Positions 1-64,000 of a DNA stretch of 64,000 bases are shown in pieces. The notes beneath the pieces were generated by a model. The model was not told where the DNA came from and searched no databases. It worked only from the letters and a program-made list of their open reading frames with translations. A program made the translations under genes and the position numbers. Origin of the DNA: an uncultured Bacteroidales bacterium (lineage in GTDB: Bacteria > Bacteroidota > Bacteroidia > Bacteroidales > WCHB1-69); NCBI GenBank assembly GCA_905233625.1, contig CAJOFJ010000020.1, positions 23,408-87,407 of the forward strand. The letters are read 5' to 3'. Numbering within the stretch: the stretch's first letter is position 1; the number at the start of each line of letters is the position of its first letter.

Positions 1-170
1 TAACGATAAATAGCTGAAAATAAGGAAAAAAAGTAGATAAACAAAGTATAACAGGACTGGATGGCGTCGTTTAGTTTTTTCTCGCCTTCAACCACATCTT
101 CCCGATCATTCATCTGATGGGCAAAGATGGCCTGCATTACCTTGATTCTCAAATAACGTCTGCTTACCAT
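1..170 (-). CDS. nusB: Transcription antitermination factor NusB, N-terminal part (truncated by window edge)
   Basis: Reverse strand from 170 reads MVSRRYLRIKVMQAIFAHQMNDREDVVEGEKKLNDAIQSCYTLFIYFFSLFSAIYR, typical of Bacteroidetes NusB N-termini. Confidence 0.75.
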   Translation of the reverse strand, partial: MVSRRYLRIKVMQAIFAHQMNDREDVVEGEKKLNDAIQSCYTLFIYFFSLFSAIYR

Positions 171-221
171 GTTTTTCTTTTAGCGCTGCAAATATACTAT
201 TTTTTGTTGGATTGTTGATAT

Positions 222-365
222 GCGTGAAGGCGTGAAGACATGCACTTCGTGCATTCGTTAAGACGACATTCTGTTTTTTCCGCCTTCACACCTCCACGAA
301 CGAGCGAAGCGAGTGTCTTGACGAACGAACAGAGTGAGTGTCTTCACGTCTTAACATCTCCACGT
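222..365. repeat. Composite 8-bp/25-bp hairpin repeat array (locus R1), abutting the ftcD stop codon
   Basis: GCGTGAAG octamers, ATGCACTTCGTGCAT (240-254), then inverted units GAACGAGCGAAGCGAGTG and GAACGAACAGAGTGAGTG. Confidence 0.85.
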
Positions 366-2063
366 TTAACCGATCACTTCCTCCACCTTCGCCATCAGAG
401 TAGTTTCGAGCTCTTTGGCTTTCACCACGTAGGCCTGGGCTTTGCTTACCATTTCTTCCGCAAAAGCCTTGTCCTCCAAGCTAGAGGCATTGATTTTCAC
501 GTTCAGGTAAGCACCCATGACGGCAGCGCGGGCGCACAACACACCAACACCGGCATCGGTCACAGAGTTCGGATTGCCCTTTTCAATCATGGCAGCGCAA
601 AGCTCAAACACGTCGAAGCTGCGTTGGATAGTCTTATAAGGCACCTCGATAGCATATTTGGTAGCATCTTGGATAGCCTGCTTGCGAGCAGCCTTCTCGG
701 CATCGTTGCCCTTGGGCATGCCAAAAGCTTCCATAATCAAATTGAAGGAATGGGTATCCTCATCCACCAGCCACAAGAGGTCGTCTTTGATTTTCTGACC
801 TTTTTCAGCCCATTGTGAGAATTCCTCCCAACGCTCGTCCCAACCGGGTTTGTGTGAGGACAGGTTGGCCACCATCGTACCCAGAGCGGCACCCAGGCTG
901 CCCATGTATGCGGAGATGGAACCACCACCAGGAGCGGGACTCTCGGAAGCGGTCTCGTTGGCGAAACCAGTGCAGGTCATGTCCATCAATTTCTCCGTCT
1001 TGTTGTCTTTCTCAATCAGATATTCAATCACCTTCTCTTCCGGAATGAAGGGTTTCAAATCGTCCAAGCCCATGGATTTGATAGCGATCTTGATGATTTC
1101 GGCCTCGTCGATACCCAATGAGCGCTGCTGTTTTCTCAAGAAATATTTACCAGCGTCAATCAAGGTTTTCTTGGGCACCAGTCCCACAATTTCCGTACCG
1201 GTCACGCGAATGCCGCGGGCGGCAGCTTTGTTGCAAACCTCCTCAAAAGCCACATGCAGCGGAGTGGTATTGGTATCGGTGATGTTCATAGATACCTGAG
1301 CCACACCGTATTCCTTGATGAACCAGCCGATAGCCTTGGTACCTTTCAACGTACCGGGAATATTAATCGGATTGCCATTCTCGTCTTTCATGATTTTGCC
1401 GGTAATCGGGTTACCCTCGCGTTTCGGACGGCCTTTCTCACGAACGTCGAAAGCGATGGCGTTGGCGCGGCGGGTGGAAGTGGTGTTCAGGTTGTAGTTC
1501 ACCGCGATGAGAAAATCACGGGCACCGATAGCGGAAGCACCGCTCTTGGCTACCTCTTCTGTGAACTCACACGGACCGAAATCGGGTTTCCATTCGGCGC
1601 TGGCGATACGCTCTTTCAGTGCCTCGTACTCGCCTTGACGGCAGTTGGCCAGATTACGACGTTTGGGTTCGAAAGCGGCGTTTTCATAGCAGAACACCGG
1701 AATGTTGAGTTCTTCGCCCACCTTCTTGGCTAATTTGCGAGCATATTCAGCGGTTTCTTCCATGGTGATGTTGGAAACAGGCACCAAGGGGCACACGTCG
1801 GTGGCACCGAAACGCGGATGATCGCCGTGATGGCCTCTCATGTCAATCAGTTCCTTGGCTTTGGCAATCACCTTGTAGGCAGTAGCCACCACTTCGTCGG
1901 GAGTGCCGACAAAAGTTACCACAGTTCTATTGGTGGTAAAACCCGGATCCACGTCCAGCAGCTTCACGCCTTCCGATTTTTCTATTTCATCGGTTATCTG
2001 TTTGATCAGGTCTAAATTACGACCCTCGCTGAAATTGGGAACACATTCAATTAATTGTTTCAT
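366..2063 (-). CDS. ftcD: Bifunctional glutamate formimidoyltransferase / formimidoyltetrahydrofolate cyclodeaminase
   Basis: N-terminal MKQLIECVPNFSEGRN formiminotransferase signature; C-terminal cyclodeaminase domain (ASESPAPGGGSISAYMGSLGAALGTMVANLS). Confidence 0.92.
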   Translation of the reverse strand: MKQLIECVPNFSEGRNLDLIKQITDEIEKSEGVKLLDVDPGFTTNRTVVTFVGTPDEVVATAYKVIAKAKELIDMRGHHGDHPRFGATDVCPLVPVSNITMEETAEYARKLAKKVGEELNIPVFCYENAAFEPKRRNLANCRQGEYEALKERIASAEWKPDFGPCEFTEEVAKSGASAIGARDFLIAVNYNLNTTSTRRANAIAFDVREKGRPKREGNPITGKIMKDENGNPINIPGTLKGTKAIGWFIKEYGVAQVSMNITDTNTTPLHVAFEEVCNKAAARGIRVTGTEIVGLVPKKTLIDAGKYFLRKQQRSLGIDEAEIIKIAIKSMGLDDLKPFIPEEKVIEYLIEKDNKTEKLMDMTCTGFANETASESPAPGGGSISAYMGSLGAALGTMVANLSSHKPGWDERWEEFSQWAEKGQKIKDDLLWLVDEDTHSFNLIMEAFGMPKGNDAEKAARKQAIQDATKYAIEVPYKTIQRSFDVFELCAAMIEKGNPNSVTDAGVGVLCARAAVMGAYLNVKINASSLEDKAFAEEMVSKAQAYVVKAKELETTLMAKVEEVIG

Positions 2064-2159
2064 AGTTGTATTTCTATTTTATTGATTATTAATATCTTGG
2101 TAATTTACACTATAAATACAAAGGTACATATTTTTCCCTAATTATGTACGGATTTAAAC

Positions 2160-2191
2160 AAAAAAAAGGCTGTCATGCGATAGCCTTTTTC
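2160..2191 (-). terminator. Intrinsic terminator downstream of tRNA-Cys
   Basis: AAAAAGGCTATCGCATGACAGCCTTTTTTT on the minus strand: GGCT/AGCC stem followed by a T tract. Confidence 0.6.
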
Positions 2192-2194
2192 AAG

Positions 2195-2265
2195 AGGTCT
2201 CTTCCAGACTCGAACTGGAGTAAATGGTTTTGCAGACCAGCGCCTAGCCACTCGGCCAAGAGACC
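2195..2265 (-). tRNA. tRNA-Cys (GCA)
   Basis: Minus strand GGTCTCTTGGCCGAGTGGCTAGGCGCTGGTCTGCAAAACCATTTACTCCAGTTCGAGTCTGGAAGAGACCT: 7-bp acceptor, CTGCAAA anticodon loop, GTTCGAG T-loop. Confidence 0.95.
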
Positions 2266-2313
2266 TTTTTGGGACTGCAAAAATACAACTTTTTTTTGAA
2301 TTGGCAATTTTTT

Positions 2314-2339
2314 TAGAGACGCACGGCGGTGCGTCTCTA
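2314..2339. repeat. Inverted repeat TAGAGACGCAC-GGCG-GTGCGTCTCTA
   Basis: 11-bp perfect stem; related copies at 4264-4293 and 31852-31881. Confidence 0.85.
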
Positions 2340-2345
2340 CTATAC

Positions 2346-2369
2346 CTAATCACTATTTCCTATCCCCTA
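2346..2369. repeat. Heptamer array (NNNNTAG on minus strand), starting at the typA stop codon
   Basis: CTA on + at 2367, 2360, 2353, 2346 (exact 7-nt spacing); the first is the typA stop codon. Confidence 0.65.
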
Positions 2370-4187
2370 TTGCGCTTGTTGTTGGATCTTGATATTATGA
2401 CGCTTGCGTTCGGTCTCATCCAAGATAATCTTGCGGAGGCGGAGCGACTGCGGAGTGATTTCCAGATATTCATCGGGACCGATATACTCCATGTATTCCT
2501 CCAGCGACATCTTGATGGCAGGAGCAATGTGCATTTTCTCGTCACTACCGGCGGCACGCATATTAGACAGTTTCTTCGATTTGCACACATTCACCACCAA
2601 ATCGTCGGGGCGGATATGCTCACCTATGACCTGACCGGCATACACCTGATCGTTGGGGTCGATGAAGAAGCGGCCGCGGTCCTGCAACTTATCAATGGCA
2701 TATGGATAGCTCTGACCCGTTTCCATGGCGATGAGCACGCCTGCATGACGGCCCTGGATTTCACCTTTCCACGGCTGGAATTCGATAAAACGATGCGACA
2801 TAATCGCCTCTCCTTCGGTAGCGGTCAGCACCTGGTTTCGCAAGCCGATAATACCTCTGGAGGGAATCTGGAAGTCCAAATGCACACGATCATTAATTGT
2901 CTCAATATTCAACAAATCACCCTTGCGGCGGGTCACAAAGTCAATCACACGGCTAGAAAATTCTTCCGGTACCAAAACTGTCAACTGCTCCACTGGCTCG
3001 CATTTCTGGCCGTCAATTTCCTTGATAATAACCTGTGGCTGACCCACTTGCAACTCATAACCCTCACGGCGCATAGTCTCAATCAATACTGACAAGTGCA
3101 ACACGCCACGACCATAAACATTCAGCATATCAGGTGAACCCGTTTCTTCCACACGCAAAGCCAGGTTTTTCTCCAATTCAAGGAATAATCTGTCACGCAA
3201 ATGCCTTGACGTTACATACTTACCTTCCTTGCCAAAGAAAGGTGAGTTGTTAATGGTGAATAACATACTCATGGTAGGCTCATCCACCTTGATAGGTGGC
3301 AAACCTTCCGGTTCCAAGGCATCGGCCACAGTGTCACCAATCTCAAAGTTGTCAAGTCCCAGAATAGCGCACAATTCTCCAGCCTCTACAGGAGTTTTTA
3401 TTTTTTCCTTGCCCAATCCTTCAAACACATACAATTCCTTGATTTTGGAAGGCACAATGCTACCGTCACGTTTCACCAAGGAAACATTTTGTCCCCATTC
3501 CAAACTACCTCTTCTGATTCGTCCCACCGCGATTCGTCCCACATACGAGGAATAATCCAAGGAAGAAATCATCATCTGCAAACTACCTTCTTCCACCTTT
3601 GGGGCAGGGATATGCTCAATAATCTGATCCAGCAGATAAGAAATATCATTAGTCGGGGTTTTCCAGTCTGGTCCCATCCAACCCTGCTTAGCCGAACCAT
3701 ACACTGTAGGGAAATCCAACTGGTCATCGGTAGCACCCAAATTGAACATGAGCTCAAAAACGGCCTCCTGGGCGAGTTCCGGGTTACAGTTGGGCTTATC
3801 CACCTTATTGATGACAACAATCGGTTTAAGGCCCAATTCTATGGCTTTCTGGGTCACAAAGCGGGTCTGGGGCATGGGGCCTTCAAAAGCGTCCACCACC
3901 AGCAGTACTCCGTCTGCCATATTCAGCACTCGTTCCACTTCACCACCGAAGTCACTATGGCCCGGAGTGTCAATGACGTTAATCTTGCAATCCTTATACC
4001 GGACTGAAACGTTTTTGGAGAGGATGGTGATACCTCGTTCTCTTTCCAAATCATTATTGTCCAATACCAATTCCTGCACCTGCTGGTTGGCACGAAACAA
4101 GTGCGCCTGGTATAAAATGCGGTCAACCAAGGTAGTTTTGCCATGGTCAACGTGGGCGATAATCGCAATATTCCTAATGTTTTGCAT
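2367..4187 (-). CDS. typA: Translational GTPase TypA/BipA
   Basis: MQNIRNIAIIAHVDHGKTTLVDRILYQ...RERGITILSKN...DTPGHSDFGGEVER; start at internal Met (cat 4185-4187) preferred over the ORF start at 4226. Confidence 0.95.
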   Translation of the reverse strand: MQNIRNIAIIAHVDHGKTTLVDRILYQAHLFRANQQVQELVLDNNDLERERGITILSKNVSVRYKDCKINVIDTPGHSDFGGEVERVLNMADGVLLVVDAFEGPMPQTRFVTQKAIELGLKPIVVINKVDKPNCNPELAQEAVFELMFNLGATDDQLDFPTVYGSAKQGWMGPDWKTPTNDISYLLDQIIEHIPAPKVEEGSLQMMISSLDYSSYVGRIAVGRIRRGSLEWGQNVSLVKRDGSIVPSKIKELYVFEGLGKEKIKTPVEAGELCAILGLDNFEIGDTVADALEPEGLPPIKVDEPTMSMLFTINNSPFFGKEGKYVTSRHLRDRLFLELEKNLALRVEETGSPDMLNVYGRGVLHLSVLIETMRREGYELQVGQPQVIIKEIDGQKCEPVEQLTVLVPEEFSSRVIDFVTRRKGDLLNIETINDRVHLDFQIPSRGIIGLRNQVLTATEGEAIMSHRFIEFQPWKGEIQGRHAGVLIAMETGQSYPYAIDKLQDRGRFFIDPNDQVYAGQVIGEHIRPDDLVVNVCKSKKLSNMRAAGSDEKMHIAPAIKMSLEEYMEYIGPDEYLEITPQSLRLRKIILDETERKRHNIKIQQQAQ

Positions 4188-4215
4188 CTTCTGAGAACGT
4201 ATTTTTTTGAGGGTG

Positions 4216-4223
4216 CAAAGATA
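4216..4223 (-). promoter_or_regulatory. Bacteroidetes -7 element (TATCTTTG) upstream of typA
   Basis: caaagata on +. Confidence 0.5.
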
Positions 4224-4224
4224 C

Positions 4225-4254
4225 AAAAAAACGGGGTACCTTGCGATACCCCGT
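4225..4254 (-). terminator. Intrinsic terminator of the 3475-aa gene
   Basis: Minus strand ACGGGGTA-TCGCAAGG-TACCCCGT followed by TTTTTT. Confidence 0.7.
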
Positions 4255-4263
4255 GTAATATTT

Positions 4264-4293
4264 TGTAGAGACGCATGGTCGTGCGTCTCTACA
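4264..4293. repeat. Inverted repeat TGTAGAGACGCA-TGGTCG-TGCGTCTCTACA
   Basis: 12-bp perfect stem; same family as 2314-2339. Confidence 0.85.
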
Positions 4294-4301
4294 TTTGGTT
4301 A

Positions 4302-7300
4302 TTATTTAACGATAGCCACTTTGTAAACACCTACACCGTTTTCGGTAGCCAGTCTTACAACATAGTTGCCTTCAGCCACATTCAGTGAAATCACTTCAGG
4401 ACTGCTCAGTACTTTGCCAGTATAAACTTGCTTACCATAGATGTCATAGATGTCAACATTGCTGATAGCGATACCGTCTTCGTTCACAATGTAAATATTG
4501 TTCTGGAAGCTGTAAACCTTGATACTTGACATGTCGGCATCAGCAATACCCACACCGTTTCTGGTTGTGAAACCGTTTTCAGCCCATTCAGATTCTAATG
4601 AGGTACCACAGATAGCCTTAACACCCCATGAATACAGTGTGTTAGGAGTCAAACCTGACAAGGACAAAGTAGTGGTGTTTACAGTTTGAGTCTGATATGT
4701 AGTTTCACCAGCAGCTCTGTAGCGAACTTCGTAGCTCGGAGCGGTACCTACCCAGCTCAAATCAGCTGAAGTAGAGGTGACGTTCATAGCAGTCAAGTTG
4801 GTCGGCATGTAGCAAGCAGCCTCGAAGACAGCTGTAATAGTATGATCGTTGGTTACATTGTTGAAAGTAAAGCCAGAGATTGCACCTCTGCTTGAACCGT
4901 CAACGATTACATCGCTGATAACATAGAATTCATCAGGAGTGATGGTGAATTCAACACTGCTACCATATTCAACACCCGTTTGAGTAGCAGGTGCGATAGT
5001 ACCATTGATGCCCTGAACAACGGTGATGGTGAAGGTCTTCGGCTGAGTAGTAGCTGTCAAGGTGATGTCTGCCAAAACAGGATCCAGCGTGAAGGTTCCG
5101 ATACCATTGTTGTAGTCTACATTCACTACGCCATTGCCAGCGGTAACACTTACGATGTCATAACCCACTTCAGGAATAATCATGTATGAAGGAGTTGCAC
5201 CATATGCGTAGGTCAGGGTACCAGGAGTAATAGTAGCGTGTGCAGGCTGATCAACAGTAACTGTTACGTAGTCTGATGCGAAGTTAGCGAAGATAGTGTA
5301 ATCGCTCTGAACATCGATAATTGTGAAGCTGTTGTTTGTAACAGCAACTTCTTCACCGTTTGCCATAACATTAACCAAATGATAACCAGCAGCGGCATTC
5401 AGAGTATAAGGAACACTGCTTCCAGCTTGAACGGTAAGAGTAGCAGGTGTAATTGTGCAACCCTCAATGTTAGAAGTAGCGGTCAAGGTGTACATAACAG
5501 CCTCGAAGGTTACATCAACAGTATGGTTTGCAGTAACGTTGATGAATTCATAGAATTCAACAGCGCCAACACTTATACCGTCAACAACAACATCAGCAAC
5601 CTGATAATTAGCGTCAGGAGTAATGTTCAAGCTGAAGTTGCTACCATAAACAACATTTTCGCTTATTGAAGCAGCACCATTCACAGTACCATATTCACTT
5701 GCGTTTGCAGTAATAGTGTACATGAACTGAGCGAAGGTTACGCTTACACTGTGATCAGCATCGATACTAGTATAAGGTACACTCAAAGTAACCATAGCAT
5801 CTTCCTGAGTGTAAGTGGTGGTTACACCGTCAATTTCTGTAGATGAAATGTACCAACCTTCGTTAGCGTTGATTTCGTATGTTAAATCAGTACCATAGTT
5901 TACAATCTGAGTTCCCTCAGGAGTAATGCTACCACCTTCAGTTACTTCAGAAGTCATAGTGTAAGTATTCACTGCGAAATAAGTGTTGATAACATAGTTG
6001 TCAGCCACATTTTCGATTGTGTAAGTGAAGGTTTCAGGATCAGTGATTTCCATTTCATTGTTATTGAACACCACTGAAACGATATGATGTCCTTCAGCTG
6101 CGGTAGCGGTGAATTCATAATCAACCGGACTTTCAGGATCATAAATGAAGCTGATACCGTCGCTTACAGTACCTTCACCATATGCATTAGTAGTAATGGT
6201 ATAGGTGTTAGCAACGAATACGATATCGAATACGTGAGCTTCTTCAATGTAGTTGAACTGGTAGTTATTGGCAGTGTACAGGTTCTGACCATCCAAAGTA
6301 ACATTGTCGATAGAATAACCGGTAGCGGGTACGATATTGCTATACCAGTTGTCAGCGTAGTTCACGATAGTGCTGTAACTGTCACCATCAACCAAGAGAC
6401 CGCTTGCGTCAGCATAACCCTGACCAGCAATCACATTGTAAGTGATAGCAAAGGTATCAACCTTAACCACAGCTTCGATAGTGTAGTTTTCAGCGATAGA
6501 ATCCATAGTGAAGTAGTAGTAATGAGGATCACTACCGAATACCACTTCGTCAATTCTGTTTTCACCATTCACGAGGAACTGATACAGGTGGAAATGCTCT
6601 TCAACCGTACCAACAACCATCATAGGATCATATTCAGCCACATACTGGGTGTCAGGAGTAATAGTACCCATGATATCCGTAATGCTGTCATACGTATTGT
6701 AATTGCTTACGAATGCATCGATTCTGTAACCGAACTGGATGTCCACAGTCTGAGTTTCAGTAACATCTTCGAAAGTGTAGCTGTCAATACGACCTTGAGA
6801 CTCACCGTTAACAAAAACATTCACAATATGATAGCCGTCGTTTACATCAGCACCGAAAGCAACGGTAGTATCCACATCGTGATTTACGGAATAGTCAACC
6901 CAAGTGGTGTAGGTTTCACCTGCGTTCAACAGTTCACTATCATTAGCATAACCCTTACCAGTCAAAACATTGTAGTTGATAGCCACAGTGTCTCTTCTGA
7001 AAGTAGCGTTCAGATAGTAATTAGCCACCACTAAAGTATCAATAGTATAGTTGTAAGTGCCATCACCATTGTTCACAACATCGGCGAATACATCTTCTGG
7101 GTTATCAGGAACCACCAGGCTGAGGGTCAAGCCAGCCAAATGATAGTGAGGATCAGCCACCATGTTCACAGTGAAAGGATCAGGATTGATAGTAGTGTCA
7201 GTAGCTGCGGGAACAAATGCACCACCGAGATCGCTATAGAGGTCTGATCTGTAGTTTTCAACAGTCTTGAAGATATGGAATTCAAGTTTGAAATCTACGA

Positions 7301-10300
7301 ATACGGTATGAGGCTCTGTAACATTCTCCAAGGTATAGAGCATGAAGTTAGCGCCTGTACCGTCTTCGGGAACAACCTGTACATCGTCAACCCATACACC
7401 AGCCACGTGGTACATAGGAGCCGGCACAAGGTTCAAAGTGAGGTTTTCACCATAGTTGACAGCGATAGTGCCATTAGGAGTAACCGTACCACCCAACTCA
7501 TTGTAAGTTACGATAACATCGTTAACAGGATATACTTTGAAGTTATCGATGCTGAAACCTAAGTTGCCAGGCAATGAAGTGGCGTGGAAACCGAAGTTGT
7601 AGATACCGTCTGCGTCAATAGTGATAGTAGTGGTAGCTGTCTCATTGGTAGTATTGTTGAAACTATGAGTAGCCACAGCGTTGGTCATATCGGCGATATG
7701 TGCGCCATTGCCATAGAATAATTCGAAGGATTCGGTCAGTGAGCTATTAGCTTTATAGTCATAGATAATGGTATAAGTACCAGCAGCCATTTCAATACAA
7801 GGTGACATCATCCAGTCGTCAGCAGCGGCCAAATCGTTGAAAGTATAGTAAATCTCGTTGTCCAGATTCATAGTGACACCGTCGTTGTTGGCATCGATCG
7901 GGTTCCAACCATGGTTGATAGTCAGACCAGCGAATGTTTCAACGTAAGGAACAGTGGCAGGTTCCAGAACAGTAATAGGAGCGGAAGCAACTGTATTGTT
8001 AGCATCCACAAGGTCACCTTCCAATTCAACCCAAGCAACGATGAAGTTTGCACCAGCTGCAAATGTGGGCAACTGACCGAAAGTATATTCAGCAGTTTCA
8101 TTGAAAGCAATCGGAGTTTCCAAAGTAACAGTTTCATGAACCGGAGTTTCCTCGTTCACTTGATAATAAGCTTCGAAAGTACTCACTGTACCTTCATAAC
8201 CCATATTCTTCACACCAATAGTAACTGCATCTTCCACATCGCAAGCGTCAGCAAAAGTGTTGATGTCTGTGATAGCCAAATCTGTAGCTTCAGGACAAAT
8301 GGTCAGTCTAATATTGCTATGGTGTTTTCTTAATGTACCTGCCTGTCCAGCATACGCTGCCGCATCTTGTTGCCATGTAAGAGCTGAATTGTGAGTAGTG
8401 GTTGTCGTCTTAAAGGTATGAGAAGAACTATTATAAGCACCCGAATTATCTTCAACAACGATAGCCAAATTACCACCAGCGTATGAAAATGGTGTATTCA
8501 AGGCAAATTCGTTCCAACCTTGTGCACAATTCAGATTGCCTTCATATACCAATTGTAATCCATCTGTAATCCAGTCACTTGTGCTTGCAAATTCTGATTT
8601 GTCAGTATTTACCATATAAATCTTCACATTGTTCTTACTTGTCATGGCACTTGAGTAAGCATATTCAAATGAAATGGAAGAAATGGTGCCCACGGCATTG
8701 ATTTCCTCTGCGGTAAGAATTTGCTGAGTATAAGAATAATTATAGTAGTTACCAACAGGAATATAATTCTGATTTGAACCAGTACCTGCAATCTCTGCAT
8801 CAGTACCTGCGATACACTTAGTTGCGAAACCAATCGCATCGGTATATTCACTTTCATCACCAGTACCGCAAACAGCCTTTACACGTACAGTGTAGTTGGT
8901 TGAAGCCTGGAGGTTGTTCAGGAGAGCATAAGTGGTGTCAACAGAAACACTGGTCCAGGTAGCATCACCCTCTACCATGTATTCAACAGCATAAGCAGCC
9001 TGGTCATAATTATCAGCCCAATTGACAGCAGCTGTATGGTCAGTAACTTCTGAAACAGTTAATGATGAAGGAACGAAGCAAGTGGGAATAGCTTCCACCA
9101 AAATATTATCAACATATGTATAATTGTACCAATAGCTATTGGTATAACCTTCTGGTTTTTCTTTAGTTTCACGGAATGCGATATAACCATTTCCACTATA
9201 ATCACTCAATGGAATTGTAAATCTTTCACCTGCAACAGGAGCAGAAATAGTTTGAATAAGGGTGAAACTTGTTTCAGGATTAGCAGCGTCAGTAACAACA
9301 CCCACATCCAATCTTGAACCATAGTAAGTAGAAGTTGAATTATATGCTTTTGCATCAAAAGAAATCATCAAGGTATTAATTGCGGCGTCCAACTGAGGCA
9401 GCACAGCATACACTTCACCATATGAAGTTGAAGTTGAAGTAGTGCAATAGCTATATAATCTCAATGAGTTGGTACCGCTCACAGCGTATGATGAGCTATT
9501 GTAAATACCTGCACCGTATGAGGTTGAAGTACCCGTATATTTTCTGTTCCAGCAGAGTGGCATTACCATGGTTGACTGGCTTGTTGTGGAAGTATAAGCG
9601 TCGAAATTCTCTGCGAAAGGAACTGCGGCCAAACCACAAACAGTGTTGATACTTAATTCTGTGCTTGTTACTTCTGACTCGTCAGTAGCTGAGCAAATAG
9701 CTTTTACGCTGAATGGCAGTACATAGTGGGTAGAAGCTGACAAACCCGTAATGATGTAAGGATTTTCGGTAGTAGTTAATGTAGTGGTTTGATCACCAAT
9801 GGTATAAGAAACTTCCCATTCAGTTTCGCTGCCACCGGCAGTCCAAGAAACTTGAGCTGTGGTTTCAGTAACTGTACCAACGGTAATAGCAGACGGTTTC
9901 ATGCAAGAGGGAGCTTCCTCAATTGCAACATTATCCACAAAGATTGCACCACTACCATAGTTGGCATTAGAGAAGAACTGCAATATGATAGATTTACCAG
10001 CGTATGCTGCCAATGAAATAGGATCAGCCTCGGTGAATGTACCTGGATTTGTATAATTAGAACCAGTACTTGTGTATGATCCCAACTCAACAGCTTGTGT
10101 TGTGCCTTGTTCTATTACATTTACCTTGAATGCACCGCAACTTGCTCTGTGTGAATAGTCAAACTTCAATACATATACACCTGTATTTGGCAATGTGATC
10201 ACTGGCGAATTGATAAGTGCCGTACCACTTTGTACATAGTAATTGTACATACGCATCATTTTATTACCGCTATAGCTATATACACCCCAAATACGTTCAG

Positions 10301-13300
10301 GATAATTGTTTATTGTTGAAGAAGTAGAAGCACTATTGTCCCAGCAATTGGCTACTGTACTAGCATCAAAACCCTCAAAGTTTTCGTTCCATGGTAAGCT
10401 ACTTATTGCCAAACAAGGAGTAGTGAAACTTGCAGCTGCTGACCAGTCGGAATAATCTTCACCACCACAATTGGTACGTACACTTACCTGATAAGTGGTA
10501 CTGCCTTCCAAAGTAAATACGGTTGACAAATCAACAGTGGTCCCATTAACCGTAGCAGTTTGTTCACCAATCATCAATTCGTAAGAAGCAGGAGTACCAA
10601 GTTCATTTGGTGTAATGGTAGCGGTTAAACCGTTAACGCTGATAGAAGGAGTACCGCAAGTCGGAGCCGGCTTGATAGTCACATCATCCAAAAAGACACC
10701 ATGACCATAATTACCTGTCGCTTCGAAAGCAAATTGGCAAGAAGAAGACATTGCAGCAGCAATAGAAGTAATACTACTTGTGTAAGCCTGCAACAATACC
10801 CAATTGCTGCTCATAGAAGTACGGTAATAAACTCTCAATTCATCTTGATCTCCAGCCCATTCAGCTTGTGAATGTTTGAAAGTCAAAATAAGATTTGAAG
10901 AAGAAGACAAATCAAATGCAGGAGTAACCAACTTGGTTACGTAATCATAGTCACTAACAACAAACGTAGCATCATTGCTGCCTGAACCATATGTTACGTC
11001 GACATCTACTTCCCAGTTTTGCGTATCAGAAACATATTCTTGTGACCAGCATTCGGGCGGGAAGACATCACCTTCGAAGTCCTGAGTGTAAGGAATTTCA
11101 GTCAAAGGCATACAAGGAGTGGTAACCATGAGGGTAACCCAGTTGCTCTCCATGTTCTCGCCGCAAACTGACTGAACACCCATTTCATAAGTAACATTGG
11201 ATGCTAAACCTGAAATCGTAACGAAGGGATTCCAACCTTCAAATGGTACATTTACAACTACAGTGGTATATTCTTCAGCACTTTCCTCTTTATATCTAAC
11301 ATTATACTGTGCAGGAGTTCCCCATTCACCATTGTTCCAATGTAATTGGGCGGAAGTGAAATCAAAACTCAAATTCATAGGATCAGAGCAAGCGGGAGCG
11401 GTGGTCTGAGTAACAGGACCATTCCATACGCCATTGTCACCTGCACAAACTACTCTTACATAGAAGTCGTAAGTTGTCTCGTAATTCAATCCACCAATTG
11501 TAGTGGCAGTAGTGTCGGTTACATCAACAATAGTACCTTCATCCAAGTTGAAACCTTGTTCACCATATTGAATCTGATAGTTGGTAACTGCTTCATCAGC
11601 TTCCCAAGCCAAGTCAACAGTAGTACCCGTTACATTGGAAGTAGTCAAAGCAGTAACTTCGAACGGACACTGGTTAACATTAACATTATAGAAATACTGG
11701 AAGCTTGTGCTGTTGTTCACAATCTTGAAGTTAACAGCTCTACCTTTATACAGGTCGGCGATGGCAACCGTAACGATTGTATTTTGGTTAGGAGCAATAC
11801 CCGAATAAATTGCTTCAAAACGGTCGGCTCTGGTACCTCTGTATGAAGCCAAAATAGTATATTCACCTGCACCGCGTACTTCAAATGACAAGTAAGTCGG
11901 GTTTTCAGCAGGAATATTGATAGCGGGAGTGATCAACTCTGCACCATTGGTATTTGAATATGCGTAACCACTGGTTGAGAAATGGAAATTCTGATTTTCC
12001 CAGCAAGTGGGCATAGTGTTTGTTGAGAATTCTTCAGCGAAAGGAATTTCAAAGGCAGCGCAACCTGAATGGAAAGAAGTGCTTGCCCATTCGCTCTGGT
12101 TTTCTGTGTCGTTAGGATCACATAAAGCTTTCACGCGTACCTCATAATCGGTGTTGCCTTGCAAACCACCAAAAGTGGTCATCGGAATCAAGCTTACTTC
12201 GATAGAAGTCCAAGCGTCGTCACCAGCAGTAGCGGGTTTGAACTGTACCAACCAAGCACTTTCTTCACCACCGGGGAGCCAAGTCAAAGTTGTTGTATTG
12301 GAAATATTAGAAGTTTCCAGATTAGTAACAGGAGCGCAGATACCCTCGGTTCTGAAAGAGGTGGTAAGCACTTCACTCCAGTTGTTTTCACCACAGTTGG
12401 CCTTTACGCGAACGCTGTAGTTGGTCAACTGAGCCAGTTCGGTCAAAGTGTAAGTGGTGTCATTTACATCAACAGAAGTCCATTCGGTAGCACCTTCTGC
12501 CATATATTCCACGATGAAAGCGGTCTCGTCTGCTGAACCAGCAACCCAAGTCAGCACTGCGCTGTTAGGAGTGATGTCAGAAACTTCCAAAGCAGTGGGA
12601 GCAACACAAGCGATTTGATCGTCACATGCAACCACAGTAACATCCATGTTCAACTTCATGTTGTTTCTATACTCATTGAAGTATTTGGTACCAGTTGCTG
12701 TTGCAGGACTTGTATATGATACTGCTGATTGAGTATCATCATAATGCATAATAGACTTGTTAGTAGTAGTTGAATGAACATAGAAAGAACCTCCGTTCCA
12801 TGAACCATTACCTTCATAATAAGCTACTACCAAATTATCACCAGTATATTCAAACGGAGTATCAAAGGTGAAAGTATTCCAACCCGTTTGATAAGCGTAT
12901 GAAGAAGGTCCTTCATATACCAAAGTCAAGTTTGCTGGATCAATATAATCGGTATTGCTATCGAATACTGATTTTGTAGTATTAGCCATCCAGATTTTAA
13001 TATTACCGGTACTTGTGGAAGCCGGTGCGGATGAACAATTGAAACTTACAGAATAGATATTACCTGCAGTTGTATTAATTTCCTCAGCATCAATAATCTG
13101 CTGTGAATAAGTATAATTATAGGTTCCATAGAACGGCAAATAAGAATTAGTGCTTGTTCCATTACCAATAAGAACATCGTCTTGTGTAGTCACTACTGTT
13201 TCCGACTGGCAAGCCACTGCGAAAGTACCAGTAGTCCAAGCGCTCACGTTCTCGCCGCAAACAGCCTGCACTCTCATATCATAGTTGCTGTTGCCTTGGA

Positions 13301-14729
13301 GGTCAGTCAAAGTATAAGTAGTTTCAGTAACAGGAATGTTGTACCATTCGCTATGGTCAGCCAATTTGTACTGGAGGTTCCAAGCGGTCTGGCCTTCAAC
13401 AGCTGTCCATGTAATCACAGCGGTGGTGCTGTCAACGGTAGCTGTCAAAGCGGTAGGCTGTGAGCAAGGAGTCTCAATCACAGAAATGTTGTCGATAGCG
13501 GCGGGGAACTGGTTACCATTGGTAGCATTGTTCACCCAATTGAACTGGATGCAAACTTCGCCAGCCATTTCACCAGAGATGTCATAGCTGAAAGAAGCCC
13601 AGTCATTCTCGCCTTGCAGAGTAGCGATTTCGGTAGTGGTTTCACCTTTTACCAAGTTAACCTTCAGATAGTCGTTATTAGCTTGACCATTCACACGGTA
13701 GTCGAAGCTCAAGATGGCACCAGTTTCGGGAACCATCACGGTACGGTAGGCCATCACGTTGCTGGCTTTGGTTACATCGTACTTGTTGGTGATACCGTTG
13801 TTAGATGATATATACAACTTATTATTATCGAAACCTTGGGCTTGGCCAACATACCATTTGTTAACGGCTTCGCCATTGTTGATCATGAAATAAGGATCAT
13901 TGCCTTCGTCAAAGTTGTAAGCGTAGGGCAGGGTTGCGATAGAGTCAAGTTCCAGAACTGTGGGTTCATCGGGTTCAACGGGGGTCACATTGATTGTATA
14001 GGTGGCAGTTGCCATATCGCTTGCGGTCTCACCCACAAAAGCGATGGCATTAATAGTAGTGGTTTCAGTAATTTCAATAGCATTTTCATAAAGTGTAGAA
14101 CTTGCGGTAGGAGTAGTGCCATCGAGAGTGTAATAAATAGCGGCACCTTCGGTAGCGCAAGCAATCGTCACATTCTGAGCGGCGGTATAAGTACCAGCTT
14201 CAGGAGCGAAAGTAGGAACGTCAACCACAACGGGTGTGGGAGGTTCGGGAGTAGAAACAGTATAAGTTATCGTAAGAGCTGCAATTCTACGATGGCTACT
14301 AGTTCCACCTATAGTGAAAATAACAGTATCTCCATTCCCGGTCCATGATCCATCTTCATACGTTCCAACATTGGAAGTTATCGCATTAGAATTATCACCA
14401 CTTCCAAAGGTAAAAGCAATAGCCGTTATGATGGCATTATCTACAGTTACCGTCATGTTATTGCCAGCATACAAACGAATAGCTGCTCCAGTAGTATAGT
14501 ACTTAGGAACAGAATTGGAACTGGTGTTCGTACCCTGATCAAACGTTAGGGAAATATCGTTTACCGAAAGAGAAGTAACTGCTTCTCCATTCGTGTAACC
14601 TTGCTCGCTGAAAGTGATTGTCACCTCCTCAGCGAACAAACTTCCCACTGCCATTAGCATCACTAGCAAAATGGCCACCAAACTTTTTGCCCCTCGGGCG
14701 AAAGCTTGAAAAGTGTCAAATTTTTTCAT
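4302..14729 (-). CDS. Giant T9SS-secreted multidomain protein: signal peptide, chitobiase-C-like, fibronectin type III, cleaved-adhesin-like and InlB B-repeat-like modules, C-terminal sorting domain
   Basis: 3475 aa; hydrophobic N-terminus (LVAILLVMLMAVGSLFAEE); repeated Cxx-PTxL...VTWxxGxxxxxWxVxY FN3-like motifs; repeated YxITxxAxExGTVxxxxxxVxYGxxxxxxxxPxxGYxIxxVxVDG...VxxxHTVxVTF; C-terminal KVYSFQNNIYIVNEDG...VDIYDIYGKQVYTGKV...GNYVVRLATENGVGVYKVAIVK. Confidence 0.85.
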   Translation of the reverse strand: MKKFDTFQAFARGAKSLVAILLVMLMAVGSLFAEEVTITFSEQGYTNGEAVTSLSVNDISLTFDQGTNTSSNSVPKYYTTGAAIRLYAGNNMTVTVDNAIITAIAFTFGSGDNSNAITSNVGTYEDGSWTGNGDTVIFTIGGTSSHRRIAALTITYTVSTPEPPTPVVVDVPTFAPEAGTYTAAQNVTIACATEGAAIYYTLDGTTPTASSTLYENAIEITETTTINAIAFVGETASDMATATYTINVTPVEPDEPTVLELDSIATLPYAYNFDEGNDPYFMINNGEAVNKWYVGQAQGFDNNKLYISSNNGITNKYDVTKASNVMAYRTVMVPETGAILSFDYRVNGQANNDYLKVNLVKGETTTEIATLQGENDWASFSYDISGEMAGEVCIQFNWVNNATNGNQFPAAIDNISVIETPCSQPTALTATVDSTTAVITWTAVEGQTAWNLQYKLADHSEWYNIPVTETTYTLTDLQGNSNYDMRVQAVCGENVSAWTTGTFAVACQSETVVTTQDDVLIGNGTSTNSYLPFYGTYNYTYSQQIIDAEEINTTAGNIYSVSFNCSSAPASTSTGNIKIWMANTTKSVFDSNTDYIDPANLTLVYEGPSSYAYQTGWNTFTFDTPFEYTGDNLVVAYYEGNGSWNGGSFYVHSTTTNKSIMHYDDTQSAVSYTSPATATGTKYFNEYRNNMKLNMDVTVVACDDQIACVAPTALEVSDITPNSAVLTWVAGSADETAFIVEYMAEGATEWTSVDVNDTTYTLTELAQLTNYSVRVKANCGENNWSEVLTTSFRTEGICAPVTNLETSNISNTTTLTWLPGGEESAWLVQFKPATAGDDAWTSIEVSLIPMTTFGGLQGNTDYEVRVKALCDPNDTENQSEWASTSFHSGCAAFEIPFAEEFSTNTMPTCWENQNFHFSTSGYAYSNTNGAELITPAINIPAENPTYLSFEVRGAGEYTILASYRGTRADRFEAIYSGIAPNQNTIVTVAIADLYKGRAVNFKIVNNSTSFQYFYNVNVNQCPFEVTALTTSNVTGTTVDLAWEADEAVTNYQIQYGEQGFNLDEGTIVDVTDTTATTIGGLNYETTYDFYVRVVCAGDNGVWNGPVTQTTAPACSDPMNLSFDFTSAQLHWNNGEWGTPAQYNVRYKEESAEEYTTVVVNVPFEGWNPFVTISGLASNVTYEMGVQSVCGENMESNWVTLMVTTPCMPLTEIPYTQDFEGDVFPPECWSQEYVSDTQNWEVDVDVTYGSGSNDATFVVSDYDYVTKLVTPAFDLSSSSNLILTFKHSQAEWAGDQDELRVYYRTSMSSNWVLLQAYTSSITSIAAAMSSSCQFAFEATGNYGHGVFLDDVTIKPAPTCGTPSISVNGLTATITPNELGTPASYELMIGEQTATVNGTTVDLSTVFTLEGSTTYQVSVRTNCGGEDYSDWSAAASFTTPCLAISSLPWNENFEGFDASTVANCWDNSASTSSTINNYPERIWGVYSYSGNKMMRMYNYYVQSGTALINSPVITLPNTGVYVLKFDYSHRASCGAFKVNVIEQGTTQAVELGSYTSTGSNYTNPGTFTEADPISLAAYAGKSIILQFFSNANYGSGAIFVDNVAIEEAPSCMKPSAITVGTVTETTAQVSWTAGGSETEWEVSYTIGDQTTTLTTTENPYIITGLSASTHYVLPFSVKAICSATDESEVTSTELSINTVCGLAAVPFAENFDAYTSTTSQSTMVMPLCWNRKYTGTSTSYGAGIYNSSSYAVSGTNSLRLYSYCTTSTSTSYGEVYAVLPQLDAAINTLMISFDAKAYNSTSTYYGSRLDVGVVTDAANPETSFTLIQTISAPVAGERFTIPLSDYSGNGYIAFRETKEKPEGYTNSYWYNYTYVDNILVEAIPTCFVPSSLTVSEVTDHTAAVNWADNYDQAAYAVEYMVEGDATWTSVSVDTTYALLNNLQASTNYTVRVKAVCGTGDESEYTDAIGFATKCIAGTDAEIAGTGSNQNYIPVGNYYNYSYTQQILTAEEINAVGTISSISFEYAYSSAMTSKNNVKIYMVNTDKSEFASTSDWITDGLQLVYEGNLNCAQGWNEFALNTPFSYAGGNLAIVVEDNSGAYNSSSHTFKTTTTTHNSALTWQQDAAAYAGQAGTLRKHHSNIRLTICPEATDLAITDINTFADACDVEDAVTIGVKNMGYEGTVSTFEAYYQVNEETPVHETVTLETPIAFNETAEYTFGQLPTFAAGANFIVAWVELEGDLVDANNTVASAPITVLEPATVPYVETFAGLTINHGWNPIDANNDGVTMNLDNEIYYTFNDLAAADDWMMSPCIEMAAGTYTIIYDYKANSSLTESFELFYGNGAHIADMTNAVATHSFNNTTNETATTTITIDADGIYNFGFHATSLPGNLGFSIDNFKVYPVNDVIVTYNELGGTVTPNGTIAVNYGENLTLNLVPAPMYHVAGVWVDDVQVVPEDGTGANFMLYTLENVTEPHTVFVDFKLEFHIFKTVENYRSDLYSDLGGAFVPAATDTTINPDPFTVNMVADPHYHLAGLTLSLVVPDNPEDVFADVVNNGDGTYNYTIDTLVVANYYLNATFRRDTVAINYNVLTGKGYANDSELLNAGETYTTWVDYSVNHDVDTTVAFGADVNDGYHIVNVFVNGESQGRIDSYTFEDVTETQTVDIQFGYRIDAFVSNYNTYDSITDIMGTITPDTQYVAEYDPMMVVGTVEEHFHLYQFLVNGENRIDEVVFGSDPHYYYFTMDSIAENYTIEAVVKVDTFAITYNVIAGQGYADASGLLVDGDSYSTIVNYADNWYSNIVPATGYSIDNVTLDGQNLYTANNYQFNYIEEAHVFDIVFVANTYTITTNAYGEGTVSDGISFIYDPESPVDYEFTATAAEGHHIVSVVFNNNEMEITDPETFTYTIENVADNYVINTYFAVNTYTMTSEVTEGGSITPEGTQIVNYGTDLTYEINANEGWYISSTEIDGVTTTYTQEDAMVTLSVPYTSIDADHSVSVTFAQFMYTITANASEYGTVNGAASISENVVYGSNFSLNITPDANYQVADVVVDGISVGAVEFYEFINVTANHTVDVTFEAVMYTLTATSNIEGCTITPATLTVQAGSSVPYTLNAAAGYHLVNVMANGEEVAVTNNSFTIIDVQSDYTIFANFASDYVTVTVDQPAHATITPGTLTYAYGATPSYMIIPEVGYDIVSVTAGNGVVNVDYNNGIGTFTLDPVLADITLTATTQPKTFTITVVQGINGTIAPATQTGVEYGSSVEFTITPDEFYVISDVIVDGSSRGAISGFTFNNVTNDHTITAVFEAACYMPTNLTAMNVTSTSADLSWVGTAPSYEVRYRAAGETTYQTQTVNTTTLSLSGLTPNTLYSWGVKAICGTSLESEWAENGFTTRNGVGIADADMSSIKVYSFQNNIYIVNEDGIAISNVDIYDIYGKQVYTGKVLSSPEVISLNVAEGNYVVRLATENGVGVYKVAIVK

Positions 14730-14910
14730 TTTGATTGATTTTGATTAATACTATTGTTTTTTTGTTTTTTGTTTTGTTTCTTATTTTTCTATTGTTGATA
14801 ACTTGTTAATAACTTTTTGAGTGACAATATGTTACAATTCTTCTTACGAAGACCTAAATTTTTATTCTCTCTTTTTTGCAACATCATAATAATCCATAAT
14901 AATTGCGAAG

Positions 14911-14918
14911 CAAAAATA
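14911..14918 (-). promoter_or_regulatory. Putative -7 element (TATTTTTG) upstream of the giant gene, implying a ~175-nt leader
   Basis: caaaaata on + at 14911-14918. Confidence 0.4.
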
Positions 14919-15051
14919 CACAATTTTTTTGACTTGGTGCTAATTTTTTTATTTTTTTTCTTTTTGAATTGTTAGCTATTGATTTTTAAATGTGCTGAAG
15001 GCACAATATTCTATTAACCCCGCACAAGCACGTTAGTGCGCGCTGTGGGGA

Positions 15052-15082
15052 TCGCCAAATGAAAATTCGCCAAATCGCCAAA
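15052..15082. repeat. TCGCCAAA octamer repeats
   Basis: TCGCCAAA at 15052, 15067 and 15075. Confidence 0.6.
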
Positions 15083-15086
15083 TGGT

Positions 15087-15117
15087 TTTGTTTTTTCATT
15101 AAAAATATGTATCTTTG
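15087..15117 (+). promoter_or_regulatory. Bacteroidetes-type promoter (TTTG-19 nt-TATCTTTG) for the Xaa-Pro aminopeptidase gene
   Basis: TTTG ends at 15090; TATCTTTG 15110-15117; ATG at 15139. Confidence 0.6.
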
Positions 15118-15138
15118 CACCTCTAAAACATATATACT

Positions 15139-16536
15139 ATGAATCCATTATTTAAAGCGGAAGTTTACCAGAACCGCCGCACCCAGTTGAAAAAAGCCGT
15201 GAAAAGCGGTATTGCCATCTTTTTAGGCAACAGCGAAGCCCCCATGAATTATCCTTCCAACACCTATAAATACCGTCAGGACAGCAATTTCCTGTATTTC
15301 TTCGGTCTCTCCATTGCCGACATCGCCGCCGTCATCGATTTTGACGAGAACCGCAACATCATTTTCGGCAATGACTTCGAGATTGACGACATCATCTGGA
15401 TGGGCAACCAGCCCACGCTGGCATCCTTGGCCGAGAAAGTGGGTGTGAAAGAGGTGATGCCCATGGCCAAGCTGAGCGAATACATCCATGCCGCCCAAGC
15501 CGCCGGCCGTCAAGTGCACTTCACCCCGCCCTACCGTGGCGACAACAAGATATGGCTGTCCAACCTCACTGGTATCAACGTGAACGACATCCGCAACCAC
15601 GCTTCGGCAGAACTGATCAAGGGTATCGTGAACCTGCGCTCCGCCAAGGAGGACTGCGAAATCGAGCAGATGGAGAACGCCTGCGAAATCGGCTATAAGA
15701 TGCACACCGCCGTGATGCGCCGCTGCGTGGCCGGCGTGCCCGAACTGGAGCTGGCTGGCTTGGCCGAAGGTATCACCCTGTCGTACGGCAATGGCGTGTC
15801 CTTCCCCATCATCCTGTCACAGCACGGCGAAACCCTGCACAACCACGGCCATGAAGCTATCCTGCAGGAAGGCAACATGCTGCTGATGGACGCTGGCGCC
15901 GAAAACCTGATGAACTACTGCTCCGACAATACCCGTACCCTGCCTGTGGGCGGCCGCTTCACCCAAAAGCAAAAGGAAATCTACGAAATCGTGCTGAAAG
16001 CCAACATGGACGCCATCGACGCTGCCAAACCCGGCGTGTATAACAAGGAACTGCATACGCTGTCCTGCAAAGTCATCGCCGAAGGCCTGTCACAGTTAGG
16101 CTTGATGAAAGGCGATGTGGATGAAGCCGTACGCCTAGGTGCCCACGCCCTGTTTATGCCCCACGGTTTAGGCCATCAGTTGGGCTTGGACGTGCACGAC
16201 ATGGAAGACCTCGGCGAGAACTTCGTCGGCTATGATGAAACTGTGAGCCGCAGCGACATCTTCGGTTGGAGCGCCCTGCGTATGGCCCGCGAGCTGAAAC
16301 CCGGCTTCATCGTGACCATCGAACCGGGCATCTATTTCATCCCGCAACTGATTGACATCTGGAAAAACGAACACAAGTTCGAGCAATTCATCAACTACGA
16401 CAAGGTGGAGCAATACCGTGACTTCGGCGGCATCCGCATCGAGGACGACCTGCTGATTACCGCCGACGGCCACAAAGTGCTCGGCCCCGCCATCCCTAAA
16501 ACCCCGAAGGAGCTGGAGGAGATTATAGGGAAGTAA
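15139..16536 (+). CDS. pepP: Xaa-Pro aminopeptidase (M24B, aminopeptidase P)
   Basis: NSEAPMNYPSNTYKYRQDSNFLYFFG N-terminal domain; MDAGAE...HGLGHQLGLDVHD...EPGIYF M24 metal-binding motifs. Confidence 0.92.
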   Translation: MNPLFKAEVYQNRRTQLKKAVKSGIAIFLGNSEAPMNYPSNTYKYRQDSNFLYFFGLSIADIAAVIDFDENRNIIFGNDFEIDDIIWMGNQPTLASLAEKVGVKEVMPMAKLSEYIHAAQAAGRQVHFTPPYRGDNKIWLSNLTGINVNDIRNHASAELIKGIVNLRSAKEDCEIEQMENACEIGYKMHTAVMRRCVAGVPELELAGLAEGITLSYGNGVSFPIILSQHGETLHNHGHEAILQEGNMLLMDAGAENLMNYCSDNTRTLPVGGRFTQKQKEIYEIVLKANMDAIDAAKPGVYNKELHTLSCKVIAEGLSQLGLMKGDVDEAVRLGAHALFMPHGLGHQLGLDVHDMEDLGENFVGYDETVSRSDIFGWSALRMARELKPGFIVTIEPGIYFIPQLIDIWKNEHKFEQFINYDKVEQYRDFGGIRIEDDLLITADGHKVLGPAIPKTPKELEEIIGK

Positions 16537-16761
16537 CGGGAAGACGGGGAGACATGCACTGCGTGCATTCGGGAAGACGTACACTACGTGTACTCGGGGA
16601 GACGGGAAGACGGATAGACGATATCGTATAACCGAGTGAACGAAGTGAACGTCTCCTCGAACGAGCGTAGCGAGTGACTTCCCGAGCGAATGAAATGAGC
16701 GTCTCCCCGAGCGAGCAAAGCGAGCATCTCCCCGAGTGAGCAAAGCGAACGACTTAACGTA
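16537..16761. repeat. Composite 8-bp/25-bp hairpin repeat array (locus R2), filling almost the whole pepP-ackA gap
   Basis: Two contiguous + 25-mers (16552-16576, 16577-16601), octamers, centre ATAGACGATATCGTATAACCG, then five contiguous inverted 25-mers. Confidence 0.9.
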
Positions 16762-16782
16762 ATAAAAACAAAAATAAACAAC

Positions 16783-17982
16783 ATGAAAGTATTAGTACTC
16801 AACTGCGGAAGTTCGTCAATCAAATACCAGCTGATTGACATGGCCAACAATGCCGAATTGAAAGCTAAGGGTTTGGTAGAACGTATCGGCTTGGAAATGG
16901 GTGAATTCACCCACAAACCTGTCGGCAAGGACAAATATTATGTACAGACCCCTATCAAAGACCATGAAGTAGGTGTCAACTTAGTGCTGAAAGCCCTGAC
17001 CGACCCCGTTCACGGTGTCATCAGCGACCTTAACGAGATTGGAGCGGTAGGTCATCGTGTGGCTCACGGCGGCGAATATTTCAAGAAAAGCATGATTTTG
17101 GGCGAGCAAGAACTCGAAGAAATCAAGAAACTGTGTGAGTTGGCACCCTTGCATAATCCCGCCAGCTTACTGGGTATCAAGGTGATGCAGAAACTTCTGC
17201 CCAATGTGAAACATGTGGGCGTTTTCGACACCTCTTTCCATCAGACCATGCCGGCAGAAGCTTATCTGTATGCTATTCCTTACGAATACTATACCAATAA
17301 TAAGGTGAGACGCTATGGTTTCCACGGCACCAGCCATAAATATGTGGGTCCTAAGGCTGCCGAAATCGCTGGCGTGGATTACAACAACTCCAAAATTATC
17401 AGCTGCCACTTGGGTAACGGCGCTTCCATCTGCGCCATCAAGAACGGCAAGTCTGTGGACACTTCCATGGGTTTCACCCCTGTTGAAGGTTTGGTGATGG
17501 GTACCCGCTGCGGCGACCTTGACCTTGGCGCCCTGATTTACATTGCTGAAAAGGAAAACATGGACTTCAAAGCCATGAACACTTTCATCAACAAGAAATG
17601 CGGTTTGCTCGGTATTTCCGGCAAGAGTGTGGACATGCGCGATATCCGCGCCGGCAAGGACAGCGGCGACGAGCGCTCCAAATATGCTTTCGACATGTTC
17701 GCTTACAGAGTGAAGAAATATATCGGTGCATACGCCGCTGCCATGGGTGGTGTGGATGTCATCCTTTTCACCGGCGGTATCGGCGAGAACGCTTGGTTCC
17801 AGCGCGAAGCCATCTGCCAAGGACTTGAATTTCTGGGCTGCACCCTTGACAAGGCCGAAAATGAGAGACTGGCTGGTCAGGATGGTATTATCTCCACTCC
17901 CGACTCCCGCGTGAAACTCGTTTCCGTCACCACCAACGAAGAGTTAGTGATCGCCACGGATACGTATAATCTCGTGAAGTAG
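16783..17982 (+). CDS. ackA: Acetate kinase
   Basis: MKVLVLNCGSSSIKYQLID; FDTSFHQTMP; HLGNGASICAIKNGKSVDTSMGFTPVEGLVMGTRCGDLD; FTGGIGENA. Confidence 0.97.
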   Translation: MKVLVLNCGSSSIKYQLIDMANNAELKAKGLVERIGLEMGEFTHKPVGKDKYYVQTPIKDHEVGVNLVLKALTDPVHGVISDLNEIGAVGHRVAHGGEYFKKSMILGEQELEEIKKLCELAPLHNPASLLGIKVMQKLLPNVKHVGVFDTSFHQTMPAEAYLYAIPYEYYTNNKVRRYGFHGTSHKYVGPKAAEIAGVDYNNSKIISCHLGNGASICAIKNGKSVDTSMGFTPVEGLVMGTRCGDLDLGALIYIAEKENMDFKAMNTFINKKCGLLGISGKSVDMRDIRAGKDSGDERSKYAFDMFAYRVKKYIGAYAAAMGGVDVILFTGGIGENAWFQREAICQGLEFLGCTLDKAENERLAGQDGIISTPDSRVKLVSVTTNEELVIATDTYNLVK

Positions 17983-18108
17983 CGTGAAGGCGTGGAGACA
18001 CTCGCTTTGCTCGTTCGTGGAGGCGTGAAGACGTGAAGACGTGAAGACGTGAAGACGTGGAGACGTGGAGGCGTGGAGGCGTTAGTGTGTTCATTAATGT
18101 CTTCACGC
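17983..18108. repeat. Composite hairpin/octamer array (locus R3) with ACGTGAAG tandem octamers
   Basis: 25-mer ACACTCGCTTTGCTCGTTCGTGGAG (17998-18022) followed by eight octamers at 18023-18086. Confidence 0.9.
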
Positions 18109-18112
18109 TTTT

Positions 18113-18487
18113 CTATTCTTCACTTTGTTTCATTAAATATTCACGATATTTTGTCATCAAAAGACTATTCTTATAAATAAGATCATATATCTCCTGCAAA
18201 CTATCTTTTTGTATATACTGTAATTCTTCTGCTATCTGTAGCTGACAGAAAACTTCCATTAATGAGCTGTATGCTATACTTATAAAGTGTACTTTTTCTT
18301 TTAAAGATATCCTGCCACTTCCTTCTGCAATATTTGATGGAACAGATACACAAGCTCTTCTCAATTGATCACACAATGCATATCTTTCTACTTTTGGAAA
18401 TTTTTCAATCAATGTATAAATCTGTATCACCAATTGTTTGCTGACCTTCCATACATCAAGATTCTCAAAACTATAATAATGTTTCAT
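18113..18487 (-). CDS. Four-helix bundle protein (23S rRNA intervening-sequence protein family)
   Basis: MKHYYSFENLDVWKVSKQLVIQIYTLIEKFPKVERYALCDQLRRACVSVPSNIAEGSGR motif. Confidence 0.9.
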   Translation of the reverse strand: MKHYYSFENLDVWKVSKQLVIQIYTLIEKFPKVERYALCDQLRRACVSVPSNIAEGSGRISLKEKVHFISIAYSSLMEVFCQLQIAEELQYIQKDSLQEIYDLIYKNSLLMTKYREYLMKQSEE

Positions 18488-18572
18488 AGTGTAATATTAT
18501 ATAAATTTATTTTGCAAAAATAATAAAATTATTTTTTATTATATATAGTTATAGTGATTTTTTTCTCCTTAA

Positions 18573-18620
18573 TATCTTAATGTCTCCACGTCTTAACGTC
18601 TTAACGTCTTAACATATAAC
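18573..18620. repeat. CGTCTTAA tandem octamer array
   Basis: TATCTTAA|TGTCTCCA|CGTCTTAA|CGTCTTAA|CGTCTTAA|CATATAAC. Confidence 0.8.
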
Positions 18621-18633
18621 CACTTTAACAATC

Positions 18634-19648
18634 ATGAACACCCTAAATAGTTTTTCTCCCAACCAAATCGCTATTATCGCAGACCAGAACGTACTGCAAC
18701 TGTTTCCATACTATCTGGATAAGTTATATGCGGATATTCCAAAATTTGTGCTTTCGGTGTTACCTGGCGAACAAAATAAAAACATTGACGAAGTGGTGTA
18801 CCTGTGGCAAAACCTGCAGGAACTGCACATTGACAAAAAAAGTCTCATTATCAATTTTGGAGGCGGAATGGTCATGTACCTATCAGCGAGGCATACCCTT
18901 CATCAACATCCCCACCACCCTGCTCAGCATGATTGATGCAGCGATTGGTGGTAAAAACGGCATCAACCTCAACAACGTGAAAAACGCTGTCGGCACCATC
19001 AATCTGCCCCAAGAGGTTATTATCAACCCTCAATTTCTAATGACCTTGCCACACCAACAGCTACTCAACGGTTTCGGGGAAATGTTGAAATACGCCTTGA
19101 TTGGCAACAAAACTTTATGGGATGAACTGAAAGCATTGAAATCTATTCATTATCAAAATATTAAAAAGGAATGGGTAAATTCTTGCATGGAATTTAAAGA
19201 GAAAACAGTCCAAAAAGATCTGTACGACACTGGTTTGCGCCATATCCTGAATTTCGGGCACACCATCGGACATGGTATTGAGACTTGGACACTGAATAAA
19301 TATGGAGACGCAAGGCCGTGCATTTCCGCAGAAAAAATACCTCACGGTTATGCCGTAGCTTTAGGAATGGTTGCCGAGAGCTATCTATCATACTGTCATG
19401 GACTATTGTCACAATCCGCTTACGAGGAAATTCGCACTGTTATTTTACAAAATTATAATAAGATACTTACGCCACTATCTGACGATGATATCTCAGAAAT
19501 TGTAAAACTCTGTCTCTTCGACAAAAAGAACATTGATGGCCGAATCAATATCACTATGTTGGAAACCATCGGTAAAGCCAGTCCGGATCATTGGGTTAGC
19601 GAGGAGGAATGCGAAGAGGCTATTAGGAATTTAATCGTAGAGGCGTAG
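18634..19648 (+). pseudogene. aroB: 3-dehydroquinate synthase, apparently disrupted by a small internal deletion and frameshift
   Basis: ORF 18634-18936 carries the N-terminus up to IINFGGGMV; another frame continues TYQRGIPFINIPTTLLSMIDAAIGGKNGINLNNVKNAVG... to 19648; the expected DLGGF-type segment between them is missing. Confidence 0.75.
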
Positions 19649-19777
19649 ATGCGTTAAGGCGTGGAGACGTGAAGACATGCACTGTGTGCATTCGTTAAGA
19701 CGACATTTTGTTATTCATCTTTAACGTCTCCACGAACGAGCGAAGCGAGTGTCTCCACGTCTTAACGCCTTAACGTC
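19635..19777. repeat. Composite hairpin/octamer array (locus R4) between convergent aroB and the DUF4301 gene; extends into the aroB 3' end
   Basis: TCGTAGAG|GCGTAGAT|GCGTTAAG|GCGTGGAG|ACGTGAAG|AC-ATGCACTGTGTGCAT...; inverted GAACGAGCGAAGCGAGTG. Confidence 0.88.
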
Positions 19778-21268
19778 CTATCTTTTCAACAAATCAAACA
19801 CCGTCTTCACGGGATTGAAAGTAGCCAAGGGAACCTCAACAAACACGGTAATCCAATACGCCATAGCGCCATTCCACAAGCCAGGAAGCTCCATGGCCTT
19901 GAGGCTGCGGTCGCCATACGATTTCGAGGAGATAAAGCCCTTGGTTTCATCCACATAATCTTTCAGATTAAAGAACTCGCCTTTGTAATTGCGGAAAGCG
20001 CATACCATATCCACCGGGTTGAAATGCGTGGCCTGGCGGGCAATTTCCATCTGCTCAGTATCTTTGGCATCCATCTGCGACGACTCCACAATCTGCAAGC
20101 TTTCCATCTCATCATCAATAACCCAGAACGGACCACCTCCCGGTTCGCCTTCATTTTTTACCATACCGCACACGCGGATAGGACGATTCATCTTCTCGTA
20201 TAAGGCCTCGGGAGTCGGGTCATCATCCACATTGATCATCAGTTCGGTGGAAGCAAAATCCAACATCTCGCACAAGTCCATATCATCCACTTCTCCTGCT
20301 TCGATTTTTTTCAGGTAATAAAAAGTTTTATTCTGTAATTCTATCAGATAAGAGGCCAAGGCTTTCTTATAGGTGAAGGTAATGTCGGCCTTATCTTCTG
20401 TAATCACATTATCTATATTTTTGACAAAAACGATATCCGAATGGATATTGTTCAGATTGCCAATCAACGCTCCGTGACCACCCGGGCGGAACAACAATTC
20501 GCCCTTTTCATTACGGAAAGGCGTATTGTCCAATTCTGCTGCCAAGGTATCGGTGGAAGGATGCTGGATGGAATAAGAAATGTCGTATTTCACGCCGAAA
20601 CGCTCCTCATATGTGGGAAGCACCCTGGCTAACAACTGCTCAAAGCCCTGTTGGTGTTGCGGCGACACAGTGAAATGCAAGCGGCAGTTGCCCTGCTCAT
20701 CGCGGGCATACTGGGCAGCCTCCACCAAATGCTCTTCCACCGCAGTGCGGCAAGCATCCCCATATCGATGGAATTTCAGCAAACCCTTCGGCAAATTGCC
20801 GTAATTCAGTCCCTCTTTTTCCAGAATATAACGCACAATCAGCTTGTAATTCTGATACTCCATCTCATGCTCTATGGCATAGCCATCCTGGGCCATCGCC
20901 TTGCGCAGATCTTCGTAAAAAGCAAATTTTGGCAGTTTCGTCAAAAAAGCTTTCGCTTTCACAGCCATTTCCTCGCTATCATTTTCAAGATAGGAATACA
21001 ACTCCTTGAACATACGCGAAGCCGCTCCTGATGCCGGCACAAATTTGGTAACACTCTTACCTTCAATCAGATGCTCATAATCCGCTACCAAATCCTCAAT
21101 CTGCTCCTCCTCGAGACGTACGATACCGTCATCGATAGTGGCGGGGCGGTCCAAACACACAAATTTGAAACCGTTTTCAAAGAAAGAGAACTGGCGCTGC
21201 ACCTCATTGGGATTGCTGCCGCGGGCCTGAATGAATTGAATGTCTTCGGGGGTGAATTGGATTTTCAT
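19778..21268 (-). CDS. DUF4301 family protein
   Basis: MKIQFTPEDIQFIQARGSNPNEVQRQFSFFENGFKFVCLDRPATIDDGI...FVPASGAASRMFKELY...RPGGHGALIGNLN; internal Met start preferred over 21316. Confidence 0.85.
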   Translation of the reverse strand: MKIQFTPEDIQFIQARGSNPNEVQRQFSFFENGFKFVCLDRPATIDDGIVRLEEEQIEDLVADYEHLIEGKSVTKFVPASGAASRMFKELYSYLENDSEEMAVKAKAFLTKLPKFAFYEDLRKAMAQDGYAIEHEMEYQNYKLIVRYILEKEGLNYGNLPKGLLKFHRYGDACRTAVEEHLVEAAQYARDEQGNCRLHFTVSPQHQQGFEQLLARVLPTYEERFGVKYDISYSIQHPSTDTLAAELDNTPFRNEKGELLFRPGGHGALIGNLNNIHSDIVFVKNIDNVITEDKADITFTYKKALASYLIELQNKTFYYLKKIEAGEVDDMDLCEMLDFASTELMINVDDDPTPEALYEKMNRPIRVCGMVKNEGEPGGGPFWVIDDEMESLQIVESSQMDAKDTEQMEIARQATHFNPVDMVCAFRNYKGEFFNLKDYVDETKGFISSKSYGDRSLKAMELPGLWNGAMAYWITVFVEVPLATFNPVKTVFDLLKR

Positions 21269-21347
21269 AATATCGAATTTTGAAAAAACAAAATTACAGT
21301 TTTTTTTTGAATTCAAAGTTCAAATTTATTAGTGTGCAAATAAAAAT

Positions 21348-21471
21348 CGTTAAGACATTCGCTTCGCTCATTCGTTAAGACGTTAAGACATGCACTGCGT
21401 GCATTCGTGAAGACGAAATTCGCCTCTACGTCTCCACGAACGAGCGAAGCGAGTGTATCCACGTCTTCACG
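21348..21471. repeat. Composite hairpin/octamer array (locus R5) between divergent genes
   Basis: ACATTCGCTTCGCTCATTCGTTAAG, ATGCACTGCGTGCAT (21390-21404), inverted GAACGAGCGAAGCGAGTG. Confidence 0.88.
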
Positions 21472-21486
21472 AATCACAAAATTCCG

Positions 21487-21494
21487 TATCTTTG
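21487..21494 (+). promoter_or_regulatory. -7 element TATCTTTG upstream of the HAD gene
   Basis: ccgTATCTTTGcag, 21 nt before the ATG at 21515. Confidence 0.55.
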
Positions 21495-21514
21495 CAGTCC
21501 AAATTTGAAAGACG

Positions 21515-22387
21515 ATGAAAAGCAAGAGAACAGTAGCGATTGCCTATGATTTTGACGGCACCCTGGCGGCCGGTAATATGCAGGAATACAACTTTATTCC
21601 TGACCTCAACATGAACAAGGGCGAATTCTGGGGCGAAGCCAACCAACTGGCCATGGACAATGATATGGACGAGGTGCTTGCCTACCTGTATCTCATGCTT
21701 ACCAAAGCCAAAGAAAAAAATATCTCCATCCATAAGGAGACCTTTATTCGTTACGGCGAACACATCACCTTTTTCAAAGGAGTGGAAAGTTATTTTGAAC
21801 GTATGAATGCCTATGCGAAAACCAAGAATCTGGTTCTTGAACACCATATTATTTCTTCTGGTTTACGTGAATTTGTACAAGGAACTTCCATCGCCAAACA
21901 TTTCAAAAACATCTTCGCTTCCGGCTTCCAATACGACAAAAATGGTGTGGCCTGCTGGCCTGCCTTGGCAGTCAACTACACCAATAAAACACAATTTTTG
22001 TTCAGAATCAACAAGGGTATCAATAATTCTTATGATAACACATTGATTAATAAGATTGTACCAGAGGATGACAAACCTGTTCCCTTTTCCAATATGATTT
22101 ATTTGGGCGATGGGGAGACCGATGTGCCTGCCATGAAAATGGTGAAATTGCAAGGCGGTAACACCATTGCAGTATATAATCCTGATGCCAAGCGAACCAA
22201 CTCGCCACGGCGGTCACCGAGAGAAATATGCCTCGAGATTATCCAACATAAACGTGCAGACTATATCGCTCCCGCTGACTATTCCGAAGGCAGTGAATTG
22301 GATGTGATTATCAAGAAGGTAATTGACAAGATTGCCATGGAGCAGGATCTTATCGAGCTGAAAGACAAGATTATGAACGGACAGTAG
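21515..22387 (+). CDS. HAD-superfamily phosphatase (phosphoserine phosphatase-like)
   Basis: VAIAYDFDGTLAAGNMQEYNFIP; HHIISSGLREFVQGT; MIYLGDGETDVPAMKMVK. Confidence 0.85.
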   Translation: MKSKRTVAIAYDFDGTLAAGNMQEYNFIPDLNMNKGEFWGEANQLAMDNDMDEVLAYLYLMLTKAKEKNISIHKETFIRYGEHITFFKGVESYFERMNAYAKTKNLVLEHHIISSGLREFVQGTSIAKHFKNIFASGFQYDKNGVACWPALAVNYTNKTQFLFRINKGINNSYDNTLINKIVPEDDKPVPFSNMIYLGDGETDVPAMKMVKLQGGNTIAVYNPDAKRTNSPRRSPREICLEIIQHKRADYIAPADYSEGSELDVIIKKVIDKIAMEQDLIELKDKIMNGQ

Positions 22388-23543
22388 CGTTCAGATTTTC
22401 CATCGCTTTTTCCAAGGTTACTCTGGGACAGGCCACATTGATTCTGAAATGATTCAGGCCTTCCTCGCCAAAAATAGCCCCGTCATTTAATGCAATCTGT
22501 GCTTTGTCCACCAGCAGGCGGAACAGTTGCTTATGGCTCATGCCCAAAGCGCTAAAATCCAGCCAAGGCAGATAAGTGGCTTCATGACGGAAAGTCTTGA
22601 TTTCCGGAATGTTTTCTTTTATATACTGTTGAATAAAATCTACGTTTCCCTTTACGTATTGCAACAATTGTGAAAGCCATTCTTCCCCTTTCGTGTAGCA
22701 GGCTTCCAGCGCCACCTCCCCGAAAATATTGCCCACAAAAATGTGAATGCCATCATACATCAACTTCTCAAAGCGCTTACGAAGCTCAGTATTGGAAATG
22801 ATGATTTCAGACGTGGATAAACCTGCCAAATTAAAGGTTTTGCTGGGAGCCATGCAAGTAATGGTATTTTGAGCAATTCCTTCGGAAATACTGGCCATAG
22901 GCGTATGTTTATACCCTGGCATGATCAAATCGGAATGAATCTCGTCGGAAATCAATAGACAGTGATATTTCAGGCAAAGTTCGCCCACTTTTTTCAATTC
23001 TTCTTTCGTCCAACAGCGGCCCAACGGATTATGAGGATTGCACAGTATCATCATTTTTACTCCTTGTCGCAAACAGTCTTCCATATGATTGTAATCCATT
23101 TCGTAATGGTCACCCACTAATTTCAGAGGATCACGAATAATCTGCCGGTCTTGATTTTCAACCACATAATAAAATGGGTGATACACAGGCGTTTGCACCA
23201 ACACCTTGTCGCCTGGAGCAGTGAAAGCCTGTACCAAAAAAGACAAGCCCGGCACGATGCCCGGGGCAAAATAGATCCAATCCTTCTCAATTGTCCACTG
23301 ATGCCGACGTTGCATCCAGTTGATAATGGACTGATAAAATCCCTCAGAATGAATAAAATATCCCAATACGGGATGTTTCATTCTATTTTCTATTGCTTCA
23401 AATACAAAATCCGGAGTGCGGAAATCCATATCGGCCACCCAAAGAGGAATCAGATTATCGGCACCATAAATATCCTGATAGCCGTCGTATTTCACGCAAT
23501 TGGTGCGTTTTCTGTCAATTATCTCATCAAAATTATATTTCAT
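22371..23543 (-). CDS. MalY/PatB family PLP-dependent aminotransferase / C-S lyase
   Basis: RKRTNCVKYDG...IPLWVADMDFRTPDFVFEAI...LCNPHNPLGRCWTKEEL...SDEIHSDLIMPG...APSKTFNLAGL. Confidence 0.9.
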   Translation of the reverse strand: MKYNFDEIIDRKRTNCVKYDGYQDIYGADNLIPLWVADMDFRTPDFVFEAIENRMKHPVLGYFIHSEGFYQSIINWMQRRHQWTIEKDWIYFAPGIVPGLSFLVQAFTAPGDKVLVQTPVYHPFYYVVENQDRQIIRDPLKLVGDHYEMDYNHMEDCLRQGVKMMILCNPHNPLGRCWTKEELKKVGELCLKYHCLLISDEIHSDLIMPGYKHTPMASISEGIAQNTITCMAPSKTFNLAGLSTSEIIISNTELRKRFEKLMYDGIHIFVGNIFGEVALEACYTKGEEWLSQLLQYVKGNVDFIQQYIKENIPEIKTFRHEATYLPWLDFSALGMSHKQLFRLLVDKAQIALNDGAIFGEEGLNHFRINVACPRVTLEKAMENLNATVRS

Positions 23544-23639
23544 CCTTGTTATTTTTTCGGGATTGCAAAATTGTGTTTTCTGTATAATTATTGTGCTATC
23601 AAACGCTTGAAAATGAGCGAAATAAAATATAAATATGTT

Positions 23640-24395
23640 TTAAATCCAGTCTTTCAACCAATAATAAGACAATGCTATATATTCACGGATACATTTGATT
23701 TCAAGTTCCAGATAATTCCAATATGTATATCTGAGTTTAATGCTTTTCACACTAGGAACAAAGTTGTTGCCATGTAACTTTTCCTTGTTCAGCTTCAGAT
23801 CAAAATCCACAGCATGCTCAAACGAAGCAATTCCTCTAATTTTATTAAAACCGCATTTTCTCAAACATTTTAATGTACGAGACAAGTGTTCTGGTGATGA
23901 AATAACCAACAACGACTTTTGTTTCAAATAAGGAAATGTTTCGGCAAGACAAACGGTTTGAGAACGGGTGTTGCTGCCATCTGTCATATATATTATGCTG
24001 TCCGCAGATACCCCATAATTTACAAGGAATCTTTTCATTTCTTCTTGACATACAGAATCTTCTGGATGGACAAGTACAATTGGTTTGTGTATAGCGTTTG
24101 CAAATTCAGCCGTATAATATAGTCTAAGCAAATTACTTTCGGATGGCATTCCTCCACCACCGTACATTATGACATAGTCTGGTGAAAAAACACTATCATT
24201 AACCCCGTCCCTCACTGTGTCCTCACCCAAATACCAGTACATGTGGAATGGAACAGGAGTAAACGCCAATATTCCTAATGTTATGAATACTATCCCAATA
24301 GTGAAGACTATCCACTTTAATAATAAATCTATTCTCATTGTTTTTAGGGAACTTGCCATGAGAGCTTGGCAGTGTTTGAGTTTTATCGCGAACAA
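23640..24395 (-). CDS. YdcF/ElyC (DUF218-like) membrane protein
   Basis: N-terminal TM helix; YVIMYGGGGMPSESNLLRLYYTAEFANAIHKPIVL; SNTRSQTVCLAETFPYLKQKSLLVISSPEHLSRTL. Confidence 0.7.
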   Translation of the reverse strand: MFAIKLKHCQALMASSLKTMRIDLLLKWIVFTIGIVFITLGILAFTPVPFHMYWYLGEDTVRDGVNDSVFSPDYVIMYGGGGMPSESNLLRLYYTAEFANAIHKPIVLVHPEDSVCQEEMKRFLVNYGVSADSIIYMTDGSNTRSQTVCLAETFPYLKQKSLLVISSPEHLSRTLKCLRKCGFNKIRGIASFEHAVDFDLKLNKEKLHGNNFVPSVKSIKLRYTYWNYLELEIKCIREYIALSYYWLKDWI

Positions 24396-24492
24396 TTTTT
24401 ATTAAACTGCAAAAATAACATATTTTTATTTTACTGAAAAATGCTGATAGAAAAAAAAAGATACGTATTTTTGCATACATTTTTTTTGCATC

Positions 24493-25779
24493 ATGACTAA
24501 TCAAGAAAAAGACCAGATTATCGCTTTAATCAAGCAGGAAGTGATTCCTGCCACAGGTTGTACCGAACCCGTTGCCGTTGCCTTGGCCGTAGCCAAAGCC
24601 AAAGAAACTCTGGGAGCTGTTCCCAAACAGATTCAATTGTTCTTGAGCGCCAATATCTTGAAAAACGCCATGGGTGTGGGTATCCCCGGCACTGGTATGT
24701 TCGGATTGCCTATCGCCATCGCCCTGGGAGCCCTGATAGGCAGATCTGAATACGAACTGAACGTGCTCAAAGACACCACCCCTGAGGCGGTTGAGCAAGC
24801 CAAACAATATATCCAAGAGCAGCGTATCCAGATTCAGCAGAAAAAAGACACAGAAGAGAAACTGTATATTGAAGTGCGTGTGCACAATGGCGACGACAAT
24901 GCCAAAGTGGTGATTGCTCACGAACACACCCATTTCGCCCTGATTGTGAAGAATGGCCAGGTATTATTGGACCAAAGCGCAAAGGTTGAGACCGAAAAAA
25001 ACGATAACCAAGTAAAACTCAATTTGCGCAAAGTATATGACTTTGCCACCACCACCCCAAGTATGGAACTGAGTTTTATCTTGAAAGCGGTAGAATTGAA
25101 CAGCAAAGCCGCTGAGGTAGGGTTAAAGAAAAACCCCGGTCATTCGTTAGGAAACACTATTTTGCACCAGCCCAAAAAGAAATTCTTCGGCAAACACAGC
25201 CTTTATGCGAAGATACTGTCCGCCACCTCTGCCGCCTGCGACGCCCGTATGGCGGGAGAAATGATACCCGTAATGAGCAATTCAGGCAGCGGCAACCAAG
25301 GTATTGCCGCCACCATGCCCGTGGTTGTTTACGCCAAAGAAAGAAGAAAAACAAAAGAGGAGCTGGTAAGAGCACTGATTTTAAGTCACCTGACTGTTAT
25401 ATACATCAAACAAAGTTTCGGACGCTTATCGCCTTTGTGCGGTTGTGTAGTCGCTGCCACAGGTTCCGCCTGTGGCCTGACTTATTTGATGGACGGCACT
25501 TACGAGCAGATTGCCTATGCTGTGAAAAACATGATTGCCAACATTACCGGTATGATTTGCGACGGAGCCAAGCCCAGCTGCTCATTGAAAGTTGCCACAG
25601 GAGCCTCTACCGCCATCCTTTCATCGATGTTAGCTATTGAAAACAAGACGGTTAGCGCGGTGGAAGGTATTATTACCGATGACGTGGATCAGTGCATCCT
25701 CAACATGAATGCAATAGGCACAAAAGGAATGTCCCGCACCGATGAATTGGTGCTGGACATGATGACGCATAAAAATTAA
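24493..25779 (+). CDS. L-cysteine desulfidase / L-serine dehydratase alpha-like (UPF0597) family
   Basis: PATGCTEPVAVALAVAKA; GNQGIAATMPVVVYA; NMIANITGMICDGAKPSCSLKVATG. Confidence 0.9.
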   Translation: MTNQEKDQIIALIKQEVIPATGCTEPVAVALAVAKAKETLGAVPKQIQLFLSANILKNAMGVGIPGTGMFGLPIAIALGALIGRSEYELNVLKDTTPEAVEQAKQYIQEQRIQIQQKKDTEEKLYIEVRVHNGDDNAKVVIAHEHTHFALIVKNGQVLLDQSAKVETEKNDNQVKLNLRKVYDFATTTPSMELSFILKAVELNSKAAEVGLKKNPGHSLGNTILHQPKKKFFGKHSLYAKILSATSAACDARMAGEMIPVMSNSGSGNQGIAATMPVVVYAKERRKTKEELVRALILSHLTVIYIKQSFGRLSPLCGCVVAATGSACGLTYLMDGTYEQIAYAVKNMIANITGMICDGAKPSCSLKVATGASTAILSSMLAIENKTVSAVEGIITDDVDQCILNMNAIGTKGMSRTDELVLDMMTHKN

Positions 25780-25800
25780 TCTCCGTAATAAATTCAGGCT

Positions 25801-26313
25801 TTATTTAATGCCCAATTTATGTTTTACCTTGGCTGAAATATCTTCGCCCTGTTCGTAGTATGTAAGTGTAGAAGTATCAAAGATATATGTAAAGTTAAAT
25901 TCTTTTCCCACCTCTTTGATAGCATTCAGTATTTTCTCCTGGAAAGGTTTTAACAATTCCAGTTGCTTGGCTTGCAATTCCTGTTCGGCAGACTGTGAAA
26001 AATCCTGAATACGCTTATACATATTTGTCAGCTCATCTTCTTTGATTTTCAGAACAGCTGGGGAAGAGGTTCCCTTACTCGCCATCTGTTGGTATTCTTC
26101 CTGTTTTTTCTGAAATTCGCTGGCCATCTCCTCACCTGTGGCCTGCAATTCAGTTTGCATATCCGCAATAACTTTCTGCACTGTGTCGATTCCCGGCATC
26201 ACTTTGATGATTTCTCCGTAATCTACATGACCGAATTTTGCTTTTTGCTGGGCAAAAGAGGCAAAGGGGCATAACAATGCAGCCAAAAATATAATGATGA
26301 ATATCCTTTTCAT
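25801..26313 (-). CDS. OmpH/Skp family periplasmic chaperone
   Basis: Signal peptide; KFGHVDYGEIIKVMPGIDTVQK; coiled-coil centre; FTYIFDTSTLTYYEQGEDISAKVKHKLGIK. Confidence 0.85.
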   Translation of the reverse strand: MKRIFIIIFLAALLCPFASFAQQKAKFGHVDYGEIIKVMPGIDTVQKVIADMQTELQATGEEMASEFQKKQEEYQQMASKGTSSPAVLKIKEDELTNMYKRIQDFSQSAEQELQAKQLELLKPFQEKILNAIKEVGKEFNFTYIFDTSTLTYYEQGEDISAKVKHKLGIK

Positions 26314-26322
26314 GTTTTCCTC

Positions 26323-26841
26323 TTATTTTTTGATTCCCAGTTTTGCTTTGACCATCGGAGTAACATCTATTCCATTATCATAGAACAAAAGAATCTGAGT
26401 ATCAAATATATATGCAAATCCCTGTTCTTTTGCCACCTGGCTGATAGCTTCTTGAATTTTATCCTGGAAAGGTTTGGCCAATTCGTATTGTTTTTCTTCC
26501 AAATCATCCTGCACACCATATTGGAATTCCTGGATACGGGTTTGCAAATCCACTAATTCTTTCTCTCTGATTTGTCTGACGGAAGAACTCATGGTTCCGG
26601 CTTCTCTGTCAAATTTATCTTTTTTGGTCTGAAATTCCTCTACCATTCCGGCATACAATTCTTCCAATTCTGCCTTGAAAGCATTCAATTTGATTTGAAG
26701 AGAATCAATACCTGGCATAGCCTGAAGGATTTCGCCAGAATTAACATGTCCGTACTTTCCTTGTGTTTGAGCTTGAACTGAGCACACTGATACCGCCATA
26801 ATAACGGCCAATGACAATAAAATCTTTTTCATTTGCTTCAA
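26323..26841 (-). CDS. OmpH/Skp family periplasmic chaperone (second paralog)
   Basis: GKYGHVNSGEILQAMPGIDSLQ; GFAYIFDTQILLFYDNGIDVTPMVKAKLGIKK. Confidence 0.85.
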   Translation of the reverse strand: MKQMKKILLSLAVIMAVSVCSVQAQTQGKYGHVNSGEILQAMPGIDSLQIKLNAFKAELEELYAGMVEEFQTKKDKFDREAGTMSSSVRQIREKELVDLQTRIQEFQYGVQDDLEEKQYELAKPFQDKIQEAISQVAKEQGFAYIFDTQILLFYDNGIDVTPMVKAKLGIKK

Positions 26842-26862
26842 AAAATCTATAAATTAATACTG

Positions 26863-27399
26863 TTATTCGTCGTCATTATCACGATTGGGAGAAATGCCCA
26901 GTTTTTGCATAATTTGTTCGTTGATATCCCATTTTGGATCGGCATAAACGATAGTCATATCGCCGGCCACGTCAAAAACAAAAGCAAAACCACGGTCTTT
27001 GGCATAATCCTGGATAGCGGTAAATACCCTGTCTTGGATAGGTTTTACCAATTCCTCTCTCTTCTTGAACAAGTCGCCGTCGGTACCGAAACGTTTTTTC
27101 TGCAGATTTTTAGCAGCTTGTTCTGCGGCAATAATGGCATCCTCGCGACTTTGCTTCATTTTGTCGGGCAAGGTAATCGCTTCCACCTGATATTTTTTAT
27201 ACATGGAATCGATACTCTTGAATTGTTGTTCGATTTCGTTTTGCCATTCCACCGCCAGACGATCCAACTCGGCCTGTGCTTCAACGTACTCAGGCATATT
27301 GGACAATATATATTCTGAATCGATATACGCATATTTTTGACTGAAAAGAGGCAGAGCTATCAAAGATATCAGCACTAAGGTTAAAAAGATCTTTTTCAT
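26863..27399 (-). CDS. OmpH/Skp family periplasmic chaperone (third paralog)
   Basis: KYAYIDSEYILSNMPEYVEAQAELDRL; GFAFVFDVAGDMTIVYADPKWDINEQIMQKLGI. Confidence 0.87.
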   Translation of the reverse strand: MKKIFLTLVLISLIALPLFSQKYAYIDSEYILSNMPEYVEAQAELDRLAVEWQNEIEQQFKSIDSMYKKYQVEAITLPDKMKQSREDAIIAAEQAAKNLQKKRFGTDGDLFKKREELVKPIQDRVFTAIQDYAKDRGFAFVFDVAGDMTIVYADPKWDINEQIMQKLGISPNRDNDDE

Positions 27400-27455
27400 G
27401 ATTTTATTTTTTTTGATTACTAACGATTTTAATGAACATATATTGTTTTAGACTA

Positions 27456-30089
27456 CTAATCGATAGATTGGTTTATTGAGATATGGAATCTTCCCTTATT
27501 TGCGTTCGGCATTCCTGGTACCTCATCGAAACCGTAGCCCCAGTCGAAACCAAGCAAACCGAACATCGGCAGGTAAATTCTCACACCCAAACCAGCGGAT
27601 TTGTACATGTGGAAGGGACTGTATTCTCGTTTGTCAAGCCAGGCTTTTCCTGCCTCAGCAAAAGCAAGCAAATAGATGGTTGCACTAGGATTCAAGGTGA
27701 TAGGATAACGGATTTCCGCTGTAAATTTATTGTAAATAGTACCACCTATTTCGCTACCATCCACATACGGCGAGAGCGAATAATCGTCATAACCGCGCAT
27801 ACCGATCACTTCGCGGGCATCCAACATGGCATAAGTGGACATACCATCGCCTCCCAGATAGAAACGCTCAAAAGGAGAAGGACCGATAGCTTTGTTATAG
27901 CAACCCATAAAGCCCATCTTCATACGCACAAAGAATACCAGATTCTCCACAATACGGGTATACCATGATACATTCAGTCTCCACTTATGAAATTCAAGCC
28001 ATCTATACTTTTCCTGAGGGGTAAGAGAGGAATAATCCACATTTTTCTTGAACAAAGAATACGGTGGTGTCAACTGCACTGAGAACGTGATTTCAGAACC
28101 CTCGCGCGGATAGATAGGCGCGCTGACAGAATTTCTAGTAATCATGAAAATATAGCTCAAACTATTGGCATATCCACTACTGAAAATAAAATAGCTGTAA
28201 TTCTGAACGCGGTAGCGCTGATAAGAGATTGTATGGGAAATTTGGAAATAATCATCCGGCCATTTCACTTTTCTGGCAATAGAAAGTGAGGCTCCGATAG
28301 TGCTGATTTCCACGTGATTTGCGGTACTTCTCTTTGTGCCGTCTGTTTGTTTCTGATAATAAATACCCGCTGTCAGGGAAATAGGTTTTTTTCCTCCCAG
28401 CCAAGGTTCGGTAAACGACAAACTATAATTTTGATAATACTTGGCGTTGGTGGAAACATTGAAGGACAAACGTTGTCCATCACCACCGGGGATAGGTGTC
28501 CAAGCCTCTTTTTTGAAGAACTTTTTGAAAGAGAAATTATTGAAAGCTATACCCGCACTAATGACGAAAGTTCCCGCTCCATAACCTGCGGAAAGTGACA
28601 GCTGGTCGGAGGAGGACTCTTCCACCACATATTCGATATCCACCGTACCGTCAGCCTCGTTCGGTTTGGGAATTACATTCATGCTTTCCTGGTTAAAATA
28701 CCCCAAAGACAATAGCACCTGCTGGGTTCTGATAATATCCGCACGATTGAACATCTGGCCAGGGATCGTGGTGATTTCACGCATGATGACATTGTCGTTT
28801 GTCTTGGTATTTCCCGTGATGGAAATCTTGTTGTATCGGGCCTGTTTGCCCTCGCGTATACGGATTTCAATATCAATAGAGTCGTTTTCAATCATCACTT
28901 CTACCGGCATTGCGGAGAAGAACAGATAACCATCGTTCATATACAACGAGCTGACATCGTTACCCAAGTCATTTTGCATAGGATTTGTCAGATTGTTCAT
29001 CAGCTGGGTTTGGTTATATACATCCCCTTTGCTGATGTTCAATAGCTTACTTAAGGTTGAAGACGGGTATTTCGTATTTCCCACAAAAGAAATGTTCCGG
29101 AAATAGTATTTATGTCCCTCGTTGACGTAAATGTCAATGTAAACATTATTTCCCTTGATATAAACAGAATCCTTGGAGATATAAGCATCGCGGTATCCCA
29201 ATTCATTGTATTTGTTAATCATGGCTACCTTGTTGCTTTCGTACGATTCTTCAATAAACTTGGAAGCCTTGAAAATACGGAGTTTTACACGATCCGCGAA
29301 ATAATCCTCCATGTGTTCCAGAATATCTTTGGATTGGTAATAGCCCTTGTGTTTGAAACAATAGGCGATGGCAGTATCCAACTTAGAGAAAGGCTGGAAT
29401 TTGAATTTTTCCTTGGTTTCTTTCATGGGTTTCAGCAACTTGGCTTTAGAAACCTCTTGATTACCAATGATACTGATTCTTGCAATCTTAACTTTCTTAT
29501 TTTTCTTGACATTGAACAGCAGACGAACGCCCTTGGACACCTTTGGATCCTGGGTTTCCTCTACAGTCACCGTACAATTATAGAAACCCTTTTCGACGTA
29601 ATAATTCTTGATAAGATTCATACAGGTCTGCTTCATATTGTCATTCACAATATTTCCCTGTGTGAGTTTTATCTTTTCGCGGATTTCATTTTCCTCGTTT
29701 TTTGTTGTGCCCTTGAAACCAAAAGCTACCAGACGGGCCCGTTCTTCAAGATACACATTCAAAAACACCTTGTTATCGATCACATTCGTGATAGTAATAT
29801 CAATTTTCTCGTAGTAACCTGAATTCCACAAACGTTTGATGGATTTAGAGATGTCATCACCGGGAATTTCGATGACACTTCCCACACCAAAATTGAGCAT
29901 TCGCTGGTCGAAGTTGGCGTTGCCGGAAGAAGTAATACCGCCGATTTCATACTTTTTGGGAGTCAAATAGTCAATGTCAATTGGGGGCACCCCGTCTTGC
30001 GAGGAGACCACAATCTGAGCATAACTTTCTAATCCACAAAAAGATATAAAAAGCAAAGCTGTAAAAACAAGCCAACTTTTCAGTTTCAT
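27456..30089 (-). CDS. bamA: Outer membrane protein assembly factor BamA
   Basis: Multiple POTRA-like segments; C-terminal Omp85 barrel (GYGAGTFVISAGIAFNNFSFKKFF; LPMFGLLGFDWGYGFD...GRFHISINQSID). Confidence 0.93.
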   Translation of the reverse strand: MKLKSWLVFTALLFISFCGLESYAQIVVSSQDGVPPIDIDYLTPKKYEIGGITSSGNANFDQRMLNFGVGSVIEIPGDDISKSIKRLWNSGYYEKIDITITNVIDNKVFLNVYLEERARLVAFGFKGTTKNEENEIREKIKLTQGNIVNDNMKQTCMNLIKNYYVEKGFYNCTVTVEETQDPKVSKGVRLLFNVKKNKKVKIARISIIGNQEVSKAKLLKPMKETKEKFKFQPFSKLDTAIAYCFKHKGYYQSKDILEHMEDYFADRVKLRIFKASKFIEESYESNKVAMINKYNELGYRDAYISKDSVYIKGNNVYIDIYVNEGHKYYFRNISFVGNTKYPSSTLSKLLNISKGDVYNQTQLMNNLTNPMQNDLGNDVSSLYMNDGYLFFSAMPVEVMIENDSIDIEIRIREGKQARYNKISITGNTKTNDNVIMREITTIPGQMFNRADIIRTQQVLLSLGYFNQESMNVIPKPNEADGTVDIEYVVEESSSDQLSLSAGYGAGTFVISAGIAFNNFSFKKFFKKEAWTPIPGGDGQRLSFNVSTNAKYYQNYSLSFTEPWLGGKKPISLTAGIYYQKQTDGTKRSTANHVEISTIGASLSIARKVKWPDDYFQISHTISYQRYRVQNYSYFIFSSGYANSLSYIFMITRNSVSAPIYPREGSEITFSVQLTPPYSLFKKNVDYSSLTPQEKYRWLEFHKWRLNVSWYTRIVENLVFFVRMKMGFMGCYNKAIGPSPFERFYLGGDGMSTYAMLDAREVIGMRGYDDYSLSPYVDGSEIGGTIYNKFTAEIRYPITLNPSATIYLLAFAEAGKAWLDKREYSPFHMYKSAGLGVRIYLPMFGLLGFDWGYGFDEVPGMPNANKGRFHISINQSID

Positions 30090-30160
30090 CCTATTTTAAA
30101 AATTAGCTTGCAAAGATAGCAAAAAAAATTGGGATTTTCAAGGATTTTTTAGAAATGTAC

Positions 30161-30925
30161 TTACTCCGTCATTGCCTGAATCTGTTCACCAGTTTTCCCG
30201 AAGCGGCGTTCGCGGGATTGAAAATCCAGAATCACCTGCCACAAGTCTTCTTTTTGGAACTCGGGCCACATGATGGGAAGGAAGAAAAATTCGGCATAAG
30301 CCAGCTGCCACAGCAAGAAGTTACTGATGCGATATTCACCTCCTGTTCTAATCAGGATATCAGGATCTGGTATTTCGCTGTCATACAAATATTTACTAAC
30401 AGTGTCTGTTGTAATATCCTCTACATTGAGTTGTCCATTTCGCACCTCTTTTGCCAGCTGTTGGGCAGCATGGGTCAACTCTGTGCGGCCGCTATAACTC
30501 AATGCCAACACCACCGTCAAGCCCTTGTCTTCGGCAGTATCCTGCAGCGCACGCTGTAATTCATTATAACACTCTGTTGGCAATGATTTTAAATCGCCAA
30601 TAGCTTTCAAGCGAACTTGATTTTTTTTCAGACTCTCCAACTCATTGTGAACCGCAGATACTAGCAAAGACATCAGGGCGTCGACCTCTTCTTTCGGACG
30701 GTTCCAGTTTTCCGTGGAGAATGTATACAAGGTCAAATATTTAACTCCTATTTCGGCAGCAGCCTCAATCACTCTGCGCACCGACTCCACCCCGTGCTGG
30801 TGACCAAACACACGTTCGCGGGATTGTCTTTTCGCCCATCGGCCATTACCATCCATAATGATGGCTACATGCTCTGGCACGTGGTTTTTGTCAATTTTGT
30901 TCAGAATCTCATTCATTTGGCACAA
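30161..30925 (-). CDS. uppS: Isoprenyl transferase (undecaprenyl diphosphate synthase)
   Basis: HVAIIMDGNGRWAKRQSRERVFGHQHGVESVRRVIEAAAEIGVKYLTLYTFSTENWNRP; DILIRTGGEYRISNFLLWQLAYAEFFF. Confidence 0.97.
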   Translation of the reverse strand: MCQMNEILNKIDKNHVPEHVAIIMDGNGRWAKRQSRERVFGHQHGVESVRRVIEAAAEIGVKYLTLYTFSTENWNRPKEEVDALMSLLVSAVHNELESLKKNQVRLKAIGDLKSLPTECYNELQRALQDTAEDKGLTVVLALSYSGRTELTHAAQQLAKEVRNGQLNVEDITTDTVSKYLYDSEIPDPDILIRTGGEYRISNFLLWQLAYAEFFFLPIMWPEFQKEDLWQVILDFQSRERRFGKTGEQIQAMTE

Positions 30926-30928
30926 GTT

Positions 30929-31780
30929 TTATCTTTTTCTACCCAATTTACGACGCACACTTACCTTATGCTTGATGTCACAGATTCTGTCTTCATTGCC
31001 AATTTTGAACGTGATGGTTCCGCCACAGAAAGAATAAAAATCAGTGGTTTTGAAGTTGCCCCGGTCTGAATTATGGTCATTTAATGGTTGACCGATTTCC
31101 GGTGATCGGTCTGCCAAATCCGCGATAATGTCTCCTCTGTTGAAACGAAGTGCATCATTGTCATAATAGGTTCCACTCACGTCGTCCAGGTAGTCGGTAC
31201 AAGTGAAGCGCATACCCCATTCGGCTCCGATAGAAACATACCGGCCGATATTCACTTTTAAACCGATGCCGAAAGGAATGGCAAAACTACATAAAGAGTA
31301 ATATTTTTTCTTAGGATCCAGTCCTTGGCCTTCTGTTCCAAAAGGCTGTAAATCGTATGTTTTTCCATTGTATTCCGCCTGCGGATTAAAGGAAAAGACG
31401 GCCACTCCCGCAAACACGTAAGGAGAAAATCGGTTATAGCCCTTCTGGTTGTACAATTTCAAAAAATTCACCTCTGCCTGCACTGACAGTTCCGTAATTG
31501 GAGACTTGAAGCTCAGATTACGCTCATACGAGCCATTGCTAACAGCATCGCTGGCACGTACTTTGGCGAACATAATATTGGCTTTCAGCGCCCAACGGGG
31601 AGTAAAATTGTAACGATACACTACACCACCTGCGAAACCGCATTCCGAGAAAATGGTGGAATGGCTTAAGTCTCCAATATAGAAGCTCGTTCCTAAAAAG
31701 GCGCCAATTTCCGACTTCTGGGCGAAACCAGCACCCAGACTTAAAACTATCAAACTGACAATAAGAAATATCTTTTTCAT
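30929..31780 (-). CDS. DUF6089 family outer-membrane protein
   Basis: MKKIFLIVSLIVLSLGAGFAQKSEIGAFLGTSFYIGDL...; sits next to uppS/bamA; internal Met start (31778-31780) preferred. Confidence 0.8.
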   Translation of the reverse strand: MKKIFLIVSLIVLSLGAGFAQKSEIGAFLGTSFYIGDLSHSTIFSECGFAGGVVYRYNFTPRWALKANIMFAKVRASDAVSNGSYERNLSFKSPITELSVQAEVNFLKLYNQKGYNRFSPYVFAGVAVFSFNPQAEYNGKTYDLQPFGTEGQGLDPKKKYYSLCSFAIPFGIGLKVNIGRYVSIGAEWGMRFTCTDYLDDVSGTYYDNDALRFNRGDIIADLADRSPEIGQPLNDHNSDRGNFKTTDFYSFCGGTITFKIGNEDRICDIKHKVSVRRKLGRKR

Positions 31781-31816
31781 TTTTTTTGAATAACCTGCAA
31801 AAATACAAATTTTTTT

Positions 31817-31848
31817 AATTAGCCAATTAGCAAATGTGATAATTAGCA
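31817..31848. repeat. AATTAGCA octamer array
   Basis: AATTAGCC|AATTAGCA|AATGTGAT|AATTAGCA. Confidence 0.75.
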
Positions 31849-31851
31849 AAT

Positions 31852-31881
31852 TGTAGTGACGTGGCATGCCACGTTTCTACA
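31852..31881. repeat. Inverted repeat TGTAGTGACGTGGCA-TGCCACGTTTCTACA overlapping the DUF5686 stop codon
   Basis: 15-bp arms with two mismatches; related to TGTAGAGACG repeats at 2314 and 4264. Confidence 0.75.
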
Positions 31882-34036
31882 TGGAGATGCAGAATCTCAA
31901 TCTAAACGCGAAATTATCCAATTGATGATCCCGGGCGTAAGCACCATAGCGATAAAAGACGCCGAGGCCGAAAGAAAGAAATTTCATCAATACCAGCAAA
32001 TCCTCCACCACAATACCCGATTCAAAATACCCTTTTTCCATGGTCTTGAATTCCACACCATAATGGTTTTCAGGATGTTTCAGCCATCCGAAACCGATAT
32101 TCTGGCACAACACGATTTTAGGATTATACACCTTACCTTTCCTCATTTTTCCAAAACAATGCCTGCTGGACAAAAACTCGTTTGGTTCCATGGTGGCGAA
32201 TTGCTCCTTGCCGTCGAAGCCGAAATTGATATGGGAATTGCCCCAGTTCACATTACCGCCAGCCCGCGGCACATAGAGCAGAGAATACGGCACATCTCCG
32301 ATGACTGTCCCCGCCTCAAAACAAAACTCCGAATATCCCAACCTCTTATATACTTGCTTATGGGTCACTTTGATATTCAACTTGTTGTAATTGAACTCAC
32401 TGCCCAACACATTCCTGACGCCAATGAAATAATTGACGGTGATTACCGGATAACGCGAATTTCCCACAAAAGTGAAGTCTTCCGATTTAAGCTTTCTTTC
32501 TTTGAATGCCAGACGCGCGCTAAACTGTAACTCAAAATTGGTGAATTGATAGCTTGAATTTTCACCATCTGGTGGCAACGGCTTTTTAAAACTGTAATCA
32601 AAACAGGTTTTATTTTGGGTATATTGCGCACCAATTTGAAGTGATAACGGTTTGATGACATTGATTTTGAACTCCGCACCAGCCAGTTTTGAACGGTCAA
32701 ATTTGTAGATCAGCCAGCGACGGTAAAACTGACCATCGAACAGCATATACTGACGGTTGAAAAACTTTGTATGAGCACTTTCAAACACATCATCCGCATA
32801 GACAAAGCGCAAAGTGCTATATAATTTTTCGGAAATCAAAATATCCATTTTTCCACCCCATTTCCACGCCTTGTCCTTTAATCCGTAGGCAAAATATCCA
32901 CCAAAACTGACTTCTTTCGCAAATTTATCATTGGTATTCAAGCCCATTCCCAATCGGAAACCCTCATAATTATTGAAATCCAGCAAACTTGGGATATAAA
33001 TGTTGACGGGACCGGCGGCTATATTTCCCGTCAGCAAAGTCTGCAGGAAAAACAGCTTCCTGTCTATTTTTACCTTCTTTTGTATTTTCGCCCCTAATTC
33101 GTAAGTCTGCTTCTCTACGTCGGAGATAGCCTGATTTCTGTACGTCTCTAATATTTCCTCTCCTCTTTCACTATTTTCTTCCACTACCACCACATCCTCC
33201 TGATTGAACACACTGTTTTTTATCGGAATATTCACCTGTATATCTTTGGTGGTCATTTGTGACTGAACAACCAATGGATTATCGGCAAAGACCTTTTTAT
33301 CATAGATGATTTGTGCCTCCAATTCTGAAGAAAAAAGGGTGTTGGTGGATTTTTCCCTTTGGTATTTCTGAAAGATTTTCACAGGGAAAGCCTCAAAATC
33401 CTTGGCAGACTTGGCAAAGACCTCTGTCAACGCATAATCATCCTTGCCAATATACAACAAACCCTGCAGCGCATTGAAAACTATATTGTTTTTAGGGACA
33501 AAGGCGATCACATAAATCGTATCCTGATTCTCGTAAAGTGTGTCCTGTATTTGGAAATTATAGAATTTATGGGTACCCTTTACGATGGGATTGACATATT
33601 TTGTATCCATAATCTCCACATAATTACTTCGATACAAACTGAAAGTCTGACTTAAAGTCAGCAGGACCGACAAAATAGGATTACGCGCCACAGAAGTTTT
33701 GGACGCAATAATTTCAGTGTATTCCCTGGATGGTTTCTTGTAATACAACTCGTTCACACTCTCATTAAGCAGAAAATACGGTTTTAACTGCATGCTATCG
33801 GGGTGATAGCGAGTGACATAGAACTTGTGGTATTGGGTGACTTTGAACGAAGAATTGGTATAAGGACTGTTCAGTTCCCTATATTTGATGACACTGTCAA
33901 TAATCTTATCGGCTGGGTTGATACCGGCACTTATCTCCACTTCCTGCAATGATACCCATAAACTATCTTCCTGTTCCTGACCCTGTGCTACCAAGGTCAA
34001 AAACAGGAAGATAAGAACCAGCCTATAAGCTTTCAT
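31877..34036 (-). CDS. DUF5686 family protein
   Basis: Signal peptide; VSLQEVEISAGINPADKIIDSVIKYRELNSPYTNSSFKVTQYHKFYV; C-terminal beta-barrel-like region. Confidence 0.75.
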   Translation of the reverse strand: MKAYRLVLIFLFLTLVAQGQEQEDSLWVSLQEVEISAGINPADKIIDSVIKYRELNSPYTNSSFKVTQYHKFYVTRYHPDSMQLKPYFLLNESVNELYYKKPSREYTEIIASKTSVARNPILSVLLTLSQTFSLYRSNYVEIMDTKYVNPIVKGTHKFYNFQIQDTLYENQDTIYVIAFVPKNNIVFNALQGLLYIGKDDYALTEVFAKSAKDFEAFPVKIFQKYQREKSTNTLFSSELEAQIIYDKKVFADNPLVVQSQMTTKDIQVNIPIKNSVFNQEDVVVVEENSERGEEILETYRNQAISDVEKQTYELGAKIQKKVKIDRKLFFLQTLLTGNIAAGPVNIYIPSLLDFNNYEGFRLGMGLNTNDKFAKEVSFGGYFAYGLKDKAWKWGGKMDILISEKLYSTLRFVYADDVFESAHTKFFNRQYMLFDGQFYRRWLIYKFDRSKLAGAEFKINVIKPLSLQIGAQYTQNKTCFDYSFKKPLPPDGENSSYQFTNFELQFSARLAFKERKLKSEDFTFVGNSRYPVITVNYFIGVRNVLGSEFNYNKLNIKVTHKQVYKRLGYSEFCFEAGTVIGDVPYSLLYVPRAGGNVNWGNSHINFGFDGKEQFATMEPNEFLSSRHCFGKMRKGKVYNPKIVLCQNIGFGWLKHPENHYGVEFKTMEKGYFESGIVVEDLLVLMKFLSFGLGVFYRYGAYARDHQLDNFAFRLRFCISM

Positions 34037-34042
34037 CCAATA

Positions 34043-36895
34043 TTATTTGTCGAGACGGCAAACCAAGTTTCTGTCTCCGTAAGCATCGTCAATCTTGCTG
34101 ACCGTGGGCCAGTATTTGTCATCGTGAGGAATTGGGAAGGCAGCCTGCTGACGGGTGTAAGGTCTGTCCCAATTATCGGCGCATACCACGCTCATGGTGT
34201 GCGGAGCTTTCTTGATGACATTGTTTACACGGTCGGCCTTGCCGCTTTCGATATCAGCGATTTCCTGACGGATGGCGATCATGGCGTCGCAGAAGCGGTC
34301 TAACTCGCTCAGTGGCTCGCTTTCGGTAGGTTCCACCATCAAAGTACCATGTACCGGGAAAGCCACGGTAGGAGCGTGGAAACCATAGTCCATCAGACGT
34401 TTGGCGATATCACCCACCTGAACACCGGCATTTCTGTCGAATTCGTTGCAGTCAAGAATCATCTCATGAGCGCACATGCCATTAGTTCCTGTATACAGAA
34501 TCTTGTAGTGACCCTGCAGACGGGCTTTGATATAGTTGGCATTCAAGATAGCGTATTTGGTTGCTTCGGTCAAGCCTTTGCCACCGCACATTTTGAGGTA
34601 AGCATAGGTGATGGGCAGGAGGTAAGCGCTGCCGTAAGGAGCGGAAGCCACCTGGCTGCCATGCTGACCACCGGTTTCAATGATGGCATGGTTAGGCAGA
34701 AAGTCCACCAGCTTTTCGCATACTGCGATAGGTCCTACGCCAGGGCCGCCACCGCCGTGAGGCATGGCAAAGGTCTTGTGCAGGTTGAGGTGGCACACAT
34801 CTGCGCCCATGGTTCCCGGAGAGGTCAGACCCACCTGGGCATTCATGTTGGCACCATCCATGTATACCAAACCGCCATTGTCGTGAACAATCTTGATAAT
34901 ATCGAGGATAGCCTCTTCAAACACACCGTGAGTAGAAGGATAGGTTACCATGAGACAAGACAGTCTGTCTTTGTATTCCTCAGCCTTGGCGCGCAGATCT
35001 TCCACATCGATTTCGCCATGTTCTGTTGATTTCACTACCACAATCTGGTTACCAGCCTTGGCGGAAGAAGCCGGGTTGGTACCATGGGCAGAAGCGGGAA
35101 TCAAGCATACATTACGATGGCCTTCACCACGGGAGATATGGTAATTTCTGATAACGGTCATACCGGCATACTCGCCAGCAGCACCAGAATTAGGTTGCAG
35201 TGAAACAGCTTTGAAGCCGGTAATAACGGCCAGCCACTGGCTAACCTCAGCGATCATTTCCAGATAACCCTCGGCCTGGTCGGCGGGAGCAAACGGATGG
35301 ATATTGCACACATTGGCCCAGCTCAACGGCAGCATTTCAGCAGCTGCGTTCAGCTTCATGGTGCAGGATCCCAGCGGAATCATGGCTCTGTTCAGTGACA
35401 AATCCATGATTTCCAGTTTCTTCATATAACGCATCATTTCTGTTTCAGAATGATACTTGTTGAAGATTTCATGCTGCATGAAAGCGGATTTACGCTGCAG
35501 GCTTTCCGGGATATTCAATGCCGGGTTGGCGCACTGCTGGCAAACATATTCGTGGAATTCCTTGTGAGCGGCCTCGGCCAACACTTTCAGTATCTCGTTC
35601 ACATCTTCTAACAGAACGGTTTCATCCAGAGCGATGGTGAAGCAACATTCGCACCAGTAATGGAAGTTGATCTTATGCTCCAATGCCACCTTCTCCACAT
35701 CTGCGATGGTCACGCCTTCGGGCACTTCAAAGCAAAGTGTGTCAAAATACACCTTGTTATATTGTTTGAAACCATATTTAGCGGCTTCACGCTCCAGCAC
35801 ACCTGCCAGAACATTGATTTTGGTAGCTTTGCTCTTCAGACCTTCAGCACCATGCCACATGCCATAGAAACCGGCCATGATGGCGGTCAGGGCGCTGGCG
35901 GTACAAATGTTGGAAGTAGCTTTCTCGCGTTTGATGTGCTGCTCACGGGTTTGCAGCGCCATACGCACGGCGCGTTTGCCTTCGGCATCCACAGTGATAC
36001 CGATGATACGGCCCGGCATCTGGCGTTTGAACACTTCCTGGCATGCGAAGAAACCAGCAGCGGGACTGCCGAAGCCCATTGGCTGGCCGAAACGCTGGGT
36101 GGATCCCATCACACAGTCAGCACCCCATTCTCCCGGAGGAGTCAGCAGGGTCAGTGCCAGCAGGTCGGTAGCCACACCCACGAAGATATTGTGAGCCTTA
36201 GCTTTCTTCACAAATTCAGTATAGTCATGAATAGCGCCATGCTGGTTCGGATACTGTACCATTGCGCCGAAATAAGTGTCGTCAAGTTCTATCTGGTCGG
36301 CCTTGCCGATGACTAATTCGATACCATGAGGAGCGGCGTTGGTCTTCATCACGCCAAGTGAATGCATGAAAACATCTTCTGAAACGAAATATTTTTTTAC
36401 TTCGTTCTTCACCTGCTCGCGAGTACGGCTGTGGTAGAACATCAACATCATCTCGCCGGCGGCGGTAGCCTCGTCCAGCAGAGAAGCGTTAGCCAGCGGC
36501 ATGGCTGTCAGGTCAGAAATCATGGTCTGGAAGTTCAGCAACGCCTCGATACGACCCTGAGAAATTTCGGCCTGGTAAGGAGTGTAAGCAGTGTACCAGC
36601 CTGGATTCTCGAAGATATTGCGCAAAATCACGGAAGGAATGCAAGTGTTGTAGTAGCCCATGCCAATGTAGGATTTGTATACCTTATTCTTGGCCATCAA
36701 GGCGTTGACTTCCTTCAGGTATTCGTATTCTGTCAAACCATCGGGCAGAGCCAGTGGTTCTTTCAAACGGATAGCGGCAGGTACCGTTTTCTCGATTAAC
36801 TCGTCCATGGATTTTACACCAATGGTTTCCAACATCTTAGCGGTCTCAGCTTCGCTCGGACCGTTGTGTCTTCTAATGAATTCGTCTTTTATCAT
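34043..36895 (-). CDS. gcvP: Glycine dehydrogenase (aminomethyl-transferring), P protein
   Basis: FIRRHNGPSEAETAKMLETIGV; SYIGMGYYNTCIPSVILRNIFENPGWYTAYTPYQAEISQGRIEALLNFQTM; NLHKTFAMPHGGGGPGVGPIAV. Confidence 0.97.
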   Translation of the reverse strand: MIKDEFIRRHNGPSEAETAKMLETIGVKSMDELIEKTVPAAIRLKEPLALPDGLTEYEYLKEVNALMAKNKVYKSYIGMGYYNTCIPSVILRNIFENPGWYTAYTPYQAEISQGRIEALLNFQTMISDLTAMPLANASLLDEATAAGEMMLMFYHSRTREQVKNEVKKYFVSEDVFMHSLGVMKTNAAPHGIELVIGKADQIELDDTYFGAMVQYPNQHGAIHDYTEFVKKAKAHNIFVGVATDLLALTLLTPPGEWGADCVMGSTQRFGQPMGFGSPAAGFFACQEVFKRQMPGRIIGITVDAEGKRAVRMALQTREQHIKREKATSNICTASALTAIMAGFYGMWHGAEGLKSKATKINVLAGVLEREAAKYGFKQYNKVYFDTLCFEVPEGVTIADVEKVALEHKINFHYWCECCFTIALDETVLLEDVNEILKVLAEAAHKEFHEYVCQQCANPALNIPESLQRKSAFMQHEIFNKYHSETEMMRYMKKLEIMDLSLNRAMIPLGSCTMKLNAAAEMLPLSWANVCNIHPFAPADQAEGYLEMIAEVSQWLAVITGFKAVSLQPNSGAAGEYAGMTVIRNYHISRGEGHRNVCLIPASAHGTNPASSAKAGNQIVVVKSTEHGEIDVEDLRAKAEEYKDRLSCLMVTYPSTHGVFEEAILDIIKIVHDNGGLVYMDGANMNAQVGLTSPGTMGADVCHLNLHKTFAMPHGGGGPGVGPIAVCEKLVDFLPNHAIIETGGQHGSQVASAPYGSAYLLPITYAYLKMCGGKGLTEATKYAILNANYIKARLQGHYKILYTGTNGMCAHEMILDCNEFDRNAGVQVGDIAKRLMDYGFHAPTVAFPVHGTLMVEPTESEPLSELDRFCDAMIAIRQEIADIESGKADRVNNVIKKAPHTMSVVCADNWDRPYTRQQAAFPIPHDDKYWPTVSKIDDAYGDRNLVCRLDK

Positions 36896-36944
36896 GCTGA
36901 ATATTATTTGTTTGTGTTTAATAATTCTTTTAGGAAACAAGCTG

Positions 36945-36952
36945 CAAAGGTA
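36945..36952 (-). promoter_or_regulatory. -7 element TACCTTTG upstream of gcvP
   Basis: caaaggta on +. Confidence 0.5.
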
Positions 36953-37182
36953 CAACTTTTTTCCATAATATGATATGAAATTCCATCTCTTGTCTCCGAA
37001 AAAATTTGCTTTTTTATTTATCCTTGTTTTTTGTTAAATTTCAAAACATGACAGATTATGAGGGATAAAAAAACAATTTTTGAAGTAAAAAATGCATAAT
37101 TCAAACAATTAAAAATCAATATATTACGTGTTGAAATTTTAATCAATCACTTGTATTTTTGTACGATTAAATTTAGGACATC

Positions 37183-39096
37183 ATGTTTTTCCGAAACTAC
37201 CCTGTTCTGCGTTTGTTGATACCCTTTGCCTTAGGCATTGCAGGAGCTTATTGGTTACCACTTGAACTTTCAAAGACGCTTATTTTGTCGCTGATGATCG
37301 TCTGTTGGCTTGTTGCTTTGGCACTTCAGCATAAAAAGACCCTTACCACCACTCTTTTGTCCGGCATTTTCCTGCAGATTTTGTTCGTTCTTGCCGGCTT
37401 TTGCCTTACTTGTATCCACTTTCGGAACGACAATATGATTTCTTTCAGGAAAAACTTTGAAGAAAAACAAATTTTTATGGCCAAAATCATTGACCACCCT
37501 GTACCCAAAGCCAAAAGCTTAAAAGCCTTAGCGATTATAGAACAAAACACCGACAAACAAGCTATTGGCCAAAAGGCGGTATTGTATTTCGCCAAGGACA
37601 GTCTGCACCCACCCAACTATGGTGATGTGGTGCTTATTCATTCCAAAATATCAGAAATTGAAAACTCCAAAAATCCGTATGCTTTTGACTACAAAAAATA
37701 CATGCAGAGACGGGGAATTTTCTATACGGCATACATACCCGCTTCGGGATGGCAAAAAATTGGACAATTCAAGAAGAATCTGCTTCGGGATAAAACTTAT
37801 CGGATACAACATTATTTCTCCCAAATTTTTGCCGATGCCAGCATGAGCGGTGACGAATACAGCATCATCACTGCCATCCTGTTGGGCAACGACGAAACCA
37901 TGGAACCGGAGCTGAAAGCCAGCTATGCCTCCGCCGGAGTGAGCCATATTCTTTGCGTTTCGGGTATGCATGTGGGCGTGATTTTCATGATACTGAATTT
38001 TCTTTTACAGCCTTTGGACTACTCCAAACAACTACGACTGCTAAAAGCCGTTCTTCTGATGATTTTTATTTGGTTATATGCTTGTATCACAGGACTTTCC
38101 CCATCGGTAACCCGTGCTGCCACCATGTTTTCTTTTGTCACCATCGGAAATATGATGAGGCGCAATACCAATATTTTTCACAGTCTGTTTGCTTCACTTT
38201 TTATACTACTGATTATCAATCCTTTATTAATTTTTGAAATTGGATTCCAATTGAGCTATGCAGCAGTATTCGGCATAGTAATTTTTCAGCAAAAATTGGT
38301 AGAATTATGGGAGCCCAAAAGCAAAATTATCAACTATTTTTGGAACCTCATTACAGTGTCGGTTGCCGCGCAATTGGCCACTTTTCCTTTGTCGGTTTAC
38401 ACATTTGGGCAATTCCCAAATTATTTTCTTTTGGCAAACCTTTCCGTTATTTCGTTATCATTTTTGGTGGTGGTCAGTGGGGTGTGTCTGCTGGCGGTGT
38501 CTTTTATTCCCATAGTATCCTCTTGGATAGCTTGGCTATTGACCCGTGAAATCAGGCTGATGAACTTTCTAATACAATCCATCGAGAAGCTGCCGGGATC
38601 AGTCACGGAAAACATTAGTATTTCTTGGGTACAAATGTTGTTGATTTATCTGTGTATCATTGCTTTCTATTTATTATTCTTGAAAAAGAAGAAATTATAT
38701 TACTGGCTGGGGTTTTCATCTCTTTTGTGTTTAATTCTTTTCTTTGATTTTGACAAATATTATACACAACATATTGAAAATCAAACTATTTACAAACTGT
38801 CCAAAGGAATGGCGGTCAGTTTCAATTATCATGGCAAAGCCGTAATTTTCAGCGATTCTATCCGTGACAAAAAACATCCGGATTACGCTTTTTGCATCAA
38901 AAACCATGAGCGAAAAGAGCGGATTGAAAGTGTTATTATTTCTCTCGACAGCAATTATCAGAATGAATTTTTGCTGAAAGAAAAGGATTTTGTAGTTTTT
39001 GACGGAAAGACCTACCAGCTGATTCGCCGGAAACGTCGGCACTCCCCTACCAGCAACAAAATAGCCGTTGACGAGATGATTTTTCTGAAAGATTAA
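37183..39096 (+). CDS. ComEC/Rec2 family competence protein
   Basis: LRLLIPFALGIAGAYWL; SVTRAATMFSFVTIGNMM; polytopic; GVSHILCVSGMHVGVIF. Confidence 0.88.
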   Translation: MFFRNYPVLRLLIPFALGIAGAYWLPLELSKTLILSLMIVCWLVALALQHKKTLTTTLLSGIFLQILFVLAGFCLTCIHFRNDNMISFRKNFEEKQIFMAKIIDHPVPKAKSLKALAIIEQNTDKQAIGQKAVLYFAKDSLHPPNYGDVVLIHSKISEIENSKNPYAFDYKKYMQRRGIFYTAYIPASGWQKIGQFKKNLLRDKTYRIQHYFSQIFADASMSGDEYSIITAILLGNDETMEPELKASYASAGVSHILCVSGMHVGVIFMILNFLLQPLDYSKQLRLLKAVLLMIFIWLYACITGLSPSVTRAATMFSFVTIGNMMRRNTNIFHSLFASLFILLIINPLLIFEIGFQLSYAAVFGIVIFQQKLVELWEPKSKIINYFWNLITVSVAAQLATFPLSVYTFGQFPNYFLLANLSVISLSFLVVVSGVCLLAVSFIPIVSSWIAWLLTREIRLMNFLIQSIEKLPGSVTENISISWVQMLLIYLCIIAFYLLFLKKKKLYYWLGFSSLLCLILFFDFDKYYTQHIENQTIYKLSKGMAVSFNYHGKAVIFSDSIRDKKHPDYAFCIKNHERKERIESVIISLDSNYQNEFLLKEKDFVVFDGKTYQLIRRKRRHSPTSNKIAVDEMIFLKD

Positions 39097-39136
39097 TCCT
39101 TTTAAAAAATATTAACCGCTATTCAAGATTTTTTTG

Positions 39137-39144
39137 TATCTTTG
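39137..39144 (+). promoter_or_regulatory. -7 element TATCTTTG upstream of the universal stress protein gene
   Basis: TTTTTTGTATCTTTGTCG. Confidence 0.55.
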
Positions 39145-39179
39145 TCGATTATTTAGGATTTTAACAAAAATAGACGCTT

Positions 39180-40031
39180 ATGAAAAATATTGTAGTGGGA
39201 ATTGACTTTTCCAAAAACTCGTATAACGCCATGAAGCATGCTGTGGCCATTTCGTTGAGAAACAAAGCCAAACTGCATTTGGCATGGGTAAAAACAGCTG
39301 CTATGAAAACCGATTTGGCAGTAAGCACCACCACCGACAATTACATGACAACCGTAAGGGAAAAACTGAACCAATGGGTGGAAGAATGCAAGACTGAAGC
39401 TCCTGAAAGTTCGGTGACCTCTATCATTTTGGAAGGCAAACCGGCAGTGGAATTGTGCAAATACGCCTCCAATCTTTCCAAAGCCATGATTGTGATGGGT
39501 ACTCACGGTGTGTCTGGATTCGAGGAATTCTTTGTTGGCAGCAACGCCTTCAGAACCATCAACCTAACCACTGTTCCCGTGTTGATTTTGCGTGAAGGCA
39601 TTGAAATCAACCGTGACCTGACAGACATTTTGGTTCCCATCGACACCAGCTTCGAAACCTTGCAGAAGATGAAAATCGCCATTGAATTTGCCAAAGACTT
39701 CAATGCCAAGATTTGTTTGTTAGGCATTATCAACCCTATCAACAATGACATCAAGCATGTGATTAACGTGCAGTTGAACCATGCCGCATCCATGTGCAAG
39801 AAAGCCAATGTAAGATATGACGTGCATACCCTGGATGTTCCTGCGGATTCCATTTCCGCATTATTGAATGCGGCTAAGAAAATGGATGTGAACCTGATGG
39901 TAATCATGCGTGAGGAAGAAAACGATCTATCTAGTGTATGGATGGGCAGCAACACCCGTCAGGTCGTCAACAACTCGCCTATGCCCTTGCTGATTGTACC
40001 TAACGTGAATCAATTTTTACTCAACAAATAA
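39180..40031 (+). CDS. Universal stress protein, two UspA-like domains
   Basis: KNIVVGIDFSKNSYNAMKHAVAIS; AMIVMGTHGVSGFEEFFVGSNAFRTINLTTVPVLIL; second domain ending NSPMPLLIVPNV. Confidence 0.88.
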   Translation: MKNIVVGIDFSKNSYNAMKHAVAISLRNKAKLHLAWVKTAAMKTDLAVSTTTDNYMTTVREKLNQWVEECKTEAPESSVTSIILEGKPAVELCKYASNLSKAMIVMGTHGVSGFEEFFVGSNAFRTINLTTVPVLILREGIEINRDLTDILVPIDTSFETLQKMKIAIEFAKDFNAKICLLGIINPINNDIKHVINVQLNHAASMCKKANVRYDVHTLDVPADSISALLNAAKKMDVNLMVIMREEENDLSSVWMGSNTRQVVNNSPMPLLIVPNVNQFLLNK

Positions 40032-40043
40032 TTTTCATCCGAT

Positions 40044-41783
40044 ATGAAAAAATTTTTCGTCATTATTGCGGCCCTGCTGTTCACGGCCGGTTTTCAGGCT
40101 ATGGCCTGCACCAACTTCATTATCACCAAAGGTGCCAGTAAAGACGGCTCCGTTATGGTCTCTTATGCCGCTGACTCGCACACCCTGTACGGTGAGCTGT
40201 ATTATCGTCCCGCCGCCGACTACCCTCTTGGCTCTGTCATGGACGTCATTGAATGGGACACTGGCAAACTGCTGGGACAAATTCCTCAGGTAAACCACAC
40301 CTATTCTGTTGTTGGCAACATGAATGAGCACCAGCTGTGCATTGGTGAAACCACCTACGGCGGTCGTGAGGAACTGTGGCACACCCCTGGTATGATTGAC
40401 TATGGTTCTTTGATTTACATCACTTTGCAGCGTGCCAAGAATGCCCGTGAGGCCATCAAGGTACTGAATTTCCTGATCGAGTCTTACGGCTATTGCAGCG
40501 AAGGAGAGTCTTTTTCTATCATCGACCCCAACGAAGCTTGGATTTTCGAAATCATTGGCAAGGGTCCAGAGATGAGAGATGCCAAGGGCAAGCTGGTCAA
40601 AGGCTGGTCCAATGGTGCTGTATGGGTAGCCCGCCGTATTCCCGACGGCTATATCAGCGGTCATGCCAACCAAGCCCGTATCACCACTTTCCCGCTGAGA
40701 GATGGAAAAACTTCCATCACGAATAAGGATATTGACAAGATGATTTTCAATCCTGAAATAGAGACCGTTTATGCTGCTGACGTCATTTCTTTCGCCAAGC
40801 TGAAAGGCTATTATGACCCGAAGGCTCCCGATGCCGAATTCAGCTTCTGCGACGCATACGCACCCATCGATTTTGAGGCTGCCCGTTTCTGCGAATCCCG
40901 TGTGTGGGCTGCTTTCTATCGCTGCAATCCTGAATTAATGGCCCAATACGAAGATTATGCCCGTGGTGACAATTTGAGCCACCGCTTTCCTTTGTGGATC
41001 AAACCTGTCCGGAAAGTTGACGTAACCGACGTGATGCAGCTGATGCGTGACCATTTTGAAGGCACTTCCATGGACATGACCCAGGATATCGGTGCCGGTC
41101 CTTTCGCATGCCCCTACCGTTGGCGCCCCATGACCTGGGAATACAAAGGCAAAGGATACATACACGAACGCGCCACTGCCACCCAGCAGACCGGCTTCTC
41201 GTTTGTGGCCCAGGCTCGTAGTTGGCTGCCCGACAAGTTCGGCGGTGTTTTCTGGTTCGGTGTTGACGATGCTGCCAGCAGCTGCTATATCCCCATGTTC
41301 TGCGGTATTACTGAAATTCCCGAGGCTGTGCGCGAAGGCAACGGCTCCATGGTAGATTACTCTTCCACTGCCGCCTACTGGATTTTCACCAAGGTAAGTC
41401 AGCTGGTCTATACCCGTTACAGCGACATGATCAAGCATGTGAACGAACAACAACACAAATACGAGGATGGTGCTGTCAAGAATATCCGCGAGATGGAAAA
41501 AGACATGGTGGAACTCTTCAAAAACGACCCCGCCAAGGCCCAGAAACGTATCAACGACATCTCCAACCGCTGCACCAAAGAAGTCTGCAACGCATGGAAC
41601 AACTTGTTCGAATACTTATTGGTAAAATACAATGATGGCAACGTCAAAGTGGAAAAGAACGGCAAATTCGTCAAAACGGATACCAAAGTTCCTCAGTGCG
41701 AATCTCCCGAACATCCCAATTACCCTGAAAAATGGTACAAAATCATCGTTGACGATTGTGGAAAAAATATTCAACATAAATAA
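40044..41783 (+). CDS. C69 family dipeptidase (U34-like), secreted
   Basis: Signal peptide then Cys nucleophile (AMACTNFIITKGASKDGSVMVSYAADSH); ESFSIIDPNEAWIFEIIGKG. Confidence 0.9.
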   Translation: MKKFFVIIAALLFTAGFQAMACTNFIITKGASKDGSVMVSYAADSHTLYGELYYRPAADYPLGSVMDVIEWDTGKLLGQIPQVNHTYSVVGNMNEHQLCIGETTYGGREELWHTPGMIDYGSLIYITLQRAKNAREAIKVLNFLIESYGYCSEGESFSIIDPNEAWIFEIIGKGPEMRDAKGKLVKGWSNGAVWVARRIPDGYISGHANQARITTFPLRDGKTSITNKDIDKMIFNPEIETVYAADVISFAKLKGYYDPKAPDAEFSFCDAYAPIDFEAARFCESRVWAAFYRCNPELMAQYEDYARGDNLSHRFPLWIKPVRKVDVTDVMQLMRDHFEGTSMDMTQDIGAGPFACPYRWRPMTWEYKGKGYIHERATATQQTGFSFVAQARSWLPDKFGGVFWFGVDDAASSCYIPMFCGITEIPEAVREGNGSMVDYSSTAAYWIFTKVSQLVYTRYSDMIKHVNEQQHKYEDGAVKNIREMEKDMVELFKNDPAKAQKRINDISNRCTKEVCNAWNNLFEYLLVKYNDGNVKVEKNGKFVKTDTKVPQCESPEHPNYPEKWYKIIVDDCGKNIQHK

Positions 41784-41801
41784 TCTGCTACTAACCTAAA
41801 A

Positions 41802-42959
41802 ATGGAAGAAAAAAGGGGTGATAAACCCAAAACACGCCAATTTGGAGCAAAAAGAGGCACCAGAAGTACCGCCAAAACGGAAAAACCAGCGCCAAGAACT
41901 CGCCGGAAAGCTTCCGATAAAGACTTCGAAGAAGAAAAGAGTGTAAAACGCTCTTTCCGCAAAAATACAAACACAACTGAAAAAGCTCCCCGTACCAAGA
42001 GGAGCTTTTCCAAGCCCAAAGAAGAAGGTGGAGAACGTCAGTTCACTGGCACACGGAAATTTAGTACCAAGCGGACAGAAAGACCCGCCTTCAAAGGCAA
42101 AGACGCAGAGACTTCTCCCCGCAAGAAACGCAGGGATGTGACCGCTGAGTCGGAGATTTTAAGCGAAATAGTTGCCCGCAGACAACGCGAAGGCCGCCCC
42201 TCTCCGCAAAAGCAAAAGGTCTTATCGCTGGCCGACAACGAAAACCAAGGCCTTGTGCGCTTGAACAAATATATTGCCAATGCAGGTATTTGCTCTCGAC
42301 GCGAAGCCGACGTACTCATCACAACCGGCGCTATCAGTGTGAACGACGAGATCGTGACAGAATTGGGCTATAAAGTCCGCCCCACTGATGTGGTACGCTA
42401 TGGTGACCATATCCTTCAGAATGAAAAACCGGTGTATTTGCTGCTGAACAAACCCAAAGACTATATCACGACCACCGACGACGAAAGAGGTCGCAAAAAT
42501 GTGATGGATTTGGTACGAGGAGCATGCAAGGAACGCATCTACCCTGTCGGAAGGCTGGATAAAAACACTACGGGACTGTTGCTGTTCACCAATGATGGCG
42601 ACATGACCAAAAAACTGACCCACCCCAAGCACGGCATTGAGAAAACCTATTCTGCAGAGTTGAACAAGAAATTCGCCAATATCGACATGTGCGCACTCCG
42701 CAATGGTATCGAACTGGAAGACGGTGTCATCATCCCCGATGAGGTGGAATACGTGGATGAGAGCAAAAAAGTTATCGGCATCACCATTCATTCGGGAAAA
42801 AACCGAATCGTCAGAAGAATATTCGAATTTCTCGGTTATGAAGTGGTGAAACTCGACCGTGTTGTATTCGCAGGCCTAACCAAAAAAGATCTGCCCCGTG
42901 GCACTTGGCGTTTCTTGACCCAAGCGGAAATCAATATCTTGAAAATGACTATAAAATAA
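41802..42959 (+). CDS. Pseudouridine synthase (RluB/RluF-like) with ~140-aa basic low-complexity N-terminal extension
   Basis: S4-like VRLNKYIANAGICSRREADVLI; YPVGRLDKNTTGLLLFTNDGD; Lys/Arg-rich N-terminus. Confidence 0.9.
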   Translation: MEEKRGDKPKTRQFGAKRGTRSTAKTEKPAPRTRRKASDKDFEEEKSVKRSFRKNTNTTEKAPRTKRSFSKPKEEGGERQFTGTRKFSTKRTERPAFKGKDAETSPRKKRRDVTAESEILSEIVARRQREGRPSPQKQKVLSLADNENQGLVRLNKYIANAGICSRREADVLITTGAISVNDEIVTELGYKVRPTDVVRYGDHILQNEKPVYLLLNKPKDYITTTDDERGRKNVMDLVRGACKERIYPVGRLDKNTTGLLLFTNDGDMTKKLTHPKHGIEKTYSAELNKKFANIDMCALRNGIELEDGVIIPDEVEYVDESKKVIGITIHSGKNRIVRRIFEFLGYEVVKLDRVVFAGLTKKDLPRGTWRFLTQAEINILKMTIK

Positions 42960-42982
42960 CTTGTTTTTGGCTATATTTCGTT

Positions 42983-45900
42983 ATGAATAAAACACTTAAC
43001 GCTCGACTATTCGTCGAAAAAAAAGCTGGTTTCCAAGTAGAAGCCCAGGACTTGCTGGACGACTTGAATCATAATTTAGAACTGAAAATCAATAAGTTAA
43101 GACTTATTGTCGTGTATGATATTTTCGGTATCGAAGAAGAATTGCTGGAGAAAGCCAAGAAGGCCGTCTTCTCAGAGCCCGTTACCGATGAGGTTTACAC
43201 GGATTTTCCTTTGGACGGTTTGACCTATTTCGCCGTGGAATTCCTGCCGGGACAGTTCGACCAGCGGGCCGACAGTGCCATGCAGTGCCTCCAATTGATT
43301 GACCCAAAAACCAAAGCCACCATCCGCAGCGGCAAGCTCATCGTTATGGAAGGATCGCTTTCGGAACAAGATATAGTCAAGATCAAAAAGCACTGTATCA
43401 ACGAAGTAGAGGCAAGAGAAAAAGACATGTCCATCCTGGACGACAGCGAGAATGTCACGGTGGCGGATGTGGAGATTTTCAACACTTTCAACGACATGAA
43501 AGCCGAAGAACTGGACGCTTTCAGACAGAAGCTTTCCTTGGCCATGTCTTTCGAGGATATCCTGCTCATTCAGAATTATTTCAAGAATGAAGAAAAGAGA
43601 AATCCCACGGAAACGGAAATCAAGATGCTGGACACCTACTGGAGCGATCACTGCCGACACACCACTTTCGAGACCCAGCTAGACAACATCACCTTCACTC
43701 CCAGCAGCTTCAATAGCCAGCTGCAAGAGGCTTTCTATCAATACATTCAGATTCGCAACAACGTGCATGGTGGCAGAAAGCCCATCACTTTGATGGACAT
43801 GGCCACCATCTGCGGCAAGAACGAGCGCAAACTCGGCAACCTCGACGATATGGAAGTGTCGGAGGAAAACAACGCCTGCAGTGTGTTCGTGGATGTGGAT
43901 GTGGACGGAAAAATCGAAAAATGGTTGCTGATGTTCAAAAACGAAACGCACAACCATCCTACTGAAATCGAGCCTTTCGGCGGGGCAGCCACATGCGTAG
44001 GCGGTGCTATCCGCGACCCTCTGAGCGGCAGAAGCTATGTGTACCAAGCCATGCGTGTCACTGGGGCAGGCAATATCAACGAGCCGGTTAGCCAAACCAT
44101 GGAAGGCAAGTTGCCACAGCGGGTTATCTCCAAGAGCGCTGCGGCAGGTTATTCCTCCTACGGCAATCAGATAGGCTTGGCCACCACCCATGTACGCGAA
44201 ATTTACCACGAAGGTTACAAAGCCAAACGCTTGGAAATCGGCGCAGTAGTAGGCGCAGTTCCCGCTGACGGCGTAAGACGCGAGCAACCTCAACCCGGCG
44301 ACATCATCATCATGTTCGGCGGACGTACCGGCCGTGACGGTATCGGAGGTGCAACAGGATCTTCCAAAGAACATACTGAAGCTTCCTTGGAAGTTTGCGC
44401 TGCCGAGGTACAAAAGGGTAATGCGCCCGAAGAACGCAAAATACAACACCTGTTCCGCAAACCTGAAGTCACCCGTTTGATCAAGAAATCCAACGACTTT
44501 GGCGCAGGCGGTGTGAGCGTGGCCATCGGCGAGTTGGCCGACGGACTGCTCATCAATCTGGATGCTGTGAAGACCAAATACAAAGGCTTGAACGGCACCG
44601 AGTTAGCTATCAGCGAATCACAAGAGCGTATGAGCGTGGTGGTGGATCCGAAAGATGTGGACCAGTTCTTCGAATACTGCCGCCAAGAAAATATTGAGGC
44701 TACTATCATTGCCAAAGTCACTGACAATAACAGACTTACTATTCAATGGAGAGGCAAGAACATTGTGGACTTGTCCCGTGATTTCATCAATACCAACGGC
44801 TATCGCCAGCGCACGGACGTAGTGATTCCCAAGATTGAAGGCGAATTCCCGATGAGAGTTCCGGAGGCAAGCGCCAACCAGGCCATTACCACTGAAAATG
44901 TGGCCAAACACTTGGCTTCCCCCAACGTGGCCTCGCAAAAAGGTTTGATAGAGATGTTCGACTCCACCATCGGCGCCTCCACGGTGTTGATGCCTTTCGG
45001 TGGCAAGCATCAGCTGACGGAAAGCCAGGCCGGCGTGCAAAAACTTCCCGTGCTGCATGGCCATACCAACACCGCTAGCATCCTGGCCTTCGGTTATAAT
45101 CCCTATATTGCCTCATTTTCGCCCTTCCACGGGGCGATTTACGCCATCCTGGAATCCATGGCCAAGATTGTGGCTGTGGGCGGCGATTACAAGAAAATCC
45201 GCTTTACTTTCCAAGAATACTTCGAGAAATTAGGCAAGGACACGACCAAATGGGGCAAGCCTTTCGCTGCCCTCTTGGGTGCGGTTTACATGCAAAACGC
45301 TTTCCATCTGCCCTCTATTGGCGGCAAGGACTCCATGAGCGGTACTTTCAAGAAACTGAATGTGCCTCCGACCTTGGTGTCTTTCGGTATCGTCACCGAA
45401 AAAGCCGACAAGGTGATTTCTCCTGAATTCAAGCAAAAAGGAAATCATATTTATCTCATCCATAATGTGATAGACGACAATCACAGACCGAACATCGAAC
45501 GGGTGAAACAGATTTTCGACTTTGTGCATGAACAGATTCATGCCGGTAAAATCATCTCTTGCTACACCCTGCAATTCGGTGGTATCATTGAGGCTCTTTG
45601 CAAGATGAGCTTCGGTAACGACTTGGGCTTTGACATCCATACCAATCTGCCCGTATTCGACTACGGTTACGGCAGTTTCGTAGTGGAGACTAACGAAAAA
45701 CTGGATTTCGAATACGCTGTTGAATTGGGCTGTGTAAGCGACAAATTCATCATTAACGGCGCAGAAATTGACAAGGCGAAATGCTTGGCGGCATGGCGTG
45801 GCACCTACGATGCCATCTATCCCGAGGTGAAAATCAACAGCGAGAGCATGCCCAAGGTGGAAGCCCAGAATGCCAAGGTGATGCGTCGTGAGCTGCATCC

Positions 45901-46711
45901 GCCCAAAACCGACAAGGTGAAAGTGATCATTCCCGTATTTCCGGGCAGCAACTGCGATTACGACACCGCCAAGGCCTTCAAAGACGCTGGCGCAGAACCC
46001 GAAATCTTTGTCTTCCGCAACCTGAACGAGATTGAAATCAACAACTCTATCAATGAGTTAGCACAAAAGATTGACAATGCTCACATTTTGGCATTGTGCG
46101 GTGGTTTCAGCTCCGGTGACGAGCCCGACGGCAGCGGCAAGTTCATTGCCAATGTGCTGAACAACGAAAAAGTCAAGGCCGCCATCGAAAAACTGATGGA
46201 TCGTGACTGCCTGATTTTAGGTATTTGCAACGGTTTCCAGGCATTGGTGAAATCAGGACTGCTGCCATACGGCAAAATCGGCCAGGTGACGGCAGACTCT
46301 CCCACCCTGTACCGAAACGACATCAACCGCCACTTGTCGCACATCACCAAGACGGTGGTGGCTTCCAACCATTCACCCTGGCTCAGCTCCTTCAAAGAAG
46401 GCGAGGTTCACCGTGTGGCCATCAGCCATGGCGAAGGCAAGTTTGTGGTGTCGGAAAAGATGGCGCAGGACTTGTTCGCCAACGGCCAAGTTGCCTTCCA
46501 ATACTGTGATTTCAAAGGACATGCCAGCATGAACAAGTACGACAATCCCAATGGCTCCAGCTATGCAATCGAGGGTATCGTGTCCAACTGTGGACGCATC
46601 CTCGGTAAGATGGGACACAGCGAACGCAAGGGCGAGAACCTGTACAAGAACATCCCCGGCAACAAGACGCAGGACATTTTCAGCAATGCGGTGAAATACT
46701 TTTTGAATTAG
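42983..46711 (+). CDS. purL: Phosphoribosylformylglycinamidine synthase
   Basis: TYWSDHCRHTTFET; FKNETHNHPTEIEPFGGAATCVGGAIRDPLSGR; C-terminal GATase VFPGSNCDYDTAKAF; internal Met start (MNKTLNARLFVEKK). Confidence 0.97.
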   Translation: MNKTLNARLFVEKKAGFQVEAQDLLDDLNHNLELKINKLRLIVVYDIFGIEEELLEKAKKAVFSEPVTDEVYTDFPLDGLTYFAVEFLPGQFDQRADSAMQCLQLIDPKTKATIRSGKLIVMEGSLSEQDIVKIKKHCINEVEAREKDMSILDDSENVTVADVEIFNTFNDMKAEELDAFRQKLSLAMSFEDILLIQNYFKNEEKRNPTETEIKMLDTYWSDHCRHTTFETQLDNITFTPSSFNSQLQEAFYQYIQIRNNVHGGRKPITLMDMATICGKNERKLGNLDDMEVSEENNACSVFVDVDVDGKIEKWLLMFKNETHNHPTEIEPFGGAATCVGGAIRDPLSGRSYVYQAMRVTGAGNINEPVSQTMEGKLPQRVISKSAAAGYSSYGNQIGLATTHVREIYHEGYKAKRLEIGAVVGAVPADGVRREQPQPGDIIIMFGGRTGRDGIGGATGSSKEHTEASLEVCAAEVQKGNAPEERKIQHLFRKPEVTRLIKKSNDFGAGGVSVAIGELADGLLINLDAVKTKYKGLNGTELAISESQERMSVVVDPKDVDQFFEYCRQENIEATIIAKVTDNNRLTIQWRGKNIVDLSRDFINTNGYRQRTDVVIPKIEGEFPMRVPEASANQAITTENVAKHLASPNVASQKGLIEMFDSTIGASTVLMPFGGKHQLTESQAGVQKLPVLHGHTNTASILAFGYNPYIASFSPFHGAIYAILESMAKIVAVGGDYKKIRFTFQEYFEKLGKDTTKWGKPFAALLGAVYMQNAFHLPSIGGKDSMSGTFKKLNVPPTLVSFGIVTEKADKVISPEFKQKGNHIYLIHNVIDDNHRPNIERVKQIFDFVHEQIHAGKIISCYTLQFGGIIEALCKMSFGNDLGFDIHTNLPVFDYGYGSFVVETNEKLDFEYAVELGCVSDKFIINGAEIDKAKCLAAWRGTYDAIYPEVKINSESMPKVEAQNAKVMRRELHPPKTDKVKVIIPVFPGSNCDYDTAKAFKDAGAEPEIFVFRNLNEIEINNSINELAQKIDNAHILALCGGFSSGDEPDGSGKFIANVLNNEKVKAAIEKLMDRDCLILGICNGFQALVKSGLLPYGKIGQVTADSPTLYRNDINRHLSHITKTVVASNHSPWLSSFKEGEVHRVAISHGEGKFVVSEKMAQDLFANGQVAFQYCDFKGHASMNKYDNPNGSSYAIEGIVSNCGRILGKMGHSERKGENLYKNIPGNKTQDIFSNAVKYFLN

Positions 46712-46745
46712 CAAATTAGTTAATTAGTTAATGTGCTAATGAATT
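46706..46745. repeat. AATTAGTT octamer array beginning in the last codons of purL
   Basis: AATTAGCA|AATTAGTT|AATTAGTT|AATGTGCT|AATGAATT; the first TAG is the purL stop. Confidence 0.8.
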
Positions 46746-46749
46746 AAGG

Positions 46750-46858
46750 AGGGGGAGTCTCGCACTGCGTGCTCAAGGGGAGTGAACTTCGTCCATAGGG
46801 GAGTCTCGGGCTGCGCCCTCGAGGGGAGTTTTGCTATGCTCAAGGGAAGATGTTAATG
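46750..46858. repeat. GGGGAGT hairpin repeat element (copy 1)
   Basis: GGGGAGTCTCGCACTGCGTGCTCAAG, GGGGAGTGAACTTCGTCCATAG, GGGGAGTCTCGGGCTGCGCCCTCGAG; near-identical to 61996-62075. Confidence 0.88.
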
Positions 46859-46870
46859 TGCTAATTAAAT

Positions 46871-46938
46871 TAAGAACTAAGAATTAAGAGTTAAGAATGT
46901 TGATTTTGCTCTTAGTTCTTAGTTTTTAGTTCTTAATT
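46871..46938. repeat. Inverted pair of heptamer arrays (TAAGAAY and CTTAGTT)
   Basis: TAAGAAC|TAAGAAT|TAAGAGT|TAAGAAT ... CTTAGTT|CTTAGTT|TTTAGTT|CTTAATT. Confidence 0.8.
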
Positions 46939-46958
46939 TTCTGTCCCATGTAACCTAA

Positions 46959-48173
46959 TTATACTCCATCCAGAATATTAAGGATTACCGTGCTTTTGCC
47001 AACGTGGGCACGGTTGCGGTAGTTGCTGAGGCAGATGAACAATAGGTTGTCGGAGGGGCGGTAAACCATGATATGGTGAAAACCATGCCACAAGCCGCCG
47101 TGATACACCAGTTTGCCATAATAGGGATTCTCCTCAAGGTGGAAACCATAACCGTACAACTCCGACGGGGCTGCGCCTGTGATGAGTTTGTTTTGTGTTG
47201 AAGAGGCCTTCTCCACCCATTCTTTCGGAATTACTGAATACTCATTAAAAAGGGCGATTTTCCATTTCATCAGCGACTCGGGACATGAATACAAACCCTT
47301 ATCACCAAAAGTTCCGTCCAACGGCTCTATGGCCACTTCCTCGCCTGATTTCAGGTGTCCCCGTGGGAAAAAAATATCCTTGTGCTCGTTTTTCTGCGTC
47401 ACATAAAAAGTGTTATCCATGCCTATCGGCTTGAAAATGCTGTCCTCCATAAATTTCTCGAACTTCACGCCCGACACCTTCGCCACAATATCCGCCAAAA
47501 GCAAATAGTTAGTGTTAGTGTATTTGTAGCGCATTCCCGGCTTGAAATATATCTTTTCGCGGCGAGAAAACACTTTTTGTATGGCCTGCTCGTTGGTGAC
47601 AAAGCCCTCGGTGCCCCATATCTCTTCCGGAAAATCAAAATACTCGGGCAAACCTGAAGTGTGGCATAGCAAATGATGGATAGTAATCCCCGAATAGGGA
47701 TTGTTCGAATAATATTTCGACAGATTGTCCGTCAATTGTATCTTGCCGGCAGCCACCAGCTTCAGAATAGCCACCGCCGTGAATTGTTTGGAGATGGAAG
47801 CCAGCTCGTAAGGAGTAGTGTGTGACAGCTGGTTTTCCGCCTTGCCCCGCGACGCCCTGAGCTGCGAAATGGTCATACCATTCAAGTCTTTGCCTTTTTG
47901 ATAAAGACGGGCATAACCGTAAGTTTTCCGGGCCACCACCTTGTCATCCAAGGCAATCAGGATAGTGCCATTCAAGCTTTGGGCCATATTGTTGGCCAAT
48001 TCCTGCAAAGCTACTACCTTTAGCTGAGGATTGGCATGGTCAAAAACAGCGTTTATTTCAGCCGTGGACAGCTCTTTCAGTTTTTTCGTCCCTTTGTTCG
48101 TTTTGACGCTTTGAGCCGCCAGAACAAGAGAAAACAAACAGAAAAGCAAACACAAGGAATACTTTTTCATCAA
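46959..48173 (-). CDS. Serine hydrolase (beta-lactamase / class C family), secreted
   Basis: Signal peptide; TPYELASISKQFTAVAILKLVAAGKI (SxxK); YTNTNYLLLADIV (YxN); HHLLCHTSGLPEYF. Confidence 0.9.
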   Translation of the reverse strand: MMKKYSLCLLFCLFSLVLAAQSVKTNKGTKKLKELSTAEINAVFDHANPQLKVVALQELANNMAQSLNGTILIALDDKVVARKTYGYARLYQKGKDLNGMTISQLRASRGKAENQLSHTTPYELASISKQFTAVAILKLVAAGKIQLTDNLSKYYSNNPYSGITIHHLLCHTSGLPEYFDFPEEIWGTEGFVTNEQAIQKVFSRREKIYFKPGMRYKYTNTNYLLLADIVAKVSGVKFEKFMEDSIFKPIGMDNTFYVTQKNEHKDIFFPRGHLKSGEEVAIEPLDGTFGDKGLYSCPESLMKWKIALFNEYSVIPKEWVEKASSTQNKLITGAAPSELYGYGFHLEENPYYGKLVYHGGLWHGFHHIMVYRPSDNLLFICLSNYRNRAHVGKSTVILNILDGV

Positions 48174-49457
48174 CTAAAGATTAAACTGTTTTTTTATCTT
48201 ATCCACATAATCGAGGCGTTCCCAACCGAAGAACACCACTTTTTTGAAATTCTTCTCCTTACCATCTACTATGCGGGTATAGGTATCCTTATTCTTATAG
48301 CCCACTTCCACTTCAGCTTCGTAGCAGTCGCGACCAAAATGTCCGTATGCAGCGGTTTTTTCGTAGATGGGATTTTTCAATTGGAAGCGTTCGATAATAT
48401 CGTAGGGACGCATAGGGATGATTTCTTTGATTTTAGTGGCAATCTCGCCATCGCTCAAGTGTACTTTGGCGGTTCCATACGTATTCACAAACAGTCCTAC
48501 TGGCTCGGCCACACCGATAGCGTACGCTACCTGTACCAGCACTTTGTCGCACAAGCCTGCTGCCACCATATTTTTGGCCACATGACGGGCAGCGTATGCG
48601 GCCGAACGATCCACCTTTGACGGGTCTTTTCCGGAAAAAGCTCCACCGCCATGAGCACCATGACCTCCGTATGTGTCCACAATAATCTTTCGTCCTGTTA
48701 AGCCAGTATCTCCATGGGGACCGCCAATGACAAACTTGCCAGTGGGGTTCACATAAAGTTTGTAATCATTTTTGAATAAAGATTTTACACTTTCAGGACA
48801 ATCCTTGATAACGCGAGGCAGCAGAATATTTTCGATGTCTTTTTTGATTTGGTCCTGCATTGCTTTTTCTTCAGCGAAATCATCATGCTGGGTAGAAACC
48901 ACAATGGTATCGATGCGTTCCGGTGTGCCGTCGTTAGCATACTGCAAAGTCACTTGCGACTTGGCATCTGGACGCAGATACGTCATTTGTTTGCCTTCTT
49001 TGCGGATAGCAGCCAATTCCTGTAAAATCATGTGGGACAACTCAATAGTGATGGGCATGTAATTCTGCATTTCGCGGCAGGCATAGCCAAACATCATACC
49101 CTGGTCGCCAGCACCTTGTTGTTCTTTTTCCTGTCGTTCTACGCCCTGGTTAATATCGGAAGACTGGCTGTGAATAGCCGAAATCACAGCACACGACTTG
49201 GCGTCGAACTGGTAATCACTTTTCGTGTAGCCGATTTTGTCAATAACTTTCCGGGCCACGTCATCAATGGATACGTAACCGTTTGTTTTAACCTCACCTG
49301 CGCAAACCACCAAGCCGGTAGTTACCAATGTTTCGCAAGCCACTTTTGATTCCGGATCCTGGGCAAGGAAAGAATCAAGCAAAGCGTCTGAAATTTGATC
49401 ACACACCTTGTCGGGGTGTCCTTCAGATACTGATTCAGATGTGAATAGATAGCTCAT
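48174..49457 (-). CDS. metK: S-adenosylmethionine synthetase (methionine adenosyltransferase)
   Basis: [53 protein letters not shown]. Confidence 0.97.
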
Positions 49458-49489
49458 AATAAAAATTTATGGGTTAATAATAAAATTAA

Positions 49490-49570
49490 ACGAAAATTGT
49501 GGGGAAATGTGATGGTTTAGCATTTTTTTCCGTGGTTGCAATCATGACAAATCCTTCCACAAATTTTCGT
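49490..49570 (-). promoter_or_regulatory. Candidate SAM-II/SAM-V-like riboswitch in the metK 5' leader
   Basis: Minus strand ...GTGGAAGGATTTGTCATGATTGCAACCACGGAAAAAAATGCTAAACC... resembles the SAM-II core (AUUU...UUGCAA...GAUAAA...GCUAAA); sits between a -7 element and metK. Confidence 0.55.
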
Positions 49571-49573
49571 CGG

Positions 49574-49581
49574 CAAAAATA
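49574..49581 (-). promoter_or_regulatory. -7 element TATTTTTG of metK
   Basis: caaaaata on +; predicted start lies just before the leader structure. Confidence 0.5.
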
Positions 49582-49592
49582 CAATTTTTTTT

Positions 49593-49658
49593 AATTAGCA
49601 AATTAGTAAATGCGGAAATTAGTTAACGGGGGAATGTGAATAGTTAAATGTGCTAATG
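49593..49658. repeat. AATTAGCA-type octamer array
   Basis: AATTAGCA|AATTAGTA|AATGCGGA|AATTAGTT|AACGGGGG|AATGTGAA. Confidence 0.7.
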
Positions 49659-49666
49659 TTTTTTTT

Positions 49667-49880
49667 CGTGAAGACGGAGAGACGTTCACTGCGTTCACTC
49701 GGGAAGTCACTCACTGCGTTCGTTCGAGGAGACGCTCGCTTTGCTCGCTCGGTTATACGATTTTCCTCTCCCCGTCTCCCCGTCTCCCCGAATGCACGTT
49801 GTGCATGTCTTACCGAGTACACGAAGTGTACGTCTAACCGTTCAACCGAATGCACTTCGTGCATGACTTACCTTCTCGAC
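49667..49880. repeat. Composite 8-bp/25-bp hairpin repeat array (locus R6)
   Basis: GTTCACTGCGTTCACTC, ACTCACTGCGTTCGTTC, GCTCGCTTTGCTCGCTC, centre CGGTTATACGATT, CGTCTCCC octamers, ATGCACGTTGTGCAT (49792-49806), GTACACGAAGTGTAC (49817-49831), ATGCACTTCGTGCAT (49850-49864). Confidence 0.9.
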
Positions 49881-50039
49881 GAATTAGTATTGAGTATCAG
49901 TGTGTTACAAAAATTATCGCTTCTAAGCCACAATTTTTGATTTTTTGAGTTGGGCATCATTTTTTTAAAGAAAATGCCTGAAATCGAATTTTAATATATA
50001 AATATTTGATTTTCAAATATTTACAAAACTCTGCCTCTG

Positions 50040-50067
50040 TAACCTGACCCCTATAACCTGTAACCTG
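50040..50067. repeat. TAACCTG heptamer array
   Basis: TAACCTG|ACCCCTA|TAACCTG|TAACCTG, 6 bp from the mnmG stop codon. Confidence 0.7.
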
Positions 50068-50072
50068 TTTTT

Positions 50073-51953
50073 TTATCTCAAATAAATCATCAGGGCAGCG
50101 ATGTCGGAGGGACTGACACCGCTGATGCGGGAAGCTTGTCCCAAATTGTCCGGTTTCACCCGTGACAATTTCTCTCGGGCTTCCAAAGACAGTGATGGGA
50201 AATTTTTGTAATCGAAATCCGATGAGATTTTGATATTATCCAAATTGGATAATTTATCAGCCATCTCTTTTTCCTTTTCTATATAGTTGGCATATTTGAT
50301 TCTGATTTCCGCATTTTCTTGTTCTTGTTCTGTGATATAATTCTCTTCTGCAAAAGCAGCAATTCGCTCGCAGCAGTTTTTCAACCTACTCAATTCAACC
50401 TGCGGACGCAACAATAAACTTGCATACTTAGTCCTCTGGGTCAAGGGAGAGGTCTCTACTTTTTCCAAATATTCATTCACCTCCGCTGGCTTGGCATGAT
50501 GCTCCGAAAGGAAATCCACCATAAGCTGCTGGTGCTCGTATTTTGTCTGCATCTTTGCATATTGCTCGTCATCAATCAAGCCCAACTGATGACCTATCGG
50601 GGTCAGTCTTTCGTCGGCATTATCCTGTCGGAGCAGAATACGATATTCCGCTCTGGAAGTGAACATACGATATGGATCTTCCACTCCTTTGGTCACCAAG
50701 TCATCAATCAGTACTCCGATATAAGCCTGCGAGCGACCCAATACCAGGGGCTCTTTTCCGTGCAGTGAGAGGTGGGCATTAATTCCTGCCATCAATCCTT
50801 GGCAAGCCGCCTCCTCATAACCTGTGGTACCATTCACTTGGCCTGCCAGATACAAATTATCCAGCAGTTTTGACTCCAAGGAGAACTTTAGCTGAGTGGG
50901 ATCGAAGAAATCATATTCAATAGCATAGCCTGGCCTGAACACCTTGGCCCGATCCAATCCCGGTATCAAGTGCATGGCTTTGATTTGCACTTCCTCTGGC
51001 AAGGAAGAGGAAAAACCATTCAGATAATACTCATTGGTATTTCGTCCTTCTGGTTCCAAAAAGAGTTGATGGCGGTCTCGTTCTGAAAAACGGTTGATCT
51101 TATCCTCAATTGAGGGACAATATCTAGGACCCACGCCCTGGATTCTGCCCTGGAACATCGGAGATGCGTCGAAGCCTGTTCGCAGAATGTCATGCACCTG
51201 AGGATTGGTATAGGTAATCCAGCAGCTCATCTGCTGTTCAACAGGCAAGGTATCGCTGAAGGAAAACTTGTCGGGGTTCTCATCGCCTTTTTGCTCTTCC
51301 ATTTTGGAGAAGTCCACCGTGCGCTTATCGATACGGACCGGGGTACCTGTTTTCAGTTTTTTGACCGTCAGACCGAAATCCTTCAGCTTATCGGAAAGGT
51401 AAAGTGAATTGCTCTCTCCCATTCTGCCGCCAGCAAAATTCACCTCTCCGATATGGATTCTTCCATTAAGGAAGGTACCGTTGGTCAGGATAATTTTGTC
51501 TCCGAAAATGGTATTTCCCTGCTGGGTTTTTACCCCCACCACCTTGTTTTGTTCAATAATTATATCGTTGACGGTGTCCTGACGCAGTTCCAAATTAGGC
51601 TGTATTTCGAGCACCTGCTTCCACATGGAGGAGAAAAGATACTTGTCGTTTTGGGTTCGGGGGCTCCACATGGCTGGACCTTTGGAACGGTTCAGCATCC
51701 GGAATTGAATGGTGGAACGGTCTGCCACGATACCCGAAAAACCTCCCAGGGCATCAATTTCCTTCACGATTTGTCCCTTGGCAATACCTCCCATAGCCGG
51801 GTTACATGACATCTGAGCAACCAATCCAAGATGCATTGTTATCAGCAAAGTTCTGCTTCCCATGCGTGCTGCCGCCACTGCCGCCTCGCATCCTGCATGG
51901 CCTGCACCCACCACAATTATATCAAATTTTTCGTTGTTTTCCACGTGGAACAT
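50073..51953 (-). CDS. mnmG: tRNA uridine-5-carboxymethylaminomethyl(34) synthesis enzyme MnmG (GidA)
   Basis: DIIVVGAGHAGCEAAVAAARMGSRTLLIT; CNPAMGGIAKGQIVKEIDALGG; TGYEEAACQGLMAGINAHL. Confidence 0.97.
   Translation of the reverse strand: MFHVENNEKFDIIVVGAGHAGCEAAVAAARMGSRTLLITMHLGLVAQMSCNPAMGGIAKGQIVKEIDALGGFSGIVADRSTIQFRMLNRSKGPAMWSPRTQNDKYLFSSMWKQVLEIQPNLELRQDTVNDIIIEQNKVVGVKTQQGNTIFGDKIILTNGTFLNGRIHIGEVNFAGGRMGESNSLYLSDKLKDFGLTVKKLKTGTPVRIDKRTVDFSKMEEQKGDENPDKFSFSDTLPVEQQMSCWITYTNPQVHDILRTGFDASPMFQGRIQGVGPRYCPSIEDKINRFSERDRHQLFLEPEGRNTNEYYLNGFSSSLPEEVQIKAMHLIPGLDRAKVFRPGYAIEYDFFDPTQLKFSLESKLLDNLYLAGQVNGTTGYEEAACQGLMAGINAHLSLHGKEPLVLGRSQAYIGVLIDDLVTKGVEDPYRMFTSRAEYRILLRQDNADERLTPIGHQLGLIDDEQYAKMQTKYEHQQLMVDFLSEHHAKPAEVNEYLEKVETSPLTQRTKYASLLLRPQVELSRLKNCCERIAAFAEENYITEQEQENAEIRIKYANYIEKEKEMADKLSNLDNIKISSDFDYKNFPSLSLEAREKLSRVKPDNLGQASRISGVSPSDIAALMIYLR
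51937..51952. promoter_or_regulatory. parS-like site (TGTTCCACGTGGAAAA on minus) embedded in the mnmG start
   Basis: Perfect 12-bp palindrome TTCCACGTGGAA; close to consensus TGTTNCACGTGAAACA. Confidence 0.55.
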
Positions 51954-51975
51954 TAATGTATAGTTCTGATTATCT

Positions 51976-52395
51976 TTATTTTAACTTTTTATACAAGCTT
52001 ATTGCCCCCTCTTCCTGATGCCTCATTTCCGCTGCTTCTTTTTCACTCTTATCCTTATATCCGCACAGGTGCAACACCCCATGTGCCACCACCCTTAAGA
52101 ACTCGTCCTGGGGCAAAATTTGCATTTCTGAAGCGTTGTCCCTCACCCGCTGCTCGCTAATATAAATCTCTCCCGATACCAACCCAGCAGCACCATAATC
52201 AAACGTGATAATATCCGTATAGGTGTCATGCTGGAGGAACTGTAGGTTCACTTTAAGCAATTCTTCATCATCACAAAAGAAATAGCTGATATCACCAGGA
52301 ACAAAACCATGCTGACGGATCAATTCTTTCAGCCAAGGTTTAAGGAGCGGCTGTTCGGATTGTAATTCTGATGGTAAATTATTGAATATTATCAT
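51976..52395 (-). CDS. ybeY: rRNA maturation RNase YbeY
   Basis: TYTDIITFDYG...GEIYISEQRV...RVVAHGVLHLCGYKDKSEKE (HGxLHLxGYxH-like motif). Confidence 0.92.
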   Translation of the reverse strand: MIIFNNLPSELQSEQPLLKPWLKELIRQHGFVPGDISYFFCDDEELLKVNLQFLQHDTYTDIITFDYGAAGLVSGEIYISEQRVRDNASEMQILPQDEFLRVVAHGVLHLCGYKDKSEKEAAEMRHQEEGAISLYKKLK

Positions 52396-52479
52396 GTTAT
52401 ATTTTTTTTACCCCAGATTACGATACGCTCATCTGAGGTTATTAAAATTTTGCCTCTTCAAGGCACTGTATGTGTATAC

Positions 52480-53526
52480 TTATATCTTGATGAGCTTTTT
52501 CTTCACTGTATTACCTTCAATATCAGTTATTTGAATAAAATATAGTCCTGTGCTAAACGCAGAAAGGATAATTCTTTCATTCAAAGTATTCATACTGGTT
52601 TTTGTCCATAGCAATCTGCCATCCTCTGCGGAGATTTTAATTTCAGAAATAAAAATGTTGGATTGTATGTCAACATATTCACCCGCTGGATTAGGATAAA
52701 GCTTATATTGTTGTTCTTCAACTGAAGTTATCCCAGTTTCCGGAGTTGTAGGAGGTTCAACAAACCATTTGGCCAAGGAATCATACACCACCCTTGAGGA
52801 GGCAATTCTTATACTTTCTGCTTGAGATTCGGCAATACCTGGGTTATAGCTTATATTTCTCGGATTTTTGCGAAACAGTACCGAATAAAAGGAGCAGGCC
52901 GCCGCATAACTGCCAGCCAATGAGGGGTGACTACCATCGGAAGAATACAATTCTATTTCCGGATGATGATCACGCAGATAATGCCACAAAGCTCCCACAG
53001 GAGATACCTCTGCTTCAAAATCCTCGGCCATGGTCATGTAACGTAAATACAGCAGGCTGTCCATACCTTCATAGGTACATAAAGGAGGAAAATTGTTACA
53101 ATTACTCTGGTCTCCATTCTTTCGTCCCCATGTCATATAAAAAACAACCTTGGCCTCTGGATTATACTGAGCCACCATTTCGCATAATTGCCGGGCGTAC
53201 GGATAGGTTTCTGCGTAAAACTGTCCATCAGGAAAAGACGGTTCCTGACTCTGTCCCTGCAAGACCACATAATCCCATCCACCTTGTTGAATCAAGGATG
53301 TTGTAGAGGAATTATTGAAGTGATTATTGAACGTGCTACCTCCTGGCAAATTGGACGAAAACATCAAGGTATCCCCCTCTGAGGCGGCTATGGAAGCAAT
53401 CAATTGGGGCAGATTATTGACACTCGTGTAACTATTACCAATGAACAAAACCTTATACCCGTCAGCCCATACACTACCTATCCATAACAGCAAAAAAAAC
53501 AATGAAAAAATACTCTTTTTACTCAT
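52480..53526 (-). CDS. SGNH/GDSL-like secreted hydrolase with T9SS C-terminal sorting domain
   Basis: KVLFIGNSYTSVNNLPQLI; GSHPSLAGSYAAACSFYS; C-terminal YKLYPNPAGEYVDIQ...GLYFIQITDIEGNTVKKKLIKI. Confidence 0.82.
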   Translation of the reverse strand: MSKKSIFSLFFLLLWIGSVWADGYKVLFIGNSYTSVNNLPQLIASIAASEGDTLMFSSNLPGGSTFNNHFNNSSTTSLIQQGGWDYVVLQGQSQEPSFPDGQFYAETYPYARQLCEMVAQYNPEAKVVFYMTWGRKNGDQSNCNNFPPLCTYEGMDSLLYLRYMTMAEDFEAEVSPVGALWHYLRDHHPEIELYSSDGSHPSLAGSYAAACSFYSVLFRKNPRNISYNPGIAESQAESIRIASSRVVYDSLAKWFVEPPTTPETGITSVEEQQYKLYPNPAGEYVDIQSNIFISEIKISAEDGRLLWTKTSMNTLNERIILSAFSTGLYFIQITDIEGNTVKKKLIKI

Positions 53527-53563
53527 CTTTTATAAAGCACTTATTTCTAATTTTTTCCGCCCG

Positions 53564-53579
53564 CGTTCCACGTGAAAAA
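53564..53579. promoter_or_regulatory. parS-like site CGTTCCACGTGAAAAA
   Basis: 14 of 16 positions agree with TGTTNCACGTGAAACA. Confidence 0.5.
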
Positions 53580-53592
53580 TTATTATCCCTCA

Positions 53593-56500
53593 TCAGTCGA
53601 TATGGTAGAAATAGTTATTGACCTTCTCCTTATAGTAGTAATTCAGATTCACCGGAACGGTCTTCAACATCTCTTGCTGCGACTGTTTGGTCTTGTCCAA
53701 ATTCCAATCCTTCGGGGGATTGCTATTCAATACATCTCTTCCTTCCGTGGATTCCCGTTTCTTTTCCTGGTCCTGCTTTCTGTCGGCTTTTTCACTCTCC
53801 AGCAACCTGGTTTCAATATTTTTTTGGCGGATAATGGTCTGATCGGTAAGTTGTCTGTTTACCAATTCTTTTTCCGTTTTCTGCATCTCCTCTATCAACT
53901 TGTCCAACTCCTTGTCCCCTACTCCATTTTCCGATTTCAACTGATTCTGATAATCTTGCATCATCTTACGGATAGCTTCTTGCTGGGCTGCCATTTTGGC
54001 AAATTGCTCGCTCATTTGTTGCTGTCCCGTCTGTCCCTGCTGCTGTTTACCTTGTTGTTCCATGGAACGCTTCATGGCTTCCATTTGGCGGTTTAGCTGC
54101 TGCTGCAATTCCTTGGCACGCGTTTTCTTGCTTTTTCCCTTGCCACCAGGCTTGTTGCAAGAGCCATTGCCGGCTTTCTTGCATTTGGACTTGCATTCAC
54201 TTTGTTTTTGCTTCATTTCCTGCATTGACTCGGCCAACATCAGCGACAAATTGTTCATGGATGTTAACGCAAACTGCTGGTCTTGGGCAGCTTTTTTGGA
54301 ATTTCTGCTATCCAAGGACACATTGACCGATCCAATATAATTGTTGATTTTGCCAACTTCCTTGGTGATAAACGGTTTTACTGACATTTGACGGCGAGCT
54401 AAGGCCAGAAGAGAATCCTCTACCGCAGACATATTGTCTTTAATTGCATGTTGTTGGGACATAAAGTTTGTAAAATAAGAAGACCTTGCAGAGGCCTTCT
54501 GTACTTGCTTCATTACATCTTCCTGATCGAAAGACAGCTGGACCAAATTATCCAAAATCTGGCGCAAAACCGCAATATCCTCAGTGATTTCCTCCAACTC
54601 GCTCTCATTCATATCCTGCTCCAGCTTGTCGGCCATCTCTTCCATTTTCTCAGCTGCAGATTTCTGGCTTCCACTGGCTTTCTGGCGGTTGTTCTTCTCC
54701 AACTGCTGCTTGGCATCGTTCAAATCCTGTTCCAGCGCCTGTTGCAACGAATCAGTGTTGCTGAGTTTGTTGGGTTGTTCCAGCTCTTGATTCAAATTCT
54801 TAATATCCTTCAAATCCTGTTTCAACTCATCATATCGCTTTTGGATTTCTTGTTGCTGTTTCATCAAATCTTCCTTGCCAATCTCCTTTTTCTGGGTTTG
54901 CAGCGACAAATTCTTCTCATCCTGAGACAATTGACGGGTTTTCTCCAAAAATTCGTTCACCTTCTTCTCCATCTCCAATTCTTTGAACAATTGCAGCTGC
55001 TGGTCCAATGTCTGATTGATATCCTTGGCATCCATCTTCATCTTGTCGATGGAGTTTTGCATCTGATCTTTGTTCATATTCTCCATCATCTGGCGAATCT
55101 GATCCAGCATATTCTTCATTTCATCCGACAAGAGTTCATCCATGCGTTGTTCCAACTCCTGTTGTTTTTTCAGGATATCCTCATTGTAGTTTTTATACTG
55201 ATTTTCTACCTGATTATTAATACTTTGCTGTTTTTTCAACTCATTGACCTGATTTTTCAATTCATTGAATTTATTGAGCAGCTCCTCCATTTTCTTCTTT
55301 TCTTGCCACGATGGGTTGTTGGTTTCCTTCAACTGACGGTTCAGCTTCTCAATATCCTTCATGATCTGGGCGGTTTCCTTCATTATATTGTCCATGTCAT
55401 TCTTCGCCTGAACACTGCTTCTCTCAATATCCTTATCAATTTCTTCCTGGGTTTTTACCTTATAGTCAAACTGACCGGTTTTGGACATCTTGCTGCCATT
55501 CACCCCGTCATTGTCATACACTTCGAAATGATAATCCATGGAATATCCTGGACTTAATTCAAACATGGCAGCCTCAAAGGAATAGTAAAAATCTTGTATT
55601 ACAGCGTTTTTTTCTATTTGGATGGGTACTTTTATGTCTTTCTGTATTAACTGCCCTTTATCGTCAAATTTTGAATACACAAAGTACAGATTTGAAAAAC
55701 CATAGTCATCTTTGATATTGCCCTTGAAATAATAACGGTCAATAAAGAATGAATCCGCTTTGCTCTCTACATAAATTTCTGGATATAAGTCTTTTACAAC
55801 GGAAATAGAATGATTAAGCGTATCTTTTGAGGTATAATATTTATTTTTGTTGACTATAGAATAATCAAATGAGGCTTTCGCCATCAAACTTGTTGTGAAA
55901 TTGTCATTTTCAGAGCTCAAATCCATTTCCTGATCCTGATAGAAGAACTGGATATGATCTGTATTTTTGGTATAAAACTGCCAGCTGATACGGGTTCCCT
56001 CTGGCACGGACGCGCTACCCACATTTTCCAGCACCTCTTCGTTCTTATTCAAATAAGAAGGATATTTCAAATGCATGGCAAAACCGATAGTTACAGGCTT
56101 TGGCAACACCTCAATGGTAAAAGTTTGAGAAGATACTTCATCTGTATATAATTGAAAATCTGTATTTTGTCTTAAATTAGTGAAAGTATAAGAAAACTCT
56201 GAATTGCTCTCTTTCACACATTTGTAATTCTTTTTATTATAAGCAACATACAGTTCATTTGGCAATTCATCGCCTTCAATTTTCATCTTGATAGAAAAAT
56301 CATCATTCTGAAAAGTGGTAAGCTTATCTTGCAGCAACACAATAGAATAAGGTGCTGGTTTCTCATATTCCTGGCTATAGTTGACGATTCGTTTTGTCGG
56401 TTCGGTAATCACCTCGCTTTTAATAGAAAAAATCAATACGAAAATCAGCACAGGGATCACTGCCCATTTCAGATAGCGCGTAGTATTCTCGAAACGGATA

Positions 56501-56946
56501 GCTTTTACAAAAGGAAAAGGTTTTAACTGATCGGTTTTGGTCTGAATAGCGGTTTTCAACAACTCATAGCTTTGATAATCGCCCTGTTCCATTTGATCTT
56601 GCAATTGCAAGACATTCAATAATTTATCATCTATTTCAGGAAAATAATCGCCTACTATTCTTGCAATCTGGTCTCTTGACAGCTGTCGGCCGAGGCCTAA
56701 ATACTTGAAAAAAGGAATAATGACAAAGAAAAACAAAAGCAATAAAAACACGCCTAAATAAGAGAAAAAAAGCACTTTTCTCACCAAAGGTGTAAAATAG
56801 GAGAAATATTCCAACAGAACATAAATCAAAAAGGCCAGAATAGACACAAAAAGAAAAATAAGGGCCCCTTTATATAATTTGTTCAGCTGATATTTTCTGC
56901 CAAATTCCTTTATCTTGCTTATCAGCTCAGTATTAATTTCTTGCAT
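53593..56946 (-). CDS. DUF4175 family protein, N-terminal membrane region and long coiled-coil, Q/K-rich C-terminus
   Basis: Two N-terminal TM segments; KTGQFDYKVKTQEEIDKDIERS...; long MEDMADKLEQDMNESELEEI-type coiled coils. Confidence 0.8.
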   Translation of the reverse strand: MQEINTELISKIKEFGRKYQLNKLYKGALIFLFVSILAFLIYVLLEYFSYFTPLVRKVLFFSYLGVFLLLLFFFVIIPFFKYLGLGRQLSRDQIARIVGDYFPEIDDKLLNVLQLQDQMEQGDYQSYELLKTAIQTKTDQLKPFPFVKAIRFENTTRYLKWAVIPVLIFVLIFSIKSEVITEPTKRIVNYSQEYEKPAPYSIVLLQDKLTTFQNDDFSIKMKIEGDELPNELYVAYNKKNYKCVKESNSEFSYTFTNLRQNTDFQLYTDEVSSQTFTIEVLPKPVTIGFAMHLKYPSYLNKNEEVLENVGSASVPEGTRISWQFYTKNTDHIQFFYQDQEMDLSSENDNFTTSLMAKASFDYSIVNKNKYYTSKDTLNHSISVVKDLYPEIYVESKADSFFIDRYYFKGNIKDDYGFSNLYFVYSKFDDKGQLIQKDIKVPIQIEKNAVIQDFYYSFEAAMFELSPGYSMDYHFEVYDNDGVNGSKMSKTGQFDYKVKTQEEIDKDIERSSVQAKNDMDNIMKETAQIMKDIEKLNRQLKETNNPSWQEKKKMEELLNKFNELKNQVNELKKQQSINNQVENQYKNYNEDILKKQQELEQRMDELLSDEMKNMLDQIRQMMENMNKDQMQNSIDKMKMDAKDINQTLDQQLQLFKELEMEKKVNEFLEKTRQLSQDEKNLSLQTQKKEIGKEDLMKQQQEIQKRYDELKQDLKDIKNLNQELEQPNKLSNTDSLQQALEQDLNDAKQQLEKNNRQKASGSQKSAAEKMEEMADKLEQDMNESELEEITEDIAVLRQILDNLVQLSFDQEDVMKQVQKASARSSYFTNFMSQQHAIKDNMSAVEDSLLALARRQMSVKPFITKEVGKINNYIGSVNVSLDSRNSKKAAQDQQFALTSMNNLSLMLAESMQEMKQKQSECKSKCKKAGNGSCNKPGGKGKSKKTRAKELQQQLNRQMEAMKRSMEQQGKQQQGQTGQQQMSEQFAKMAAQQEAIRKMMQDYQNQLKSENGVGDKELDKLIEEMQKTEKELVNRQLTDQTIIRQKNIETRLLESEKADRKQDQEKKRESTEGRDVLNSNPPKDWNLDKTKQSQQEMLKTVPVNLNYYYKEKVNNYFYHID

Positions 56947-58012
56947 TTTCTTCCTCTTTAGTATTGGTCAGGTTGAAAAAATCATCCTGCTGTGCCATGT
57001 AATAATTCAACAACTTCTTATTATTGTTATACATTTTCTTGACAAAGAAATAACGTCTGATTTTGCCATTTAGTTTATTCAACTTCACACGTTTATTCAT
57101 ATTTTTTCCGAAATCACGCCAATTATCGTCATGATCGTTATTGGCCACTGTCTCCATTTCAGAAACCAGAAGATTCATAAAAGGAATCAAAACCGGACAA
57201 ACTTTGTCACAATTTCCGCACAAAGTTGTATTTACAAAAATGTCGGAATTTTTCCTGTTACTTGAAAAGGCGTTATTTTTTACCAAGTCAATTGGGGCAT
57301 ATTTATGGTTGATTTTGAATACAGGACAAACCTTTTTGCAATTGCCACAATTGATGCAGTATAACGTCTCGCGCAACTTTGCATTGTTCAGAATCTCTGT
57401 GATACCATTATCATACAAAAGAACAGTAATATTCACTTTTTGAGTAGAATAAGTATCGGACTGATCAAACTGATAATTATTGGATATAATTTTATTGAAA
57501 GGTTGGGAAATAATATCCACAGCCTGCTGATTACCATAAACCTGTTCTCTGTCGTACAAGGACAAAATGATACCCAAATCCGAACTTTTTACAATCAGGT
57601 TATTGATATTCAGAATAAAAATTACATGATCAACCTTATTGAAACAATTTTTGCAATGATGATTGAAAACCACCACAGAACCTGTATCCACCAAACCGAA
57701 ATTGGCATTGGTAATTAAGAAATCAGAAGATTCTATATTATTTTCAAGATCTTCTACCGCAATTGTTTTGATAAGATTGTTAGTATTGGTCAAATCCTCT
57801 GGTATTACCGGCAAATCAAAACAAACCTTATTAAAATGTGTTTTAGGCATAGCGGATTTTATATAATCCGTCAATTCATCCTCATTTGAAATCCACTTCA
57901 CTTCCATGCCATTTGTTGAAAGTTTATTTTCAAAAGCTAACAAACTATTATCCATATTCTCGATGTAAGAATATCTGATAAAATTCGCTCTCTTATTGAT
58001 AGAAGTATTCAT
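56933..58012 (-). CDS. LUD domain / 4Fe-4S dicluster protein (LutB-like)
   Basis: YCINCGNCKKVCPVFKI and LCGNCDKVCPVLIP Fe-S motifs; N-terminal LUD-like region (ITNANFGLVDTGSVVV). Confidence 0.8.
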   Translation of the reverse strand: MNTSINKRANFIRYSYIENMDNSLLAFENKLSTNGMEVKWISNEDELTDYIKSAMPKTHFNKVCFDLPVIPEDLTNTNNLIKTIAVEDLENNIESSDFLITNANFGLVDTGSVVVFNHHCKNCFNKVDHVIFILNINNLIVKSSDLGIILSLYDREQVYGNQQAVDIISQPFNKIISNNYQFDQSDTYSTQKVNITVLLYDNGITEILNNAKLRETLYCINCGNCKKVCPVFKINHKYAPIDLVKNNAFSSNRKNSDIFVNTTLCGNCDKVCPVLIPFMNLLVSEMETVANNDHDDNWRDFGKNMNKRVKLNKLNGKIRRYFFVKKMYNNNKKLLNYYMAQQDDFFNLTNTKEEENARN

Positions 58013-58026
58013 GACGAAAGTACAAT

Positions 58027-58455
58027 TTAATGAATATCAATTTTTTCCACTCTGCGCTGGTGTCTTCCACCTTCAAAATGGGTTGAAAAAAAAGTTTTCA
58101 CCACATCAAAAGCATCTTCTTCTGTAATAAAACGAGCAGGAAGGACCAAGATATTGGCATTATTATGCTGACGAGCCAATGCAGCTATTTCAGGTTTCCA
58201 ACACAAAGCCGCTCTAATACCTGCATGTTTATTGGCCGTCATTCCTATTCCATTGCCCGTACCGCATATCAAAATGCCATACTCGTGTTTTCCACTTGAA
58301 ACATCTTCTGCCACAGGATGGGCAAAATCAGGATAATCAACACTATCTGCAGAAAATGGACCATAATTTTCAAATTCGAAATTATCTTTGAAATGAGATA
58401 TAATTTTCTCTTTTAAATCATAACCGGCATGATCTGATGCTATAATAATTTTCAT
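58027..58455 (-). CDS. rpiB: Ribose-5-phosphate isomerase B
   Basis: MKIIIASDHAGYDLKEKI; VDYPDFAHPVAEDV; GILICGTGNGIGMTANKHAGIRAALC; internal Met start. Confidence 0.95.
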   Translation of the reverse strand: MKIIIASDHAGYDLKEKIISHFKDNFEFENYGPFSADSVDYPDFAHPVAEDVSSGKHEYGILICGTGNGIGMTANKHAGIRAALCWKPEIAALARQHNNANILVLPARFITEEDAFDVVKTFFSTHFEGGRHQRRVEKIDIH

Positions 58456-58980
58456 TTTTTGCAGTTTTATTCTATGATTGCAAAAATACAAATTAGTTGC
58501 GAGATGATAAATGATAAAAAAAACTTTTTTTTAACCATACATTATGATGTAAATAAAATGCTTAATTTGAGTAAATTAACCTATATTGTTAAAAAAAGTG
58601 TTCAAAACTGATATGAAAATGAACAAACATGTTGATTTTTTTCAATAATTCATCAAAAACAAAACTTATTATTTATTTATGAGCAAAAAAAAGAGGATTT
58701 CAACATCAATTTTGAACAAAATAACAGTCAAAAAAGAAAAAAAATTATCAACTTATAAGATTATTAGCGAAAAATTTAAAATATAGAAGAAGATTATCAC
58801 ACAATATATTAGCTTTTTTTTACTTGTTCATATCATGTTTATAAATCAAAATAAGTTCAGATGCAAATAAAAGCGCAGAAAAAAATAAACTTTACCAACA
58901 GCATTATATCTTTTCAAAATATCTTTTCTCTTTTTTTATTTTGATAAAAATGATATAAGCAAAATCACTAAATTTGCCAC

Positions 58981-59751
58981 ATGAAAAAATTAGCGCTTTT
59001 CATCTTATTTACATGTATACTTTTTGCCGGAAAAGCACAGCAAAGCAGCTTTAATGGCAAGGTTTACGATGGAATAAATTTTTATCCTATCGAAGGAGCA
59101 AATATATACAATGCCACCAGAAAAAATTTTGTTTTTTCTGACAAAGAAGGAAACTTTACCATAGCTTGTAGACTGCACGATACGTTGATCATATCAAAAT
59201 CCATTTATCGTCAGCTTATTGTGGTGTTGGATGAGGAATTGATGAAGAAAAAAAATGAGGATTTTCTATTGTATTACAAAGCTATATTGTTGAAAGAAGT
59301 GAGTGTAATTTCTTTAAATCCTACATACGAAGGTTTTAAGAGAGATTTGGCAAAGATAGAGATTCCTGAAATATATCAGCGAATACCAGGGGTAGAATTA
59401 ACAGAACTGGACAAAGCCAACGCAGAATATGACAAGGGACCAAATGTATTAAGAAACACCGCAATTGCTCATCCTATATCATTTTTGTATGAGACTTTCA
59501 GCAAAAAGGCGAAAATGAAAAGACTGTACAATGAAATGGTTCAATATGAAGATCGTCTGGATGAACTACCATTAAAATATAACAAGGAAATAGTGAAAGA
59601 ATTGACAGGTTTGCCTGATGATGAGATATTGAGTTTTATGATGTATTGTCATTTCAGTTATTATGATTTGGTACGATGGACACCCATGCAGATTATCAAT
59701 GCCATCAAGGACAAATACATCAATTATGAATACGAAAAGATGAAGCAGTAG
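58981..59751 (+). CDS. Carboxypeptidase-regulatory-like domain protein, secreted
   Basis: Signal peptide; FNGKVYDGINFYPIEGANIYNATRKNFVFSDKEGNFTI. Confidence 0.75.
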   Translation: MKKLALFILFTCILFAGKAQQSSFNGKVYDGINFYPIEGANIYNATRKNFVFSDKEGNFTIACRLHDTLIISKSIYRQLIVVLDEELMKKKNEDFLLYYKAILLKEVSVISLNPTYEGFKRDLAKIEIPEIYQRIPGVELTELDKANAEYDKGPNVLRNTAIAHPISFLYETFSKKAKMKRLYNEMVQYEDRLDELPLKYNKEIVKELTGLPDDEILSFMMYCHFSYYDLVRWTPMQIINAIKDKYINYEYEKMKQ

Positions 59752-59758
59752 GTGTAAA

Positions 59759-59977
59759 ATGAAAGAATTTTTGAAAAAAAACTTCAATTTGTATCATCTG
59801 ATTGGGATGATTCTGTTTACAGTTTTGGCTGTACTTTATTGGTATAAATCGGGACAATTTAGTGATAATATATTGAAAAACAATATTTTAATGATGACAA
59901 TATGGGGATTATTGGTGGGTTATCTTACTGCTGATATGGTAAGTAATGCGATAAAAAGAAAAGATAATCAAGAATAA
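59759..59977 (+). CDS. Small membrane protein (72 aa, two predicted TM helices)
   Basis: LYHLIGMILFTVLAVLYWY ... ILMMTIWGLLVGYLTADMV; starts 7 nt after the upstream stop. Confidence 0.6.
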   Translation: MKEFLKKNFNLYHLIGMILFTVLAVLYWYKSGQFSDNILKNNILMMTIWGLLVGYLTADMVSNAIKRKDNQE

Positions 59978-59989
59978 AAATAATTTTTG

Positions 59990-60019
59990 TTTGGGAATCC
60001 AAAAAAATGAGTATCTTTG
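59990..60019 (+). promoter_or_regulatory. Bacteroidetes-type promoter (TTTG / TATCTTTG) for ilvE
   Basis: TTTG 59990-59993 and TATCTTTG 60012-60019. Confidence 0.6.
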
Positions 60020-60068
60020 CAATCCTCTTTTAAAGAGCATATAATTGTAATAATCAAAATTATACGAA

Positions 60069-61091
60069 ATGAAAAATATTGAATGGAAAAATCTGGGTTT
60101 CGGTTATGTGAAGACCGATTACAATGTACGTTGCTATTTCAGAAACGGAGAATGGGGCAAATTGGAGATTTCATCCGATGAGTATATTCCCATGCACATG
60201 GCAGCTTCTTGCTTGCATTATGGTCAGGAAGCATTTGAAGGCATGAAAGCATTCAGAGGTAAAGACGGTAAAGTTCGTTTGTTCCGTTGGGACGAGAACT
60301 GGAAGAGATTGAATAGCTCTGCAGATACTATTATGCTGGCTCCCATTCCGAAGGAATTGTTTTTCCAGGCTATGGAAATGGTTATCAAATTAAATGTTGA
60401 CTATATTCCGCCTTATGGAACAGAAGGTTCATTATATATTCGTCCCCTGTTGATTGGAACAGGAGCCACTGTTGGTGTAAAACCAGCCAATGAATATTTG
60501 TTCATTGTGTTTGTAACACCTGTTGGACCTTATTTCAAAGAAGGTTTCAAACCTACCAATATGCAGATTGCCCTGGATTATGACCGTGCCGCTCCACTGG
60601 GAACAGGTCATGTGAAAGTTGGTGGCAACTATGCTGCTTCTCTGCGTGCTGGTGAAAGAGCTCATGCCGAAGGTTTCAGTGCTTCTATTTTTGCTGATGC
60701 CAAGACCAAAACATACATTGATGAAGCTGGTCCCGCCAACTTCTTCGGTATCAAAGATGGCAAATATGTGACTCCGGATTCAGGATCTATCCTTCCATCT
60801 ATCACCAACAAGAGCTTGACAACTATCGCCGCTGATTTGGGTCTGGTAGTAGAGAGAAGACATATCAAATTGGATGAAATTGGTACATTTGAAGAAGCAG
60901 GCGCTTGCGGTACAGCAGCTGTCATTTCTCCTATCCACATGATCCAAGATCGCGCCACTGGTAAGGAATATGTGATTGCAAAAGATGGCAAACCCGGTCC
61001 CTGGAGCACCAAGATGCGTGAGATTTTGATGGGTATCCAATATGGAGAAATTGAAGATAAATATGGTTGGTGTACTGTAATTGACTGTTAA
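60069..61091 (+). CDS. ilvE: Branched-chain amino acid aminotransferase
   Basis: HYGQEAFEGMKAFRGKDGKVRLFRWDENWKRLNSSADTIMLAPIP; GTGHVKVGGNYAASL; EEAGACGTAAVISPI. Confidence 0.96.
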   Translation: MKNIEWKNLGFGYVKTDYNVRCYFRNGEWGKLEISSDEYIPMHMAASCLHYGQEAFEGMKAFRGKDGKVRLFRWDENWKRLNSSADTIMLAPIPKELFFQAMEMVIKLNVDYIPPYGTEGSLYIRPLLIGTGATVGVKPANEYLFIVFVTPVGPYFKEGFKPTNMQIALDYDRAAPLGTGHVKVGGNYAASLRAGERAHAEGFSASIFADAKTKTYIDEAGPANFFGIKDGKYVTPDSGSILPSITNKSLTTIAADLGLVVERRHIKLDEIGTFEEAGACGTAAVISPIHMIQDRATGKEYVIAKDGKPGPWSTKMREILMGIQYGEIEDKYGWCTVIDC

Positions 61092-61213
61092 TCAGTATAT
61101 TAACAATATTTAACAAAAATCTCCAAAGAAATAATTCTAAGTAATTGTAATTGAAGTATTTTTGCAGTCTCAAAAAAGAACATAAAAAAACAACCAATTA
61201 AAAAAAAAGAAAA

Positions 61214-61411
61214 ATGAAAAAATTATTTGCTATCCTCGCAGTATCTGCATTCGTTTTCGCAGCTTGTGGTCAAAAAGCTGAAACTGAAGAACCCGTTGTA
61301 GAAGAAGCAGTAGTTGAAGAAGCTGTTGTTGAAGAACCCGTTGCAGAAGAACAGACAGCAGAAGTTGTTGAAGGTGAAGAAGCTCCTGCTGAAGAAGTAG
61401 TTGCTGAGTAA
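61214..61411 (+). CDS. Small Glu/Val/Ala-rich putative lipoprotein (65 aa)
   Basis: MKKLFAILAVSAFVFAACGQ lipobox followed by EEPVVEEAVVEEAVVEEPVAEE repeats; promoter-like TATTTTTG at 61157 and a strong terminator. Confidence 0.75.
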   Translation: MKKLFAILAVSAFVFAACGQKAETEEPVVEEAVVEEAVVEEPVAEEQTAEVVEGEEAPAEEVVAE

Positions 61412-61430
61412 TTTTTCAGTAAAACTAAGA

Positions 61431-61460
61431 AAAAAGACACTCCAAGAGTGTCTTTTTTTT
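61431..61460 (+). terminator. Intrinsic terminator AAAAAGACACTC-CAA-GAGTGTCTTTTTTTT
   Basis: Stem GACACTC/GAGTGTC followed by a T tract. Confidence 0.85.
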
Positions 61461-61543
61461 TGCCCAAAAAATTCCCCTTCTTTTAGAAGGGGTGCCCGAA
61501 AGGCGGGGTAGTGGAAAAAAGAGTAGATAAAACAAGAAATATC

Positions 61544-61960
61544 ATGGAAATACGTTTAATGACTCCGGAAGATTACGACGAAGTATATGCCTTATGGTAT
61601 GGAACTCAGGGTATGCGTTTGCGCAGCGGTGATGACACGAAAGAAGGAATCACCAAATTTCTCGAAAAAAATCCCACATCCAACTTTGTTGCGGTGGAAA
61701 ACGGAGAGATTATAGGGGTGATTATGTGTGGTATGGACGGTAGAAGAGCTTATATCTACCATACCACCGTAAAAGAGCCGCTTCGCGGCAAAGGAATTGG
61801 CAAAGCCCTGCTAAACAAAGTATACGAGGCCATTCGTGCCGCCGGCATTCGGAAAAACGGCTTGTTAGTCATCAAAGACAACGAGATTGGCAAGGGATTC
61901 TGGCGTTCCCAAGGCTGGGAAGAAAGGCATGATGTGCTGTACTACAGTATCAATATGTAA
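61544..61960 (+). CDS. GNAT family N-acetyltransferase
   Basis: MEIRLMTPEDYDEVYALW; AYIYHTTVKEPLRGKGIGKALLNKVYEAIRAAG; internal Met start. Confidence 0.88.
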   Translation: MEIRLMTPEDYDEVYALWYGTQGMRLRSGDDTKEGITKFLEKNPTSNFVAVENGEIIGVIMCGMDGRRAYIYHTTVKEPLRGKGIGKALLNKVYEAIRAAGIRKNGLLVIKDNEIGKGFWRSQGWEERHDVLYYSINM

Positions 61961-61963
61961 TTC

Positions 61964-61991
61964 AATTAGCAAATTAGTTAATTAGCAAATG
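61964..61991. repeat. AATTAGCA/AATTAGTT octamer array
   Basis: AATTAGCA|AATTAGTT|AATTAGCA|AATG, 3 nt after the GNAT stop. Confidence 0.75.
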
Positions 61992-61995
61992 AAGT

Positions 61996-62075
61996 AGGGG
62001 GAGTTTCGCACTGCGTGCTCAAGGGGAGTGGACTTCGTCCATAGGGGAGTCTCACTTTGTTCGAGAGGAGAAGGG
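61996..62075. repeat. GGGGAGT hairpin repeat element (copy 2)
   Basis: GGGGAGTTTCGCACTGCGTGCTCAAGGGGAGTGGACTTCGTCCATAGGGGAGTCTCAC, close match to 46750-46858. Confidence 0.88.
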
Positions 62076-62090
62076 CATTCACCCCAATAA

Positions 62091-63770
62091 TTATTCCATC
62101 AACTTCTTATAATGAATACGCTTGGGTCCTTCGTTGCCTAAGCGTTTCTTTTTGTTCTCCTCGTATTCGGTGTAGCTGCCTTCGAAGAAATATACCTGCG
62201 ACTCGCCTTCAAAGGCCAGAATGTGGGTGCAGATGCGATCAAGGAACCAGCGATCGTGGGAAATAACCACCGCACAGCCGGCAAAGTCGTCCAAAGCCTC
62301 TTCCAAAGCCCGCAGGGTGTTCACGTCAATGTCATTGGTGGGCTCGTCCAACAAGAGCACATTGGCTTCCGATTTCAAAGTGAGTGCCAGGTGCAAACGG
62401 TTGCGCTCGCCACCCGATAACACGCCTGTTTTCTTGCTTTGGTCGGTGCCGCTGAAATTAAAGCGCGAAATATAGGCTCTGGAGTTGATTAAACGTCCGC
62501 CTAAAGTAATTTGTTCATTTCCTTCCGAAACCACCTCCCAGACCGTTTTTTCAGGGTCTATGGAGCTGTGTTGCTGGTCTACATACCCCAGCTTGACCGT
62601 ATCACCTACCCTAAAACTGCCGCTATCAGGCTGCTCCAAGCCCATGATGAGGCGGAAGAGGGTGGTTTTGCCTGCACCATTGGGACCGATAACGCCCACA
62701 ATGCCATTAGGCGGCAGGTTGAAGTTGAGGTTTTCGAAGAGCAATTTGTCGCCGTAAGCTTTCGAAACATTCTGGGCTTCGATTACCTGGTCGCCCAAGC
62801 GTGGACCATTGGGAATGAAAATCTGCAGTTTCTCCTCTTTTTCCTTCACATCCTCGTTCAGCAATTTGTCGTAGGCGTTCAAACGGGCTTTTCCCTTGGC
62901 TTGACGGGCTTTCGGGGCCATGCGCACCCATTCCAATTCGCGCTCTAAGGTTCTCCTGCGCTTGGACTCCTGTTTCTCTTCCATGGCGAGACGGTTGGTC
63001 TTCTGTTCCAGCCAAGAGGAATAGTTACCTTGCCAAGGAATACCTTCTCCGCGGTCCAGTTCGAGGATCCAGCCAGCCACATTGTCCAAGAAATAACGGT
63101 CATGGGTGACGGCAATAACGGTACCCTTATACTGCTGCAGGTGCATTTCGAGCCACTGTACAGACTCGGCATCCAAGTGGTTGGTAGGCTCGTCCAGAAG
63201 CAAGATATCGGGCTCTGACAACAGTAGGCGGCACAGGGCCACACGGCGGCGTTCGCCTCCCGATAGGTTTTGGATGGGGGTGTCACCTTCGGGGCAGCGC
63301 AGGGCGTCCATGGCGCGCTCCAGCTTGGAGTCCAGTTCCCAAGCGTCGTGCTGCTCGATGAGTTCGGTCAGCTCTCCCTGGCGCTCGATGAGTTTGTTCA
63401 TCTCGTCGTCGCTCATGGGCTCCATGAACTTCATGTTCACCTCCTCATATTCTTTCAGGATATCCACCACTTCCTGCACACCTTTCATCACCTCTTCCTT
63501 CACGGTGAGATTGTCGTCGAGCTGGGGTTCCTGGGGCAGATAGCCCACAGAATAGCCAGGCGAGAAAACCACTTCGCCCTGGTAGGACTTGTCGAGGCCG
63601 GCGATGATTTTCAGCAAGGTGGACTTGCCCGCGCCATTCAATCCCAATACACCGATTTTCGCTCCGTAAAAGAACGAAAGGTAGATGTTTTTCAATACTT
63701 GTTTCTGGGGCGGGATAATCTTACTCACGCCCACCATGGAGAAGATGATTTTTTTGTCGTCGATAGCCAT
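62091..63770 (-). CDS. ettA: Energy-dependent translational throttle protein EttA (ABC-F ATPase)
   Basis: Two ABC domains (GLNGAGKSTLLKI, LSGGERRRVALCRLLL, GPNGAGKTTLFRL, LSGGERNRLHLALTL) and EttA-type start SMVGVSKIIPPQKQVLKNI. Confidence 0.93.
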   Translation of the reverse strand: MAIDDKKIIFSMVGVSKIIPPQKQVLKNIYLSFFYGAKIGVLGLNGAGKSTLLKIIAGLDKSYQGEVVFSPGYSVGYLPQEPQLDDNLTVKEEVMKGVQEVVDILKEYEEVNMKFMEPMSDDEMNKLIERQGELTELIEQHDAWELDSKLERAMDALRCPEGDTPIQNLSGGERRRVALCRLLLSEPDILLLDEPTNHLDAESVQWLEMHLQQYKGTVIAVTHDRYFLDNVAGWILELDRGEGIPWQGNYSSWLEQKTNRLAMEEKQESKRRRTLERELEWVRMAPKARQAKGKARLNAYDKLLNEDVKEKEEKLQIFIPNGPRLGDQVIEAQNVSKAYGDKLLFENLNFNLPPNGIVGVIGPNGAGKTTLFRLIMGLEQPDSGSFRVGDTVKLGYVDQQHSSIDPEKTVWEVVSEGNEQITLGGRLINSRAYISRFNFSGTDQSKKTGVLSGGERNRLHLALTLKSEANVLLLDEPTNDIDVNTLRALEEALDDFAGCAVVISHDRWFLDRICTHILAFEGESQVYFFEGSYTEYEENKKKRLGNEGPKRIHYKKLME

Positions 63771-63786
63771 GTTTTTATTGTTTTAT

Positions 63787-63985
63787 ACGTGTATTCGCTC
63801 ACTTCGTTCGCTCGAGGAGACACTCGCTGCGCTCGTTCGGTAAGACGCTCATTTCATTCGCTCGGGTAGTCGTTCGCTGCGCTCGTTCGGATATACGATT
63901 ATAGCTTTCTCGTCTTCCCGTCTTCCCGAGTACACGTCAGTGTACGTCTCCTCGTCTCCCCGAATGCACGCAGTGCATGTCTTCC
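63787..63985. repeat. Composite 8-bp/25-bp hairpin repeat array (locus R7)
   Basis: GCTCACTTCGTTCGCTC, ACTCGCTGCGCTCGTTC, GCTCATTTCATTCGCTC, GTTCGCTGCGCTCGTTC, centre CGGATATACGATT, CGTCTTCC octamers, GTACACGTCAGTGTAC (63930-63945), ATGCACGCAGTGCAT (63964-63978). Confidence 0.9.
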
Positions 63986-64000
63986 CGCTTCAGTTATTCA

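Follow-up and report, generated by a model that had tools for sequence, protein, structure and literature searches.

Covarying 17-nt inserts in two-armed intergenic arrays of a rumen Bacteroidales genus: a proposed new kind of REP-like mobile hairpin DNA

Introduction

Close to the end of the 64,000-nucleotide stretch of Bacteroidales DNA analysed here (referred to as the window), an array carries 17-nt inserts whose sequence changes from copy to copy with conserved pairing. This locus raises the question of whether the inserts are selected or recognised as a folded single strand, as a preliminary description had proposed, and of what kind of element they would be part. That description considered the insert in isolation and missed the two-armed element that carries it. 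On balance, the reading favoured here is that the inserts are hairpin modules of a small non-coding dispersed element of the REP/BIME/REPIN kind, possibly processed by a Y1 (HUH) transposase. The element is apparently REP-like mobile hairpin DNA of a new kind.

Pairing and covariation of the 17-nt inserts

The recurrence of the inserts in the window (about 28 according to the preliminary description) was borne out, with 27 hairpins parsed at seven intergenic sites; the array at 63789-63986 is one of them. Throughout the genome to which the window belongs (G000), the insert pattern gave 98 matches, a number in keeping with a high-copy extragenic palindrome, and the same pattern reversed, used as a control, gave none. 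When inserts were anchored on the flanking 8-mers alone, ignoring pairing, their lengths peaked at 8, 17, 25, and 33 nt, which indicates a modular grammar of 8-nt links and 17-nt inserts.

Covariation was analysed in 62-64 distinct inserts (205-211 copies) collected without selection for pairing. In the distinct 17-mers, 236 of the 248 cells formed by columns 1-15, 2-14, 5-11, and 6-10 are paired; 5000 permutations of the 3' halves gave 149±7 (maximum 175). A pair-counting tool applied to columns 1-2/14-15 and 5-6/10-11 of 64 distinct inserts found 97.3% of the cells paired (79.8±1.3 in shuffles) and a covariation score of 0.735 (0.380±0.027 in shuffles), while sliding the alignment by 1-3 columns left at most 41% paired. 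Among the 20 distinct stems there are 17 pairs whose two members are separated by a single compensated base pair, and all six positions of the stem are covered by such differences. The covariation anticipated for these columns is thus far above both shuffles and slides. One detail requires amendment: complementarity at 5-6/10-11, described as invariable, holds almost always. The insert GTTCGCTGCGCTCGTTC (63872-63888) contains two wobbles, G1.T15 and T2.G14, and a colinear element at another locus (L132) has GCTCGC/GCTCGC in its place.

Columns 3-4/12-13 behave differently. Among 62 distinct inserts the dominant states are TC/TC (31) and GC/GC (17); GT/AC (four), AC/GT (three), and TC/GA (three) are minor, and TT/TC (three) and GC/AC (one) also occur. 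The TC/TC mismatch is thus a conserved feature in its own right. The loop is mostly TNC, as had been stated, which is GNA on the opposite strand: its ends are T.C in 42/62 distinct inserts (175/205 copies) and T.T in 14/62. In a second amendment to the description, about 11% of the copies have TNT loops. Most inserts thus present, on one of their strands, a GNA triloop with a C-G or G-C closing pair. Examples of these hairpins are GCTCACTTCGTTCGC, ACTCGCTTCGCTCGT, and ATGCACTTCGTGCAT.

Hairpin variants of 18 nt with a 4-nt loop (GTACACTGACGTGTACTC type) are found repeatedly beside the 17-mers (window 63930-63947; L005, L086, and L123). Two palindromes at 38236 and 47866, which have no 8-mer context, were discarded as chance occurrences.

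A two-armed inverted element

The inserts are part of a larger unit, in which 8-mers (GNNNAGAC) and hairpins are followed by a short centre and then by the reverse complement, giving a two-armed inverted element. Parsed into units, an element consists of E and EH, a centre (e.g., GAAATTC or GATATC), and the opposite-orientation e and he, each hairpin being embedded in the context AGAC-hairpin-TCG. The two arms are not alike. In about 97 of 111 two-armed elements, one arm is of the Watson-Crick type and its partner of the TC/TC type, although some of the arms counted also contain a hairpin that could not be classified; TC/TC hairpins occupy both arms in three elements, and Watson-Crick hairpins do so in none. 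Unlike hairpin types in opposite orientation within one element are a feature of BIMEs.

The elements of the window are listed in Table 1. The main one lies just upstream of a gene for an ABC-F-type ATPase (62091-63770, -). The end of the window, which is also the end of the contig, falls inside the flank of this element, and another contig of the same assembly (C30) shares a 99-nt overlap with positions 63902-64000 and continues the site, so that the two contigs are adjacent at the repeat. The element at 16538..16758 takes up the spacer that separates a peptidase-like gene (stop at 16536) from the gene for acetate kinase (start at 16783), and the one-armed member begins right after the acetate kinase stop codon.

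Table 1. Repeat elements of the window, related features, and loci used for comparison
Feature	Position or locus	Strand	Content
Main element	63789..63986	.	Four TC/TC hairpins (+) at 63797, 63822, 63847, 63872, with 8-mer links
Main element, centre	about 63889-63911
Main element, 3' of centre			Links, 18-nt hairpin GAGTACACGTCAGTGTAC, Watson-Crick hairpin 63962-63978 (-)
Element	16538..16758	.	One arm with two Watson-Crick hairpins; other arm with five TC/TC hairpins
Element	49668..49880	.	One arm with three TC/TC hairpins (+); centre; other arm with three Watson-Crick hairpins (-)
Element	224..371	.	Watson-Crick hairpin 240-256 (+); TC/TC hairpins 298-314, 323-339 (-)
One-armed member	17984..18081	+	One TC/TC hairpin 18000-18016, plus 8-mer run
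Element	19653..19790	.	Watson-Crick hairpin 19677-19693 (+); TC/TC hairpin 19734-19750 (-)
Element, divergent gene gap	21349..21470	.	TC/TC (21357) and Watson-Crick (21390) hairpins (+); TC/TC 21438-21454 (-)
Second, related family	46706..46866	.	AATTAGYN 8-mers around AGGGGAGT links; read by eye
Second family, further copy	61964..62070	.
SAM-II riboswitch	49507-49566	-	60.6 bits (Rfam RF01726); some 100 bp away from element 49668-49880
Short-unit inverted arrays	Window 46706-46866, 61964-62070; L185, L186, L240-L242
Y1 loci, genus	L039-L041, L159-L183
Y1 loci, other genera	L249-L273

A second family at 46706..46866 forms short hairpins with TNY loops, e.g., GCAC-TGC-GTGC and GGGC-TGC-GCCC, some of them with TC/TC beside the stem. 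This AGGGGAGT family (window 46750-46860; L242) shares TNY loops and TC/TC steps with the 17-mers, and its stems are different.

Distribution and turnover

Of nine genomes belonging to a single rumen Bacteroidales genus, seven carry the element. A first sample of 51 other genomes yielded only single chance matches, and a stricter pattern yielded none in 294 other genomes of the order. All the contig matches listed belong to metagenome-assembled genomes of uncultured Bacteroidales or Bacteroidetes, mostly labelled rumen or abomasum.

Within the genus, orthologous gaps differ in their contents. Between pepP and ackA, G000 carries one element and G003 a different one, G001 has a AATTAGCA-type array, G005 and G008 hold a repeat that also flanks Y1 genes (CCACACTGCGC..), and G004 and G007 show a short plain spacer. 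The site beside the ABC-F gene holds the main element in G000, another element in G001 and G003, a different repeat family in G005 and G008, and none in G004 and G007. Sites of G005 matched in G008 (flank identity 79-99%) nearly all lack an element there or hold a different one. Colinear relatives with 84-92% identity occur at unrelated sites across species; positions 63797-63978 of the window match L132 with 90.7% identity over 193 bp, with no match of the flanks where these could be compared. These site differences, together with the colinear relatives elsewhere, indicate movement or exchange of whole elements, which would not be recent. Elements of the same genome show best long matches of about 70-83% and no near-identical pair, so that no recent copy is seen. 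Neither a target-site duplication nor a precise excision scar could be demonstrated at the element sites.

The intergenic gaps of the genus also hold several unrelated short-unit inverted arrays (AATTAGCA, TTAAGAACTA, AATTCAAC, and AGGGGAGT plus hairpin), which replace one another at orthologous sites.

Change in orthologous copies

A set of 87 hairpin pairs from orthologous places, with both 8-mers aligned, was used to follow recent change. Per-site change is 1.0% in the stem columns and 1.7% in columns 3-4/12-13, and it rises to 2.5% in the conserved letters of the 8-mers, 8.8% in 8-mer positions 2-4, and 13.8% in the middle of the loop. No single-pair compensatory change was found among these 87 hairpins; the seven one-sided stem changes left a G.T pair on the T-rich strand in four cases and on the GNA strand in three. 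A wider set yields 17 double Watson-Crick changes; the hairpins concerned show differences at several pairs, which is what replacement by other members of the family would produce. According to these data, the stems are constrained, yet much of the diversity between sites reflects the copying of existing stem types. The objection that a fixed set of sequences, spread by copying, might explain all the variation is therefore correct in part, given the whole-hairpin replacements and the lack of one-pair compensations.

These data bear on a first alternative, in which the arrays would not be mobile at all: they would grow by slippage of the 8-nt unit, and their pairing would be kept up by templated (quasi-palindrome) correction and by copying between arrays, with no dedicated protein. 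Such a process would account for the number of 8-mers, which differs between orthologous copies, for the other short-unit inverted arrays (AATTAGCA, TTAAGAACTA) that occupy the same gaps, for the double stem changes being mostly whole-hairpin replacements, and for the rare TC/GA variants, which resemble corrected TC/TC. However, correction should erase TC/TC, which is nonetheless the commonest state and changes slowly, and neither the opposite hairpin types of the arms nor the colinear relatives at unrelated sites are predicted by it. We regard this alternative as unlikely, although not negligible.

Gene context and folding

The examined elements are intergenic; eight were called inside genes, mostly in short chance reading frames and a few in longer frames. 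In many cases only a few bases separate the element from a preceding stop codon, and its other end comes close to a start codon, a placement that would suit elements acting at the RNA level, as hairpins of 3' or 5' untranslated regions involved in transcription termination or mRNA protection, and the constraint on the stems would also fit RNA. Several observations run against this idea. Among 121 elements with two called neighbour genes, 83 lie between tandem, 20 between convergent, and 18 between divergent genes, and those in tandem gaps adopt both orientations with respect to the genes (28 vs 19). No curated Rfam match was obtained at the elements (a SAM-II riboswitch and a tRNA are the sole matches in the window), the hairpins were not seen to be followed by a T-run, and the one-sided stem changes show no strand preference. 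A function in RNA is accordingly considered quite improbable. A reading as intrinsic terminators was discarded on the basis of the divergent gaps, since the elements do not lie only downstream of genes.

Highly improbable is a third alternative, in which the inserts would be double-stranded sites for a nucleoid or regulatory protein reading alternating RY/TC, the palindrome reflecting a dimeric protein: the RY-TC-RY-TNC-RY-TC-RY-TC periodicity of the TC/TC inserts and a variable copy number like that of operator arrays would suit it, but the dinucleotides of the stem change without restriction as long as they remain complementary, whereas base-specific readout would lead to the reverse.

Folding of one strand, which the favoured REP-like reading implies, is less clear in energetic terms. 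The preliminary description had pointed to GNA triloops and tandem G.A steps as features of unusually stable hairpins, and modelling lent this no support for the hairpins with TC/TC, whose nearest-neighbour folding energy is about -0.1 kcal/mol as DNA and -0.3 to -0.6 as RNA in models that may under-score GNA loops and tandem G.A; these energies do not demonstrate a stable fold of the GNA strand. Predicted energies were also discarded as a means of picking the folded strand, the differences being too small to favour either one. Wobble pairs reveal no strand bias, either in the distinct inserts or in the close orthologues. The proposal of selection on, or recognition of, a folded single strand consequently gains from the family-level covariation, the constraint on the stems, and the GNA triloops beside Y1 genes described below, and loses from the scarce predicted stability of the TC/TC hairpins and the unbiased wobbles.

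Y1 transposase genes and their flanking hairpins

Three Y1_Tnp genes are encoded in G000. Nearly all classifiable Y1 proteins of the genus hold the motif YxxxQxxHH, the signature of TnpA subclass 1.2, a subclass found mostly in Cyanobacteria and Bacteroidetes and described without REPs (PMC6006769). The flanks of Y1 genes were scanned within 700 bp for hairpins that have a triloop and a stem of 6 bp or more. At 28 loci of the genus, GNA-type triloops outnumber all others (92 vs 19), while control loci show the reverse (47 vs 282), and base-shuffled flanks give about nine triloops, fewer than one of them GNA. At least two of these hairpins, which are mostly GNA-type, are present in 18 of the 28 loci, and Y1 loci from other genera of the same family show 50 GNA triloops against 30 others. 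This enrichment beside Y1 genes makes recognition of a GNA loop more plausible.

Subclass 1.2 Y1 genes are therefore flanked by REP-like GNA-triloop hairpins, although the subclass was reported without REPs. Two of the Y1-flanking repeats, read by eye, show an unpaired TGC/TTG step in the middle of the stem.

A cognate Y1 gene flanked by 17-mers was sought and rejected, as none of the 28 genus loci has a 17-mer array within about 1.5 kb. For this reason, the identity of the enzyme is one that we infer, and the 17-mer family would depend on a Y1 enzyme acting in trans or on a different protein. Two genomes of the genus without the element still carry Y1 genes.

Proposed mechanism

The favoured REP-like reading supposes that one strand of the two-armed array folds when it is single-stranded or when it is extruded by negative supercoiling. 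The folded strand would line up minihairpins, each with a TNC/GNA triloop, and those of one arm would have an internal mismatch fixed as TC/TC (GA/GA). The element would be maintained and dispersed by a DNA-processing protein that reads the hairpin, the loop, and the mismatch; the likeliest candidate is a Y1 (HUH) tyrosine transposase akin to the TnpA subclass 1.2 enzymes of these genomes. Instability of perfect long palindromes is perhaps the reason why the arms are unlike. Several results weigh against mobility of the REP type: the lack of 17-mers at the 28 Y1 loci, the persistence of Y1 genes in element-free genomes, the absence of recent copies within a genome and of duplications or scars at the sites, the barely stable TC/TC hairpins, and the orientation of the elements, which shows no association with the GC skew of the surrounding DNA, itself a rough indicator of the direction of replication.

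A more specific version, which we consider possible but doubtful, is that subclass 1.2 Y1 enzymes read GNA-triloop hairpins with a fixed unpaired step in the middle of the stem. The GA/GA 17-mer would be the smallest such site, contained in 8-nt/17-nt arrays that are mobilised in trans and compete for the intergenic slots of the genus, and this would represent an undescribed class of single-stranded DNA recognition. If the REP-like reading is right, it would suggest which class of substrates is handled by Y1 subclass 1.2 enzymes, known from Bacteroidetes and Cyanobacteria. The family would also be a naturally occurring collection of stems that compensate one another and share a conserved mismatch, useful for testing recognition of single-stranded DNA.

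Comparison with known systems

No description of this element was found in the literature on Prevotella, Bacteroidales, or rumen repeats. Its closest counterparts are compared here one by one. Like the REP/BIME sequences of Enterobacteria (y, z1, and z2; TnpA_REP/RAYT), the elements are dispersed extragenic imperfect palindromes in opposite orientations, with two hairpin types per mosaic, a conserved mid-stem mismatch, and a distribution limited to a species or genus. In contrast, they have a 6-bp stem, a GNA/TNC triloop, arms in which 8-nt links join as many as six hairpins, and no flanked Y1 gene; the 5' GTAG/GTGG tetranucleotide that stands beside the hairpin in the GTAG REP/RAYT system (REPtron) is absent. 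The mid-stem mismatch of the E. coli REP must remain unpaired for TnpA_REP (PMC8266576), and the conserved TC/TC step parallels it by analogy. The element resembles the REPINs of Pseudomonas in its two inverted arms around a spacer, which may be its unit of dispersal (colinear relatives lie at unrelated sites across species, yet no near-identical pair was seen within one genome), and it differs from them in lacking linkage to a RAYT and in having arms of far more variable length.

The CGTC-tagged REPs (including dRS3 of Neisseria), a superfamily that includes some Bacteroidetes (PMC3733652), also form inverted dimers, with heterodimers favoured in several families and no flanking transposase gene, but the element has no CGTC tag, a stem of 6 instead of 8-9 bp, and a loop of 3 instead of 4-5 nt. 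Many REP families prefer dimers of unlike repeats over homodimers for an unknown reason (PMC3733652); the unlike arms described here agree with this heterodimer rule and may avoid perfect long palindromes. Under the REP-like reading, REP-type mobile hairpins would be extended to a minimal form, with a 6-bp stem and a 3-nt loop.

Outside the REP world, the RNA polymerase of phage N4 reads a supercoiling-extruded DNA hairpin with a 3-nt loop and a sheared G:A closing pair (PMC4496689). The early promoters of this phage resemble the inserts as short DNA hairpins with a 3-nt loop, the closure by a sheared G:A pair and the reading by a protein after extrusion being features of N4; they differ in being promoters of a phage RNA polymerase, and no common descent is implied. 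If the REP-like reading is right, the purine-rich DNA loop motif of biophysics and phage N4 would be tied to HUH transposases.
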